From contig JAPZRF010000008.1 in the NCBI GenBank assembly GCA_027531145.1, positions 1 through 64,000 on the forward strand: DNA of 64,000 nt, read 5' to 3'. Position 1 is the first letter of the stretch. Every line of letters starts with the position of its first letter. This document shows, one piece after another, positions 1-64,000 of the stretch. This DNA is from Brevundimonas sp. GTDB lineage: Bacteria; Pseudomonadota; Alphaproteobacteria; Caulobacterales; Caulobacteraceae. The translations under genes were made by a program, and so were the position numbers. The notes beneath the pieces were generated by a model. That model had not been told where the DNA came from and ran no database searches. It saw nothing but the letters and a program-made list of their open reading frames with translations.

Positions 1-114
1 GCCGTGCGGCTGAACCCCGCGGCCGGCCGGCTGCGCAACCTGATCAGCTCCACCGGCCGGCCGCTACCGCCGGCGCTGGAGATCAGCTACCAACCCCCCG
101 GGCTCTCACAATGA
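1..114 (+). CDS. 3' end of an unidentified protein (C-terminal 37 aa only)
   Basis: Open frame 1 from the window edge: ...AVRLNPAAGRLRNLISSTGRPLPPALEISYQPPGLSQ* ending TGA at 112-114; truncated by window. Confidence 0.4.
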   Translation, partial: AVRLNPAAGRLRNLISSTGRPLPPALEISYQPPGLSQ

Positions 115-162
115 TCGAGGGACCGGCGGGGGGCAGGTCAATCGCAACTCAGAGGACCGACA

Positions 163-459
163 ATGACTCCCAAGGATTCCATCCGCGCCGCGGCGCGCAA
201 GCAGCATTACCTGTCCCGCGACAATCTCGATCTCTTGGAGATCGACGCATTGGGGGTTCGGGAGGAGAGGTTCAGCATCTTCAATAGGAACATTGATATC
301 CAGCCAAGCGGCGCGTTCGTTGGATTGGGCCGGCTGAGGTTCGCGGTGACTGACGGGAGTGGAGTTATGACGGGGCGGTCGTCTTGCGAGGCTCATTTCT
401 CCGGCCGGCTCACGAGCGACGGTGCCGAAATCCATTCGGTCGCGGTCGAGGAGTTCTGA
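163..459 (+). CDS. hypothetical protein (98 aa)
   Basis: ORF MTPKDSIRAAARKQHYLSRDNLDLLEIDALG...; no recognised domain. Confidence 0.4.
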   Translation: MTPKDSIRAAARKQHYLSRDNLDLLEIDALGVREERFSIFNRNIDIQPSGAFVGLGRLRFAVTDGSGVMTGRSSCEAHFSGRLTSDGAEIHSVAVEEF

Positions 460-668
460 ACCTTCGAGTGGTGCGCGCTTCGGTCTGGCCCTGGCGCGCG
501 CGCCCACGCAGAGAGATAATGGTAGGCGCCCCTATTGACGTGTCTATCAGCGGTGTCGCTCCCGACCGGGGCCGGGATGGAACCCGGCTGAAGTCGGTCA
601 AGAGACGGCGCAACGCCCGAAGAGCTCCGTCGGCAAACGCCTGCCGGAAAACCTCTGAGGACACCTCA

Positions 669-2042
669 ATGGAAGACCAAAACTCTACTGCAGCCGCCCG
701 TTCGGGCCTGGCTTCGGCACCGGTCGTGATGATGCGACCGCCGGGCGAACTGAAGCCGGCGAGGCGTAACGCGCGCACGCACTCGCAAAAGCAGATCGCA
801 CAGCTCGCGGCCTCGATCCGAAAGTTCGGGTTTACGAACCCGGTGCTGACCGACAATGCCGGATGTATCGTCGCCGGGCACGGCAGGGTGGAGGCGGCGA
901 AGCTGCTGGGGCTGGCGCTCGTGCCGACGCTGCCGCTGTCGCATCTGTCTGAACTGGATGTCCGGGCCTATGCCCTGGCCGATAACCGACTGGCCGAAAA
1001 TTCCGGCTGGGATGACGAGCTGCTGCGGATCGAGCTTGGCGAACTGGAGGAGATCGTGCCGTTCGATCTCGAACTCACTGGCTTCTCCACTGGAGAAATC
1101 GATGTGCTGCTGGATCCGCCGACGAAGGAGGAGCGGCTGAGCGAAACGCCCGAGCCGAAGCGGGCGACGGCCGGGGTGGAGCGCGGCGATCTGTGGCTGC
1201 TTGGCGAGCACCGAATGCTTTGCGGCGACGCCCGCGAGCCGGCGGACTTCGCGAAGCTGATGGGGGAGGAAAGGGCGCGGATGGTCTTCTCCGATCCACC
1301 GTACAATGTGCCGATCGATGGCTTCGTCGGAGGGCTTGGTGGAGTGAAGCACCAGGAGTTCGCGATGGCGTCGGGTGAGATGAGCCCGCAGCAGTTCACT
1401 GTCTTCCTGGCGACGGCCTTCCGAAACGCCGCCGAGGTCAGTCTGGACGGGGCCGTACACTATCAGTGCATGGACTGGCGGCACATTGAGGAGATGATGG
1501 CGGCCGGACGGCAGGTCTACTCAGGTTTGCTGAACCTCTGCGTCTGGTCGAAGGACTCAGCCGGGATGGGGAGCTTCTACCGGAGCCAGCATGAGCTGGT
1601 GTTCGTGTGGAAGGTCGGGGAGGGCGCGCACCTGAATACCGTCGAGCTCGGAGCGAACGGACGTTATCGGACGAATGTCTGGAACTGCCGCGGTGTGAGG
1701 AAGACCGGCGGCCGGTCGGAGCTCGAATTGCACCCGACTGTGAAGCCGGTGCCTCTTATTCTCGAGGCGATTAAGGACGCCTCGAAGCGCGGAGATCTCG
1801 TGCTCGACTGCTTCGGCGGTTCTGGCTCGACGCTGATTGCGGCTGAGCGCGGGAAGAGGAAGGCCAGGCTGATCGAATACGAACCGAAGTACTGCGAGGT
1901 GACGATCTGGCGGTGGGAAAAGCAGACTGGGAAGAAGGCGGTTCTTGCTGAGACGGGCGAGACCTACGCCGAAGTCCAGGCCCGAAGGAATGCCGAGATG
2001 GACGCGATCGCCGATGCGGCTCTGGAACTGGAGGCGGCGTGA
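669..2042 (+). CDS. ParB/Srx N-terminal domain fused to site-specific DNA methyltransferase (beta-class N4C/N6A)
   Basis: MEDQNSTAAARS...; ParB-like NARTHSQKQIAQLAASIRKFGFTNPVLTD...IVAGHGRVEAAKLLGL; MTase motif IV FSDPPYNVP followed by motif I LDCFGGSGSTLIAAE (beta order). ORF track starts at 384, but ATG at 669 fits the domain. Confidence 0.9.
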   Translation: MEDQNSTAAARSGLASAPVVMMRPPGELKPARRNARTHSQKQIAQLAASIRKFGFTNPVLTDNAGCIVAGHGRVEAAKLLGLALVPTLPLSHLSELDVRAYALADNRLAENSGWDDELLRIELGELEEIVPFDLELTGFSTGEIDVLLDPPTKEERLSETPEPKRATAGVERGDLWLLGEHRMLCGDAREPADFAKLMGEERARMVFSDPPYNVPIDGFVGGLGGVKHQEFAMASGEMSPQQFTVFLATAFRNAAEVSLDGAVHYQCMDWRHIEEMMAAGRQVYSGLLNLCVWSKDSAGMGSFYRSQHELVFVWKVGEGAHLNTVELGANGRYRTNVWNCRGVRKTGGRSELELHPTVKPVPLILEAIKDASKRGDLVLDCFGGSGSTLIAAERGKRKARLIEYEPKYCEVTIWRWEKQTGKKAVLAETGETYAEVQARRNAEMDAIADAALELEAA

Positions 2043-2518
2043 TGGCGGAGCGCAACGAGAAGGGTCAGTTCGAGAAGGGGCAGACCGGTAACCCGCTTGG
2101 ACGGGGCGCGAAGCGGCAGCGACGCCACCGCTTGCCAGTCTCGAACCGTCTGACGGCCTTTGAAGTCGCGGAAATGCCGATCGAGATGAAGGGGCGAGAC
2201 GGCGAGATGGAACTGACCACCTACTACCGAGGCGTTCTGATCGCGATGGCGCGTAAGGGGATGGGGGGGCATGCGCCGTCGCAGCGGGCGTTTCTGGAAC
2301 AGGTGGATCGTGCGGCGGCGGCGTACGGCGACAATCACGCTCTGATCCAGTTCCTCTTCCGGGAGACGGCGCGGCTCGAGACGCTAGTCGATCAGTACGA
2401 GGCGATCGCGGTGACGAGGCGGACGGGGGTACTCGAGGCCTCTCAGGAGGAATGGGATCGGCGAACGGCCGAGCTGAACCGGAAGTGGGAGCAGAGGAAG
2501 CAGATCGGTTTCACCTGA
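2042..2518 (+). CDS. DUF5681 domain-containing protein
   Basis: MAERNEKGQFEKGQTGNPLGRGAKRQRR: characteristic N-terminal G-Q-F-x-K-G-x-x-G-N-P motif. Confidence 0.75.
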   Translation: MAERNEKGQFEKGQTGNPLGRGAKRQRRHRLPVSNRLTAFEVAEMPIEMKGRDGEMELTTYYRGVLIAMARKGMGGHAPSQRAFLEQVDRAAAAYGDNHALIQFLFRETARLETLVDQYEAIAVTRRTGVLEASQEEWDRRTAELNRKWEQRKQIGFT

Positions 2519-3412
2519 TCAGCCGGTCGGAAGTAATGCTCTGAGGCGTTGGTAGGCCTCGTCGAACCAGAGTTGGTGCTCGGCGCTCAGATCGGTCCCG
2601 GCGAACCTGAGGCGGCGGTGTTCGATGAACATCGCCGCCCACAGGTCCGAGGCCAGCAGGTCCGGAACATCGAGGTTCGGCCTAGGGGCCGCAAGCGCGG
2701 TCTGGATCGCGTAGGGATCGGTCAGGCCCGCCAAGGCGTACCCGTCGACCAGATGGGTGAACTCCCCCATCTCGTCCTCGACCAGCCCCTCGGGCAGGGC
2801 GTCGAACTGGCCAAGCCGCAATAGTCTCGCCCAGGCAGGCGAAGTCGGTGGCGAGGACAGCTGCCCGGCCAGATGCGCGCGAAGCCGGTGGAGATCACGT
2901 GTTCGCTCGTCGCCAAACAGCAGGTCCAGCAGCGCGTCCATCGTCTCGACAGAGCTGAACCGCGACCGGGTAAGCTGTCGCAGTCCCGGCCGCTCGGCCT
3001 TGACGCCCTGGCTGTCGGCCTTGGTGTGGCGCACGGCGCGATCGCCGAGCGGAGGCAGCGGCTCGCCGGGGGAGCCGCCGAACCAGCGGTACCGGGTGGT
3101 GGTGAAGGTCTCCGGATCGATAAGCATCCAGACGACGCAGCCGGACGGCTTGCTCGCCAGTTCGACGTTGATGTCCACATGGGCGCGCTTGCCGCTGGCC
3201 CGCATCGCCTTCAGTTGAACGTGTCGGAGGATGCCGTCGGCCTCAAGGACGAGGTCGTAGCCGGCCCCGTCGTACTCGGCCCGCAGCACCTCGCACCGGC
3301 GGCCCGCCTTCAGAAGTGCACGGGTCAGGTCGCCGAGGAAGAGATGCTCGAACACCTTCTCGCGCAGCACCGAGGCATGCGGCGACCAGGGATCGAAGGC
3401 GGGCAGGGGCAT
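2519..3412 (-). CDS. uncharacterised protein with candidate PD-(D/E)XK nuclease-like N-terminal core
   Basis: MPLPAFDPWSPHASVLREKVFEHLFLGDLTRALLKAGRRCEVLRAEYDGAGYDLVLEADGILRHVQLKA: YDLVLE...VQLKA resembles the D-x(n)-(E/Q)xK core. Alternative ATG at 3442. Confidence 0.5.
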   Translation of the reverse strand: MPLPAFDPWSPHASVLREKVFEHLFLGDLTRALLKAGRRCEVLRAEYDGAGYDLVLEADGILRHVQLKAMRASGKRAHVDINVELASKPSGCVVWMLIDPETFTTTRYRWFGGSPGEPLPPLGDRAVRHTKADSQGVKAERPGLRQLTRSRFSSVETMDALLDLLFGDERTRDLHRLRAHLAGQLSSPPTSPAWARLLRLGQFDALPEGLVEDEMGEFTHLVDGYALAGLTDPYAIQTALAAPRPNLDVPDLLASDLWAAMFIEHRRLRFAGTDLSAEHQLWFDEAYQRLRALLPTG

Positions 3413-3528
3413 GTGAATACTATTCGTCTCAGGTAGCCCCATCAGCCATCGAACGCCGGCGACATCAACCGAGAATGAGATGAGTGGACTGTAGATGATC
3501 AGGCTGCGTCCGACGCCTTCTCGCCGCG

Positions 3529-3732
3529 ATGGAGATCGCGAACAGACTGGCCGAACGGGTGCGCGCACTGCGCCGCGAGAAGGGCTGGTCGCAGGAGGAG
3601 CTGGCCCATCGGGCAGGCCTGCACCGCACCTTCATCAGTCAGGTGGAGCGGGCGGTGAAGAACACGACCATCGCCGCCACGGAAAAGAACGCCCGCGCCC
3701 TCGAGGTCAAGATGGGCAACCTTCTCGACTAG
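3529..3732 (+). CDS. XRE-family helix-turn-helix regulator (67 aa)
   Basis: MEIANRLAERVRALRREKGWSQEELAHRAGLHRTFISQVERAVKNTTIAATEKNARALEVKMGNLLD: classic HTH_3. Confidence 0.9.
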   Translation: MEIANRLAERVRALRREKGWSQEELAHRAGLHRTFISQVERAVKNTTIAATEKNARALEVKMGNLLD

Positions 3733-3792
3733 AGTCCCGACGGGCGTGGCTCATCGGCGAGACGCATGGCTTCGTCACGGGACGGAGGTCCC

Positions 3793-4002
3793 ATGATCCA
3801 CCCCGAGGTTGCTGACGAAGCCGTCGGCCTGTTGCTGATGCTGGTCGCCGACCTTGGCGAGGAGGCCGCGTCTCTGGCGGTCACGGCCCCCGTTGATCTC
3901 ACCCAGCGCTTCGCCCGACTGCGTCAACTCGGCGAGGATCAGGCCGTCATCGCCGCGGCCGGCAAGGCTGTGCTCCGCAATCGGCGGCCTCCCGCTGAAT
4001 AA
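3793..4002 (+). CDS. hypothetical protein
   Basis: MIHPEVADEAVGLLLMLVADLGEEAASLAVTAPVDLTQRFARLRQLGEDQAVIAAAGKAVLRNRRPPAE. Confidence 0.45.
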   Translation: MIHPEVADEAVGLLLMLVADLGEEAASLAVTAPVDLTQRFARLRQLGEDQAVIAAAGKAVLRNRRPPAE

Positions 4003-4144
4003 CGGGCGATACCGCTGGACTTCACCCTCGAACGGAGTGTGTTGGAGAGGCCGGCGCGGAGGACGCCCGGCCCGCTCCGAAGGCCGCTGGCCGCCGGGGC
4101 TTCAGGTCATGCGGCCGGTCCTGGCCGCAGCTAGGAGCCTCGAC

Positions 4145-4630
4145 ATGACCGACCTCACCCTCTCTTCCGCCCAACGCATCCTGCTGCAGCGCGTGGCCGT
4201 CTCCGGACCCGACGGGTTCGAAATCGCCCCGCGCGCCCGCGCCAGCGCCGCCATCCTCGTCGGGCACGGCCTGCTCGACGGTGCCGACGATCTCTACCAC
4301 GCGACGCCGGCCGGGCGGCAAGCTCTCGGACTGGCTGAGGAGCCGGAGCACCCTACGGCCGCAGAACCCGAGGTGCGAGCCGCCGATCAGCAAGAGCCTC
4401 CCACTAGCCGCGCGCCCCGCGACGGCACCAAGGCCGCCCAGGTCGTGGCGATGCTGAGCCAGCCAGACGGCGTGACGGTCTCCCGGATCTCCGAGGCAAC
4501 CGGCTGGCTGCCTCACTCGGTGCGAGGGTTTCTCGCCGGGGCGCTGAAGAAGACCCACGGGATGGCCGCGGTCTCCGAAGCGGCCGAGGGCGGTCGGGTC
4601 TACCGCCTGGCCGCCGGGGGCACCCGGTGA
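4145..4630 (+). CDS. DUF3489 domain-containing protein
   Basis: C-terminal GTKAAQVVAMLSQPDGVTVSRISEATGWLPHSVRGFLAGALKKTHG motif typical of DUF3489; ATGA-type overlap with the next gene. Confidence 0.85.
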   Translation: MTDLTLSSAQRILLQRVAVSGPDGFEIAPRARASAAILVGHGLLDGADDLYHATPAGRQALGLAEEPEHPTAAEPEVRAADQQEPPTSRAPRDGTKAAQVVAMLSQPDGVTVSRISEATGWLPHSVRGFLAGALKKTHGMAAVSEAAEGGRVYRLAAGGTR

Positions 4631-5031
4631 CCCCGGACGAAGCCGCAAGGTCGCTGGAAGGCCTGTCGCTGCAGGAGCTGCGCGAGGCCTGGCGCCGCCA
4701 CGGCTTCGGCGCTCCTCCAAAGTTGCGCGCGCCGGACCTTCTCCGCCGCTGCCTGGCCTGGCTGATCCAGACCCGCGCCTATGGCGGCATCTCTCCGGAA
4801 CTTCGCCGCCAGCTGCGCGGCGAGGGGCGCCTGGGCGATGGTCTGGAACCGGGAGCCCGCATCGTGCGCGAATGGGCCGGGGTCCGCCACGAGGTCGAAG
4901 TGATGGAGGGCGGCGGCTATCTCTATGCCGGTCGCAGGTGGAGCTCGCTGTCGCCCATCGCCTTCGAGATTACCGGCACGAAGTGGAACGGCCCGGCCTT
5001 CTTCGGCCTGCGGCGGGCCGGCAAGACATGA
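4627..5031 (+). CDS. DUF2924 domain-containing protein
   Basis: LSLQELREAWRRHGFGAPPKLRAPDLLRRCLAWLIQ...LRPGTRIVREW-like; conserved position directly upstream of a serine recombinase. Confidence 0.85.
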   Translation: MTPDEAARSLEGLSLQELREAWRRHGFGAPPKLRAPDLLRRCLAWLIQTRAYGGISPELRRQLRGEGRLGDGLEPGARIVREWAGVRHEVEVMEGGGYLYAGRRWSSLSPIAFEITGTKWNGPAFFGLRRAGKT

Positions 5032-6614
5032 GCGAGCGGACGCTTCGATGTGCGATCTACACGCGCAAGAGCTCGGAGGAGGGCCTCGACCAGAGCTTCA
5101 ACTCGCTCGACGCCCAGCGCGAGGCCTGTGCCGCCTATATCGCCTCGCAGAAGGGCGAGGGGTGGCTGGGCCTGCCCGGCCGCTACGATGACGGCGGCTA
5201 CTCCGGCGGCAACATGGAGCGGCCGGGTCTGACCCGGCTGCTCTCTGACATTGAGGCGGGTCGTATCGATGTGGTGGTCGTCTACAAGGTCGATCGCCTG
5301 ACCCGGTCGCTGTCGGACTTCGCCCGGATCGTCGATCGCTTCGACAGGCGCGGCGTCAGCTTTGTCTCGGTGACCCAAGCCTTCAACACCACGACGTCGA
5401 TGGGCCGGCTGACGTTGAACGTGCTTCTTTCCTTCGCCCAGTTCGAACGTGAGGTCACCGGCGAGCGCATCCGCGACAAGATCGCGGCCTCCAAGAAGAA
5501 GGGCATGTGGATGGGCGGCAATGCGCCGCTCGGCTACATCGGCCATGAGCGGACGCTGAAGATCATCCCGGAAGAAGCCGCGATCGTCCGCTGGTGCTTC
5601 GCCCGCTACCTGGAGCTCGGCTCGGTCCACGTGCTGCAGCGGGAGATGAAGGACCGGGGCATCGTCTCCCGGGTTCGCACCTCGGCGGCGGGGCGAACCA
5701 CTGGCGGGCAGCCGTTCGGGCGAGGCTCGGTGTTCCACCTGCTCAGGAACCGGCTGTATGTCGGCGAGATCGTCCACGGCGACAAGGTCTGGCCGGGGTT
5801 GCACGAACCTATCGTCGACCGGGAGACGTTCGAGGCGGTGCAGACCCTCCTCACCAAGTCCACTACGCCGCGTCGGGTGCGGGCAAAGCAATCGCCGGCG
5901 TCGCTGACAGGCCTGATCCACGATGCGACTGGCGGGCTGATGAGCCCCGTCACCGCCCGGCACAGCGGAAACACCTGGCGCTACTACGTGTCCTCCAGGC
6001 TGCAGAAGGGCGTGGGCGTCGCCATGCCGCCGGATGGCCTCAAGCGGATAGCTGCGGTTCCGGTCGAGGAACTGGTCGCCGGTGCCCTGCGCGAGCTGAT
6101 CGGAGACCCGACCGCATCATGGGCAGTCCTGCGCGAGCTGATCACCAAAGTTACGGTCCACACCGATCGTATCGCCCTCGCCCTCACCATCGAGGCGCGG
6201 GCACGGGCCGTGCGAGACATCCCGCCCCCGGCTGCGGACGGGTCAACCACGCTGGTCGTATCGGCAAAGCTCCAGAAGCGCGCCGGACGGGTCTGGCTGG
6301 AGGCCGGTGCCTCCGGTCGCACCGAGCGGCGGCGGATCGATCGAACTCTTGTCGCGGGCCTGCGTCGCGCTCACCGGGAGCTCGCGAAGGTCGGGATCCA
6401 GCCTTCGGGACGAACACCCTCCTCGCTCAACTGCCAGGGAATCGATGACCGGCACACGCGAAGGCTCGCGACTCTCGCGTTTCTTGCGCCCGACATTCAG
6501 GTGGCGATCCTGGAGGGGCATCAGCCCGTTGGCGTCACCCTCAAGGATCTGATCGAACGGCCTCTACCCCTGTCGTGGCAAGATCAGCGCATCGCGCTCG
6601 GCATTACGGCCTGA
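5028..6614 (+). CDS. large serine recombinase (resolvase N-terminal + recombinase domain)
   Basis: MSERTLRCAIYTRKSSEEGLDQSFNSLDAQREACAAYI...VYKVDRLTRSLSDFARIVDRFDRRGVSFVSVTQAFNTTTSMGRLTLNVLLSFAQFEREVTGERIRDKIAASKKKGMWMGG. Confidence 0.95.
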   Translation: MSERTLRCAIYTRKSSEEGLDQSFNSLDAQREACAAYIASQKGEGWLGLPGRYDDGGYSGGNMERPGLTRLLSDIEAGRIDVVVVYKVDRLTRSLSDFARIVDRFDRRGVSFVSVTQAFNTTTSMGRLTLNVLLSFAQFEREVTGERIRDKIAASKKKGMWMGGNAPLGYIGHERTLKIIPEEAAIVRWCFARYLELGSVHVLQREMKDRGIVSRVRTSAAGRTTGGQPFGRGSVFHLLRNRLYVGEIVHGDKVWPGLHEPIVDRETFEAVQTLLTKSTTPRRVRAKQSPASLTGLIHDATGGLMSPVTARHSGNTWRYYVSSRLQKGVGVAMPPDGLKRIAAVPVEELVAGALRELIGDPTASWAVLRELITKVTVHTDRIALALTIEARARAVRDIPPPAADGSTTLVVSAKLQKRAGRVWLEAGASGRTERRRIDRTLVAGLRRAHRELAKVGIQPSGRTPSSLNCQGIDDRHTRRLATLAFLAPDIQVAILEGHQPVGVTLKDLIERPLPLSWQDQRIALGITA

Positions 6615-6992
6615 TTGAGGGCGGAACACGTCCAGATCGAGCCGATTACACGTCCTGAAAACGAGCGGATCAGGCCCTGTTACCTGCCTGATAAATTGCG
6701 CACTCGTTCACCCATGTCTGGATCAGGAAGGCAGGCGCGGCGGGCGTTTGAGGACCAATGAGCGTATACGTCGGCTCGACGTCAAGGTCCAAAAATCGTC
6801 GGAACAGGCCGAACAGGCATCTAGCAAACCGGGTGTGGCGCAATGCGACCAGAGAGCGCCATCTGGAATGAGCCCAGATAGGCCTGGATGCGAGGGCGGG
6901 AGGTGACAGTGGTACCGGAAGCAGGGCGCAAGCCCCGCCCCACGCGGCACATTTGCGCGGGTCGGCTGTTCAAGACAGCTAGGCCAAGAAGG

Positions 6993-7082
<90 letters not shown>

Positions 7083-7161
7083 GCGCGCCGACAGGCCCTT
7101 GGGGCGAGTGAGACGCGGTGTGTAGTCAAGCGAGGCGCGCGCCGCAAGGGGTCTGTGCGGC

Positions 7162-8121
7162 TCAGCGCAGGGCGGGCAGGGCAAGGCCCGGGGCGTGCCC
7201 GTCCTCAGGGGCTCCGAGGCGGGCGGTGAACAGCTCGGCGGGCCTGCCGCCGGTGCCGGTGGTGGTTCGCCCGAGGGGGGCGACGAGGCCGGTGCGCTCG
7301 ACACCGCGGCGGAAGTTCTGCTTGTGCAGGCGCAGGCCCGAGACCGCCTCGGCGGCGGCCTGCAGCTGCGACAGGGTGAAGGTCTCGGGTGCCAGGTCGA
7401 ACAGCACCGGTCGGTAGCGCAGCTTGCTGCGCAGCCGGCCGAGGCCGGTGGCGAGGATGCGGCGATGGTCCGACTCCATCGGCTGGCCCAGAAGCGGGGC
7501 GTCGTCAGCGGCCGGCGGCTCCGGCCGGTCACGCGCCGCCTCGGCGACGAGGCCGGCCTCATAGAGCAGCTCGTAGCGGTCGAGCACAGCCGCCTCGTTC
7601 CAGCCGGCATCGTCCTCCAGCGCGAACAGGGCCTCGACGCGGCGGCGGCGGCGCTCGCCGGGCTCGGCGTCGGCCCAGGCGCGCAGGCGCGGGGCGAGGA
7701 ACTCGTCGATCAGGGGCAGCCGGCCGGCGCGCGGCGCCTCCCACGGGAAGAAGCTCTCAACCGGCCGCCAGCGGGCGTCGGCGCTGGGCGGGGCGAGGGC
7801 GTCGCGTGTCAGGGCCAGATAGCCGACCGAGACCTGGCGCGCCGGATCGCCGGCCGGGGCGGCGCGCGGCGTGTCGCGGCCGGCGTCGCCGAAGGTGTAG
7901 AGCTGCTCGACGAAGCCCAGCCGGAAGCCGGTTTGGGCCGTGACGAAGGCGCGCAGGGCCAGCTCGAAGGTGCGGTGCCGGGTCGGATCGAAGGGGCCGA
8001 ATGGCAGGCCGGGGGCGACTTCCTGGGCGTGGGTGGTGAGCACCGACAGCCCGGGCCCGTCGAGGACGAAGATGACGGCGGACAGGCCGATCCTGACCCC
8101 GATGTCGCCGCGCCCCGCCAT
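7162..8121 (-). CDS. NUDIX-domain protein / NAD regulator-like (NrtR-type C-terminal region)
   Basis: GVRIGLSAVIFVLDGPGLSVLTTHAQEVAPGLPFGPFDPTRHRTFELALRAFV...; NUDIX-like start and winged-helix-like C-terminus. Confidence 0.6.
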   Translation of the reverse strand: MAGRGDIGVRIGLSAVIFVLDGPGLSVLTTHAQEVAPGLPFGPFDPTRHRTFELALRAFVTAQTGFRLGFVEQLYTFGDAGRDTPRAAPAGDPARQVSVGYLALTRDALAPPSADARWRPVESFFPWEAPRAGRLPLIDEFLAPRLRAWADAEPGERRRRRVEALFALEDDAGWNEAAVLDRYELLYEAGLVAEAARDRPEPPAADDAPLLGQPMESDHRRILATGLGRLRSKLRYRPVLFDLAPETFTLSQLQAAAEAVSGLRLHKQNFRRGVERTGLVAPLGRTTTGTGGRPAELFTARLGAPEDGHAPGLALPALR

Positions 8122-8123
8122 GG

Positions 8124-8831
8124 CTATTCGGTGTGCCAGGCGTCCGGCCCCGGCAGCAGGCCGCAGGCCTCGGCCAGCACCCGGTAACGCTCGAGGTAGC
8201 GGGCCTGGGCCTGGCTGGCGGGCAGGGGCTCGAGCGCGGTGATGGTCCCCGGCGGGGGCGGGCCGAACAGCCTGATCGCCTCGTCGTGGCCGAAGCCGGC
8301 CAGTTGCGTCGCCTCAAGGAAGGCGCAGGCCCGGTCAGCCTTCTTGATCAGCGTCTTGATCGGCGGCGGGGTCTTCGCCGGCAGGCCGAAACGGACGTGG
8401 ATGGCACCCTCCAGCCGGGTCTCGAAGTCCTTGTAGCTGAGGCCCAGCGCCGCCTTGAATGGCGAAATCATGTCGCCGATGACGTATTCAGAGGCGTCGT
8501 GCAGCAGCGCTGCCAGGCGCCAGCGCGGCTCCAGCCCCGGCTTGAGGTGGTGGGCAATCTCCTCGACGATGACACTGTGCTGGGCCACCGACAGGGGGTG
8601 ATCGCCGACGGTTTGGCCATTCCAGCGGGCCACGCGGGCGAGGCCGTGGGCGATATCCTCGATCTCGATGTCCAGCGGCGAGGGGTCGAGCAGGTCGAGT
8701 CTGCGGCCAGACAACATCCGTTGCCACGCACGCGGCGGCTTTGCGCGGGGCCCCGGCGTGCGCACCGGCTTCGGTGAAGTCTGGGGGGTGGGGCTGGAAG
8801 GGGCGGGGCGAGCGAACACGTCGGGCGACAC
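8124..8831 (-). CDS. HD-domain phosphohydrolase (YfbR-like)
   Basis: LSVAQHSVIVEEIAHHLKPGLEPRWRLAALLHDASEYVIGDMISPFKAALG: H...HD...D pattern. Confidence 0.85.
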   Translation of the reverse strand: MSPDVFARPAPSSPTPQTSPKPVRTPGPRAKPPRAWQRMLSGRRLDLLDPSPLDIEIEDIAHGLARVARWNGQTVGDHPLSVAQHSVIVEEIAHHLKPGLEPRWRLAALLHDASEYVIGDMISPFKAALGLSYKDFETRLEGAIHVRFGLPAKTPPPIKTLIKKADRACAFLEATQLAGFGHDEAIRLFGPPPPGTITALEPLPASQAQARYLERYRVLAEACGLLPGPDAWHTE

Positions 8832-8883
8832 CGGATGCGGGACGGAGGTGTCAGGTGGCGCATCCGGCGGCGGGGATCAACGA

Positions 8884-9711
8884 CTATTCGCCGACGTTCG
8901 CCGCCACCAGCTGCTCCGCATCGTCGAAAACGGCGTCGGACTGGCGGTCCCGCGTCTGGACCGTCGCCACCACCATTGGCCCGCCATTGGGACCGCGAGC
9001 ATGGTAGCCCACGGCGCGCCAGCCGGCACCGGATGGCTGGGAGTCGCTGAGGATGTAGGTGATGCGGATGGCGTCTGCGCCGGCGTTGACACGCACCTCG
9101 GAGACATCTTCGCGCGATTGCACCTCGACGGCCCCGCTCGTGCCGCCGATGCGGACGGACTGGCCGTCGCCGCCGCTGTGCACCTCGACGCCGGCGACCG
9201 CCACACGGCTGCGATCGTCCCGGGCGCTGATCGAGGTGCCAGGCAGGCGGACCTCGGCGGCGTCGCCCTCGGCATGGACAGTCAGTCCAGGCAGCCGCAC
9301 GTCGGCGGACTCGCCAGGCACGGCGGGCGCTTCGGGCGGAGCCTCGCGGGCCGGCGGCGCAGCCGGCCGGCTGGCGATGCGCGCCGCCGCCTCAGGCATG
9401 AGATTGTGCAGGCGCGTCTCGAACCTCTCCAGCGCCACGGTGGCTTCGGTGCCGGCGAGAGGCACCAGATGCAGAACCACCTCCGCCCCGCGAGGGCCGC
9501 CATAGGTGCAGACCGTCCCGTCCGCCGTGGCCGATCCCTTGCGCGTCAGGGCACCCACGGTTTCCGGGCAGGTCAGGGTGTCGACCACCCTGAGCGCGCC
9601 CGAGGAGACGGCCGGGTCGCTGCGCTTGGTGATGCGCACCGTCGGCTCGCCGCAGGCCGAGATGGCTGTCAGGGCTGTCGCACAGCCGATCGCGATCGCG
9701 GACCGTTTCAT
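8884..9711 (-). CDS. hypothetical lipoprotein/secreted protein
   Basis: MKRSAIAIGCATALTAISACGEPTVRITKR: signal peptide with lipobox-like AISAC. Confidence 0.65.
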   Translation of the reverse strand: MKRSAIAIGCATALTAISACGEPTVRITKRSDPAVSSGALRVVDTLTCPETVGALTRKGSATADGTVCTYGGPRGAEVVLHLVPLAGTEATVALERFETRLHNLMPEAAARIASRPAAPPAREAPPEAPAVPGESADVRLPGLTVHAEGDAAEVRLPGTSISARDDRSRVAVAGVEVHSGGDGQSVRIGGTSGAVEVQSREDVSEVRVNAGADAIRITYILSDSQPSGAGWRAVGYHARGPNGGPMVVATVQTRDRQSDAVFDDAEQLVAANVGE

Positions 9712-9756
9712 GAGCCTATCCTGCGCCCCCCGCCGCCGAACGCCAGTGAAATCGCG

Positions 9757-10626
9757 TTAACCGCCTGGCCGGGCGCCTTCGCGGCGGCTCAGGAAGGCCA
9801 GGCGCTCGAACAGATGCACGTCCTGCTCGTTCTTGAGCAGCGCGCCATGGAGCGGGGGAATCAGCCGGTTGGGGGAGGTCTCGCGGAGCGCCTCGGGGGC
9901 GACGTCCTCGACCAGCAGCAGCTTCAACCAGTCGAGCAGCTCGGAGGTGGAGGGCTTCTTCTTCAGGCCGGGCGTGTCGCGCAGCTCGTAGAAGGTCTTG
10001 AGCGCTTCGGACACCAGCCGCGGCTTGATGTCGGGAAAGTGCACCCCGACGATCGACCGCATGGTCTCCTCATCCGGGAACCGGATGTAGTGGAAGAAGC
10101 AGCGGCGCAGGAAGGCGTCGGGCAGCTCCTTTTCGTTGTTCGAGGTGATGACCACCACCGGCCGCCGTTCGGCGCGGATGGTCTCCCCGGTCTCCTGGAC
10201 GAAGAACTCCATGCGATCGAGTTCCTGCAGCAGATCGTTGGGGAACTCGATGTCTGCCTTGTCGATCTCGTCGATCAGCAGCACGGGACGAGCCGGGCTC
10301 GTGAAGGCCTCCCACAGCTTGCCGGGCTTGAGGTAGTTGCGCACCTCCTGCACCCGCGGGTCGCCCAGCTGGCTGTCGCGCAGGCGGCTGACCGCGTCGT
10401 ACTCGTAAAGCCCATTCTGCGCCTTGGTGGTCGACTTGACGTGCCAGGTAATGAGCGGGGCATTGAGCGCCGTGGCCAGCTCATAGGCCAGAACCGTCTT
10501 GCCGGTTCCCGGCTCGCCCTTGATCAGCAGCGGCCGTTCCAGCGCCACCGCGGCATTGACAGCGATGCGCAGGTCCGGCGCGGCGATGTAGGCGTCGGTG
10601 CCTTCAAACCGGGCGGTGGTCGACAT
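9757..10626 (-). CDS. MoxR-family AAA+ ATPase
   Basis: Walker A GEPGTGKT; Walker B VLLIDEIDKAD; RPVVVITSNNEKELPDAFLRRC. Confidence 0.92.
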   Translation of the reverse strand: MSTTARFEGTDAYIAAPDLRIAVNAAVALERPLLIKGEPGTGKTVLAYELATALNAPLITWHVKSTTKAQNGLYEYDAVSRLRDSQLGDPRVQEVRNYLKPGKLWEAFTSPARPVLLIDEIDKADIEFPNDLLQELDRMEFFVQETGETIRAERRPVVVITSNNEKELPDAFLRRCFFHYIRFPDEETMRSIVGVHFPDIKPRLVSEALKTFYELRDTPGLKKKPSTSELLDWLKLLLVEDVAPEALRETSPNRLIPPLHGALLKNEQDVHLFERLAFLSRREGARPGG

Positions 10627-10856
10627 GGGCGCTCCCTCTTGCACCCCTCGACCTACCGCACCGCCGCGCCGGTTAACAGCGATCAGTCGTCACGGCTCAG
10701 ATGATTTGCCTGCCGGTCGACGGGTCGCTGGCCGGAAAGGTCTCCTTCACGCGGCGGGGGGACCGGGGTCCCCGGGCTTGATTCTCGCGGGCCGCGATCC
10801 CTGCAGGCCGGAGCAACGCGCCCCGGCCTCCGCCTGTTTCGCCCGGTCCGGCCGCC

Positions 10857-12671
10857 TCAGTCCGTGAAGCCGCCGCGCGCCACCGCCGCCTCGAGGTCCG
10901 CCCGCACCAGGTCGAGCGCCGCCGGCCAGCCGTCGAACCCTGCCAGGGCTATGAATCGCATGCCGGGGTAGAAGGCATAAGTCTCCGTCCCCAGCCGGTG
11001 CCAGTCGTCCGGCGCGTGGATCATCCAGGCTCGGGCCCCGCAGGCTGCGGCGAGGTTGGTGCCGGCGACGCTGGGGCCGATCACAAGGTCAGCCGCGACC
11101 GACAGGGCGGCGACGTCCTCCAGATCGTTCTTGAGATTGATAGGCGGCGTCCAGATTTGCACGCCGGCGGCTTCAGCCTCGGCGAGATCGGCGGCGACGT
11201 CGCCGCACTGCAGGTTGATCATGCGGCAGCCCGGTGTGGTCAGTACCGGCCGCCAGCGTTCGAAGCTGGAGAAGTAGCGGGCGCGGGACCCGGTCATGAC
11301 CAGGCTCTTCCAGTGCAGGCCGATCTTCAGGCCGGGTCCAAGCGCCGCCAGTTCAGAGCGCCAGTAGGCCACCCGGTCGGGGTCGGCGGAGAGATGGCCC
11401 CGGGCGGTGGGGAAGGCGGAGAGATCCGGGCGTAGGGGTGCCATGAGTGAACCCATGGGGATCCAGGCCTCGGGGCCCGCTTCCGGCGCGACGCGCTCGA
11501 GGAAAGGGAACAGGCGGTGCAGCCGGCCCTGATGGCGCACCGAGCGATGTCCGCCGACCACGGCGTCGGGCAGCATGCGCTGGAACATGCCCACCAGCCG
11601 CGGCTCGACCGCGACATACAGGCGGCCGTCCGGGCCAAGCCGCTCGCGCAGGTCGGGCAGCATGGACCCGAACAGCATCTCGTCCGCCAGCCCCTGCTCT
11701 CCGGTGACCAGCAGGCGCAGTCCCTTCGCCGGTTCGATGTCGGGCCGCCAGCGGCGGGCCGGCGTGACGAAGCGCGGGGCCTCCGGCATGGCCGGATCCA
11801 GCCGCGCCTCGTAATCCGGATACCCCTCGGCCAGCCGCCCCAGCGCCAGCAGCTGCATCCCCCTCGCCATGGTCATCATGGCGCGCTCGAAGCCCGGGTC
11901 GGCCCCGGCCAGCGCGTCGGTCAGATCCTCCAGCGCCCCCTCGCGATCTCCCAGTACCTGGCGCGCGTTGCCCCGATTGTACCGGGCCTTGGCGAAGCGC
12001 GGTTCGAGACGGATCGCCTCCTCGAAGAAGACCATGGCCTGGCCGGGCTCGCCCTGGTCGCTCAGCACGGTGCCGAGGGTGTTCCACAGCACGGGCTTGT
12101 CGGGTTCGATCTGCAGCAGGGCGCGCAGCAGGTCGACCGCCTCGCCATAGCGACGCTGATTGCGGTACGCACAGGCGAGATTGTTGGTCGCCTCGACGTG
12201 TCCGGGGTTGGCCGCCAGATAGCGCACCAGCAGCTTTTCGGCGATGCCGGTCTCGCCGAGGCGTTCGGCCAGGCGGGCCAGATCCTGGGCGATGTCAGTC
12301 TCGTTGGGGGCCAGCTTCAGAGCCGCCTCATAGGCCATCAGCGCCGGTCCGAATTGGCCGGACTTCTCCTGGCAGATGGCCAGGATGTGCCAGGCCAGGA
12401 AGTTGCGCTCGTCCAGCTTGAGCGCTTCAAGCGCCCCCTGGGCGCCGGCGGCGAAGTGGTTCTGGCGGACGTGGGCGAGGGCGGCTTTGAGTCTCTCCCG
12501 TAGCCGCTTCTCGCTTGCTCTTGCGCGCAGGCCGCCCTCGGCGAGGGCGCGCGAAAGCCGGCCCAGCGCCGTAGCCGAGGCAGCGTCTCCGTACAGGTCC
12601 TCTGCGCGGGCCTGTACGCCGAACGCGAGGGCGCTGGCGTCGGCGGCGAAGTCGGGCTGGGCAGCGGTCAT
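10857..12671 (-). CDS. TPR-repeat protein with glycosyltransferase-like C-terminus, in the flagellar locus (FlbA-like candidate)
   Basis: MTAAQPDFAADASALAFGVQ...; repeated TPR units (NNLACAYRNQRRYGEAVDLLRALLQIEPDKP etc.); C-terminal LKIGLHWKSLVMTGSR...VIGPSVAGTNLAAACGARAWM; divergent from flbT. Confidence 0.8.
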   Translation of the reverse strand: MTAAQPDFAADASALAFGVQARAEDLYGDAASATALGRLSRALAEGGLRARASEKRLRERLKAALAHVRQNHFAAGAQGALEALKLDERNFLAWHILAICQEKSGQFGPALMAYEAALKLAPNETDIAQDLARLAERLGETGIAEKLLVRYLAANPGHVEATNNLACAYRNQRRYGEAVDLLRALLQIEPDKPVLWNTLGTVLSDQGEPGQAMVFFEEAIRLEPRFAKARYNRGNARQVLGDREGALEDLTDALAGADPGFERAMMTMARGMQLLALGRLAEGYPDYEARLDPAMPEAPRFVTPARRWRPDIEPAKGLRLLVTGEQGLADEMLFGSMLPDLRERLGPDGRLYVAVEPRLVGMFQRMLPDAVVGGHRSVRHQGRLHRLFPFLERVAPEAGPEAWIPMGSLMAPLRPDLSAFPTARGHLSADPDRVAYWRSELAALGPGLKIGLHWKSLVMTGSRARYFSSFERWRPVLTTPGCRMINLQCGDVAADLAEAEAAGVQIWTPPINLKNDLEDVAALSVAADLVIGPSVAGTNLAAACGARAWMIHAPDDWHRLGTETYAFYPGMRFIALAGFDGWPAALDLVRADLEAAVARGGFTD

Positions 12672-12801
12672 GGGCACTCCGGGGAATCGTGACCCTCGAA
12701 GCATCCTCGCCCAATCGGAAGGTATGGTTAACCACGTTCCTTCAGACTGTGTCAGTCCTGAGCGGCTAGTCCTCGCTGTCTCGGGCGAGCACGGAGCCGC
12801 C

Positions 12802-13227
12802 ATGCCTCTGAAGCTGTCTCTCAAGCCGGGCGAGAAGTTCGTTCTCAACGGTGCCGTCGTCCAGAACGGCGACCGGCGCAGCGTCCTGATTCTGCAGAAC
12901 AAGGCTTCTGTCTTGCGGGAGAAGGACATCATGCAGGCGCACGAGGTCACCACCCCGGCCCGGCGCGTCTATTTCCCTGTCATGATGATGTATCTGGACG
13001 AGGCTGCGGTGCCGAAGGTCTATGACGAGTTCGTCCGGCGGCTGACCGAGTTCATGGGGGCGACACAGAATCCGGCGGTGCAGGCCGAGTGTGTTTCGGC
13101 CTCCCGGCACGTGCTGGCGCGGGAGTACTACAAGGCGCTGATGTCGGCGCGGAAGCTCATCGATTACGAGGACGAGAGGTTGGGGCATGTCGCTTCAGGC
13201 GTACAAGACCGCGGCGACGCGGGCTGA
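12802..13227 (+). CDS. flbT: flagellar biosynthesis repressor FlbT
   Basis: [44 protein letters not shown]...[14 protein letters not shown]: FlbT family. Confidence 0.93.
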
Positions 13228-13564
13228 AAGCCCGCGCGGGGCGGAGTACCGCCTGTTCGGTCAGGTCACGCGGGCTCTGATGCAGGCGGCGGCCGGCGAA
13301 AAGTCGGATTTCAGGGCCCGGATCGACGCCCTCGACTGGAACCGACGTCTGTGGTCCACGCTGGCCACGGATTGCGCCGATCCGCGCAACGCCATGCCCA
13401 TGGAACTGCGCGCCCAGATCATTTCGCTCAGCCTGTTCGTTGACCGGCACAGCTCGGCGATCATGCGGGAGGGGGAGACCTTCGACGTGCTGATCGACAT
13501 CAACCGCTCGATCATGCAGGGTCTCGCTCCGTCCCAGGAGAACGCTTCCGCCCCTGCGGTCTGA
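13187..13564 (+). CDS. flaF: flagellar biosynthesis regulator FlaF
   Basis: [34 protein letters not shown]...[29 protein letters not shown]; overlaps flbT by about 40 bp. Confidence 0.93.
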
Positions 13565-13740
13565 CGCCCGGCAGATTCGCCCTTTGGCCGGGGCTGCCGC
13601 CGTTCCTCACGTCCGGGCTTCGCACAGGGATCTGGTGTTATTGAGCCCGCCCTCGCGCTCGCGATGGCGAGCGTTGGGGCGGCAGCGCGCAAATCGGAGC
13701 CGGTTCGGCGGCCACCAGGCCGCTTGTCAATCCCGATCGG

Positions 13741-13911
13741 AATGGAAGGACCGCCGTCAATACCAACGTGGGCGCGAAGATCGCACCCCGGAACCAAAAT
13801 GCGACCATCGCCGAACTCAACCTCATCCAGAACCGTGTCAACATTCGCAAGAAGGTAGCGATGGCCAGGGATAGCTGTGCCATCCGGGCTATCGCCCCGG
13901 GGCCAGGCGCT
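13741..13911 (+). pseudogene. degenerate flagellin N-terminal fragment
   Basis: Frame 1 reads ..NGRTAVNTNVGAKIAPRNQNATIAELNLIQNRVNIRKKVAMARDSCAIRAIAPGPGAG.., resembling the flagellin N-terminus (..VNTNxGAxxALQNLNxTxxELxxxQNRxNTGKKVxxAKDxGAxWAIAQ..); no ATG at the expected start and no downstream flagellin sequence. Confidence 0.75.
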
Positions 13912-13915
13912 GGTC

Positions 13916-13942
13916 CCGGAGCTTCGCCTCCGGCGCTTTTTT
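13916..13942 (+). terminator. Rho-independent terminator-like hairpin
   Basis: CCGGAG-CTTCGC-CTCCGG followed by CGCTTTTTT. Confidence 0.7.
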
Positions 13943-13973
13943 CTCGCCCGGATCACGACTTCGGGAGCTTTGC

Positions 13974-14001
13974 TTGCAGGCCGCGCGAACCCGTCTAGGA
14001 T
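13974..14001 (+). promoter_or_regulatory. candidate sigma70-like promoter for the 14037 sORF unit
   Basis: TTGCAG - 16 nt - TAGGAT. Confidence 0.35.
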
Positions 14002-14036
14002 GAAGGTGTGTCCAACATCTGAAAGGAGGTGATCCA

Positions 14037-14102
14037 GTGATCTCATTGTCCCGAACCGCGACGGTGCGGACCTGGACCTCCGCGACGGCGATCGCCGCCT
14101 GA
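14037..14102 (+). CDS. candidate small ORF (21 aa) with a perfect extended Shine-Dalgarno
   Basis: AAAGGAGGTGATCC at 14022-14035, then GTG ATC TCA TTG TCC CGA ... GCC TGA = (M)ISLSRTATVRTWTSATAIAA. Confidence 0.4.
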   Translation: MISLSRTATVRTWTSATAIAA

Positions 14103-14144
14103 GCGCGTCACAAAGGTCGACCGCCAGGCGGTCATCGACAATGT

Positions 14145-14178
14145 GAAGCCGTCGGGCGCGCCCGACGGCTTCTTCTTT
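14145..14178. terminator. 28-nt perfect palindromic terminator, probably bidirectional
   Basis: GAAGCCGTCGGGCGCGCCCGACGGCTTC then TTCTTTT; lies between the sORF unit and the convergent esterase gene. Confidence 0.8.
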
Positions 14179-14183
14179 TCCGT

Positions 14184-15062
14184 TCAGGCACCGAGCAGGA
14201 AGGCGAGGGGGATGTCGGCGCGGGCGGCCCACGCCGCCTCGGTGTGCTCCGCCCCCTCGAAGCGGCGGGTGATCCAGTCCACGCCCTGACGCCAGCCGGC
14301 GGCCCGCAGATGGGCGTCCATGCGCGCCTGCAGCGGCGGGTACAGGGCGTCGAGGGTTGTGGTGCCATGGTCGAAGTAGAGCCGGTGCCCGCCGGGCGGC
14401 GGCAGGTGCGCCGCCAGCCAGTCGATCACCACCCCGTCGCCCGCCGGCCAGTGGGTCGAGATGCAGGCGGCACCGCCGAACACCTCCGGATACTCGGCGA
14501 GGGCGTAGGCCGAGATCAGCCCGCCCATGCTGGACCCCATTACGAAGGTATCGTCGCGTCCCGGAAGCGTGCGGTAGCGGGCGTCGATCGCCGGCTTAAG
14601 GACGCCCGTCAGCCAAGCCAGATAGGCGTCGGAAGTGATGTCTTCGGTGCGCAGGGCGTCGGCACCGAGGCCGAGGGTGAAGGTGTCGGCGGTCACCGCC
14701 TTGCGAGGCATGTAGTCGAGGGCGCGGTTGGCACTGTTCCAGACCCCCAGGACGATCGGGGCCCGGACGCGATCGACTGCGATCAGGGCTTCGAGGGTCT
14801 CGTCGATCCGCCATTCCTGGCCGCCGAAGGCGCGGCCGGGCTCGAACACATTCTGTCCGTCCTGCATGTAAAGCACCGGGTGACGCGTCCGGGCACCATC
14901 GTAGCCGGGCGGCAGCCACACATCGACGGCGCGCGGCAGGACGCCGGCCGACGTGGGCGCGTCGAAACGCTCGACCCGTCCGGTCGTCCGGGCGAGCACG
15001 GGCCCTGCGCCGGCGAGGGGCAGGGCGGCAGTGGCGGCGAGCAGGGCGCGACGGTCAAGCAT
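14184..15062 (-). CDS. alpha/beta-hydrolase, esterase D / enterochelin-esterase-like, exported
   Basis: MLDRRALLAATAALPLAGAGPVLA signal; VDVWLPPGYDG..PVLYMQDGQNVFEP; nucleophile GSSMGG. Confidence 0.88.
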   Translation of the reverse strand: MLDRRALLAATAALPLAGAGPVLARTTGRVERFDAPTSAGVLPRAVDVWLPPGYDGARTRHPVLYMQDGQNVFEPGRAFGGQEWRIDETLEALIAVDRVRAPIVLGVWNSANRALDYMPRKAVTADTFTLGLGADALRTEDITSDAYLAWLTGVLKPAIDARYRTLPGRDDTFVMGSSMGGLISAYALAEYPEVFGGAACISTHWPAGDGVVIDWLAAHLPPPGGHRLYFDHGTTTLDALYPPLQARMDAHLRAAGWRQGVDWITRRFEGAEHTEAAWAARADIPLAFLLGA

Positions 15063-15102
15063 GACCTTCAGACTAACGTGAGCGGCGACGCGCGCCCAGA
15101 GG

Positions 15103-15738
15103 TCAGATCAGTCCGCTCCAGAAGCCCATGATCGCGTCTATGATCCGCCGCACGAACTCCCAGGCCAGCCAGACGACCGCGGCGAAGCCGGCCGAGCCCA
15201 GCCAGGCGATGATCACCAGCACCCCGTCGCGCTGCAGCAGGCCGAAACCGAAGGCTGCCACGAACAGGGACGGGAAGAGGTTGAAGCCGACCAGCGGCAG
15301 CATGAGTACCGCGGCCCAGATCACGCAGGCGAGGCCGATCAGACTCTCGGCGAGGTCGCTGCTCATGAACTTCAGACGTGGCCGGCTGAAGCGCTCGACG
15401 CGCTTGAGATGCGGCATGACCCGCGCGGCTGCAGCGGAGAATGCCGCCCGGTCGATGCGTTGCTTGAGGATCCAGCTCGGTAGCCACAGTTCGTCGCGGC
15501 GGAACAGCAGCTGGGCACCGAGGATCAGCATGGGCAGGCCGAGCACGGTCGTCGTGCCGGGTATGGCCCCGATCACGGCGCTGATCAGGCCGAGCAACAG
15601 GAGCAGCGCGCCAAAACCGCGCTCGCCGAAGGCGTGGACCAGCTCTTCCAGCGATACCTCCGCCGCCGGCCGCTCACCGATCCGCGTGAGGACTTCGGAG
15701 AAGGGCAGTCCGTCGAAAGGGTGGGGCGCGTCGTTCAT
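15103..15738 (-). CDS. exopolysaccharide synthesis protein ExoD family
   Basis: LTRIGERPAAEVSLEELVHAFGERGFGALLLLLGLISAVIGAIPGTTTVLGLPMLILGAQLLFRRDELWLP. Confidence 0.88.
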   Translation of the reverse strand: MNDAPHPFDGLPFSEVLTRIGERPAAEVSLEELVHAFGERGFGALLLLLGLISAVIGAIPGTTTVLGLPMLILGAQLLFRRDELWLPSWILKQRIDRAAFSAAAARVMPHLKRVERFSRPRLKFMSSDLAESLIGLACVIWAAVLMLPLVGFNLFPSLFVAAFGFGLLQRDGVLVIIAWLGSAGFAAVVWLAWEFVRRIIDAIMGFWSGLI

Positions 15739-15840
15739 GCGGGCTCGGGGCTGTCCTCAGTCGCTCTAGGCGGCATGGTACGGCAGCGCCAATGAACAAT
15801 TGGCAACGCCGGACCCTGGCGGCAGATGGTCACGGCTCCC

Positions 15841-16035
15841 CTAAGGCCCGTTGTCGCCCTTGCGCTCCGGCTTGCCCTTGCGCGGCGTGGCGGCGAGCTC
15901 TCGCAGCCGGGCCTCGGTCATCGAGTCCGCCATCGACCGGGACGCCCCCTTCAGCCTCGACGTCGGGGTGTCGCCCCGTTTGGCGGCGAGCGCCGCCCCG
16001 GCGGCCTTCTGCTGGGCTTTGGACGTGGCGGGCAT
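15841..16035 (-). CDS. DUF3008 family protein
   Basis: MPATSKAQQKAAGAALAAKRG...LKGASRSMADSMTEARLRELAATPRKGKPE. Confidence 0.88.
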   Translation of the reverse strand: MPATSKAQQKAAGAALAAKRGDTPTSRLKGASRSMADSMTEARLRELAATPRKGKPERKGDNGP

Positions 16036-16111
16036 GGCGCAGCTCCTTCCGCAATGCCAACGGGGGGCCGTGCGGACCGGTTCCGCACAGCCTGCTTCTG
16101 GAGGACCGTGC

Positions 16112-17389
16112 TCAGCGGTCCTCAGGCCCCGGCAGGGCGGCGCCCTGCATCACACGGCCGGCGATGCGCCGGAGGGCGCGGATATCCTGCGTGGGATCTG
16201 CGTCGAGGATCAGGAAATCGGCCTCGCAACCGGGGTCGAGACAGCCGATCCGGCGCTCCGGAAACAGTCGGGCGCCGGTGGACAGGACCATGGTCGCGGC
16301 TTCGGCGGAGGTCATGGCGCCGATCTCCACGAGATGCTCGGCTTCGGTCCAGACAGGCCCGAAGCCGTCGGTGCCCATCAGAACCTTGACGCCGGCGACC
16401 CGAAGCAGTCGCAGGTTCTCGCGCTGGACGGCGGCGACGTTGGCCAGGTCAGCTGACAGCGCGGTTTCGGCGTCATAGGCGTCGCCCCGGATCAGGGCAT
16501 AGGTCGGGATCACCTGCATGCCCGCCGCGGCCACGAGGGTGGCGATCTCCGGCGTCAGTCTGGCCCCCGCCAGTTCCGCCTCGGTGGTCGCAGCGTAGCC
16601 CGGCAGATGTCCGGCCACATCGGCGCCGGCGCGCGTGGCCACCGCAAGGTCATGGGCGGTCTCCACATGGACGACCACGAACAGGCCCCGGGCATGAGCG
16701 GCCGCCACCAGATACGGCATGTTCTCGGGATTAAGCCCCTTGCGACCGTAGGCGTCGGAATCATCCCTGAGTTCCGCGTAGTGTTCGGAGTCCAGCAGGT
16801 AGGCCTTCACGAAGTCGGCCCCCTGACTGACCAGCAGGTCGAGGGCCGCGTCGATCTCGGCCGGTGTGGCGCCGTAGTGGAAGGCGTTGCCGACGAACCA
16901 TTCGCGGGGCCGCCCGCCATAGACAGGGCCGGCGAGAATCTCGACGTACAGCCGTTCGGGATGCCCGCCGGGTTCGGTGATGCCGCCCTGCGACACCCGC
17001 ACGTCATACGCGTCCGGGCGGGCCCAGAACGCCTTCGCATCGGGGCCCAGGACGACCGTGTTCGGGTTCCAGACGTAGAAGACGCCGGCGTCGGTGTAAC
17101 GACGGCTCGCCTCGGGCGTGGCAGGCGTCACATGGGCGTGGGCGTTGCCATAAGCTGGGGTCAGATACCGGCCCGCGACGGAGACCCTGTGGGCGTCCGG
17201 TCGCGCCTGACCCGGCGCGACGATGCGGTCGCCCTCGACCACCACCGCGCCGCGGGTGAAGCCGGAGCCGGTCCAGACCTCGCCGCCCTCGTAGATCGTC
17301 TGGGGGGGAGGCGAGGTGTCGGCAAGTCCGAGCGCGACGGTCATCAGCAGGCCAAGCATGGGCAAGCCTTTCGGGGCAGGAGCGTCCAT
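16112..17389 (-). CDS. amidohydrolase family protein
   Basis: GAVVVEGDRIVAPG...YLTPAYGNAHAHVTPA...VLMGTDGFGP...CEADFLILDADP. Confidence 0.85.
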   Translation of the reverse strand: MDAPAPKGLPMLGLLMTVALGLADTSPPPQTIYEGGEVWTGSGFTRGAVVVEGDRIVAPGQARPDAHRVSVAGRYLTPAYGNAHAHVTPATPEASRRYTDAGVFYVWNPNTVVLGPDAKAFWARPDAYDVRVSQGGITEPGGHPERLYVEILAGPVYGGRPREWFVGNAFHYGATPAEIDAALDLLVSQGADFVKAYLLDSEHYAELRDDSDAYGRKGLNPENMPYLVAAAHARGLFVVVHVETAHDLAVATRAGADVAGHLPGYAATTEAELAGARLTPEIATLVAAAGMQVIPTYALIRGDAYDAETALSADLANVAAVQRENLRLLRVAGVKVLMGTDGFGPVWTEAEHLVEIGAMTSAEAATMVLSTGARLFPERRIGCLDPGCEADFLILDADPTQDIRALRRIAGRVMQGAALPGPEDR

Positions 17390-17471
17390 CTGCGCCAGAC
17401 CAGCCTCCGACGCCCGCCGGCCGCAAGGGCGTATCGGTCAATCGACCGCGGCGTTCCGGTGAACGGACCGG

Positions 17472-18281
17472 CTACAACGCCCGGGCGCGAAGCGCGCGTG
17501 CGCCAGCCCGGCTGGCAGCGATCGGCGGCCCCGCCGTCATGTGCAGGATCAGCCGCCCGCCGCCGGCCGGTTCGGCGCGCTGCAGGTGATCGAGGTTGAT
17601 GATCGCCGAGCGGTGCACCCGCACGAACCGCAGGGGATCCAGCAGCGCCTCGAAGACCCCGAGGCGCGTCGCCACCAGCTGGACGCCATCCAGCGTCAGC
17701 AGCTCGCTGTAGTCATCTGCGCCCCGGATGCAGACCAGTCGCGTCAGGGCCAGCGGTGCGAGCGTGTCGCCGTCCCTCACAAGATGCGGCGTGGTGGCGA
17801 CAGGGCCGTCGACCAGAACCACCGTCGCCTCGCGTCTGGGCTGTTCGAGCGCGCAGAGGCAGGCGAGCAGGCCATAGACGAAAAGACCCTGGAAGAACTG
17901 CCAATCCGCGGCCGGACCCTCAAGGAACGGATTGACGACGAAGCGCATCACCGATGACCCGCCGAGCATGGCCCCGGCCAGCGTCAGCAGCCACAGCCAC
18001 AGCAGGCTGAAGACGACGGCGAGGCCGACGTGCAGGACGAGCCCGGGCGCGGGCCTCAGCCGGAGAATCCGCTGGACCCAGGGCCGGGCCACGGCGGCGG
18101 TGATCGCCAGCGGGACCACGTTGCGGGCGGTGGTCTCTAGCAACGTGCCGATGTCCGGCTGACGGGTCGCGGCGAAGAAGGCGAGGTAGGCGGCCGTCAC
18201 GAGCGCGAGCGCCTGGATGTCCCGGCGCGACCCCAGACGTCTCCAGGCAGTCGGAACCGGGGTGCGCCCGTCAGTCGTCAC
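17472..18281 (-). CDS. LytTR-domain DNA-binding regulator with N-terminal membrane region
   Basis: Hydrophobic N-terminal segments; C-terminal RLVCIRGADDYSELLTLDGVQLVATRLGVFEALLDPLRFVRVHRSAIINLDHLQ. Confidence 0.9.
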   Translation of the reverse strand: MTTDGRTPVPTAWRRLGSRRDIQALALVTAAYLAFFAATRQPDIGTLLETTARNVVPLAITAAVARPWVQRILRLRPAPGLVLHVGLAVVFSLLWLWLLTLAGAMLGGSSVMRFVVNPFLEGPAADWQFFQGLFVYGLLACLCALEQPRREATVVLVDGPVATTPHLVRDGDTLAPLALTRLVCIRGADDYSELLTLDGVQLVATRLGVFEALLDPLRFVRVHRSAIINLDHLQRAEPAGGGRLILHMTAGPPIAASRAGARALRARAL

Positions 18282-18775
18282 GCGCCGGCCTCTCCGCCGA
18301 ACACCCGCACCATATAGGCCGCCTCGGAGCCATACGCGGCGACCTTGGCGGCGAGGGCGGTGGGCAGGTCGGGGGCGTCGCGCCAGCCGAGGCGCAGCCA
18401 GACGGGGCGGGCCCCGCTGACAGCGATCAGCTCGGAGCGGGCAGGGCGGCAGCGGGCGAGGACATGCTCGACAAGTGCGCGGCCGAGGCCGAGGCCGCGG
18501 CCCTCGGGCGCGACCGACAGATCATGGATGTACCAGCAGGCGTCGCCGACGGGCGTCAGCACCTGGTCCGGCGTCGGCGGGTCGAACGACCGCCACGGGT
18601 GGCTGAGCAGCCAGGCCAGCGGCCGGCCGTCCCGCTCCACCGCCCAGCAGTGGTCCGGGGCGATGTCGATGCGGCTGGCGAAGGCCTCGGGGCCGTCGCG
18701 CAGCGCCTCGGCATAGCCGAGCGCCTGAAGCGCCAGGGCGGCCTCCAGGTCGGCCCGGACGAGCGGCCGGATCAC
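18278..18775 (-). CDS. GNAT family N-acetyltransferase
   Basis: GTG start: (M)[24 protein letters not shown]...[26 protein letters not shown]; overlaps the ivd stop by 4 nt. Confidence 0.85.
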
Positions 18776-19932
18776 CCCAGCAGCTCGCGCCCGATCAAGA
18801 AGCGGCGGATCTCGTTGGTGCCGGCGCCGATGTCGTAGAGCTTGGCGTCGCGGGCCAGCCGCTCGACCGGCCATTCTTTCGTATAGCCGGCGCCGCCGAG
18901 GGCCTGGATGGCCTCCAGCGTCACCTTCACCGCGTTCTCGCTGGCCAGCAGGATGGCCCCGGCGGCGTCGTAGCGGGTGGTCAGGCCGGCGTCGCAGGCG
19001 CGCGCCACGGCGTAGACATAGGCCCGGGCGCTGTTCAGGGCGACGTACATGTCCGCCACCTTGCCCTGCATCAGCTGGAACGAGCCGATGGCCTTGCCGA
19101 ACTGCTTGCGGTCGCGGACGTAGGGCAGGACCACGTCCAGCGCCGCCTGCATGATGCCGAGCGGGCCCGCCGCCAGCACGGCGCGCTCATAGTCGAGGCC
19201 GGACATGAGTACGGCGGCACCGCGGCCCTCGCCGCCCATGACATTCTCTTCCGGGACCTCGCAGTCCTCGAACACCAGCTCCGCCGTGTCCGAGCCGCGC
19301 ATGCCCATCTTGTCGAGCTTCTTCGAGACGCTGAAGCCCTTCATGCCCTTCTCGATCAGGAAGGCGGTGACGCCGCCGTTGCCCTCGCCGGTGCGGGCGT
19401 AGACCACCAGGGTCTCGGCGTGCGGGGCGTTGGTGATCCAGAACTTGGTCCCGTTCAGGACGTAGCGGTCTCCCGTCTTCTCGGCCCGCGTGCGCATCGA
19501 CATGACGTCCGACCCCGATCCGGCCTCGGACATGGCCAGCGAGCCGACATGTTCGCCCGAGATCAGCTTTGGCAGGTAGCGCGCCTTCTGCTCGTCCGTG
19601 CCCCAGCGACGGATCTGGTTGACGCACAGGTTGGAGTGGGCACCGTAGGACAGGCCGATCGAGGCGGAGGCACGGGATACCTCCTCCATGGACACGCAGT
19701 GCTCAAGGTAGCCGAGGCCCAGCCCGCCCCACTGCTCCTCGACGGTGATCCCATGCAGGCCCAGCTCGCCCATCTCGGGCCACAGGTCGCGGGCAAAGGT
19801 GTTGGTGGCGTCGATCTCGGCCGCGCGGGGGGCCAGCCGGTCGGCCGCCCAGCGGGCGGTGGTGTCGCGGATGGCGTCTGCGGTCTCACCGAGGCTGAAT
19901 TCCATGGACTGGGGGGCGAAGGGGATGCTCAT
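18772..19932 (-). CDS. ivd: isovaleryl-CoA dehydrogenase (acyl-CoA dehydrogenase family)
   Basis: [62 protein letters not shown]... Confidence 0.92.
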
Positions 19933-19977
19933 GGCTGTGGCCTAGCACCCCAGGTCGCGAGGGCAAAGCCGCTGCGG

Positions 19978-21960
19978 TCAGGCGTCGCGGGGGACCGGGT
20001 CGCGGGCGTGGGCTTCACGCCAAAGACGCCATAGGTTGAAGCCCGAGATGCCGCTGCAGCCGGCCCCGATCAGCGCCAGGGCGGCGAACACCAGCAGGGT
20101 TTCGCCGCTCGGGCCCGCGCCCTCGTCGAACAGGGCCTGGGCCGCCGGAACCGCCGCGCCCAGCGACACCAGCCCGACCGCACCCATGCCGGCATAGGCC
20201 CCCAGCTGGCCGAAGTCGAAGCGGCGGCCGGGCGTCTCGATGATCTCGTGGCGCAGGACCGGGCCGAGGCCGATGTCGGCCGCGAGCTCGTCCTCACTGA
20301 ACAGATCCGTCTCCAGCGACCTGGCCTGCGGCTGGCGCTCCTCGGTCGGCCAGACCGGGCGCTGCACATCGGGCTCCATGGATGGCGGCGGCGTGAGCAC
20401 GAGGGGTGCGACCGGAGCCGCCTCCATCTCGATCAGGGGGGGGGTGGCCAAGGCGTCTGCAGACGGCGCGGTCGGCAGGGGTTCGGGTGCCGGCAGGGGG
20501 GCCGCCGCCATGACAGGCTCCGCTTCGGTCGAGGCCTCCGGCAGCAGAAGCGGCCCGGCCAGGACGGCGGTCATCGGCCCGCTGGCGGCGACTGGCGGAC
20601 GCAGCTTCTCGGCGGGCTGGGCTGGCGGCGGGGGTGCGACGGGCGCGGCGGGGCGGGCGAGCTGGGGCAGGGGACCGCCGACCTGGACGGCGAATGGCGA
20701 CATCTGGCGCCGCATCAGCTCGGCCAGTATGGCCTGGCGGTCGACTTCCGGCGCGGCCGGTGGCGACGGGTCGACGGCGGCGACCGCAAGGGCGGGCTCG
20801 GGCCCGGTGTCCGACTCCGGGGACTGCGCCCCAGAGGACTCCGCCCCAGAGGACTCCGCCACGGGGGCCTCCGCCACGGGGGCCTCCGTCGCCAGGGACG
20901 GCGTCACCGGTTCGGTTGTCGGGGTTTCCGGACCCGGGGAAGGCGGATCGAGGGCGGGTGACACCTCAACTGTCGGTTCCGGCGGGGCGGCCCGGGCGGC
21001 GACTGCGGCCAGCTGGGCCCCAGGCGTCGGCGCGACGTTCGTGGGCTCGACCAGTCGCGGCGCAGCGCGCCCCGCGGGCTCGCCCAGCAGATGCGAGACG
21101 GCGGCTGCATAGCGTAGCGAGAAGGCCGGCAGCGTCGGCGATGCCTGCGGGGTGGCAGGTGCCTCATCGGCGATCGGGGCGGCGGGGGTCTCCTCCGCAA
21201 TCGGGCGAAAAAGGACCTCGGGTACGAGACTCTCTGCCGACTCCGGCCTGGCGGCGGGGGCAGGCACCGCGGCCACGTCCGACGCAGCCTCGGCGTCCGG
21301 GACGACCGCATCCGGCGTCGCCGCGGCGGCGTCGGCCGCAGGGATCGCCGCCGGCTGTTCCGCGCCAGCAGCCTCCGCGGGCGGTGTTTCCGCCGGGGGC
21401 GTCGTCTCGACTATGACAGGCGCGACGGCCTCGGGTGCCGCCGACGACAGGAGGGTGGCGACGGTCACGGGGGTGTCGGGATCGGTCCCGAAAAGGGCCC
21501 ACTCAGCGTGGCGGCGCCGGCCGGCGCGGGCCAGGGCCGGATCGATATCGGCGCTGGCGGCAAGGGCGCGCGCCGCGCCTTCGGGGCCCTCGGCATTGAG
21601 GGCGGCCAGCACCTCGGACGTGACGAAGGATTCGACTCCGACGCTGACAGCGAAGCTGGCGAGAGCGTCAAACTGGTGCTGGTTGAGCGGTCGGCTGACG
21701 CGGTCGTTGAGGACTGCAATGATCGGCAGCAGGTCATACTGCAGCAGCAGTTCAGCATCTGCCTCGCTCACCGTCAGGCCTTCCCGGGCCGACCGGGTGT
21801 GGCCGTAGCCGAGGGCCCAGCGGCCGTCGGGCCGGCACCAGGCGCGCGGCTGGAAGCCCTCGAGACTCTTGATGAGGACGAGGCCTTCGCGGGAGACCTT
21901 TCTGCGCGGGGCGACGGGGTCAGACACCGGGGCGTGTTCCAGGTTGGGACGATCGAACAT
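19978..21960 (-). CDS. spmX: SpmX-type protein: N-terminal GH24 muramidase, long Pro/Ala/Glu linker, two C-terminal transmembrane helices
   Basis: MFDRPNLEHAPVSDPVAPRRKVSREGLVLIKSLEGFQPRAWCRPDGRWALGYGHT; low-complexity region ~aa 180-560; two hydrophobic segments at C-terminus (GMGAVGLVSLGAAVPAAQALF; LLVFAALALIGAGCSGISGF). Architecture matches Caulobacter SpmX. Confidence 0.85.
   Translation of the reverse strand: MFDRPNLEHAPVSDPVAPRRKVSREGLVLIKSLEGFQPRAWCRPDGRWALGYGHTRSAREGLTVSEADAELLLQYDLLPIIAVLNDRVSRPLNQHQFDALASFAVSVGVESFVTSEVLAALNAEGPEGAARALAASADIDPALARAGRRRHAEWALFGTDPDTPVTVATLLSSAAPEAVAPVIVETTPPAETPPAEAAGAEQPAAIPAADAAAATPDAVVPDAEAASDVAAVPAPAARPESAESLVPEVLFRPIAEETPAAPIADEAPATPQASPTLPAFSLRYAAAVSHLLGEPAGRAAPRLVEPTNVAPTPGAQLAAVAARAAPPEPTVEVSPALDPPSPGPETPTTEPVTPSLATEAPVAEAPVAESSGAESSGAQSPESDTGPEPALAVAAVDPSPPAAPEVDRQAILAELMRRQMSPFAVQVGGPLPQLARPAAPVAPPPPAQPAEKLRPPVAASGPMTAVLAGPLLLPEASTEAEPVMAAAPLPAPEPLPTAPSADALATPPLIEMEAAPVAPLVLTPPPSMEPDVQRPVWPTEERQPQARSLETDLFSEDELAADIGLGPVLRHEIIETPGRRFDFGQLGAYAGMGAVGLVSLGAAVPAAQALFDEGAGPSGETLLVFAALALIGAGCSGISGFNLWRLWREAHARDPVPRDA
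20828..20887. repeat. tandem 15-bp repeats (4 units, two variants) inside the spmX linker
   Basis: GCCCCAGAGGACTCC x2 followed by GCCACGGGGGCCTCC x2. Confidence 0.9.
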
Positions 21961-22025
21961 GGCTCGTTCCGATCCACGCAAGCTCCGGGCCGCGAACCGG
22001 GTTCCGGTTCGCTACGATGTTCACG

Positions 22026-23480
22026 TCACAGCAGGACGACGGTCGCCAGGCCCAGAAAGATCAGGAAGCCGAACACGTCGGTCGTGGCGGTCACGAACAC
22101 GGATGAGGAGACCGCCGGATCGAATTTCAGGCGCGACAGGGTCAGGGGCGTCAGCACTCCGACGGTGGCGGCGACCAGCAGGTTCAGCACCATGGCGGCC
22201 CCGATGACGAGCCCGATCTCGGCGTCCCGGGCCCAGAGCCCGGCGGCGAGGCCGATCATGGGGGCGAGGATCAGACCATTGGCCAGTCCCACCGCCAGCT
22301 CGCGGAAGAAGGTGCGGACCGCGTTGGACCTGTTCAGCTCGCGTGTGGCCAGCGCCCGCACGGTAACCGTGAGGCCCTGGGTGCCGGCGTTGCCGCCTAG
22401 CGCCGAGACGATCGGCATCAGCACCGCAAGGGCGACGATCTGCTCAATGGTGGCTGAGAACAGCGAGATCACCGCGGCGCCGAGCGCGGCCGTGCCGAGG
22501 TTCAGGGTGAGCCATGGCGCGCGCGAGCGCACCACATTCCACACCCCGTCGCCCCGGCCCTCGTCGGAGACGCCGGCGAGGCGGAGGATGTCCTCACGGT
22601 TCTCTTCCTGGATGATGTTGACGATGTCATCGACGGTGATCTGGCCGACCAGCCGCCCCGCAGCATCGACCACAGGGGCCGAGATCAGGTGGTACTTCTC
22701 GAAGATGTAGGCGACCTCTTCCTGGTCCTGGCTGACGTCGATCTCGGTGGCCGACTCCATCAGCTCGGTCAGGGGGGTGGATCGCGGTGCGCGCAGCAGC
22801 CGGCTGATAGCGACCCCGCCGAGAGGCCGGTTCAGGGGATCCACCACATAGATGTCGAAGAACAGCTCCGGCAGGTCCTCGCCCTGGGCCCGGACGTGGT
22901 CGATGGTGTCGCCGACGTTCCAGAACTGGGGCGCGGCCATGACCTCGCGCTGCATCAGACGGCCGGCGGAGTCCTCGGCATAGCCAAGGGAGTTCTCGAT
23001 GGCCGCCCGGTCGACCTCCGGCATGGCTGCCAGCACCCGCGCACGCTGGTCGTCCTCGAGGTCCTCGACAACGGCCGCGGCGTCGTCCGAGTCCAGCTCC
23101 TGCAGAGCCTCGGCCAGGGTCCCGTGCGGCACCCGCTCCAGCACCTCCTCGCGTATGCCGTCGTCCAGCTCGGGCAGGGTCTCGGCCAGCAGGTCCGGCG
23201 GCAGCCACAATACGACTACGGCGCGGTGCTCGGCCGTGAGAAAGCCCATCAGGTCGGCGACGTCGGCAGGGTGCAGGTCTTCCAGCAAACCGCGCAGGCG
23301 AAGCCCGTCGCCGTCGTCTGCGGCGTCGATGACGCGTGCCACGAAGGCCGGGGTCAGGGCGTAGTCCCCTCCCAGCGCCTCTTGCAGGTCGGCGTCGGGT
23401 GACCCTGTAGACAGGGGGGCGGAGTCGCTGATGCTCACGCGGGCCTCCCTGCCTTGGATCAGCGTCTGGCCGATCGCCAT
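22026..23480 (-). CDS. mgtE: magnesium transporter MgtE
   Basis: LLEDLHPADVADLMGFL...two CBS-type regions...VSALGGNAGTQGLTVTVRALA...FVTATTDVFGFLIFLGLA. Confidence 0.94.
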   Translation of the reverse strand: MAIGQTLIQGREARVSISDSAPLSTGSPDADLQEALGGDYALTPAFVARVIDAADDGDGLRLRGLLEDLHPADVADLMGFLTAEHRAVVVLWLPPDLLAETLPELDDGIREEVLERVPHGTLAEALQELDSDDAAAVVEDLEDDQRARVLAAMPEVDRAAIENSLGYAEDSAGRLMQREVMAAPQFWNVGDTIDHVRAQGEDLPELFFDIYVVDPLNRPLGGVAISRLLRAPRSTPLTELMESATEIDVSQDQEEVAYIFEKYHLISAPVVDAAGRLVGQITVDDIVNIIQEENREDILRLAGVSDEGRGDGVWNVVRSRAPWLTLNLGTAALGAAVISLFSATIEQIVALAVLMPIVSALGGNAGTQGLTVTVRALATRELNRSNAVRTFFRELAVGLANGLILAPMIGLAAGLWARDAEIGLVIGAAMVLNLLVAATVGVLTPLTLSRLKFDPAVSSSVFVTATTDVFGFLIFLGLATVVLL

Positions 23481-23618
23481 TCCCGGAACAGATCGACGCT
23501 CGCAAGGAGACGACGGCCATCGGGTGTCTCGCGCAGGCGAGGACTCCGGTCAAGACGGCCAGCGTACCCGGCGGCCTCTCAAGGACTTCGTCCTTCGAAG
23601 CCCGCAGCCGAAGCAGGA

Positions 23619-23703
23619 TGGTGCGGTCGAGAAGACTCGAACTTCCACGGGTTACCCCACAGCGACCTCAACGCTGCGCGTCTACCAATTCCGCCACGAC
23701 CGC
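23619..23703 (-). tRNA. tRNA-Leu(GAG)
   Basis: Reverse complement GCGGTCGTGGCGGAATTGGTAGACGCGCAGCGTTGAGGTCGCTG...AGTTCGAGTCTTCTCGACCGCACCA; anticodon loop TTGAGGT. Confidence 0.96.
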
Positions 23704-23779
23704 TCGCCCCGGAGCGGGCGGGAATAGCGGAGTGTCGGGCGGAAGGGAAGGGGCTTCCTTGCGCGGCCGCGTTCAGGCT

Positions 23780-24064
23780 TCAGGCTGTGCCGGCCATGAA
23801 GTCGTAAACGTCGGCCTGGCGGGTGACGACGATGATGATGCGGTCGTCGCGCAGCTCGATCTGCCCCCGGGCGACCGGGTGGTTGTTGGCGAGAATCCAG
23901 ACCTCGTCGTTCTCGCTCGCATCGAGCGGAATCACTGCGCCCCGGCCCATGCGCAGAAGCTGGGCCATAGGCAGCACGGAGCGTCCGAGCACGACGCTGA
24001 TCTCGACATTGACGGCTTCAACCTGGGACATGGAACACTCGGGACCGGGAGACGTATCTTGCAT
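23780..24064 (-). CDS. FliN/FliM-C-type flagellar motor switch domain protein
   Basis: VEAVNVEISVVLGRSVLPMAQLLRMGRGAVIPLDASENDEVWILANNHPVARGQIELRDDRIIIVVT. Confidence 0.88.
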   Translation of the reverse strand: MQDTSPGPECSMSQVEAVNVEISVVLGRSVLPMAQLLRMGRGAVIPLDASENDEVWILANNHPVARGQIELRDDRIIIVVTRQADVYDFMAGTA

Positions 24065-24094
24065 GGTCGCCCCTGAATCCCACATTCACCGCCC

Positions 24095-24817
24095 ATGATT
24101 GCCGAGCCGTTAACCTCCTCCTCTCAACCCCTCTGGCGGGGTGACCAAAGGCCCGTGGAATGGCGCGTTTCTCCTGGCCTCACGCCCTATGACGACGCGG
24201 TCGCCGCCATGGAGGCGCGGGTCGCGGCCGTCGCCGCCGGCGAGGCGGAGGAACTGGTCTGGCTGCTGGAGCACCCGCCGCTCTACACGGCCGGAATCTC
24301 GGCCCGCGACGAGGACCTGCTGGACCGGCGCTTTCCGGTGCACGCCACCGGGCGGGGCGGCCAGTTCACCTATCACGGGCCGGGCCAGCGGGTGGCCTAT
24401 GTCATGCTCGACCTCGACAAGCGCGGACGGGATGTGCGCGGCTTCGTCCGGGGGCTGGAGCGCTGGCTGATCTCGGCCCTCGGGACCTTCGGCGTCCCGG
24501 CCGATGTGCGCGAGGGCCGGGTGGGGGTCTGGGTCGAGCGTAAAGGTGCGGGCTGGGCCCGCGAGGACAAGATCGCCGCCATCGGCGTGAAGGTGCGCCG
24601 CTGGGTCAGCTTCCATGGCGTCAGCCTGAACGTGGAGCCGGACCTGACCCACTTCGACGGCATCGTCCCGTGCGGCATCCGCGAGCACGGGGTGACCAGT
24701 CTGGTGGACCTCGGAGTTCCGGCGACGATGGACGAGGCGGACGCTGCCCTGAAGTCGGCGTTTCAGGAAGTCTTCGGGCCGGTGAAGGCCGACAATCCTG
24801 CGGGCGGCGCGCCGTAG
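24095..24817 (+). CDS. lipB: lipoyl(octanoyl) transferase LipB
   Basis: [14 protein letters not shown]...[24 protein letters not shown]...[22 protein letters not shown]. Confidence 0.96.
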
Positions 24818-25176
24818 CGGTTGAAGGCCGTCTGGCCGGGCCAGAGGCCAAGTCCGCCGATGACCAGCAGGGCGCCGCCGGCCGTCGCCTCGCCGTCGGA
24901 GAGGGCGTTGAGCGTGAACAGGCCGCCGAGGATCGGCCAGATCCACCAGCCGGCGCGCCCGACATCGTGCAGGCGCTGGGACAGCAGACAGGCGAGGCTG
25001 AATAGCAGGGGCAGCCGCAGCGCCATCGCGACAAGGCCCGTCCCCCCCTCGTCCGGCAGCTGGTCCACGACGAGGGCCAGGCCCGCCAGCAGGCCGATGC
25101 CCAGCAGGAAGGGCAGCCGGCCGATCCGGCCGTCGCCGGTCAGCAGGGTGTCCACAATCTGATGCCGGAGGCTCAT
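24763..25176 (-). CDS. DUF805-like small membrane protein
   Basis: [27 protein letters not shown]...[28 protein letters not shown]. Confidence 0.75.
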
Positions 25177-25592
25177 GTGACACTCCTTGGGGGTATCGCG
25201 CCGACTTGCCGCAGATGACGGATGTCCCCCGGATAGCCGATCACGGCGTCGTCTGACGTCAGCAGGACGCGATCCTCCACGAGCGCCTGGGCCACGATCA
25301 TCCGGTCGAAGGGGTCCTTATGGATCGGCGGGAGCAAGGGCGCGGCGAGCGCATGTTCGCCTGTGACCGGCACCTCCATGTAGCCGGCGCTGATAAGGGC
25401 GTGGCGCAGTGCGGCCGGCTCGACCCTGAAGTCAGGCCGCTCAAGCGCCCTCTTGATGCCAATCTCCCACAGACTCGCCACACTGAAGCCGACGTCAGAG
25501 GCCGGGTCGTCGATCAGGTCCCTCAGCGCCTCGGCTCGCGGATCTCCGGCGACGATCCAGACGAGCAAATGGGTGTCCAGAAGAACCCTCAA
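25173..25592 (-). CDS. PIN-domain (VapC-like) toxin
   Basis: MRVLLDTHLLVWIVAGDP...SVASLWEIGIKRALERPDF...HKDPFDRMIVAQALVEDRVLLTSD: PIN acidic residues present. Confidence 0.93.
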   Translation of the reverse strand: MRVLLDTHLLVWIVAGDPRAEALRDLIDDPASDVGFSVASLWEIGIKRALERPDFRVEPAALRHALISAGYMEVPVTGEHALAAPLLPPIHKDPFDRMIVAQALVEDRVLLTSDDAVIGYPGDIRHLRQVGAIPPRSVT

Positions 25593-25831
25593 GGCTCAAG
25601 GCCGAACTGGCGATGGATCTCGTCGCGCCCCATCGTGTCGAAATCATCCGGCGCGGCGATCTGGCCCTTCATTATGCCAAACCGCTTCACCGGGGCGGGC
25701 TCGGTTGTCACCGCCTCGACCTTGACCAGAGGCTTCCCGGCCTTGGCGATGATGAACGGTCGGCCCTCCAGCGCCTGCTGGATCAAGCGCGACAGGTGGG
25801 TCTTGGCCTGATGGATGTTCACCGTTTCCAT
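25589..25831 (-). CDS. Phd/YefM-family antitoxin
   Basis: METVNIHQAKTHLSRLIQQALEGRPFIIAKAGKPLVKVEAV; overlaps toxin start by 4 nt. Confidence 0.93.
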   Translation of the reverse strand: METVNIHQAKTHLSRLIQQALEGRPFIIAKAGKPLVKVEAVTTEPAPVKRFGIMKGQIAAPDDFDTMGRDEIHRQFGLEP

Positions 25832-25903
25832 TGAACCAGACTAACGGACTTAGTCTAGTCGCGCCAGTGGCCGTGCGGGGCCTTCGGAGTCCTTGCTACC
25901 TGC

Positions 25904-27898
25904 TCAGGCGAACTCCACCAGCACGTCGTCGGCGGCGACGCTGTCGCCGTCGCGGACCCTGACGGTCTTGACCACCCCGTCGCGTTCGGCGCGCAGGATG
26001 TTCTGCATCTTCATGGCCTCGATGATGGCCACGGGCTCGCCGGACTTGACCTCCTGGCCCGGCTGAACCGGGATGGAGACGACGAGGCCGGGCATCGGCG
26101 ACTGGATCAGCTTCGAGGTGTCCGCCGCCGCCTTCCCGGGCAGGCGGCCGTAGAGCTCCGCGATCGCCGGGGACAGCACCCGGACCCGGGCGCGGGCGGC
26201 GCGCGAGCGAATCTCGAAGCCGTCGGCGACGCGCTTCACCTCGGCGGTGAAGGGCAGGTCGTCGAGCACGGCGCGGAACTGGGCCAGTCCGGGCCGCCAG
26301 TCGATGACCTCGAGCCGAAGCGGCGTGTCGCGGTCCTCGACCTCCAGCACCATGGCCTCGTCGCTATCGTAGCCGAGGCTGACGCCGACGGCGTCGCGGT
26401 CGATCATCACCGTCCAGTCGGTGCGGTTCGAAGGATCGCCGGCCTGTTCTGCCAGAACCTCGTGCATGGCCATGGCCGCGGCGATCATCTGGTCGCGCTG
26501 GCGCGGCGAGGGCGGCAGACCGTGGAAACCGTCCGGGAACTCGTCGGGGATGTAGCTGGTCGACAGGGCACCCGAGCGGAAGCGCGGCTGGTCCATGACC
26601 GCCGACAGGAAGGGCACATTGTGGCCGAGGCCGGCGACGTGGGTGTCTTCCAGCGCCCGGGCCATGCCGTCGATGGCCGCGTCGCGAGTCTCGCCCCAGG
26701 CGCAGAGCTTCGCGATCATGGGGTCGTAGAACATGCTGATCTCGTCGCCCTCGCGGACGCCGGAGTCACTGCGCACGACATAGTCGCCGTCCGTGCCGGA
26801 CTGCGGACCTTCCTCCGGCTGCTCGTAGCGCACGAGGCGGCCGATCGACGGCAGGAAGCCGCGGTAGGGGTCCTCGGCGTAGATGCGGCTTTCGATGGCC
26901 CAGCCGTTGATCGCCAGCTGGTCCTGGGTGAAGGGCAGGGGCTGGCCCGCCGCCGAGCGGATCATCTGCTCCACGAGATCGACGCCCGTGATCAGCTCGG
27001 TCACCGGATGTTCGACCTGAAGTCGGGTGTTCATCTCGAGAAAGTAGAAGGACTTGTCCTGCCCCGCGACGAACTCGACCGTACCGGCCGAGTCGTAACT
27101 CACGGCTCGCGCAAGGGCCACGGCCTGGGCCCCCATGGCGGCGCGGGTCTCGGGGTCCAGCAGGGGCGACGGTGCCTCCTCGATCACCTTCTGGTTCCGG
27201 CGCTGGATCGAGCACTCGCGCTCGAACAGGTGGACGATGTTGCCGTGCCTGTCACCCAGAACCTGGATCTCGATATGGCGCGGATTGACGATGAACCTCT
27301 CGAGGAACACGCGGTCGTCGCCGAAGGCGTTCAGCGCCTCGGCCTTCACCGCAGCGAAGCCTTCGGCCATGTCGGCGTCCGAATGGGCCACCCGGATGCC
27401 CTTGCCGCCGCCGCCCGCGGACGCCTTGATCATGACCGGATAGCCGATGCCTCGGGCGATCTCGACCGCCTGCTCCGGGGTCTCGATCAGGCCCATGTGG
27501 CCCGGCACCGTGCTGACGCCGGCCTCGGCCGCGAACTTCTTGGAGGTGATCTTGTCACCCATCGAGTCGATCGCCTCCGGGTTCGGGCCGATGAAGGCGA
27601 TCTTCTCGTCCCGCAGGCGGCGGGCGAAGCCGGCGTTCTCGGACAGGAAGCCGAAGCCCGGGTGCACCGCTTCGGCACCGGTCTGCCGGACGGCATCGAC
27701 GATCCGGTCAGCCAGGAGATATGACCGGGCCGCCGGCGCCGGACCGAGCAGGACTGCCTCGTCGGCCATCTCGACCGCCAGCGAGCGGGCGTCCGCCTCG
27801 GAATAGACGGCGACGGTACCGATGCCGAGGCGACGGCAAGTCTTGATGATGCGGACGGCGATCTCGCCACGGTTGGCAATCAGGATTTTGGAGAACAT
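25904..27898 (-). CDS. pccA: biotin-dependent acyl-CoA carboxylase alpha subunit, probably propionyl-CoA carboxylase
   Basis: MFSKILIANRGEIAVRIIKTCRRLGIGTVAVYSEAD...EMNTRLQVEHPVTE...C-terminal biotinyl motif IIEAMKMQN. Confidence 0.85.
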   Translation of the reverse strand: MFSKILIANRGEIAVRIIKTCRRLGIGTVAVYSEADARSLAVEMADEAVLLGPAPAARSYLLADRIVDAVRQTGAEAVHPGFGFLSENAGFARRLRDEKIAFIGPNPEAIDSMGDKITSKKFAAEAGVSTVPGHMGLIETPEQAVEIARGIGYPVMIKASAGGGGKGIRVAHSDADMAEGFAAVKAEALNAFGDDRVFLERFIVNPRHIEIQVLGDRHGNIVHLFERECSIQRRNQKVIEEAPSPLLDPETRAAMGAQAVALARAVSYDSAGTVEFVAGQDKSFYFLEMNTRLQVEHPVTELITGVDLVEQMIRSAAGQPLPFTQDQLAINGWAIESRIYAEDPYRGFLPSIGRLVRYEQPEEGPQSGTDGDYVVRSDSGVREGDEISMFYDPMIAKLCAWGETRDAAIDGMARALEDTHVAGLGHNVPFLSAVMDQPRFRSGALSTSYIPDEFPDGFHGLPPSPRQRDQMIAAAMAMHEVLAEQAGDPSNRTDWTVMIDRDAVGVSLGYDSDEAMVLEVEDRDTPLRLEVIDWRPGLAQFRAVLDDLPFTAEVKRVADGFEIRSRAARARVRVLSPAIAELYGRLPGKAAADTSKLIQSPMPGLVVSIPVQPGQEVKSGEPVAIIEAMKMQNILRAERDGVVKTVRVRDGDSVAADDVLVEFA

Positions 27899-28139
27899 GC
27901 TTCCGGGCGGTCCCTGGGGCTGGTGCCTGCGCGGCTCTTTCGGCGTCCGCCCCGCTTAGGCCGGGCGGCGGGCGGAGTAAACGGCCCGGCGACTGCTCGC
28001 CCGGCGGGGGAGCGGGGTAGTCTGGCCTGCGGCGTGAGGGCAGGACTGTCGCGGCCCCGTCGCAGGCGCTTGGCAAGAGCGGGGCCGATAGGGTTTAACA
28101 CCACCTGTCCCCGACCCGACGTCCCTCCGGAGTGTTCCC

Positions 28140-29612
28140 ATGATCCGCGCGCTCGCCGCTTCCGCCGCCTTACTGGCCCTCACCGCCGCCGCGGCTCCGG
28201 CGGTCGCCCAGGACTGGCGGGCGCTCGCCGCCCAGGACCTCGCCGCCGCCCGCGAGGAGCTGAAGGCCAATCACCCCGCAGCGGTGGTCCCCGGGCCCGG
28301 CGACGCTTTCCGCGCGTGGGTTGACGCGGGCCATGACCTGATCGCGGCCGAGCTCGGCCGCGTGCGGGGCGCGCGCGACTATTACTATGTGCTTCAGGGC
28401 TATGCGGGCGGATTCCGCGACAATAACATCCGGCTGAACCCTTCCTACGAGCCGCTTCCGGCCTGGTTCGCCGCGGGCACGCCGAACTTCGCCACGGCCT
28501 GGCGCGATGGCGGCTACGTCGTTTCCTGGGTGAAGCCGGGCGTGCGCGGCCTACCGCCGCTGGGCGCGCGCGTCGTGTCCTGCGACGACACGCCGGTCGA
28601 ACAGCTGGCGCAGAGCCGCCTTGATCGCTGGGAAGGCAACCTGCAACTGGAGTCGGAGCGGGTCCGCACCGCGCCCTATCTCCTGTGGGACCGCGACAAC
28701 AGTTTCTCGCCGGGCCTGCCGCGCCAGTGCCGCTTCCAGGTCGGCCGCGGTCAGCGTAACTTCGTCCTGACGACCGCCTTCACCTCCGAGGAGGATCGTC
28801 GCGCGGCCTGGAGTGCCTCGGTCTTCACTCCGGCCACGCCGCTGTCGGTTGAGACGGTCGACGGCCGCAGCTGGATCCGCGTGCACACGCTGGAGCCGAA
28901 CGCCGACTGGCGTGGCTTCTACGCGACGGTCGAGGCGCAACGTGCGGCGCTGCAGGGCCCGGCGGGTCTGGTCATTGACCTGCGCGGGGCCTCGGGTCTG
29001 GACGCCGAGGCAGCGCGTCGCGGCTATGGCCTGGCCAACCGTCTCTGGACGGTGGACTTCACCGCCCCCCGTCAGCCGGAGGCCGGGTCCATCGTCTATC
29101 GCGCTACCCCGGGTAATCGTGACTGGTACGCTCGCGCACTGGCCCGCATGGAGGCGGACCCGCTGTTCGTGTCGGAGTCGATGCCGGTGATCGAGCAGAC
29201 CCGGGCCATCGTCGCCGCCTTCGACGCCGCGATCGCCGCCGGCCAGGCCAGCTTCACCCTGCCGGGCCGTCCGGCGGTGACCGACTCGGGTGCAGCCAAC
29301 CCGGTGCAGGGGCGCGTGGTGGTGCTGATCGACGGCGGCTGCACCGGCGGCTGCCTCGACGTGCTGGACCTGCTGACCAACCTGCCGAACGTGACGCTGG
29401 CCGGCGCGCCGACCGGGGCGGACTCGATCTTCATCGAGGCCACCGACCTGCGCCTGCCGTCGAACTACGGCGACCTCAGCTATGGGCACAAGGCCTGGGC
29501 CACCCGCGAGCGGGGCCACAACGTCCCCTACACGCCGCAGGCAACCTACAGCGGCTACCCGGCCGACGAGGCTGCCGTCCGGGCCTGGGTCAGCAGCCTG
29601 TTCGCCGGCTGA
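28140..29612 (+). CDS. exported S41-peptidase-like protein
   Basis: Signal peptide MIRALAASAALLALTAAAAPAVAQ; GLVIDLRGASGLDA...VVVLIDGGCTGGCLDVLDLL in S41-like arrangement. Confidence 0.7.
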   Translation: MIRALAASAALLALTAAAAPAVAQDWRALAAQDLAAAREELKANHPAAVVPGPGDAFRAWVDAGHDLIAAELGRVRGARDYYYVLQGYAGGFRDNNIRLNPSYEPLPAWFAAGTPNFATAWRDGGYVVSWVKPGVRGLPPLGARVVSCDDTPVEQLAQSRLDRWEGNLQLESERVRTAPYLLWDRDNSFSPGLPRQCRFQVGRGQRNFVLTTAFTSEEDRRAAWSASVFTPATPLSVETVDGRSWIRVHTLEPNADWRGFYATVEAQRAALQGPAGLVIDLRGASGLDAEAARRGYGLANRLWTVDFTAPRQPEAGSIVYRATPGNRDWYARALARMEADPLFVSESMPVIEQTRAIVAAFDAAIAAGQASFTLPGRPAVTDSGAANPVQGRVVVLIDGGCTGGCLDVLDLLTNLPNVTLAGAPTGADSIFIEATDLRLPSNYGDLSYGHKAWATRERGHNVPYTPQATYSGYPADEAAVRAWVSSLFAG

Positions 29613-29621
29613 CGCGACCGG

Positions 29622-29651
29622 CTCTCCCTCCCCCGCTGCGGGGAGGGAGAG
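29622..29651. repeat. 12-bp perfect intergenic inverted repeat
   Basis: CTCTCCCTCCCC-CGCTGC-GGGGAGGGAGAG between the S41 gene and msrB. Confidence 0.85.
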
Positions 29652-29688
29652 GTCTGGCGCAAACGGGGGGAGACCCCACATTCCGGCC

Positions 29689-30171
29689 ATGTCCGACCCC
29701 ACCCTTCGCTCCGCCGCCGGCTATGATCTGACGCCCCCCGGTGAGGGCCAACGCGTGGCGCTGGAGGCGGACCTCGACGCCGAGGAACATCGCGTTCTTC
29801 TGGCCCACGGCACCGAGGCCCCGTTCTGCGGCAGTCTTCTCGACGAGACACGCGCGGGCGTCTTCTGTTGCCGACTTTGCGGCCTGCCCCTTTTCCGGGC
29901 CGGCACCAAGTTCGAGAGCGGTACCGGCTGGCCCAGCTTTCACGCTCCGATTGACGAGGCCCATGTGCGCGCCGTGCGCGACACTTCCTACGGTATGGTG
30001 CGGGTCGAGACGCGCTGCGCCCGCTGCGACAGCCACCAGGGCCATGTCTTCCCCGATGGCCCGCCGCCGACCGGCCTGCGCTATTGCATCAATTCGGTGG
30101 CGCTGAGCTTCACCCCGATGGGACGGCCCCTGCCGGACCCCCTGCAACGGGGCGACGGGCTTGCCCGATGA
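29689..30171 (+). CDS. msrB: peptide-methionine (R)-S-oxide reductase MsrB
   Basis: GVFCCRLCGLPLFRAGTKFESGTGWPSFHAPI...ETRCARCDSHQGHVFPDGPPPTGLRYCINSVALSF. Confidence 0.95.
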   Translation: MSDPTLRSAAGYDLTPPGEGQRVALEADLDAEEHRVLLAHGTEAPFCGSLLDETRAGVFCCRLCGLPLFRAGTKFESGTGWPSFHAPIDEAHVRAVRDTSYGMVRVETRCARCDSHQGHVFPDGPPPTGLRYCINSVALSFTPMGRPLPDPLQRGDGLAR

Positions 30172-30215
30172 TGGTCGCAATGGCAGGCGAGGGTGATCGG
30201 GTGTAGGAGAGCTGC

Positions 30216-30689
30216 ATGAGCCCGTTGATCGCCGCGCTTGCCCTTCTGGCCGCCGACCCCGACGGGATCGTCGCCACTGCGTCGCCGGACGCGCGGATGG
30301 CCGCAGCCGTGGCCGCCGGCGAGGTGCCGATCGTCATGGACCAGACCCCTTTGCTTCGCGCCGGGACCGAGCTGACCACCGACCAGCAGATCGACCTGTT
30401 CCTCGCCCCCGCCCGAGCGGCCGACGCGGCGCGCGACGAAGAGCGGCGCGACCTGCGGGGGCCTCCGTTCGGATGGGTCGATGACGGGCACACGCGCGGC
30501 GAGGTCAATGTCGCGGTCGGCAGCCACGGCTACACCAGCTACGGCGGCATGATTTCGATGCCGCTGGGAGAGAGCGGCCGCCTGACCCTGCGCTACCAGG
30601 AGAGCGACGGCGGACGGTTCCCTGGCTTATGGGGTTTGCATCCCGGCGTCGGCCGCGCTCCGCTGGGTCTGGCCCCGCCGCTCTACTGA
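30216..30689 (+). CDS. hypothetical exported protein
   Basis: N-terminal hydrophobic MSPLIAALALLAADP...GYTSYGGMISMPLGESGRLTLRYQES. Confidence 0.55.
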   Translation: MSPLIAALALLAADPDGIVATASPDARMAAAVAAGEVPIVMDQTPLLRAGTELTTDQQIDLFLAPARAADAARDEERRDLRGPPFGWVDDGHTRGEVNVAVGSHGYTSYGGMISMPLGESGRLTLRYQESDGGRFPGLWGLHPGVGRAPLGLAPPLY

Positions 30690-30793
30690 GCGCGGAACAG
30701 CCGTCCGGCCGCATCGGACGCGCGGGTGCTCCTGTTTTTCGAAGTTCCGACCCGCCCTCGCGGGCTATGGGAAGCGCGAGAGCGGAGCTCAGA

Positions 30794-30868
<75 letters not shown>

Positions 30869-30986
30869 CCGATCTGAGGAAGCGGCCGTATAGCCAATGG
30901 AACCGGGCGGGGCAAACGCAAAAATGAGCCCGGCGCACTTCAATTGCGCGCTTGATCGGTCCGGGCATCCGGGGCTTCTGCCGGAC

Positions 30987-31154
30987 ATGGTCGATGACAC
31001 TTCCTCCAGGGATCAGGCCCGCGACGACGCCTCGCCGGAGGCCCGGGCGAAGGCCGAGCGGGCGGCGCGGCTGGCGGCCACGCTGCGCGCCAACCTCCGC
31101 CGGCGCAAGGCCCCACGGCCATCGCCCGGCGGCGACAGCGACCCGGAAACCTGA
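30987..31154 (+). CDS. small conserved-type hypothetical protein (55 aa, Ala/Arg-rich)
   Basis: [55 protein letters not shown]. Confidence 0.55.
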
Positions 31155-31240
31155 AGTCAGCCGCGACCCTTTGGCGCCTGCCCCGCGGCGCGCTAAAGAC
31201 GGTGCCCGTCGCGCCGTCGCGCGGCCCAGACAGAGACTCC

Positions 31241-32510
<1,270 letters not shown>

Positions 32511-32521
<11 letters not shown>

Positions 32522-32999
32522 GGTCGGGACGGTGACTGAGGGGATGCCGAAGGGGGCGTCCGAGCCCCTGCGGCTGCTAGCCCTCGACGCCGACGACCTG
32601 CAGATCATGTCGGCGGCGCTGCAGGACGCCATCGTTCACCCCGCCGACATCATCTGGGATCAGCGCGCCCGCACCCTGACCATCGAGCTCAGTCGCTTCT
32701 GCTGGGAGTGCGGCGGCACCCGGGTGCGCGCCGCCATGCAGTTCGGCGACGTGCAGCGGGTCCAGAGCCGCCGCCTGCCGCGAGGTGAGGGCGTGCCGCT
32801 GGAACTGCTGGCCATGGACTTCATGCCCGGTGCAGCGCCCGGGGGGGAGGTGGTGCTGATGTTCGCGGCTGGCGGCGACCTTCGCGTCGAGGTCGAGTGT
32901 CTCGACGCGGTGGTCAGCGACCTGTCGGCGCGCTGGCCGGCCCGGGCTGCCCCGGTCCATCCGCTTGATGACGCCTCGGGACAGGATGAGGGCGCGTGA
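32511..32999 (+). CDS. DUF2948 family protein
   Basis: [47 protein letters not shown]; directly after murA as in other alphaproteobacteria. Confidence 0.88.
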
Positions 33000-33466
33000 C
33001 TGTCCAGGCCCACCGCCTCGCCTCGGTCGAGCTGGACGCTGCGACGCTGCCGGCGGCCAGCGCGGAGATCGAGCACGAGCGCCGCGTCGCCATCTTCGAC
33101 CTCGTCGAGAAGAACCACTTCGTCCCGGCAGGCGGCAACGAGGGGCCCTATGCCCTGAAGCTGAGCCTGCAGGACAGCCGGCTGGTGTTCGACCTTACCG
33201 CCCCCGGCTTCAGCCGCGCCCACGCCCTCTCGCTCACGCCCTTGAAGAAGGTGGTGCGGGACTACATCGCCATCTGCGACAGCTACTACGAGGCGCTGCG
33301 CGGTTCATCTCCGAGCCAGATCGAGGCTGTCGACATGGGCCGGCGCGGGCTGCACAACGAGGGGGCCGAACTCCTGCGCGAGCGGCTCGCCGGCAAGATC
33401 GAGGTGGACCACGAGACCGGCCGCCGCCTGTTCACCCTCGTCACCGCGCTCCACCGCCGCGGCTGA
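32996..33466 (+). CDS. UPF0262 family protein
   Basis: [43 protein letters not shown]...[21 protein letters not shown] start. Confidence 0.9.
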
Positions 33467-33569
33467 TGGGTCGACGACGCCCCTGTTTTGGTGCATAGGG
33501 CCGCCCCTTGGGAGGTCGCGCTTCGCCCGCGCGGCCCGGTCTGTCGTAACCCCGGGCGAGAGAGACCGC

Positions 33570-33788
33570 ATGGCGAAGGAAGAACTGCTCGAGTTTCCCG
33601 GCGTCGTCAGCGAGCTGCTGCCGAACGCGACGTTTCGGGTAACCCTCGAGAACGACCACGAGATTATCGCCCACACCGCCGGCAAGATGCGCAAGAACCG
33701 CATCCGCGTGCTGGCCGGGGACAAGGTCCTGGTCGAGATGACGCCCTACGACCTGACCAAGGGTCGCATCACCTATCGCTTCAAGTAA
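33570..33788 (+). CDS. infA: translation initiation factor IF-1
   Basis: [72 protein letters not shown]. Confidence 0.98.
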
Positions 33789-33801
33789 GGGCGGGCCGCC
33801 C

Positions 33802-34395
33802 ATGACGGGCGACCGCCCCTTTCACCGGCCAGAGCTGATTCTCGCTTCGGCCAGTCCGCGCCGGCGCGGACTGCTGGCCCAGGTCGGGATCGCGCCCGAC
33901 CTCGTCCTCCCGGCCAACATCGACGAGACGCCGCTGGCCGCCGAGCCGCCGGCGAGGCTGGCCGCACGCCTAGCCTCGACCAAGGCGGCTGCGCTGGCCG
34001 TGGACCATCCGGACGCCATCATTCTCGCCGCCGACACCGTGGTGTCGCTGGGCCGACGCCTGCTTGAAAAGCCGGCGGATGCGGAGGAGGCAGCCGCCTT
34101 CCTGCGCCTGTTGTCCGGCCGGAATCACCGGGTGCATACGGCGGTGGCCGTGGCCCGTGGCGAGCGTCGGGCCGGCCGCACGGTAGAGACCCGGGTCAGC
34201 TTCAAGGTCCTTTCGCCCGATGAGATCGCCGCCTATGTCGACAGCGGCGACTGGCGCGGCAAGGCCGGGGGCTATGGCATCCAGGGCCCGGCCGGCGCGT
34301 TCGTGCGCCGAATCGTCGGCAGTCACCCGGCGGTGATGGGCCTGCCGCTTTACGAGACCCTGGCCCTGCTGCGGGGCGTGGGCTGGCGACCGTGA
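33802..34395 (+). CDS. maf: Maf-family nucleotide pyrophosphatase
   Basis: LILASASPRRRGLLAQVGI...ILAADTVVSLGRRLLEKPADAEEA...GKAGGYGIQGPAGAFV. Confidence 0.95.
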   Translation: MTGDRPFHRPELILASASPRRRGLLAQVGIAPDLVLPANIDETPLAAEPPARLAARLASTKAAALAVDHPDAIILAADTVVSLGRRLLEKPADAEEAAAFLRLLSGRNHRVHTAVAVARGERRAGRTVETRVSFKVLSPDEIAAYVDSGDWRGKAGGYGIQGPAGAFVRRIVGSHPAVMGLPLYETLALLRGVGWRP

Positions 34396-35405
34396 GCCGG
34401 GTTGAGCTGTTCCTCGACGACACCCCGGGCGAGACGCGCGGCGTTATGGTGCGCGACGGGCGGTTCGAGCGGCTGGTGATCCAGCGCGAGGACGATCCGC
34501 CGCACCTGCGGCTCGGCGCCGTCAGCGTTGGCCGGATCAGCGAGGTCAGCCCCGGCCTGCGCGGGGCCTTTGTCGAATTGCCCCAAGGCGCAGTCGGCTT
34601 CCTGCCGCAGGGCGGCGGGGCCTCGCCCCGGGTCGGCGACCGTATCGAGGCCGAGGTGCTGGCGGAACCACGCCGGGGCAAGGGTGTCACCCTGCGGGGC
34701 CGCGGGGCAGGGGAGGGCGTCCCCCGTCTGCTGGTGCCCGGCCCGGACGTCGCCGCGGTTCTGCGGACCTGGGCCTCCGGGGTGCCGATCGAGACTGGCA
34801 AGGCGGCCATCGTGGCCGGCGAAGCGGCGTTGGAGGCGGCGCTGGCGGAGACGGTGCGTCGACCCGACCTTGGGCTGGACATCGCCGTACAGCGCACCCG
34901 CGCGCTGGTCGCCGTCGACATCGACCACGCCCCGCCGCCTGGCCACGATCCCCGCGTCGCCCGGGAACGCGCCAATCGCGACGGTCTCGCCGAGGCGGCG
35001 CGGCTGATCCGGCTGAAGAGCTGGGGCGGCCTTGTGGCCGTCGATCTGGTCGGCGGCCGGCTCAATCCCGCGACGGTCGAGGCGGCGGCACGCGCCGCCT
35101 TTGACGGCGACGGTGCCGTGCCCGGCCCTCTCAGTCGCTTTGGCCTTCTGCAGCTGAGCCTGCCTTGGGGTCGGACCCCGATCGAGGAACGCGCCCAGTC
35201 GGACCTCGCGGCACGGGCGCTGGAGATCGTGCGCCGGCTGCGTCACCGCCTGCTTGAGGATACGGCCACGCCAGTCCACGTCATGGCCTGTGCGCCGGAC
35301 GAGGCGGCGCAGGCCGCGGCGGGCGTGGCGCGGCTCGGCCCGCGAGCGGCGCTGCGCCCTGACCCGGCCATCGCGCCGGGTCAGGCGGGTTTTGAAGAGA
35401 GGTGA
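34392..35405 (+). CDS. RNase E/G-like protein
   Basis: VSVGRISEVSPGLRGAFVELPQGAVGFLP...LVAVDIDHAPPPGHD...LKSWGGLVAVDLVGG; short (337 aa). Confidence 0.85.
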   Translation: MSRVELFLDDTPGETRGVMVRDGRFERLVIQREDDPPHLRLGAVSVGRISEVSPGLRGAFVELPQGAVGFLPQGGGASPRVGDRIEAEVLAEPRRGKGVTLRGRGAGEGVPRLLVPGPDVAAVLRTWASGVPIETGKAAIVAGEAALEAALAETVRRPDLGLDIAVQRTRALVAVDIDHAPPPGHDPRVARERANRDGLAEAARLIRLKSWGGLVAVDLVGGRLNPATVEAAARAAFDGDGAVPGPLSRFGLLQLSLPWGRTPIEERAQSDLAARALEIVRRLRHRLLEDTATPVHVMACAPDEAAQAAAGVARLGPRAALRPDPAIAPGQAGFEER

Positions 35406-35407
35406 CC

Positions 35408-35569
35408 ATGGCGACCTGTCCGATCTGCACTATGGCTCCCGCCAGCCCCGGTTACCGTCCCTTCTGCTCGCGGCGCTGCGCCGATCTGGACCTGCAGCGC
35501 TGGTTTACGGGCGCGTACCGTATCCCTTTACCCGAGGATGAGACGCCCCCCGACGTCGACGACCGGTGA
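35408..35569 (+). CDS. yacG: DNA gyrase inhibitor YacG (zinc-binding)
   Basis: MATCPICTMAPASPGYRPFCSRRCADLDLQRWFTGAYRIPLPEDETPPDVDDR; CPIC...FCSRRCADLDL motif; below the ORF-track length cutoff. Confidence 0.93.
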   Translation: MATCPICTMAPASPGYRPFCSRRCADLDLQRWFTGAYRIPLPEDETPPDVDDR

Positions 35570-35673
35570 CGCGAAACGGTCGTCCGGTCGGTGCCTGAAA
35601 CCGATCGGGCGCTAACCGCTGGACAGGCCTTTTTGCCTCGCCTATAGACCCGCTCCCGATCGGTCCGGAGCGG

Positions 35674-35749
35674 GCCTGGGTAGCTCAGTTGGTAGAGCAG
35701 CGGATTGAAAATCCGCGTGTCGGTGGTTCGAATCCGCCCCCAGGCACCA
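35674..35749 (+). tRNA. tRNA-Phe(GAA)
   Basis: GCCTGGGTAGCTCAGTTGGTAGAGCAGCGGATTGAAAATCCGCGTGTCGGTGGTTCGAATCCGCCCCCAGGCACCA. Confidence 0.98.
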
Positions 35750-36143
35750 TCCCCCTGCATCCTCGGACTTGTCGTCCGCCGCCGACGGATGTGCATCATC
35801 TATGCATTACGGTGCGTTGTTTTCGACATCCGCACACGACTTTCGTACGGGCCTTCGCTCATGGGGCGAAAAGCGCCTCAACGCCCTTGACGCTCTGTTA
35901 TGGGTTCGCCAAAGGAGCTTGACCGCCAAAGCCCGAAAGGGCGGACGCGCGGTGTCCCGGGGGCCCGTCCCCGGTCCGCAGTCCGGATTGTCCGGTTCCG
36001 CCTCGGCGGGCAACTGGTGTAGGGGTTTGGCGTTTGGTCGTTGGAATCCGCGGGTTCCGGCGGCAGGTTTTCAACAGAGGCCCGAGCCGAATGGCGAAGG
36101 TCTCGGGTCCCACGAGTCAGACCAAAGCAGGAACTGGCGACAC

Positions 36144-37040
36144 ATGCTGATCAGCAAGAAGACGAACCTCCTCCTCGCCATGGCCGGCGCTGCCGTGCTG
36201 ATGGCGGGCTCGCCGGTCCTGGCGCAAGACGCCGCCCCGGTGCCGGCTGCGGCCGAAGCGACCCAGGCCGCCCCGGCCGAAGCCGCTCCCGCCCCTGCCG
36301 CGGGCGAAGACCCGACCTCGCTGAACGAAGCCGTCAGCGGCGGCCACGGCGGTCAGAGCCTGACCCCGATCACCATGTTCTTGATCGCGCACCCGGTCGT
36401 GAAGGTGGTCATGATCGGCCTGGTGCTGGCTTCGGTGTTCTCGTGGACCCTGCTGCTAATTAAGATCCTCGAGTTAGGGGCTCTGAACCGCAAGACCGAC
36501 CGGTTCCTCGAAGCCTTCCGCGGCACCCGCACCATCGCGGACATGCGCCGGGTCGCCACCTCGGAAGAGTTTGACGGCAACCCGCTGGCCGACATGGCCG
36601 CCGCCGCCACCGAGGAAATCGAACTGTCCCGCCAGGCCGGTCTGTCGGTCACCGGAGAGCATCGCGACGCTTCGATCGGTCGCGCCCAGACCGCCGTGTC
36701 CGCTGTCCAGTCATCGGTCGCCCTCCGCCTTTCGGGCGGTCAGCAGTTCCTGGCCTCGGTCGGTTCGGGCGGCCCGTTCATCGGGCTGTTCGGCACCGTG
36801 TACGGGATCATGAACTCGTTCATCGGCATCGCTGAGTCGAACACCACCAACCTCGCCGTCGTCGCCCCGGGTATCGCCGAGGCGCTGCTGGCCACCGGTA
36901 TCGGCCTGTTCGCGGCCATCCCGGCGGTTATCTTCTACAACTACTTCAACACCCGCATCGCGGCGTATGGCGTGCGGGCGGACGGCTTCATCGCCGAACT
37001 GCTGAACGGCATCTCGCGCCAGCTCGACAAGGGGGCGTAA
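36144..37040 (+). CDS. exbB: MotA/TolQ/ExbB proton channel protein (ExbB) with N-terminal signal-like extension
   Basis: MLISKKTNLLLAMAGAAVLMAGSPVLAQ...LASVGSGGPFIGLFGTVYGIMNSFIGIA...VAPGIAEALLATGIGLFAAIPAVIFYNYF. Confidence 0.94.
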   Translation: MLISKKTNLLLAMAGAAVLMAGSPVLAQDAAPVPAAAEATQAAPAEAAPAPAAGEDPTSLNEAVSGGHGGQSLTPITMFLIAHPVVKVVMIGLVLASVFSWTLLLIKILELGALNRKTDRFLEAFRGTRTIADMRRVATSEEFDGNPLADMAAAATEEIELSRQAGLSVTGEHRDASIGRAQTAVSAVQSSVALRLSGGQQFLASVGSGGPFIGLFGTVYGIMNSFIGIAESNTTNLAVVAPGIAEALLATGIGLFAAIPAVIFYNYFNTRIAAYGVRADGFIAELLNGISRQLDKGA

Positions 37041-37045
37041 GCCAG

Positions 37046-37480
37046 ATGGGTGCCAAACTCTCCGGTTCGGGGGGTGGCAAGTACGCCATCGAGCAGAACA
37101 GCGAGATCAACGTCACGCCTTTTGTTGACGTCATGCTCGTCCTGCTGATCATCTTCATGGTGGCGGCTCCGCTCGCCACCGTGTCGGTGCCCATCGAACT
37201 CCCGCGGGCGGTCGCGCCGCCCGCCCAGAATCCGCCGAAGCCGGTCTTCATTTCGATCCAGAGTGACGGCGACGTCTACGTCGGCGACTTCCGGACCGAC
37301 GTGTCGACCCTGGGTGAGGACCTGACGGATCAGATTGGTACGCGTAACCCGGAGGAAGAGCGCATCTTCATCCGTGCGGACCGGACGACCCGTTACGGCG
37401 ACTTCATGCAGGTCATGAATGCGCTGCAGGACAACGGCTTCTATTCGGTCGCCCTGGTGGGCGAAGACCAGTCATCTTAG
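37046..37480 (+). CDS. exbD: biopolymer transport protein ExbD
   Basis: EINVTPFVDVMLVLLIIFMVAAPLATVSVPIELPRA. Confidence 0.95.
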   Translation: MGAKLSGSGGGKYAIEQNSEINVTPFVDVMLVLLIIFMVAAPLATVSVPIELPRAVAPPAQNPPKPVFISIQSDGDVYVGDFRTDVSTLGEDLTDQIGTRNPEEERIFIRADRTTRYGDFMQVMNALQDNGFYSVALVGEDQSS

Positions 37481-37497
37481 GGGGCAGGTGAGAAAGC

Positions 37498-38220
37498 ATG
37501 ACTGCTGAAACACACGCCCGCGATCCGATCCTGGATCCGCCGCGGAAGAAGAAGGGTCTGTCCATGGGTGCCCTCGTGGGCATCACGGTCTCCGCCCTGC
37601 TGCACGTTGCCGCCGGGGTTTGGCTGTACACGTCGCGGTTCGAGCTGAAGCCGTTCGAGTATACCGATGACGCGGTAGATGTGGAACTCATCGAGCCGGC
37701 ACCTCCGCCGCCCCCGCCGCCCCCGCCGCCCCCGCCGGACCAGCCGCCGCCGCCGAAGCTTCAGGTGCGTGAGCCGGTGATCGACACGACGGCCCCGCCG
37801 CCGCCGGTGACCCTCAACATCGAGCCGACGAAGAAGGAAGATCGCGTCGAGTACGCGGGCCCGCCGGTGATCGTTCCCGGCCCGCCTCCGCCGCCGGCTC
37901 CGCCGGCTCCGGTGCGCCCGTCCGTGATCACGAACCCGGACTGGGTCCGTCGCCCGAGCGGTGCCGACCTGGCCCGCTTCTACCCTGAGCGCGCGCTCGA
38001 GCGAGGCATCAGCGGGTCGGCCACGGTCCAGGGTGTCGTGCAGGAGAACGGTCGTGTGACCAACTGCACCATCGTCGAGGAGGATCCGGCTGGGCAGGGC
38101 TTCGGCCGCGCCACGGTCCAGCTCTGCTCGCGGTTCCAGATGAGGCCCCAGACCCGCGACGGTGCCCCCGTCGGCGGGGCCCGGGTCAACATCCCGATCC
38201 GCTGGCAAGTTCCGGAGTAG
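37498..38220 (+). CDS. tonB: energy transducer TonB
   Basis: Single N-terminal TM, PPPPPPPPPPPDQPPPPKLQVREPVI, C-terminal YPERALERGISGSATVQGVVQENGRVTNCTIV. Confidence 0.95.
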   Translation: MTAETHARDPILDPPRKKKGLSMGALVGITVSALLHVAAGVWLYTSRFELKPFEYTDDAVDVELIEPAPPPPPPPPPPPPDQPPPPKLQVREPVIDTTAPPPPVTLNIEPTKKEDRVEYAGPPVIVPGPPPPPAPPAPVRPSVITNPDWVRRPSGADLARFYPERALERGISGSATVQGVVQENGRVTNCTIVEEDPAGQGFGRATVQLCSRFQMRPQTRDGAPVGGARVNIPIRWQVPE

Positions 38221-38242
38221 GGGACAGTTGACCGTCTGACTG

Positions 38243-38274
38243 AACGCCCCGCGGGAAACCGTGGGGCGTTTCTT
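38243..38274 (+). terminator. Rho-independent terminator after exbBD-tonB
   Basis: AACGCCCCGCGG-GAAA-CCGTGGGGCGTTTCTT. Confidence 0.8.
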
Positions 38275-38509
38275 CACCGGCCGCCTCGCAACCAGGAGCG
38301 CGTCCGGTCGTCGTGTCCGCAGTCACCCGAGGAGCGCCTGATGATCCGTCCCGACCCGTCCCTTCCGCCGTCGCGGCGCGCTGGCCGCCGCCGGCGAGAC
38401 GCTCGGGCGCGACCAGCTGTTGCTGATCGACTCCGCTGAGCGGGCCGGCTGACCCGATTGCGCTTTGACTTTTCGCACCGGACGACTAGAGAAGCGCTCC
38501 CAGCGATGC

Positions 38510-38586
38510 GCCGCCTTAGCTCAGTTGGTTAGAGCGCCAGTTTGTGGCACTGGAGGTCCCCCGTTCGATCCGGGGAGGCGGTACCA
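38510..38586 (+). tRNA. tRNA-His(GTG), noncanonical alphaproteobacterial type
   Basis: GCCGCCTTAGCTCAGTTGGTTAGAGCGCCAGTTTGTGGCACTGGAGGTCCCCCGTTCGATCCGGGGAGGCGGTACCA; A73, G1:U72, no encoded G-1. Confidence 0.96.
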
Positions 38587-38608
38587 TCTTGGCGGCGCGC
38601 CAGCCGGC

Positions 38609-40417
38609 TCAGGCGACGCCGCGCGCCGTGACCTCATCCGTTTCGGGCATTTCGTTGTCCCGCTCGTCCGGCTCCAGCAGTTGTGACGCCGTGCTGCGCC
38701 GGCGCAGGTGCGTCAGCGGTGCCGGCAGGTCGCGCAGGGCCTCCCGGGCGGCGGCGCGGCCGGACTCGACCGTCTGCGCATAGGCTTTCCAGTCGCGGAT
38801 ATCGACCCCCTCGGGGTTAGGCTGGATCAGCAGATCGGTCTCTTCACGCGCCACCTTGAGCTCGGCGTCTGTCGTGATGGTGGCCGAGCGCATCAGCACC
38901 GCCACCAGCGGGGTGCCCTTCTTCCACTCGCCGGAGGCCAGCCACTTCCACCAGGACGGCGGCCGCTCCAGCGTATGGGCGTCGACGCCGCGGATGCGCG
39001 ACAGGTCGACCCCGATGACCGGGCCCGCGTGCAGGCACCGCATCGTCTTGGTAGGGAAGTTGTCGATCACCGCCCCATCGACCAGCACCTCGCCCTTCGA
39101 CACCACCGGCGGCAGTACGCCAGGAAGCGATATGCTGGCCCGGATCGCCTGTTTCAGCGGGCCGCGCCGGTGCACCTCGATCTCGCCGCGGGTCAGGTTT
39201 GACGAGACGCAGTAGAACGGCAGCAGCATGTCCTCGACCGTCTGGTCGGCATAGGTCGCCTGCAGCAGCTGCTGTACCTTGCGGCCCCGGGTCATGGCGA
39301 TCATGGGAAAGGCGATGTCGGACAGGGGGCTGCCCTCCACGAAGGCCTCCCGAATGCGAAGATCGATCTCGGCGTCATCCCAGCCCAGGGCCACGCCGGC
39401 TCCGATGACCGCCCCCATCGAGGCACCGCCGATGAAGTCGAAGGTCACTCCAGCGGCGCGCAGCACCTGCACGGCGCCCACATGGGCGTAGGCCCGGGCC
39501 CCGCCGCCTGACAGCACCAGCCCGATCGAGGTGCCGGTCAGTACCCGGGCGATGCGCGCGGCGTCTGTCGACTCGCCCTCCTGCACCTGGAACCAGCGTC
39601 CCGGGTTGAGGGCGTCCAGCCAGACCCGGGTGTTGGTCGGGCGGTCCATTCCACGCGGCCGGGTCAGGATGAGGTCGAGCGCGGGACTGCGCAGGCCGAC
39701 CGGGGAGGCGAGGGTCACATCGACGGGCGGGGTCGAGAGACCTTCGCCGATCAGAAACAGGTGATCGACCTGACGCAGGCACAGGCTGGTCCAGGCTGTC
39801 TCTTCCCGCTCGGCGACATAGAGGACGAAGTCATGGGCGCCCTCCAGGCGAGCAAACCACTCGGCGGCCGAGCTCAGCGCGGCCTCGTCGACGACCTGGA
39901 CGGTGAAGCCCAGCTCCACCACGGCGGCGGCGACGCGCTCGACGAAGGCCCGGATCGGCCGCGAGCGTGCCGAGACGAAGCCGAACACCGTCGGGTGGGT
40001 GCCCCCCTCGGAACGATCGCGGGCGCGCCGGATCATCAGCCGTGCCAGCTCGACGAGCAGGTCGGGATCGTGTCGTGCGGCCTTGAAGAAGGCGTCACGG
40101 GGCAGGGCCAGCACCTCGCTGTCCCGCAGGGCCACGACCGTCGCCGTATGGGGGGTTTCCGCCACCAGCGCCATCTCCCCGGCGGGCTCGCCCGGCCGGA
40201 TCACGCCGCGCAGCTCGGGGACGCCCCCGACGCCCTCGCCATAGACGCCCAGCCGGCCCGAGCGCAGCAGATAGAGGGTGTCGGACGGGGACCCTGCAGT
40301 GAACAGTGGCTCGCCGGAGGTCAGGGTGAACCAGCTGGCCCGGTTTGCTCCGGCGTGCTCGAACACCCGGGCCAGGGCGGCCTCGAAGCTATGTCCCCGG
40401 GACGACGAAGGGCTCAT
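38609..40417 (-). CDS. cyclic-nucleotide-binding domain + patatin-like phospholipase (NTE-type)
   Basis: N-terminal SDTLYLLRSGRLGVYGEG...GEMALVAETPHTATVVAL; patatin GLVLSGGGARAYAHVGAVQVLRAAGVTFDFIGGASMGAVIGAG; DGA at VLVDGAVIDN. Confidence 0.93.
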   Translation of the reverse strand: MSPSSSRGHSFEAALARVFEHAGANRASWFTLTSGEPLFTAGSPSDTLYLLRSGRLGVYGEGVGGVPELRGVIRPGEPAGEMALVAETPHTATVVALRDSEVLALPRDAFFKAARHDPDLLVELARLMIRRARDRSEGGTHPTVFGFVSARSRPIRAFVERVAAAVVELGFTVQVVDEAALSSAAEWFARLEGAHDFVLYVAEREETAWTSLCLRQVDHLFLIGEGLSTPPVDVTLASPVGLRSPALDLILTRPRGMDRPTNTRVWLDALNPGRWFQVQEGESTDAARIARVLTGTSIGLVLSGGGARAYAHVGAVQVLRAAGVTFDFIGGASMGAVIGAGVALGWDDAEIDLRIREAFVEGSPLSDIAFPMIAMTRGRKVQQLLQATYADQTVEDMLLPFYCVSSNLTRGEIEVHRRGPLKQAIRASISLPGVLPPVVSKGEVLVDGAVIDNFPTKTMRCLHAGPVIGVDLSRIRGVDAHTLERPPSWWKWLASGEWKKGTPLVAVLMRSATITTDAELKVAREETDLLIQPNPEGVDIRDWKAYAQTVESGRAAAREALRDLPAPLTHLRRRSTASQLLEPDERDNEMPETDEVTARGVA

Positions 40418-40539
40418 CGGTCGGCTCCTGCCATGAGGCCACAATAGGCCACAGGTGCCGTGGTTGGTTAAGATGAAAAGGCTGCGTCCCGTTCACGCCC
40501 GCTTTGCGAGCGCGCCCGGCTTCGCCTAAACCGGCGACC

Positions 40540-42132
40540 ATGCCGAAGCTCTCCTCCGCCATTGACCGTCACAGCCCTGCCTTCAAGGCTCTGGAGACGC
40601 ACAATCGCGCCCTGCGCGACGAGCTGCGAGCCCGGGTGGCCGAGGCGGCCCTCGGCGGCCCGGAAGCTAGCCGCGACCGTCACGTCAAGCGCGGCAAGCT
40701 GCTGCCCCGCGACCGGGTGGAGCGGCTGCTGGACCCTGGCTCACCCTTCCTGGAGGTGGGACAGCTCGCGGCCTTTGGCCTCTACGGCGGCGAGGCCCCC
40801 GGTGCCGGCATGATCTGCGGTGTCGGCCGGGTCTCGGGCCGGGAGGTGATGATCGTCGCCAACGACCCGACGGTGAAGGGCGGCGCCTACTTCCCGATGA
40901 CGGTGAAGAAGCACCTGCGGGCCCAGGAGATCGCCGAGCAGAACCACCTGCCCTGCGTCTATCTGGTGGACTCTGGCGGGGCCAACCTGCCGCACCAGGC
41001 CGAGGTCTTTCCGGACCGCGACCACTTCGGCCGCATCTTCTTCAACCAGGCGCGGATGAGCGCCCGGGAAATCCCGCAAATCGCCTGCGTCATGGGTAGC
41101 TGCACCGCCGGCGGGGCCTATGTGCCGGCCATGTCCGACGAGACGGTGATCGTCAGGAACCAGGGCACGATCTTCCTCGCCGGCCCGCCGCTGGTGAAGG
41201 CCGCCACCGGTGAGGTGATCTCGGCCGAGGACCTGGGCGGGGCCGGGACCCACGGGCGCAAGTCTGGCGTGGTCGACCATGTGGCCGAGAACGACGAGCA
41301 CGCGCTGGAGATCGTGCGCTCGATCGTCGCCAACCTGAACACGGTGAAGCGGGTCGAGCTGGACGTGCGCGAGCCCCGCGCCCCGGCCTTCGACGCCGAG
41401 GAGCTTTACGGACTGATCCCCGAGGACGTCCGCGCGCCCTATGACGTGCGTGAGGTCATCGCCCGGGTGGTCGACGGCTCGGACTTCGACGAGTTCAAGC
41501 GCGACTACGGCACGACCCTGGTCTGCGGCTTTGCCCGCATCTGGGGCTATCCGGTCGCCATCCTCGCCAACAACGGCGTTCTATTCTCGGAAAGCGCGCT
41601 GAAGGGCGCGCACTTCATCCAGCTGGCCTGCAAGCGCAAAACTCCGCTGGTGTTCCTGCAGAACATCTCGGGCTTCATGGTCGGCGGCAGGTACGAGGCC
41701 GAGGGCATCGCCAAGAACGGGGCCAAGCTCGTCACGGCTGTGGCCAGCGCGGAAGTGCCGAGGTTCACCATCCTGATCGGCGGCAGCTTCGGTGCCGGCA
41801 ACTACGGCATGTGTGGCCGGGCCTATTCGCCGCGCTTCCTGTTCACCTGGCCGAACAGCCGCATCTCGGTTATGGGCGGGGAACAGGCCGCCAGCGTGCT
41901 GGCCACGGTGCACCGCGACGCGGACGGCTGGACCCCGGACCAGTCCGAGGCCTTCAAGGCCCCGATCCGCCAGAAGTACGAGGACGAGGGTAACCCCTAC
42001 TACGCCACCGCCCGCCTGTGGGACGACGGGGTCATCGACCCGGCCCAGACCCGGGACGTGCTGGGCCTCGCGATCTCGGCCAGCCTGAACGCCCCGATCC
42101 CCGAGACGCAGTTCGGCGTGTTCAGGATGTGA
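40540..42132 (+). CDS. mccB: methylcrotonyl-CoA carboxylase beta (carboxyltransferase) subunit
   Basis: [65 protein letters not shown]. Confidence 0.92.
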
Positions 42133-42141
42133 GCCCAGGGT

Positions 42142-42220
42142 GTGAACAGTGCTAGTGAGCAAGAGGTGAGCAGACCGTCGTACTGCCTTTGCTCACCTCT
42201 TGCTCACTAGCACTGTTCAC
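42142..42220. repeat. perfect 31-bp inverted repeat (17-nt loop), heptad-like composition
   Basis: GTGAACAGTGCTAGTGAGCAAGAGGTGAGCA - GACCGTCGTACTGCCTT - TGCTCACCTCTTGCTCACTAGCACTGTTCAC. Confidence 0.97.
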
Positions 42221-42261
42221 TCTCCGGCCCGTCGTGCGTTGATGTCCCGAAGGAGTTTCCG

Positions 42262-43161
42262 ATGACCAAGACCCCCACCGACGCCGACCTCAACGCCCTC
42301 GACATCACGCCCGGCGAGGCAGCCGAGATCAACGCCATCTCGCACCCGCTGCTGGCGGACGCCGCCCCGGACGCCGATTCGTCGCTGGTGCAGATCGACT
42401 CCACGCCCGAGGGGATCGTCTTCATCACGATCAACCGACCGGAGAAGAAGAACGCCTTCGACGCGGCCACCATCGCCGCCCTGCGCGAGGCGTTCGAGAC
42501 CCTGCATGGGGCCGACCATATCCGCGCGGTGTTCCTGCGCGGGGCGGGCGGGACCTTCAGCGCCGGGGCCGACCTGTCGTGGATGCGCGACGCGGTCGAG
42601 TGGTCCGAGAGCGACAACCGCGACGACGCCATGGGTCTGGCGCGCATGCTCAGGGCCCTGCACGACATCCCGGCCCTGACCGTGGCCCTGGTCGAGGGCG
42701 CGGCCATGGGCGGCGGCGCCGGGCTGGTCGCCGCCTGCGACATGGCCGTGGCCGTGGAGGGTAGCCGCTTCGCCTTCTCCGAGGTCAAGCTGGGCCTGAT
42801 CCCCGGCACCATCGCCCCCTACGTCATCGAGGCCGTCGGGGCCCGAAAGGCGCGCCAGCTGTTCCTGAGCGCCAACATCTTCGATGCGGACTACGCCGCC
42901 CACGTCGGCCTGATCGACATGGTGCTGCCCGACGGCTCGGTGGAGGAGTTCATCTCCATGCTGACCGACAGCCTGACCGCCAATGCGCCCGGTGCCATGG
43001 GCGAGGCCAAGCGGCTGGTCCACGACGTCGCCGGCCGTCACCTCGACCACGGGCTGATGGAGGACACCGCCCGCCGCATCGCCCGCGCCCGGGTCTCGGC
43101 GGAGGGCCAGGAGGGTGTCCGCGCCTTCCTCGACAAGCGCCCGCCGCGCTGGGCGGAATGA
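42262..43161 (+). CDS. enoyl-CoA hydratase/isomerase family; probable methylglutaconyl-CoA hydratase
   Basis: FITINRPEKKNAFDAATIAAL...GAGGTFSAGADLSWM...GAAMGGGAGLVAACDMAVAV; sits between mccB and mccA. Confidence 0.88.
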   Translation: MTKTPTDADLNALDITPGEAAEINAISHPLLADAAPDADSSLVQIDSTPEGIVFITINRPEKKNAFDAATIAALREAFETLHGADHIRAVFLRGAGGTFSAGADLSWMRDAVEWSESDNRDDAMGLARMLRALHDIPALTVALVEGAAMGGGAGLVAACDMAVAVEGSRFAFSEVKLGLIPGTIAPYVIEAVGARKARQLFLSANIFDADYAAHVGLIDMVLPDGSVEEFISMLTDSLTANAPGAMGEAKRLVHDVAGRHLDHGLMEDTARRIARARVSAEGQEGVRAFLDKRPPRWAE

Positions 43162-43166
43162 GGTCC

Positions 43167-43275
43167 GAGTGGCGAGTGGCGAGCAGGTTGCGCCGTCCGC
43201 AGTCGATCCTCGAAACGATGTCATCGCCTCGGCGGCGGAATGCCGCGTCTCGCCACTCGCCACTCGCCACTCGCC
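43167..43275. repeat. long inverted repeat of GAGTGGC heptads
   Basis: GAGTGGCGAGTGGCGAG at 43167-43183; CTCGCCACTCGCCACTCGCCACTCGCC at 43249-43275. Confidence 0.93.
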
Positions 43276-43291
43276 CCTCTAGAACCGCCCC

Positions 43292-45169
43292 ATGTTCACC
43301 TCTGTCCTGGTCGCCAATCGCGGCGAGATCGCCTGTCGTGTGTTCCGCACCGCCCAGCGGATGGGGATCCGCACCGTCGCCGTCTATTCGGACGCCGACG
43401 CCGAAGCGCCCCATGTAAAGATGGCCGATGCGGCGGTGCGGCTGGGGCCGGCCCCGGCGCGGGACTCCTACCTCGATGGCGCAAAGGTGCTGGCCGCGGC
43501 GAAGGACGCTGGGGCCGAGGCCATCCACCCGGGCTATGGCTTTCTGAGTGAGAACGCGGAGTTCGCCGAGGCGGTGATGGCCGCCGGTCTGGTGTGGATC
43601 GGGCCGCCGCCGGCGGCGATCCGCGCCATGGGCCTGAAGGACGCGGCCAAGCGGCTGATGATCCAGGCCGGCGTGCCGGTCACGCCGGGCTACCAGGGCG
43701 AGGACCAGTCGCCCGAGCGCCTCGCCGCAGAGGCGGAGCGGATTGGCTATCCGCTGCTGATCAAGGCGGTCGCCGGCGGCGGCGGCAAGGGCATGAAGCG
43801 CGTCGATGATCCGGCCGACTTCGCGGACGCCCTGGCCAGCGCCCAGCGGGAGGGGCAGTCCTCGTTCGGCGATCCACGCGTGCTGCTGGAGACCTACATC
43901 ACCCGCCCGCGGCACATCGAGGTGCAGGTGTTCGGCGATTCCCGCGGCGAGGTGGTGCACCTGTTCGAGCGTGACTGTTCGCTGCAGCGACGCCACCAGA
44001 AGGTGATCGAGGAGGCCCCGGCCCCGGGCATGGACGACGCCACCCGCGCTGCCGTCACAGCGGCCGCCGTGCGCGCGGCGAAGGCCGTGAACTATGAGGG
44101 TGCCGGCACCATCGAGTTCATCGCCGACGCGTCGGACGGGCTGCGCGGTGACCGAATCTGGTTCATGGAGATGAACACCCGGCTGCAGGTCGAGCATCCG
44201 GTGACCGAGATGGTCACCGGACAGGATCTGGTCGAGTGGCAGTTCCGCGTCGCCGCCGGCGAGCCCCTGCCGCTCAAGCAGAACGAGATTCACCTCAACG
44301 GCTGGGCCATGGAGGCGCGGCTCTACGCCGAGGATCCGGCCTCGGGCTTCCTGCCGAGCATCGGCAAGCTGGAGCACTTCCACCTGCCCGACGACGTGCG
44401 GGTCGATACCGGCGTGGCGGCCGGCGGCGAGGTCAGCCAGTTCTACGACCCCATGATCGCCAAGCTGATCGTCCACGAGCCGACCCGCGAGGCGGCGGCA
44501 GCGCGTCTGGCGACCGCCTGCGGCGAGGTCGAGGTCTGGCCGGTGAAGACCAATGCGGGGTTCCTGAAGCGCTGCCTCGAGCACCCGCGCTTCTTCGCGG
44601 GCGACGTGGACACCGGCCTTATCGCGGCGGAGGGGGAGGGGCTGACGGCGGCCCTCATCACCGAGACGGTCGTGCAGGACTCAAGTGATCTCCTGTGGCG
44701 GTCGCGACAAGTCCAGAGCGACGTCTGGGACTGCGAGTACGGTGCTTTGGGTCTGCGCCTCAACGCGCCAGCGGCGACGCTCCAGACGTTCTTCATAGAT
44801 GGGGTGCGGCAACAGGCAGGCTACCTGAACAACTTTCCCTCTGTGAGCTACGGACCGGAGATCGATGGAGGATTTGTCATCTTCCACGAAGGTGATCGCT
44901 ACGAGGTCTCGCGTCACGCCCCCCGCAGTGGTTCTTCCGCCGTCTCCGACGGGGCCCTTCGCGCCCCCATGCCCGGCCGGATCGTGGCCGCGCCGCTGAA
45001 GGCGGGGGATGCGGTGGCCAAGGGGCAGCCCGTCGTCGTGCTGGAGGCCATGAAGATGGAGCATGCCCTGACCGCGCCGTTCGACGGGGTGGTCGAGGCC
45101 CTGTCCGTCGCGGTGGGGGACCAGGCGACCGAGGGCGCGGTTCTGGCGGTGGTGAAGGCTAACGTCTGA
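43292..45169 (+). CDS. mccA: methylcrotonyl-CoA carboxylase alpha (biotin carboxylase/BCCP) subunit
   Basis: MFTSVLVANRGEIACRVFRTAQRMGIRTVAVYSDADAEAPHVKMAD...EMNTRLQVEHPVTE...VVLEAMKMEHALTAP. Confidence 0.92.
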   Translation: MFTSVLVANRGEIACRVFRTAQRMGIRTVAVYSDADAEAPHVKMADAAVRLGPAPARDSYLDGAKVLAAAKDAGAEAIHPGYGFLSENAEFAEAVMAAGLVWIGPPPAAIRAMGLKDAAKRLMIQAGVPVTPGYQGEDQSPERLAAEAERIGYPLLIKAVAGGGGKGMKRVDDPADFADALASAQREGQSSFGDPRVLLETYITRPRHIEVQVFGDSRGEVVHLFERDCSLQRRHQKVIEEAPAPGMDDATRAAVTAAAVRAAKAVNYEGAGTIEFIADASDGLRGDRIWFMEMNTRLQVEHPVTEMVTGQDLVEWQFRVAAGEPLPLKQNEIHLNGWAMEARLYAEDPASGFLPSIGKLEHFHLPDDVRVDTGVAAGGEVSQFYDPMIAKLIVHEPTREAAAARLATACGEVEVWPVKTNAGFLKRCLEHPRFFAGDVDTGLIAAEGEGLTAALITETVVQDSSDLLWRSRQVQSDVWDCEYGALGLRLNAPAATLQTFFIDGVRQQAGYLNNFPSVSYGPEIDGGFVIFHEGDRYEVSRHAPRSGSSAVSDGALRAPMPGRIVAAPLKAGDAVAKGQPVVVLEAMKMEHALTAPFDGVVEALSVAVGDQATEGAVLAVVKANV

Positions 45170-45171
45170 GT

Positions 45172-45318
45172 CCTCCTCTCCTTCAAGGAGAGGGTGTCAT
45201 GCGGAGCATGACGGATGAGGGGTGTCAGCGCCGAGGATCTGCTGATCCGGCGAGGTCGACGTTGACGCCCCTCATCCGAGCCGCTTCGCGGCCCACCTTC
45301 TCCCACAAGGGGGTAAGG
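45172..45318. repeat. composite intergenic palindromic element
   Basis: CCTCTCCTTCAAGGAGAGG; CGGATGAGGGGTGTCA (45212-45227) vs TGACGCCCCTCATCCG (45263-45278); GCCGCTTCGCGGC (45280-45292); CCTTCTCCCACAAGGGGGTAAGG. Confidence 0.85.
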
Positions 45319-45380
45319 GTCCGCGCGTGTGCGACCGCCTGCCACTGGACGACTCCCGGCGGACCGCGCATCAGGCGTCC

Positions 45381-45779
45381 ATGCCCCTGCACATGATCAA
45401 GCTCTGCGTCGGCGTGTCGGACGTCGCCTGGCTTGAGAAGCGCGCCCGCACCGGGCGGCCGCTGGTCATCACCACCCGCATGACACCGAAGCGGGCGGTC
45501 GAGGTCGAGGATGGCGGCTCGCTCTACTGGGTGTTCAAGGGCTCGGTGCAATGCCGCCAGCCGATCCTCGACCTGACGACGCACGGCGAGGGGCGCACCA
45601 GCCACTGCGACATCACCCTGGCCCCCGAGGTGATCCGAACCGCCCCGCTGCCGCGGCGGCCGTTCCAGGGCTGGCGCTATCTGGAGCCCAAGGAGGCCCC
45701 GCCGGACCTGAGCTCCGCCGGCGACACCGACCTGCCGGACGAGCTGGTCAAACAGCTGCGCGAACTGGGGGCGTGGTGA
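45381..45779 (+). CDS. DUF1489 family protein
   Basis: MPLHMIKLCVGVSDVAWLEKRA...TRMTPKRAVEVEDGGSLYWVFKGSVQCRQPILDL. Confidence 0.9.
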   Translation: MPLHMIKLCVGVSDVAWLEKRARTGRPLVITTRMTPKRAVEVEDGGSLYWVFKGSVQCRQPILDLTTHGEGRTSHCDITLAPEVIRTAPLPRRPFQGWRYLEPKEAPPDLSSAGDTDLPDELVKQLRELGAW

Positions 45780-45783
45780 AGGC

Positions 45784-45867
45784 AGTGGCGAGTGGCGGGT
45801 GATTAGTGGCGAGGAACGCTCTATAGCCCGCAGCCGCCTTGCGACTCGTCACTCACCACTCGCCACT
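45784..45867. repeat. long imperfect inverted repeat of GTGGCGA-type heptads
   Basis: AGTGGCGAGTGGCGGGTGATTAGTGGCGAG (45784-45813) pairs with 45838-45867 (..GCGACTCGTCACTCACCACTCGCCACT). Confidence 0.9.
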
Positions 45868-45871
45868 CCCC

Positions 45872-47203
45872 ATGTCCCCCGCCGTTCGCGCCACCACGAG
45901 AGAGCTCCTGACCCTGGCCTGGCCGGTGGTGCTGGCGCGCATCGGCATCATGCTGATGGGCCTGACCGACGCCATCGTGGTCGGCAACTATTCGGCGCAG
46001 GAGCTGGGATACCACGCCATCGCCTGGGCCCCGACCTCGGTGGTGGTGACCACGGCGGTCGGCCTGATGCTGGGCGTGCAGGTGATGACCGCCCGCCTGA
46101 TCGGCGAGGGGCGGCTGAACGAGACCGGGGCGGTGCTGCGCCGCGGCGTCGTCTACGCCCTCCAGGTCGGCGGGGCGGCCATGGTCGGGCTGATCCTGCT
46201 GGGTCCCTGGGCCCTGTCGCAGGCGGGGCTTGAGGACGGTCTGGCCGAGGGCGCGAGCCCGGCCCTGATCGTCTTCGCCCTGTCCATGCCCTTCTATCTG
46301 GTCAGCGTCGCCGGCCAGTTCTTCCTTGAGGCCCTGTCCAGGCCCAAGCCGGGCATGATCGCCATGTGGGCGGCCAACGGGGTCAACCTCGGGCTGAACC
46401 TGATCCTCGTGCCGGACCTGCTGGGCCTCGGCGTCGACGGGGCGGTGGCCTCGGCCTGGTCGACCTTCGGGGCCCGGGCCGGGCTGATGGTCTTTCTCGT
46501 GGTGATCATCCTGCGGCTCCCCGAGGTGCGGGCGCTGGGCCCGTTCCGCAAGCCGGTCCCGGATCCGGTCGCCGCGCGTGAGCAGGTACGGGTCGGCCTC
46601 GGGGCCGGGTCATCCTACTTCATCGAGGTGGGTGCCTTCGCCGCCATGACCTTGATCGCCGGCCGCATCGGCGGGGCCGAGACCGCTGCCTGGGCTATTG
46701 TGATCAATGTTGCCGCCATCATCTTCATGGTCCCCTTGGGCCTGTCCTCGGCCACGGCAGTACTGGTCGGGCGCGCCTATGGGGCGCAGGATCGGGAGGG
46801 CGTCTGGCGCGCCGGAGTGGTCGGGCTGGCGGTGGTCGCGGCCCTGACGCTCGCCATCGCTCTTGTGATCTGGCCGACCGCGCCCTGGGTAGTCAGCGCC
46901 TACAGCCGCGACGCCGCCCTGATCGCCATCGCCGTGCCGGCGCTTGTACTTGCCGCCCTGTTCTTCGTCGCCGACGGCGTCCAGGTCGTGGCCGCCCAGG
47001 CCCTGCGCGCCGCCGGCGACGTCTGGTGGCCCACAGCCATGCACATCGTCAGCTACGGGCTGGTGATGATCCCGCTCGGCTGGATCTTCGCCCTGACGTG
47101 GGGGCTGGGCGTCGATGGCATCGTATGCAGCGTGATCGTCGCCAGTCTAACCTCGGCCGCCCTGCTGGGCGGTCGTTTCCGGCGCGTGGCGCGTCGGATC
47201 TAG
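45872..47203 (+). CDS. MATE family efflux transporter
   Basis: LLTLAWPVVLARIGIMLMGLTDAIVVGNYSAQELGYHAIAW...; 12 TM pattern. Confidence 0.92.
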   Translation: MSPAVRATTRELLTLAWPVVLARIGIMLMGLTDAIVVGNYSAQELGYHAIAWAPTSVVVTTAVGLMLGVQVMTARLIGEGRLNETGAVLRRGVVYALQVGGAAMVGLILLGPWALSQAGLEDGLAEGASPALIVFALSMPFYLVSVAGQFFLEALSRPKPGMIAMWAANGVNLGLNLILVPDLLGLGVDGAVASAWSTFGARAGLMVFLVVIILRLPEVRALGPFRKPVPDPVAAREQVRVGLGAGSSYFIEVGAFAAMTLIAGRIGGAETAAWAIVINVAAIIFMVPLGLSSATAVLVGRAYGAQDREGVWRAGVVGLAVVAALTLAIALVIWPTAPWVVSAYSRDAALIAIAVPALVLAALFFVADGVQVVAAQALRAAGDVWWPTAMHIVSYGLVMIPLGWIFALTWGLGVDGIVCSVIVASLTSAALLGGRFRRVARRI

Positions 47204-48102
47204 ACGCCGAGGATCCAGCCCTCCTCGCTCTCAACGCGGGCGATCAGCGCCTCGTCCGCTCCCTTCGGCGGGCCGAAGGCCGGGCCGAGCAGGCCCTTGT
47301 CGTCCATCTCGGCCAGCGCCATGGCCGTGGCCCGCACCTGGGCCTGGTCCTTGAACTCGCCCGGCTCGGGAGTCGTCGGGAACAGGGATGGCCAGACCTC
47401 GGCCACGACCAGCGACAGGGGCTCGACATCGGCCGAAGTCAGGGCGCGCCAGCCGGTGCCGAACGGCCAGACCGCCCCGGCCACGCCCTGGGCCTCCAGC
47501 AGGCGGCGCACGGCCGGAATGCCGACCAGGGTCTGGCCGCCGACGGCCCCGGCACCGTGCATCTGCCAGACGCTCTTGGGATGCAGCTTGCCCTTGCGCG
47601 CGGCGTCCTCGGTGGCGCGGAACTCGGGAATGTTGTGGGCGGTCGTCGGCTTGGTGGCTGTCAGCCAGCGCTGCGTCTGCTTGGCCGGTGCGCCCCAGAA
47701 CGGCCAGGCCTCATCGGTCATCAGGCGGTTCATCTTCGCCGCCACCTGGTAGCGGTTGTTGGTGTTGTCTGCCTTGTCGACGACATTCTGGGACAGGAAC
47801 CTCCCCGTGGCGCTCCACGCCGGAGTGTCCTTCAAACCCAGCCGCGCCGCCGTCCCGGTCGGGAAGCCGAGGCAAAAGTCGAAACCGGCCAGCACCCTGT
47901 CGCCGCGCTTGCGGTGATCGGCCAGTAACGAGGCCAGCAGCGCCTCACCCTCTGCGCGCGTCGCCGTGTTATGGGTCTCGGCGTACAGACGGAAGCGCAC
48001 GTCGCGCTTGGCCACGCCGAGCCACAGCGACTGGTCGCCAAGCTTTCTCGTCTCGGCGGCGGTCCAGTCGGCGATGATGACGGCGTCAAACAGGCGGGCC
48101 AC
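47200..48102 (-). CDS. conserved hypothetical protein, possible RNase H-like fold (homologues often labelled CbiG)
   Basis: MARLFDAVIIADWTAAETRKLG...VLAGFDFCLGFPTGTAARLG...VVDKADNTNNRYQVAAKMNRLMTDEAWPFWG. Confidence 0.7.
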   Translation of the reverse strand: MARLFDAVIIADWTAAETRKLGDQSLWLGVAKRDVRFRLYAETHNTATRAEGEALLASLLADHRKRGDRVLAGFDFCLGFPTGTAARLGLKDTPAWSATGRFLSQNVVDKADNTNNRYQVAAKMNRLMTDEAWPFWGAPAKQTQRWLTATKPTTAHNIPEFRATEDAARKGKLHPKSVWQMHGAGAVGGQTLVGIPAVRRLLEAQGVAGAVWPFGTGWRALTSADVEPLSLVVAEVWPSLFPTTPEPGEFKDQAQVRATAMALAEMDDKGLLGPAFGPPKGADEALIARVESEEGWILGV

Positions 48103-48196
48103 GACGGGCTCCTCGGGGACAGATCGGCAGGGAAGGGCGGCAAGAATGCGGGGGCGGTTTAGCTCGCCTCCCGGGAGAACGAAAGCGCCGCCGCCG

Positions 48197-48706
48197 CTAT
48201 TTCGTCAGGGCCTCGACGTGGGACAGCCAGCGTCGGCCAAGGCGCAGGGCCTCACCGGGACCGTGTGTCGCGGTCGGCCAGCGCACATCGTGGAGCAGGA
48301 CCTCGAACTCCGGATCGCGCGCGTCGTCGAAAATCAGGCGCAGGGCGACCTGTCCGGCGTCCGGGGCCAGAACGTCGAGGTCGCGTCGCGGCTCGCCGCG
48401 CCGCACCCGGGCGACGACATGGCCGTCGACGATCAACTCTGCCCCCGAGACCTCGTCGAAGGCGTAGACCAGCCCCTTGGTTCCCTGGCCCCAAAGGACC
48501 ACGGCCTGGCCGCTCTCGAAGTCGAGCGCCGCCGCCTTGCCCTCAACCGGGGCGATAGCCTGGGCCTCGCCCTGCCGGCCGAGCAGTCGGTCCAGCGCCC
48601 GCCGGAGACGGCGTTCCGGCTCCATCCACCAGCCCAGTGCCAGCGCCGACGTGGTCAGGGCGGCGGCGGCGACGGCCAGCAGCAGGATCAGCCGGACGGT
48701 CTCCAT
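48197..48706 (-). CDS. hypothetical membrane-anchored protein
   Basis: METVRLILLLAVAAAALTTSALALGWWMEPERRLRRALDRLLGRQGEAQAIAP. Confidence 0.65.
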   Translation of the reverse strand: METVRLILLLAVAAAALTTSALALGWWMEPERRLRRALDRLLGRQGEAQAIAPVEGKAAALDFESGQAVVLWGQGTKGLVYAFDEVSGAELIVDGHVVARVRRGEPRRDLDVLAPDAGQVALRLIFDDARDPEFEVLLHDVRWPTATHGPGEALRLGRRWLSHVEALTK

Positions 48707-49485
48707 CAGTCGGCGATCTCCACCATGACCGGGACATGGTCCGAAGGTTTGTCCATGTCCCGGGCGTTGCGGTGGGTCTGGATGCCCCCGAACCGGTCCG
48801 CGGCCTGGGCCGACATCAGGACATGATCAATGCGGATCCCGTGGTTCCGTGGCCAGGCCCCGGCCTGGTAGTCCCAGAAGGTGTAGGTGCCCGGAGCTTC
48901 GCCGCCGACGTCATGAGCGTCGCTGAAGCCCAGCCACTTCAGGGCGCGGAAGGCGGCCCGGCTCTCGGGCTGGAACAGGGCGTCGTCCTTCCAGGCCACC
49001 GGATCGTGGGTGTCTACCGGCTCGGGGATGACGTTGTAGTCACCACACAGCAGAAGGGCCTCCTCAAGCTGCTGCAGCTCCCGGGCGTGGGCCTGCAGCC
49101 GGTCGAACCAGGCCAGCTTGTAACTGAACTTCCCGGTGCCGACCGGATTGCCGTTGGGCAGGTAGATCGAGGCCACCCGCACGGGGCGCGAGGTCTCGAC
49201 CACAGCCTCGATATAGCGCGCCTGATCGTCGCCCGGGTCGCCAGGCAGGCCGCGCCTCACATCCGACAGGGGGAAGCGCGAGAGCATGGCAACGCCATTG
49301 TAGGTCTTCTGGCCGTGGGTTTCGACGTTGTAACCGAGGTTTTCGAGGGCCTCGCGAGGGAACTTCTCGTCGACGCACTTGAGCTCCTGCAGGCACAGGA
49401 CGTCCGGCCCGGCCATCTCGACCCAGGCCAGCACCGTCGGCAGTCGTGCATTGACCGAGTTCACGTTCCAGGTGGCGATCCGCAT
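48706..49485 (-). CDS. xthA: exodeoxyribonuclease III
   Basis: MRIATWNVNSVNARLPTVLAWVEMAGPDVLCLQELKC...LCGDYNVIPEPVD...IRIDHVLMS...SDHVPVMVEI. Confidence 0.96.
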   Translation of the reverse strand: MRIATWNVNSVNARLPTVLAWVEMAGPDVLCLQELKCVDEKFPREALENLGYNVETHGQKTYNGVAMLSRFPLSDVRRGLPGDPGDDQARYIEAVVETSRPVRVASIYLPNGNPVGTGKFSYKLAWFDRLQAHARELQQLEEALLLCGDYNVIPEPVDTHDPVAWKDDALFQPESRAAFRALKWLGFSDAHDVGGEAPGTYTFWDYQAGAWPRNHGIRIDHVLMSAQAADRFGGIQTHRNARDMDKPSDHVPVMVEIAD

Positions 49486-49544
49486 CGGGGCTCCGGCTGA
49501 GTCTTTGGTGCAAGCGTAGCAAGCGCGTGCGGCGGTCAAAAGAA

Positions 49545-49573
49545 AAGGGCCCGCCGGAGACCGGCGGGCCCTT
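49545..49573 (-). terminator. Rho-independent terminator (13-bp stem)
   Basis: Minus strand AAGGGCCCGCCGG-TCT-CCGGCGGGCCCTTTTCTTTT, downstream of the 49596-50909 gene. Confidence 0.88.
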
Positions 49574-49595
49574 CGGTCTCGGGGGCGTCAGCCCC

Positions 49596-50909
49596 TTACA
49601 ATTCGCACTCGAAGCCGAAGACCAGGCGGGCGCGGGCGCAGATCATCACGTCGACCGCGGCGCGGCTGCGATCATGCGGGAACTGACCGAACAGTCGGCG
49701 ATCATCCTCGCACTTGATCTCGGTGAAGTCGCCGCGAAGGTCGTCGGTCCGGGCATGCACCATGAACGACTGGATTGCGCAGGGCATGTTCCCGGAGTCC
49801 ATCTGGGCCTGCAGCGCCGACTTGATCTGGGCGGCGGCGGTCATGCGGCACTCGAGGTTGCGCAGTGTGACGGTGATACAGTCCAGCGCCTCGTTGTCCG
49901 CCGGATCGGCGGCCCCTAGGAAGCCGACCACGCCGATAGGCTTGCCGGTGCAACGAAACTCGACGACCTCGCGCTGGGTCGCGCCCTGTTCGCGGCCGAT
50001 CAGTTGGGCCTCGACGGTCTGGCAGTCGGGATAGATGGCCGCGAGGGCGGCGTTGCGGGCGCTGGTTGCCGCCGCCACGGCGGCGCTGGTATCGACCAGG
50101 GTGCAGCCACCGCCGATCGACAGGGCGTCGGCGCACGGGATGGCGCGGTCGAACCTGCCGTCCGCAATCAAAGTCCGGACGAAGTAGCCGCTATCGTTGC
50201 CGCACTTCACTTCATAGAACTTGGCCTGCTGGTTCTGGCCGGCGACGCGGACGTCCGCGGGGATGCAGCCTGCCGGCAGCGAAGGCCCATACCTGGCGGC
50301 GATCCAGGCGACTTGCTCATCCCTGGTGGTGAACCGGCAGGAACGCGAGACACTCGTGATCTCGAGACAGGGCAGAACCTCGTTGGGCGTCGTCGAGGCC
50401 TTGGCCACGTCGATCCAGTAGCCCTCGGAATTGGCGCAGCCGATCTCGTATCGGTCTTCGCCGCTGGGAACCTGGCCGATCCAGGCAGCCTCGTCGATGG
50501 AGCAGCTCAGGTTGGCCGCCTCGACATAGGGCCGCACGGCAGCCAGGACATCGGCGTTCCGGGGCAGGTTGCAGCGGGTGTTGGTCTGGTCGGAGGCCGA
50601 GGCGGCGAGGCCGAGGCAGTTGTAGGCCTGCGGCGTGGCGCCGGCGACGACGATGAAGCCCGGACCGACGCCACAGGCCACCTCAAAGGCGGTCCCGGCG
50701 GGTGTGGCACCCAGGCGATTCGCTTCGACGACCTGGCAGGCCAGGCCGGCCGCGGTAGCTGCAGTCTGGGCTTCGGCCATGACCACGGCTGGATCGACCG
50801 GAGCCTGAGCCTGCTGGCGGCCCCGGTTCTGGGCGTCGGCCGGCGCGGCGGTTAGCGCCAGCGCCACAACGGCGCCGACAGCGGGTGAGAAGGGGAGTTT
50901 GATCGACAT
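49596..50909 (-). CDS. secreted protein with five tandem four-cysteine modules, unknown function
   Basis: Signal peptide MSIKLPFSPAVGAVVALALTAAPADAQ; five ~70-90 aa repeats each with Cys pattern C..C..C..C. Confidence 0.85.
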   Translation of the reverse strand: MSIKLPFSPAVGAVVALALTAAPADAQNRGRQQAQAPVDPAVVMAEAQTAATAAGLACQVVEANRLGATPAGTAFEVACGVGPGFIVVAGATPQAYNCLGLAASASDQTNTRCNLPRNADVLAAVRPYVEAANLSCSIDEAAWIGQVPSGEDRYEIGCANSEGYWIDVAKASTTPNEVLPCLEITSVSRSCRFTTRDEQVAWIAARYGPSLPAGCIPADVRVAGQNQQAKFYEVKCGNDSGYFVRTLIADGRFDRAIPCADALSIGGGCTLVDTSAAVAAATSARNAALAAIYPDCQTVEAQLIGREQGATQREVVEFRCTGKPIGVVGFLGAADPADNEALDCITVTLRNLECRMTAAAQIKSALQAQMDSGNMPCAIQSFMVHARTDDLRGDFTEIKCEDDRRLFGQFPHDRSRAAVDVMICARARLVFGFECEL

Positions 50910-51044
50910 CGGGCCTTCCTGTTTCGCTTCCCTGTAGACCGCTAGGCGCGGGCCGGGGCAGGGGTCAAGCGCAACCTCGAACAAAACTTTGACGCCCGAA
51001 AGACGACAGGGCAGTCTGGGCGCGTTGCAAATGGAGACGCACCC

Positions 51045-52112
51045 TTGGCAGATGGCGTGGGCGACCCCGAAAACCTGCGAGGGCTGACCTACCCCTGGGT
51101 CGCTCCGGAACCCGGGGGCACGCTCGAGGTAGCGCCGGGCGTGCTGTGGCTGCGGCTGGCGCTGCCGATGGCCTTGAACCATGTGAACGTCTGGGCGCTC
51201 GCCGACGGCGACGGCTGGACGGTAGTCGATACTGGCATCCAGACGCCGGCGACGGTGGCGCACTGGGAGCAGGCACTGGACGGGTCGCTTGGCGGTCGGC
51301 CGGTGTGGCGCGTGGTCTGCACCCACATGCATCCTGACCACATTGGCCTCGCCGGCTGGCTCTGCGACCGCTTCGACGCGCCCTTGTTGATGACCCGTCT
51401 TGAGTATGTCACGGCCCGGATGCTGGTGGCCGACACCGGTCCTGCGCCGGCCTCGGTAGAGATCTTCTGCCGGGCGGCGGGCTGGGAGGCGGGACAGATC
51501 GAGGTAAACCGGCGGCGGTATGGCCAGTTCGGCCGCAGTGTCGCTCCGTTGCCGTCGTCATTTCAACGGTTGGCGGAGGGCGACGTTCTTTCCATCGACG
51601 GCCGCGCTTGGCGCGTCGTGGCAGGCGATGGCCACAGCCCGGAGCACGCCTGTCTATGGCGCGAGGAAGACGGCGTGTTCATCTCGGGGGACCAGATCCT
51701 GCCGCGGATCTCCTCAAACGTCTCGGTCTGGCCGACCGAGCCCGACGCCGATCCACTCGGTGACTGGCTACGCTCGATCGACAAGCTGGCCGGACTGCTG
51801 CCCGACGACCTGCTGGTCCTGCCGTCTCACGGGGAGCCCTTCTGCGGCGTGAAGACCCGTCTGGAGCAACTGCGGCGCGGCCACGATGTGGCCCTGCGAC
51901 GGCTGGAGCGAACGCTGGCCAGGCCCTGTCGCGCCCTTGACGTCTTCCCCGCCCTGTTCGCCCGGCCGGTTGATGATGGCCTGCTGGGCATGGCCACGGG
52001 CGAGGCTGTCGCCCATCTCAACTACCTGCTGCGCCAGGGGCGCGTCGAACGGCGTCGCGACGCCGATGGCGTGGACTGGTGGCGCACCACTGACCACGGA
52101 GCCGATACGTGA
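51045..52112 (+). CDS. MBL-fold metallohydrolase
   Basis: WTVVDTGIQTP...VVCTHMHPDHIGLAGWL...VVAGDGHSPEHACLW; TTG start. Confidence 0.92.
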   Translation: MADGVGDPENLRGLTYPWVAPEPGGTLEVAPGVLWLRLALPMALNHVNVWALADGDGWTVVDTGIQTPATVAHWEQALDGSLGGRPVWRVVCTHMHPDHIGLAGWLCDRFDAPLLMTRLEYVTARMLVADTGPAPASVEIFCRAAGWEAGQIEVNRRRYGQFGRSVAPLPSSFQRLAEGDVLSIDGRAWRVVAGDGHSPEHACLWREEDGVFISGDQILPRISSNVSVWPTEPDADPLGDWLRSIDKLAGLLPDDLLVLPSHGEPFCGVKTRLEQLRRGHDVALRRLERTLARPCRALDVFPALFARPVDDGLLGMATGEAVAHLNYLLRQGRVERRRDADGVDWWRTTDHGADT

Positions 52113-52882
52113 CCGACCATGTCCTGACCCAGCTCGCGAATGGGGTCCTGAGTGTCAGCCTGAACCGGGCCGACAAGAAGAACGCCATCACCCAGGCCAT
52201 GTACGAGGCCCTGGCCGAGGCTGCGGAGCGCGCCCAGACTGACCCTGCCGTGCGCGTGATCCTGTTCCGGGGCGAGGGTGACGCCTTCTCCGCCGGCAAC
52301 GACATCGGTGACTTCATCGCCTTCGGCTCGCAGGGCGCAGGACCTGACGAGATGCCGGTGTTCCGCCTCCTCAAGGCCCTGGCGCATCTTGAGAAGCCCG
52401 CCGTGGCGGCCGTGCGGGGCCACGCCGTCGGGATTGGCCTGACGCTGCTGCTGCACTGTGATCTTGTGGTGGTGGCCGAGGACGCCCTGCTGTCGGCACC
52501 CTTCGTCAATCTGGCGCTGGCCCCCGAAGCCGCCTCCAGTCTGCTGCTGCCGGCCATCGTCGGCCATCCACGCGCCTTCGAGATATTCGCGCTCGGCGAG
52601 CCGATCAGCGGCCTCAAGGCCGAGCAGTGGGGCCTCGCCAATCGCGCCGTCCCGGCGGCCGAGGTCGACGCTGTGGCCCTGGAACTGGCCGGCAAGGTGG
52701 CCGCCCGGGCCCCGAACTCGATCCGCAAGACCAAGGCGCTCATGCGCGACGCCGAGCGGATGTGGGCCCTGATGCTGCGCGAGGGTGAAGCCTTCGGCAG
52801 CCAGATGAGCAGCCCCGAGGCCATGGAGGCCTTCATGGCCTTCAGCCAGAAGCGCGCCCCGGTCTTCGCCCCGGCTGGCTGA
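52109..52882 (+). CDS. enoyl-CoA hydratase
   Basis: LSVSLNRADKKNAITQAMYEAL...GEGDAFSAGNDIGDF...GHAVGIGLTLLLHCDLVVVAEDA. Confidence 0.9.
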   Translation: MTDHVLTQLANGVLSVSLNRADKKNAITQAMYEALAEAAERAQTDPAVRVILFRGEGDAFSAGNDIGDFIAFGSQGAGPDEMPVFRLLKALAHLEKPAVAAVRGHAVGIGLTLLLHCDLVVVAEDALLSAPFVNLALAPEAASSLLLPAIVGHPRAFEIFALGEPISGLKAEQWGLANRAVPAAEVDAVALELAGKVAARAPNSIRKTKALMRDAERMWALMLREGEAFGSQMSSPEAMEAFMAFSQKRAPVFAPAG

Positions 52883-52937
52883 TCGTCGCGCGAAGCTGAT
52901 TGCGCCACGGTCGTGCAGGCCCTATGGGCGCGCGGCC

Positions 52938-53423
52938 ATGACCGCGCCCGTCGCCTTGCCCTCTGTCCTGATTACGCCCCAGCTGCCTGACGACGCGGCG
53001 ACTGTGGAGGCGCTGGTGGCGGCCGCGTTCGGACCGGGGCGGTTTGCAAAGACGGCCGAACGACTGCGCGAGCGGGCCAGCCCGGCCGGGGGTTTTGTCG
53101 CCCGGCGCGGATCGGGTCTGGTCGGATCGGTGCGCCTGTGGCGGATCGCCGTGGCCGGCCGACCAGCCTACTTCCTCGGTCCGATCGCTGTAGAGGCGGT
53201 GCAGCGCGGCGGTGGGCTCGGTGCGGCCCTCGTAGCAGCGGCCGTGGCCGCGGCACGCGCCGCCGGCGTGTCCGGGGTCCTGCTCGTCGGCGATGCGCCT
53301 TACTTCTCCCGTTTCGGCTTTGCGACTGCCCCGGCAGTGCGGCTCCCTGGCCCGGTCGACCCTCGCCGGGTGCTTTGGCTGTCCCTGGACGGACTCCCCG
53401 CAGAGGGTGAGGCGACGGTCTGA
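52938..53423 (+). CDS. GNAT family N-acetyltransferase (YhbS-like)
   Basis: FGPGRFAKTAERLRER...FLGPIAVEAVQRGGGLGAALVAAAVAAARAAGVSGVLLVGDAPYFSRFGF. Confidence 0.9.
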   Translation: MTAPVALPSVLITPQLPDDAATVEALVAAAFGPGRFAKTAERLRERASPAGGFVARRGSGLVGSVRLWRIAVAGRPAYFLGPIAVEAVQRGGGLGAALVAAAVAAARAAGVSGVLLVGDAPYFSRFGFATAPAVRLPGPVDPRRVLWLSLDGLPAEGEATV

Positions 53424-53493
53424 GGCGTCGCCTGTAAGCGTTCCGTGCGTGTCGAGGCTTCAAACCTGACGCAACGCACCCTAGCTTGCCGCC

Positions 53494-54039
53494 ATGGCGC
53501 AGAGCGGGACAGCGGACGGACTGGCGGCGGCGGCCGCGGCGGCCCAGTCTGGGCGAGGCCTGCCGCCGGTGCACCTGTGGCATCCGGCCCACTGCGGCGA
53601 CATCGATATCCGGATCCGCGCCGACGGCGTCTGGATGCATGAAGGCTCGCCGATCGGCCGGGCCGAGCTGGTGCGGCTGTTCTCGACCATCCTGCGCCTC
53701 GATCCGGACGGCTACCATCTGGTCACGCCGGCGGAGAAGTTGCGCATCCGCGTCGAGGACCTCCCGTTCCGGGCCGTGCTGATGCGACGCGAGGACGACC
53801 GTCTGGTGTTCACTACCGACGTGGGCGACGAGGTGACGGCCGGCACCGATCATCCGGTGACCGTGACAATCGACGCGGCGACGGGGGAGCCGCGTCCGGC
53901 CCTGCATGTGCGGGCCGGCCTGCAGGCGCGGGTCACGCGGGCCGTCTTCTACGACCTGGTCGAGGCCGCCGAGCCGGCCGGCGGGCGTCTCCAGTTGCGT
54001 TCCGGCGACGCGATCTTCGATCTGGGAGCGATCGCGTGA
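53494..54039 (+). CDS. DUF1285 domain-containing protein
   Basis: PPVHLWHPAHCGDIDIRIRADGVWMHEGSPIGRAELVRLFSTILRLDPDGYHLVTPAEKLRI. Confidence 0.92.
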   Translation: MAQSGTADGLAAAAAAAQSGRGLPPVHLWHPAHCGDIDIRIRADGVWMHEGSPIGRAELVRLFSTILRLDPDGYHLVTPAEKLRIRVEDLPFRAVLMRREDDRLVFTTDVGDEVTAGTDHPVTVTIDAATGEPRPALHVRAGLQARVTRAVFYDLVEAAEPAGGRLQLRSGDAIFDLGAIA

Positions 54040-54677
54040 CCGGTGACGCGCTGCGCGAGCGGCTGATCGCGGTGCTGGACCCTGTGGAGAGCTGGAGTCC
54101 CGAGCGCCGCGCCGGGCGCTCCGACTATGACCTTAACCCGGACGCCACCCGTCGCCCGCCCGGCGAGCTCCGTCCGGCGGCGGTGCTGGTGCCGGTGATG
54201 GCTGGGCCGGACGGGCCCACGGTGGTGCTGACGCGCCGGGCTGACGAACTGACCAGCCACGCTGGCCAGGTCGCCTTTCCCGGCGGCCGGATCGAGCCGG
54301 GCGAGACGGCCCTCGAGGCCGCGCTCCGCGAGGCGTGGGAGGAGATCGGGCTTGATCCGGCGACGGTCGAGCCGCTGGGCCTTGGCGACCCCCACGAGAC
54401 TGGCACAGGTTTCCTCGTCACGCCTGTGATTGGCTGGGTGGGCGGTCCTGCGGTCCTGACGCCGCAGCCCGGCGAGGTGGCCGAGATCTTCGCTCCGCCG
54501 TTCGCCTTCCTGCTCGACCGAGCCAATCACCGGCAGGATCACTATGGTGCGCCCGACGGCGCGCGCCGACTCTACTGGGCCATGCCGTGGGAGGGCCGTT
54601 ACATCTGGGGCGCCACGGCCGGCATGCTGCGAGCCCTCACGATCCGCCTCGACAGTCGCGACGAGGCGGTGGCGTGA
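54036..54677 (+). CDS. CoA pyrophosphatase (NUDIX)
   Basis: LTSHAGQVAFPGGRIEPGETALEAALREAWEEIGLDP. Confidence 0.95.
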   Translation: MTGDALRERLIAVLDPVESWSPERRAGRSDYDLNPDATRRPPGELRPAAVLVPVMAGPDGPTVVLTRRADELTSHAGQVAFPGGRIEPGETALEAALREAWEEIGLDPATVEPLGLGDPHETGTGFLVTPVIGWVGGPAVLTPQPGEVAEIFAPPFAFLLDRANHRQDHYGAPDGARRLYWAMPWEGRYIWGATAGMLRALTIRLDSRDEAVA

Positions 54678-55879
54678 CCCGCTTCGAGGCCGCGGCGTGG
54701 CTGACCGCTCCATCGACCCTAGCCGTACTCGATGCACTGGAGGCGGCCGGGGGCGCGGGCTGCGTCCGCGTCGTGGGTGGCGCGGTGCGCAACGCCCTGA
54801 TGGGGCGGCCTGTCGAGGACGTAGATCTGGCCACCACCATCTGGCCAGACCAGGTCATTGCGGCGCTCGAGACCGCCGGGCTGAAGGCGGTCCCGACCGG
54901 TCTGGCCCATGGCACGGTCACGGCCGTGTCGGGCGGGCGCGGCTTCGAGGTCACCACTCTCCGCCGCGATGTGGCGACGGACGGGCGCCACGCGGTGGTG
55001 ACCTTCACAGACGACTGGGCCGAGGACGCGGCGCGCCGGGACTTTCGGCTCAACGCGCTCTACGTCGACCGCGAGGGACGAGTGTTCGATCCGACCGGGG
55101 AGGGGGTCGCCGACGCCCTTGCTGGCCGTGTGGTGTTTGTGGGCGACCCGGCCCGCCGGATCACAGAAGACTATTTGCGCATCCTGCGCTTCTTTCGCTT
55201 CAGCGCCTGGCACGGGACGGGCGTCCCCGATCCCGTGGGACTGGCGGCCTGCGCCGCTGGACGAGGGGGCCTGGCGCGGCTGTCGGCGGAGCGGGTATCG
55301 AAGGAGCTGCTGAAGCTGCTGTCAGCCCCCGATCCCCGCGCTGCCGTGTCGGCGATGGACGAGACCGGCGTGCTCGCGCTCGTCTTGCCGGAAGCGGTCG
55401 TCGATCGGAGGTTCATGCGGCTGACAGGCATGTCGGATGACGCCCTGCTGCGGCTGGCCGCCCTGCTGCCGGACGATCCGCAGAGCAGCGCCGCCGTCGC
55501 CGCCCGGCTGCGGCTGTCCAACGCCCAGCGCGACCGGCTGGTCGCGGTCACTGACCTCAGCGTCGCGGTCGGCCCCGAGCTCGTCCCGGCATCGATGCGC
55601 GCGGCGCTCTATCGGCTGGGTCGCGAGACGGTGCGTGATCGCCTGACGCTCGCGGAAGCGACCCTGGGGCCGGTGCCGGCGGAGCTTCAGGCGATGGTCG
55701 AGCACTGGCCGATCCCGCGCCTGCCGGTAGGTGGCGCGGACCTTGCGCGCCTCGGCATTCCGCCCGGCCCGGCGACGGGCGAAATCCTGCGCGCCTTCGA
55801 GGCAGCCTGGATCGCCGATGACTTCCCCGCCGACGGCCATGAGGTCCGGCTGCGCCAGCTGATCGAGGCCGCAAGATGA
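54674..55879 (+). CDS. CCA tRNA nucleotidyltransferase / polyA polymerase family
   Basis: GTG start; VRVVGGAVRNALMGRPVEDVDLATT...DDWAEDAARRDFRLNALY...RRITEDYLRILRFFRF. Confidence 0.94.
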   Translation: MTRFEAAAWLTAPSTLAVLDALEAAGGAGCVRVVGGAVRNALMGRPVEDVDLATTIWPDQVIAALETAGLKAVPTGLAHGTVTAVSGGRGFEVTTLRRDVATDGRHAVVTFTDDWAEDAARRDFRLNALYVDREGRVFDPTGEGVADALAGRVVFVGDPARRITEDYLRILRFFRFSAWHGTGVPDPVGLAACAAGRGGLARLSAERVSKELLKLLSAPDPRAAVSAMDETGVLALVLPEAVVDRRFMRLTGMSDDALLRLAALLPDDPQSSAAVAARLRLSNAQRDRLVAVTDLSVAVGPELVPASMRAALYRLGRETVRDRLTLAEATLGPVPAELQAMVEHWPIPRLPVGGADLARLGIPPGPATGEILRAFEAAWIADDFPADGHEVRLRQLIEAAR

Positions 55880-56586
55880 CTCCCCGCATCGCTATCCTCG
55901 AAACTGGCCGCCCGCCCGTTGCGCTGGCCGCGGAACATGGCTGCTACCCGGACATGTTCCGGGCGCTGCTGGGCGACCGCTTCACGTTCGAGACCTTCGA
56001 TGTGACCATCGGAGCCCTGCCGGAGGCGGGCGCTTTTGATGGTGCGGTCATCACCGGCTCGCCCGCAGGGGTCTACGAGGACCATGTCTGGATCCCGCCG
56101 CTGCTGGACTGGATCCGCACCGCCCGGGGCCGGCTGCGCCTCGTCGGCATCTGCTTCGGCCACCAGGCCATGGCGGAGGCGCTCGGCGGCAAGGTGGAGA
56201 GGTCCGAGCGTGGCTGGGGCGTCGGACTGCACGCCTATGAGGTCGCGCTCGACGCGCCATGGGCGCAGCCGGCGGTAACCAGCCTCTCCATTCCGGTCTC
56301 CCACCAGGACCAGGTGGTGGTCGCCCCGCGGGACGCACGGGTCATCGCGTCCAGCGCCTTTACGCCCCATGCCGGGCTCGCGTATGGCGACCAGGCCGTG
56401 AGCTTCCAGTGCCATCCCGAGTTCACACCGGCGTTTGCGGCGGCGCTGGTCGAGGCCCGCCGCGGGCGGATCGCGTCGGAGCTGGTCGATCAGGCGACGG
56501 CCAGCCTTCAGCAGCCAGACGACCGGGGGGTGCTGGGCGCGTGGCTGCGTCGCTTCCTGGGCGGCGACGCCACGGTGCTCAACTGA
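55876..56586 (+). CDS. type 1 glutamine amidotransferase (GMP synthase-like)
   Basis: FDGAVITGSPAGVYED...LVGICFGHQAMAEALGG...SFQCHPEF. Confidence 0.92.
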   Translation: MTPRIAILETGRPPVALAAEHGCYPDMFRALLGDRFTFETFDVTIGALPEAGAFDGAVITGSPAGVYEDHVWIPPLLDWIRTARGRLRLVGICFGHQAMAEALGGKVERSERGWGVGLHAYEVALDAPWAQPAVTSLSIPVSHQDQVVVAPRDARVIASSAFTPHAGLAYGDQAVSFQCHPEFTPAFAAALVEARRGRIASELVDQATASLQQPDDRGVLGAWLRRFLGGDATVLN

Positions 56587-56897
56587 TCACTTCGCCTGGC
56601 TCTTGGAGGTGCGGCTCGAAGGTGGCGAAGGCCATGATCGGCCGCATGTCCTCGACCACGTCCGGATGGCGCGTCATGGCTTTCCAGCCTTCGGCGGCGG
56701 CCCGGACGACATAGTTGCCCCCGGTCCGGCCGTTGACGCCCCGATGCAGGGTCGCCGAGATCAAGCCGGGCAGGCCCCGCTGCACCTGGTTGAGCGTTGT
56801 CAGATGCTCGAGCCACTCGTCCTGTCTGGCCGCGTCGCAATTGAACACATTAGATCAGCACGATCGGCGAAACATCGGCGAAATCGGTCATGGCCAT
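56579..56897 (-). pseudogene. antibiotic-biosynthesis-monooxygenase (ABM)-like protein, frameshifted
   Basis: Minus: [15 protein letters not shown] then, in another frame, (N)VFNCDAARQDEWLEHLTTLNQVQRGLPGLISATLHRGVNGRTGGNYVV...; deleting one base at about 56852 restores ..VLINVFNCD.. Confidence 0.75.
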
Positions 56898-57760
56898 TTC
56901 ACCTCTGGCGGCATCGAGCTCAGGATCGAGTCGACATTGCCCCCGGTCTTCAGTCCGAAAGTGGTGCCACGATCGTAAAGGAGGTTGAATTCGACGTAAC
57001 GGCCGCGGCGGACCAGCTGCTCATCCCGCTCTTCCGGCGTCCAGGCCTCGGCCATGCGGGCGCGGACGATCTCCGGATAGACCTTGAGGAACGCCTCGCC
57101 GACGTCGCGGGTGAAGGCGAAGTCGCGCTCGCGGTCGCCCGTGTCGTGGTGGTCGTAGAAGATGCCACCGATCCCGCGCGGCTCGTTGCGGTGGGGCAGG
57201 AAGAAGTACTCGTCGCACCACGCCTTGTACCTCGCGTACCAGGTGGCGTCATGGGCATCGCAGGCGGCCCTCATGGCGGCATGGAAACGCACGGAGTCCG
57301 GGGCATCCTCGCGGCGATCGACCATCAGCACCGGCGTCAAGTCCGCCCCGCCGCCGAACCAGCCGCGGGTCGTCGCAATGAAGCGGGTGTTCATATGCAC
57401 CGCCGGCACGCGCGGGCTGCGCGGGTGGACGATCAGGCTGATTCCGGTGGCGAAGAAGCGCGGGTCGTCCTCTGCGCCCGGGACCTGCTTCGCATAGTCC
57501 GGCGGGAAGCTCCCGTGAACGGTCGAGACATGGACGCCGGCCTTCTCGAACAGCCGGCCGTGCAGCATGCCCATGACGCCACCGCCTCCGTCGAGGCGAG
57601 TCCAGGGCGTGCGCACGAAGCGGCCCGGTGCCCCGGGGAACAGAACCGGCGAGGCTTCGTCCTCCAGCGTTTCGAGAGCGGTGTGGATGCGGTCGCGCAG
57701 GGCCTCGAACCAGGCGCGGGCGCGGGTCCGGAGCTCGTCCGTCGGGGCGATGTCAGTCAT
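56888..57760 (-). CDS. hemF: oxygen-dependent coproporphyrinogen III oxidase
   Basis: [26 protein letters not shown]...[20 protein letters not shown]...[14 protein letters not shown]...[25 protein letters not shown]. Confidence 0.97.
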
Positions 57761-57860
57761 GCGGCCTTCAAGCACGACCGGACGCGCTGCGCCAATGCGC
57801 TTGCACCCGACGGCGGCGGCGCTCCACTGTCGCGCCGTTCCCCCGCTCGCCGGAGGTCTC

Positions 57861-57959
57861 CATGATCCGTCCCGTCCTTACCCCATGGCTTCTCCTCTGC
57901 CTTGCGGTGCCTGCTGCGGCCCAAAGCGCCCTAGAGGCGCAGGGCGAGCAGCTACTGTA
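57861..57959 (+). pseudogene. orphan signal-peptide ORF, probable truncated gene
   Basis: [32 protein letters not shown] : complete signal peptide followed by 11 residues and a stop. Confidence 0.4.
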
Positions 57960-58122
57960 GCGGACGAGCTCATCGACGGCTGGCCATCTGCCGTGGGCGT
58001 TGCGTCAGGGCCTCCGACCCTCACGCCGTCGATCTCGGTGCCGACCTGTCGGGCGCGACACGTCCGCACGCAGACATTCCCCGCCGTGCGCCGACCTTGG
58101 TGCCCGGGCCTTGAGGCCGCTC

Positions 58123-58563
58123 TCAAGCCGGTCGGGTGCGCGCCGCCCAGCAGGCGATCCCGGCGCTGACGGCGAGATTGAGCGAGCGGGCGTCCGGCTG
58201 GATCGGGATCACCACCCGGGCATCGGCGGCGGCGTGGACATGGTCGGGGGCACCGGACGGCTCGGACCCGAACAGCAGCACATCGTCCGGTTGGAAGCGG
58301 AAGGCGTCGAGCGGCACGGCCCCGTGCGTGGTGAACAGCACCAGCCGGCCGGGCGAGCGTGCGGCCTGAAAGGCGTTCCAGCTCGCGTGCACCGTCATGT
58401 GCCCGAGCGGGCCGTAGTCGAGCGCGGCCCGCTTCAGGGCGCGGTCGTTCAGCGGGAAGGCCGTTGGGCCGATGACGTGGAGGGCGGCCCCGAAACAGGC
58501 CGACAGCCGGATGCACGCGCCGACGTTCTGGGGGATGGCTGGTTGAAAAAGGGCGAGGCGCAT
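58123..58563 (-). CDS. trmL: tRNA (cytidine(34)-2'-O)-methyltransferase (SPOUT)
   Basis: MRLALFQPAIPQNVGACIRLSACFGAALHVIGPTAFPL...LLFGSEPSGAPDHVHAAADARVVIPIQPDARSLNLAVSAGIACW. Confidence 0.92.
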   Translation of the reverse strand: MRLALFQPAIPQNVGACIRLSACFGAALHVIGPTAFPLNDRALKRAALDYGPLGHMTVHASWNAFQAARSPGRLVLFTTHGAVPLDAFRFQPDDVLLFGSEPSGAPDHVHAAADARVVIPIQPDARSLNLAVSAGIACWAARTRPA

Positions 58564-58758
58564 TCTAAGGCCACGTCTACGCGCGGCCGAACCGCCTGTC
58601 GCGGCCAGTAATTGCGAACATTTCTCAAGGTCGTCCGCTTTCAAGCGGCGATCCGTCGCAAAGCCGGGCCGGGCGGGAATTCGCCAGTTGCGCTAAAGGA
58701 TTTTGCGCCGGATCGGGCCTCAATTGCGAGGTCCGGCGCGGCAGGCCAGAGGTGAGAC

Positions 58759-59301
58759 GTGACCGAATCGGTCGTGAATTCAGACGGACAGGGCGGCGAC
58801 GCCACCCGGCGGGACTTCATCCATATCGCGGCCGGCGCCGCAGCGGCGGGGGCGGGCGTGACGATCGCCTGGCCGCTCATCAACCAGATGAACCCGGCGG
58901 CTGACACCCTTGCCCTGTCGGTGATCGACTTCGATCTTTCCAAGGTCCAGGAAGGCCAACAGGTCGTGATAAAATGGCAGGGCAAGCCGGTGTTCGTGCG
59001 CTACCGCACCCCGGCGGAGATCGAGGCGGCGCGGGAAACCCCGATGTCGGCGCTGAAGGATCCCCAGGCCGATGCGGACCGGGTCAAGGAAGGCCGAGAA
59101 CAATACCTCGTGCTGGTCGGCTCCTGCACCCACCTCGGCTGCGTGCCGACCTTCGGCACCGGCGACTACGGCGGCTGGTTCTGCCCCTGTCACGGGTCGC
59201 ACTACGACACCTCCGGCCGCATCCGTAAGGGCCCGGCCCCCACGAACCTCGTGGTGCCGAACTACGAATACGTCTCCGATACCGCGGTGCGGATCGGCTG
59301 A
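58759..59301 (+). CDS. petA: ubiquinol-cytochrome c reductase Rieske iron-sulfur subunit
   Basis: [42 protein letters not shown]. Confidence 0.97.
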
Positions 59302-59315
59302 CGCAGGGCGAGATC

Positions 59316-60644
59316 ATGAGCGAGCATCAATCCACCTACGTGCCCAGGACCGCTTTCGAGCGGTGGATGGACACCCGCCTGCCGATCATTCGCTTCGGCG
59401 CCGACTACATGTCGCTGCCGACGCCGAAGAACCTGAATTACTGGTACACCTTCGGCGCGATTCTCACGATCTGCCTGATGGTTCAGATCATCACGGGCGT
59501 TGTGCTGGCCATGCACTATGTGCCGAACACCGAGATGGCCTTCGCCTCGGTCGAGCGCATCATGCGTGACGTGAACGGCGGCTGGCTGATCCGCTATGTC
59601 CACTCCAACGGCGCGTCGATGTTCTTCATCGCCGTCTACATCCACATGCTCCGCGGCCTCTACTACGGCTCGTACAAGGCTCCGCGCGAGATGATCTGGA
59701 TCGTCGGCTGCGTGATCTTCTTCCTGCTGATCGCCACCGCCTTCCTCGGCTATGTGCTGCCTTGGGGACAGATGTCTTTCCACGGTGCGGTCGTGATCAC
59801 CAATCTGATCGGCTCGATCCCGGTGATCGGCGGTTCGATCCTGACCTGGCTGCAGGGCGGCCCGGCGATCGACAACGCCACGCTGAACCGCTTCTTCTCG
59901 CTGCACTATCTGCTGCCGTTCGTGATCTTTGGCTGCGTCGTGCTGCACGTGTGGGCCCTGCACACTGCCGGCCAGAACAATCCGGTCGGCATCCTGATCC
60001 CCAAGGATCGTGTGGCCAAGGACACGGTGCCGTTCCACCCCTACTACACGGTCAAGGACGGCTTTGCCCTGATCCTGTTCCTGATAATGTTTGCGGCGTT
60101 CGTCTTCTTCATGCCGAACGCCCTGGGCCACGCTGACAACTCGATCCCGGCCAACCCGCTGGTCACCCCGGCGCACATCGTGCCCGAATGGTACCTGCTG
60201 CCGTTCTACGCCATCCTGCGCGCGGTGCCGGACAAGTTCGGCGGCGTGGTGGCCATGTTCGGTTCCATCGCGGTGCTGTTCATCCTGCCCTGGCTGGACA
60301 CCTCGCGCGTCCGCTCGATGCGCTATCGTCCGACCATGCGGGTGTTTTTCTACATCTTCGTTGTCAACGCCTTCGTCCTCGGTCTGTGCGGTGCCATGCT
60401 GCCGGACGCGCCGGTGATCGGCGAGTTCAAGACCTTCATGCTGATCGATGGCGACCTGAACAGCTACCTTTGGCTCGGCCGTCTGGCGACGCTGTATTAC
60501 TTCGCCTTTTTCCTGGTGATCCTGCCGATGGTCGGCCTGCGCGAGACGCCATTGCCGATCCCGCAGTCGATCTCCGAGCCCGTGCTCGGCGGTCCGGCGG
60601 CGATGCCGGCCGGTGCACCGGCCCAGCCCGAGACCCGGGGCTGA
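59316..60644 (+). CDS. petB: cytochrome b
   Basis: [24 protein letters not shown]...[22 protein letters not shown]...[23 protein letters not shown]. Confidence 0.97.
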
Positions 60645-60649
60645 TCTCC

Positions 60650-61528
60650 ATGACCCTCTCCTTCGGAAAGACCGCGCCCGTGAAGTCCATCCTGATCCCG
60701 CTGATCGCGGCCGCCGGGCTGGCGCTCGTCGCCCCGGCCGCCCAGGCCGCCGGCGAGGCCAAGAAGCCGCGCGACATCGCCTTCAGCTTCGAGGGGCCGT
60801 TCGGCACATTCGACCAGGGCCAGCTGCAGCGGGGCTACAAGGTCTATCGCGAGGTCTGCGCCGCGTGCCACTCGATGAACCTGCTCAGCTTCCGCAACCT
60901 CGCGGAAGACGGCGGCCCGTTCTGGGATCCGCACGTCTCTAACCCGAACGAGAACCGCTTCGTGCGGGTGCTGGCGGCCGAGTTCGAGATCGCGGACATC
61001 GACTCCGAGACCGGTGAGCCGATCCGTCGTCCGGGCACCCCGGCCGACGCCTTCCCGGATCCCTATCCGAACGCCACGGCGGCGGCGGCGGGGAATGGCG
61101 GTGCCGTGCCGCCGGACCTGTCGGTTATGGCCAAGGCCCGCAAGGGCGGGGCGGACTACATCTACTCGCTGCTTTCGGGCTACCAGCCGGCCCCGGCCGG
61201 TCTGCGCATCGCGCCGGGCCAGCACTACAACCCCTATATGCCGGGCGACCTGACCCCGTTCTGGGAAGGGGACCACGACAAGGTGCCGTACGGCGGCTTC
61301 ATCGCCATGGCCCAGCCGCTGCGCGACGGCCAGGTTACCTATGACGACGACGCTCCCGAGACGATCGACCAGTACTCGCGCGACGTCGCGGCCTTCATCG
61401 CCTGGGCGTCGGACCCGAAGGCGACCGAGCGCAAGCGCACCGGCATCGCTGTGCTGGCCTATCTGGCGATCTTCGCTGGTCTGACCTACGCCAGCTACCG
61501 GCAGATCTGGCGCAATGTGAAGCACTGA
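60650..61528 (+). CDS. petC: cytochrome c1
   Basis: QLQRGYKVYREVCAACHSMNLLSFRNL...YNPYMPGDLTPFW...C-terminal TM anchor. Confidence 0.96.
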   Translation: MTLSFGKTAPVKSILIPLIAAAGLALVAPAAQAAGEAKKPRDIAFSFEGPFGTFDQGQLQRGYKVYREVCAACHSMNLLSFRNLAEDGGPFWDPHVSNPNENRFVRVLAAEFEIADIDSETGEPIRRPGTPADAFPDPYPNATAAAAGNGGAVPPDLSVMAKARKGGADYIYSLLSGYQPAPAGLRIAPGQHYNPYMPGDLTPFWEGDHDKVPYGGFIAMAQPLRDGQVTYDDDAPETIDQYSRDVAAFIAWASDPKATERKRTGIAVLAYLAIFAGLTYASYRQIWRNVKH

Positions 61529-61553
61529 CGCCCGTCGTCATCGCCGACATGAC

Positions 61554-61587
61554 AAGGCCCGCCGGAGCGATCCGGCGGGCCTTTTCT
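61554..61587. terminator. Rho-independent terminator after petABC
   Basis: AAGGCCCGCCGGA-GCGA-TCCGGCGGGCCTTTTC. Confidence 0.88.
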
Positions 61588-61607
61588 GTTGCCGCAGGAG
61601 GCGTGGC

Positions 61608-62303
61608 TTACAGGCTGTCGACCATCACCAGCTCGGTGTCCGCCTCGGCGGTGATGACCAGCTCGGCCTCGTCGCGAATGGCGGCGCCGTCGCGGGCGTT
61701 CAGCGCCACGCCGTTGACCGCGACCTTGCCGACGGCTGGCACCAGATAGGCCCGACGTCCCTCGGCCAGCGGATAGCGGATCGTCTCGCCGGCGTTGAGC
61801 GTCGCGCCAAGGATCCGCGCGTCGGCATTGATTGGCAGGGCGTCATCGCCCCCCCGGCCCGAGGCGAGCACCTGGAAGCGGCCCGAGCGGTCGGCCCTGG
61901 GGAAGGGGCGGGCGCCCCACGACGGTTGCGCGCCGGGACGGTCGGTCTCGATCCAGATCTGGAAGATGGTCGTCAGCTCGTCTTCCAGATTATACTCGGC
62001 GTGGCGCACGCCGGTGCCGGCGCTCATCACCTGGACGTCGCCGGCGACGGTGCGGCCCTGGTTGCCCATGGAGTCCTGGTGGGTGATGGCTCCGGTGCGG
62101 ACGTAGGTGATGATTTCCATGTCGGCGTGTGGGTGCGGCGGGAAGCCGGACTTCGCAGCGATCTCGTCGTCGTTCCAGACGCGCAGCCGGCCCCAGCCCA
62201 TGCGCGCCGGGTCATGGTAGTTGGCGAACGAGAAATGGTGCCGCGCGCGCAGCCAGCCGTGGTCCGCGCCGCCGAGGGTATTGAAGGGCCTGATGTCGAT
62301 CAT
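61608..62303 (-). CDS. pirin family protein
   Basis: MIDIRPFNTLGGADHGWLRARHHFSFANYHDPARMGWGRLRVWNDDEIAAKSGFPPHPHADMEIITYVRTGAITHQDSMGN. Confidence 0.95.
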   Translation of the reverse strand: MIDIRPFNTLGGADHGWLRARHHFSFANYHDPARMGWGRLRVWNDDEIAAKSGFPPHPHADMEIITYVRTGAITHQDSMGNQGRTVAGDVQVMSAGTGVRHAEYNLEDELTTIFQIWIETDRPGAQPSWGARPFPRADRSGRFQVLASGRGGDDALPINADARILGATLNAGETIRYPLAEGRRAYLVPAVGKVAVNGVALNARDGAAIRDEAELVITAEADTELVMVDSL

Positions 62304-62506
62304 GTCGCGCTCCGGAGTGTGCGGGAGCGTCCCGCGTTTCGGGTCCGGATATAAGAAACAGTAACGGTTGCGGAAGGGGTCGCCACGGGGAGCCGCAGCG
62401 CCTTTGCGACACCGGCTGGCGCGACACGGCGGCCCCGGAGGATTCGGTTTGACGCCCCCCGTGGTTCGGGCAAGCTTGGCTGTAAAGAGGACGGGGCCAC
62501 ACGATC

Positions 62507-64000
62507 ATGAACGAACCGAAGGCGCGGCCCCGTCGCAAGCGCACGGCGGCGGCGACGACGCCTGACGCCGTCGAGATCGCCATGGATGTCGCCGCCGGGG
62601 CCGCGCCGTCCGAGGCGGCGATGGCGGTCCTCCGCAGCCATGCCAGACTTCTGGATCACCAGGGCGTGCTCGCGCGCAACGAGATCTTCCGGAACCGCAT
62701 CCGCTCGATCCGCGACATCGCCATCGCCGCCATGGTCGTCGCCCTCGTGGTGGCGGTCGGGGCCGTGGTGTGGAGCGCCAGCCGGACGACCGGCCTGGTC
62801 ATCCAGCCGTTTTCGGTGCCGCCAGAGCTGGTCGAGGACGGACTGGACGGCCGCGCCGTCGCCGCCCTGTTCCAGGACGAACTGGTCAGGCTGGACGCAG
62901 CGACCTCCTCACCCCGGCCGGCGGCCAGTTTCCGCAACGACTGGAGCGGGGCCATCTCCGTCGAGGTCGAGGCGGGCGGCCTGTCGCTGACCGGCGCCTA
63001 TACCGCCCTGACCCGCTGGCTGGGCCAGGAGACCTTCATCAGCGGCGGCCTGAGCCGGACCAGGGACGGACTGGAACTGGTCGTCCGTACCAGCGACGGT
63101 AGGGCGATCACCGTGAGGGGGCTTCCTGATCGGCCCGACGCCCTGATGAAGCAGGCGGCAGAACAGGTCTATGAACAGACCCAGCCCTATCGCTATTCAC
63201 AGTATCTCAGGACCTCGGGCCAGGGCCTGCCTGACGGCCCGGAGCAGCGGGCGCTTTACGGTCGCAGCCGGGCCATCCTGACGGCGCTTCTGGACAGTCG
63301 GTCGCAGATCGAACGCCTCTGGGCCTACAATGGCCTGGGCGTGGCCAGAGACACGACGACACGGGATTCCATCCCCATTATGGAGGCCGCCCTCGAGATC
63401 GATCCCGATCATCCCATCGTTCAGGTCAATCTGGCCGACCAGTGCCTGTTCCTCGGCCATGCCGAGGCCGCGCTCGGCCACAGTCAGAGCGTGGCGGTGT
63501 CCTGGTCCAACCCGCGCAATCGGGCCAAAGTCTCCGAAGACAGGCAGCAACGCCTGCCCCTCGTCTTCGCCGCCCGAGTGGCGGAACTTCAAGGGGATTG
63601 GCGGCAGGCACAGGATCTCTGGACTCGCGTCCTGAACAGCGGCCAACCAGGCACCTCGAATCCTCGCGATCTGCGCATGGCGGCCCTGATCGCCCTGCAT
63701 CAGCCCTCAGCGCTTCAGCGCCTGATCGAGGACGATGCCCTCAGGTCGGCGGGCCGTCAGCCCCCCCGGGACCCCCTGCTCCCTCTCCGGGCCGCGGCGG
63801 CCGCGAGCCTGGACCAGTGGCCACAGGCGTTGGCGGCGCTGGAGGCCTTCGAGGCGGAGGTGGCTCCGACCCTCGACCTGCGCGACAGGACGGACCGCAT
63901 GACCTTCCTCTGGCCCCGCCTCGCCTATGCCCGGGCGCGGACCGGTGATCTGGCCGGGGCCCGGACCCTGATCGCGGCCACGCCTCTGGACTGTTACCTG
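62507..64000 (+). CDS. TPR-like membrane-anchored protein, truncated by window end
   Basis: MNEPKARPRRKRTAAATTPDAVEIAMDVAAGAAPSEAAMAVLRSHARLLDHQGVLARNEIFRNRIRSIRDIAIAAMVVALVVAVGAVVWSASRTTG...; one TM; C-terminal helical repeats; no stop before 64000, so absent from the ORF track. Confidence 0.8.
   Translation, partial: MNEPKARPRRKRTAAATTPDAVEIAMDVAAGAAPSEAAMAVLRSHARLLDHQGVLARNEIFRNRIRSIRDIAIAAMVVALVVAVGAVVWSASRTTGLVIQPFSVPPELVEDGLDGRAVAALFQDELVRLDAATSSPRPAASFRNDWSGAISVEVEAGGLSLTGAYTALTRWLGQETFISGGLSRTRDGLELVVRTSDGRAITVRGLPDRPDALMKQAAEQVYEQTQPYRYSQYLRTSGQGLPDGPEQRALYGRSRAILTALLDSRSQIERLWAYNGLGVARDTTTRDSIPIMEAALEIDPDHPIVQVNLADQCLFLGHAEAALGHSQSVAVSWSNPRNRAKVSEDRQQRLPLVFAARVAELQGDWRQAQDLWTRVLNSGQPGTSNPRDLRMAALIALHQPSALQRLIEDDALRSAGRQPPRDPLLPLRAAAAASLDQWPQALAALEAFEAEVAPTLDLRDRTDRMTFLWPRLAYARARTGDLAGARTLIAATPLDCYL

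Follow-up and report, generated by a model that had tools for sequence, protein, structure and literature searches.

Intervening sequences (IVSs) with an S23 open reading frame occur in the 23S rRNA of Leptospira, Coxiella and Brucella, and we know of no nuclease or recombinase activity for S23. The heptanucleotide repeats of Calothrix are the STRR. In the Coxiella IVS, heptameric tandem GACAGAT repeats precede the S23 ORF and the transcript is cut by RNase III; RNase III also acts on the 23S IVS hairpins of S23 elements, and S23, a four-helix bundle (XCC0516, PDB 2gsc), forms a pentamer (PMC4990558). A link between S23 and Avd has also been noted (PMC10053308). Heptameric intergenic repeats have been reported as GGGAATC in Xanthomonas and GGGGA(T/C)T in Nostoc (PMC4692102) and, mostly in direct orientation, as TAACTGA in Beggiatoaceae (PMC4679880). 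The GGGAATC class of X. campestris comprises 186 dispersed G-quadruplex-type repeats, with 70 inverted pairs, and groES and ruvA are among the neighboring genes (PMC4692102). S23 is not mentioned in either repeat paper under any name searched, a term search of PMC4692102 gave no hit for four-helix, 23S rRNA or intervening sequences, and no report linking S23 with heptamers, palindromes or repeats was found among open-licence papers.

The hairpin described here lies between mccB and ech in a 64,000-nt stretch of a Brevundimonas sp. genome, hereafter the window (Table 1). With a probability of roughly 0.8, it is a solo, gene-less and non-autonomous copy, similar to a REP or MITE, of an S23 heptad-hairpin element. 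Its membership of the S23-element family is well supported at the level of sequence, by shared arms, by co-inheritance of S23 clade and arm unit, by the greater number of matching solo hairpins in genomes with a matching S23 gene and by the comparison of filled and empty sites. Like the 23S rRNA IVS, the full element has an S23 gene within an inverted-repeat stem; by contrast, the Brevundimonas element resides at protein-gene junctions and most of its copies lack the S23 gene.

Table 1. Heptad palindromes of the window and the genes flanking the mccB-ech hairpin.
Feature	Coordinates	Strand	Description
Left arm	42142..42172	+	GTGAACA-GTGCTA-GTGAGCA-AGAG-GTGAGCA, imperfect 7-nt repeats
Loop, 17 nt	42173..42189		Not common to S23 element or other hairpins
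Right arm	42190..42220	+	Exact reverse complement of left arm
Extended stem, 38 nt	42135..42227		92% complementary
Upstream host gene, mccB-like carboxyltransferase	40504..42132	+	Outside element
Downstream host gene, crotonase/enoyl-CoA hydratase (ech)	42262..43161	+	Outside element
Second heptad palindrome	43166..43266		Unit GTGGCGA; arms 18/18, 65 nt between; next gap of mccB-ech cluster
Third heptad palindrome	45781..45870		GTGGCGA type, 34-nt arms, 79% complementary

The original prediction described a perfect 31-bp inverted repeat of lower GC content than its surroundings and without a T-tract, set between mccB and a hydratase gene. Each of these points was borne out. The arms are complementary at 31/31 positions around the 17-nt loop, the arm has 52% GC compared with 69% for the window, and a site scan found no terminator-like site bearing a T-run at the hairpin; the gene names were broadly right, and the words GTGAACA and GTGAGCA picked out in the arm are variants of one 7-nt unit, copied imperfectly. 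The predicted RNA fold has a free energy of -71.9 kcal/mol (z = -10.2 relative to dinucleotide shuffles). Within the window, a 20-nt segment of the arm occurs solely as the two arms of the hairpin, and it was contained in 0/100 shuffles, even with 3 mismatches allowed. The hairpin lies 7 nt past the mccB stop codon and ∼34 nt ahead of the next start, between co-directional genes, and a biotin carboxylase gene follows crotonase in the cluster. An Rfam scan of the window returned tRNAs alone and no rRNA. Located at a protein-gene junction, the hairpin is therefore not a 23S rRNA IVS, yet it is related to one.

The GTGGCGA unit of the second palindrome is also present in the arms of 11 S23 genes from sister genomes, and the GTGGCGA heptad pair has 36 matches in the source genome. 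Since no S23 gene with GTGGCGA-type arms was found in that genome, the second and third palindromes have the appearance of orphans left behind by an element that was lost. The window also contains an imperfect 55-nt inverted repeat of a different kind (71%; GGAGAGGG...GGATGAGGGG) at 45180-45310, which is probably another dispersed intergenic repeat, because a similar sequence follows mccB in locus L091.

Related copies of the mccB-ech hairpin were sought throughout the source genome (2.85 Mb in 52 contigs). At least four related hairpins are present in other gaps, at C37:233644, C37:105305, C38:68412 (ruvA-ruvB) and C46:273105 (groES-groEL). Separated copies of the arms occur at C23:7103-7142 and C23:7515-7548, on either side of a gene (C23:7157-7471) for a protein of 133 amino acids that matches 23S_rRNA_IVP (PF05635, E = 4e-36) and the TIGR02436 four helix bundle protein and, more weakly, Avd models (bAvd 2e-4; Avd 6e-6). 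This is the sole PF05635 gene in the genome and is situated between aguA and aguB. The left arm of the C23 element is identical to the mccB-ech arm at 28/31 positions. The C23 copy thus has the organization of an S23/IVS-type element, a PF05635 gene between complementary arms, and the mccB-ech hairpin has arms alone, which match those of the full element in the same genome. Like MITEs, the hairpin has terminal inverted repeats and exists in dispersed copies; the Y1 domain expected for REP/RAYT was not found in the gene between the C23 arms. As a separate observation, heptad elements are found in the groES and ruvA neighborhoods of both Brevundimonas (L007, L015) and Xanthomonas (PMC4692102), which are possibly shared preferred sites of such elements.

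PF05635 is present in 65 of 121 Brevundimonas genomes, and 83 S23 genes with usable flanks were compared. The mean flank inverted-repeat score of these loci was 23, against a null with a mean of 9 and a 99% point of 12; the null maximum of 24 came from a set containing one real heptad palindrome and fell to 17 once known sites were removed. Nearly all of the 83 genes have arms of 7-nt repeats, and the best period was 7 nt in 74; at the agu locus L054, arms missed by the flank test were read by eye. The units differ between loci (GTGGCGA, AGGCAGT, AGGGATT, GTGATTA, GGGTGTG and others), and in nearly all listed arms the G-rich arm is the 5' arm. The GTGCTA/GTGAGCA type, to which the mccB-ech hairpin belongs, reads as a degenerate heptad: the best period at its seven S23 loci was 11, 8 or 6, whereas sister types are clean 7-mers.

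A tree of 91 Brevundimonas S23 proteins (122 columns; deep forks weak) was compared with the arm units. With arm classes defined after the arms had been inspected, 15 changes among 13 states were required on the tree, compared with a mean of 60.4 and a minimum of 53 in 1000 shuffles, and most arm classes occupy clades of their own. Judged from these sequences, the S23 protein clade and the heptamer unit are co-inherited. Dispersed copies of a unit, too, are found mainly where the S23 gene bears it. Outside S23 loci, AGGCAGT arrays were present in 13 of the 14 genomes whose S23 gene is of the AGGCAGT type, compared with 17 of the 107 remaining genomes (Fisher 1.5e-8, a value that ignores kinship, so that related genomes inflate the counts, and some of the 17 have S23 loci that were not read). 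A GTGCTA/GTGAGCA-type S23 gene is present in seven genomes, six of which are among the 25 with that type of hairpin, a count in which the S23 arms can themselves match the query. In 19 of these 25 genomes no S23 gene with such arms was present among the loci examined; hence the S23 partner of these hairpins is often absent or lost.

The mccB-ech gap is mostly empty in other genomes. A hairpin occupies it in only 6 of 132 genomes, and in several others that share the gene order the gap is short and the hairpin is absent. In comparable sister carriers the arms are decayed, with 19-20 of 22-23 pairs or fewer retained. Given this decay, the perfect arms in the source genome suggest a young copy, arising through insertion or re-copying. 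Of the suggestion that the palindrome is mobile or actively maintained, the first part points the right way, given the copies in the genome, a site that is empty in most of the genus and the tie to a gene-bearing element; the second part is not supported, given the decayed arms in sister species, and perfection of the arms looks like recency rather than upkeep. The hairpin is neither without copies elsewhere nor present in all relatives, so that the idea withstands the refuting condition set out in the original prediction.

At the aguA-aguB junction of all 20 S23-free genomes that were fetched, and of several more, the stop codon of one gene directly meets the start codon of the other (ATGA, TGATG or similar). 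S23 elements fill the junction in about 26 genomes; they fall into four different protein clades and arm types, which may represent four insertions, or one insertion with concerted arm change. At this junction we saw no hairpin that lacked S23, and thus arms and S23 gene arrived together. No clear target-site duplication was seen at the junction, the mccB-ech hairpin had no close pair of an empty and a filled site to compare, and no transposition was observed in the genome comparison. At agu, the S23 frame of the GTGGCGA type begins at ATGA. In these GTGGCGA elements (e.g. L055, L059, L162) the right arm is translated as a new AguB N terminus (TSLATRHSPLAT...), and the start codon of the extended AguB comes from the element.

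The same arm architecture was observed for plasmid S23 genes of Nostoc, Calothrix, Anabaena, Geminocystis and Gemmatirosa; the arms are weaker in Riemerella, and no inverted pair was found at the Oscillatoria locus. In Azospirillum lipoferum, S23 lies inside 23S rRNA sequence, as judged by eye, and the IVS arms are also heptads. A more distant sample of 76 S23 loci, obtained from a scan of species genomes, covered Planctomycetes, Acidobacteria, Bacteroidetes, Chloroflexi, Clostridia, Patescibacteria, proteobacteria and others. The flanking inverted repeat exceeded the 99% point of the null at 57 of these loci, and the period was 7 at 52; a clear flanking repeat was missing at about a quarter. 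A search of a phage collection returned no S23. Individual loci vary. In a Planctomycetota MAG (L244), S23 is set between very long heptad arrays, ∼200 nt per side, of GTGGACG/GTGGACA units. Strong inverted repeats at S23 loci of a Muribaculaceae (L213) and a Clostridia (L254) genome have no clear period of 7 (9 in L213) and possibly represent other arm designs. On plasmids of Anabaena sp. 90 and Pseudanabaena galeata (L190/L191), an S23 element is found between CRISPR cas6 and cas4, and 23S rRNA IVP appears in a figure of CRISPR-linked domains (PMC10910872); heptad arrays might be mistaken for CRISPR loci, or interact with them.

The arms of S23 genes from Xanthomonas and cyanobacteria belong to the same class as the heptameric repeats reported from these organisms, and those repeats, like the S23 solos, consist of 7-nt units that are intergenic and often in inverted pairs. 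S23 was found in 28 of 31 genomes in a sample of the genus Xanthomonas, and at nearly all of the 30 loci read the arms were GGGAATC, GGGATTC or GGGACCG. The GGGANYS heptad pattern occurred 494 times in X. codiaei (S23 arms GGGACCG), against 0 for the reversed pattern; the corresponding counts were 247 and 5 in a Pseudoxanthomonas genome and 180 and 21 in a Phormidium genome. Two genomes with other arm types had just 7 and 4 such heptads.

The direction of neighboring genes was also recorded. Outside agu, 56 of 64 S23 genes have the same direction as the upstream gene, and the downstream genes are evenly split (28 same, 34 opposite). Most solo hairpins are only some tens of bases away from a start or stop codon; by gene calls made with a simple GC-based rule, the gaps of 29 classified hairpins included 15 co-directional, 8 divergent and 1 convergent. 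The sense setting of solos and S23 genes fits insertion into, or survival in, transcripts.

At the level of sequence, the full element consists of a left arm of G-rich 7-nt repeats, a gene for an S23/IVP four-helix-bundle protein of ∼125 amino acids and a reverse-complement right arm. Solo copies retain the two arms and a short loop, dispersed in gaps adjoining genes, and relate to the S23 element as REPs do to RAYT genes or MITEs to a parent transposon. We infer the mechanism of movement, and the role of S23 in it, as follows. The S23 elements probably still move: S23 may recognize the heptad hairpin of its own element, in RNA or DNA form, and may drive or license the copying of such hairpins. 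As in REP/RAYT systems and MITEs, many short gene-less palindromes share their ends with one coding copy; unlike in those systems, the partner is S23, which has no known catalytic site, rather than a Y1 or DDE transposase, the arms are tandem heptamers and no clear target duplication was evident at agu. Once transcribed, the mccB-ech copy would be cut by RNase III, splitting the mRNA much as a 23S IVS leaves rRNA. It is plausible that it acts as an RNA-processing element, as the original prediction had allowed; its RNA is probably an RNase III substrate, as IVS stems are, and a cut at the stem may therefore uncouple the two parts of the message.

Processing of this kind might instead be the whole purpose of the hairpin, as a selected RNA element of the operon (an RNase III site, mRNA stabilizer or attenuator) unlinked to mobility. 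The very stable fold, the placement just after mccB between co-directional genes and the shortage of convergent gaps among the classified hairpins would suit such an element. It is nevertheless unlikely, given that so few genomes have a hairpin in this gap, that the decayed arms of other comparable carriers show no sign of upkeep and that the same arms are found at unrelated genes and around an S23 gene. A plain transcription terminator would share the position after a stop codon, but the T-tract is missing and only 1/29 classified hairpins is in a convergent gap; long perfect palindromes can also arise in assembly, although independent assemblies share hairpins at this site and others. Neither terminator nor artefact deserves serious weight.

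Two further explanations accept mobility and differ in its agent. The hairpin could be a MITE derived from an ordinary insertion sequence, the transposase of which has been lost or is encoded elsewhere, with the S23 gene hitch-hiking in palindromes. Inverted-repeat ends, small size and dispersal are indeed MITE-like, and many hairpin-bearing genomes lack a matching S23; a hitch-hiker would not, however, be expected to travel as a unit of S23 clade and arm or to carry such arms in many phyla, and the empty agu sites are free of hairpins, so that arms and S23 arrived together. We consider this quite improbable. A route through reverse transcription, in which a resident enzyme works with S23 as the DGR reverse transcriptase does with Avd, would draw on the matches of S23 to Avd models, the homologous four-helix bundle shared with this accessory protein (PMC10053308) and the sense orientation after the upstream gene. 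By contrast with Avd, the S23 element has no attached reverse transcriptase or template repeat. RVT_1 was found in only 30 of 121 genomes, and was equally rare with S23 (16/65) and without it (14/56); a resident reverse transcriptase therefore seems unneeded for copying, and this route is very unlikely. The preferred reading remains that of a solo copy of the S23 heptad-hairpin element.

The pairing of S23 genes with heptamer inverted repeats has apparently not been described before as one system. S23/IVP proteins were discovered in rRNA intervening sequences and have lacked a function ever since, and intergenic heptameric repeats have lacked an origin; the two are joined here in that the protein clade predicts the surrounding heptamer, and AGGCAGT, the unit counted genome-wide in Brevundimonas, is scattered mainly where S23 matches. 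At about even odds, S23/IVP proteins may form a pan-bacterial class of mobile element with matched heptad-hairpin ends, moved by a mechanism for which the element requires no known transposase and no reverse transcriptase of its own; the orphan heptamers of Xanthomonas, Nostoc, Brevundimonas and others would be the non-autonomous offspring of this class. S23 and the heptad repeats would each gain a directly testable partner, and the 23S rRNA IVS would be a special case among the landing sites of a far broader class of elements.
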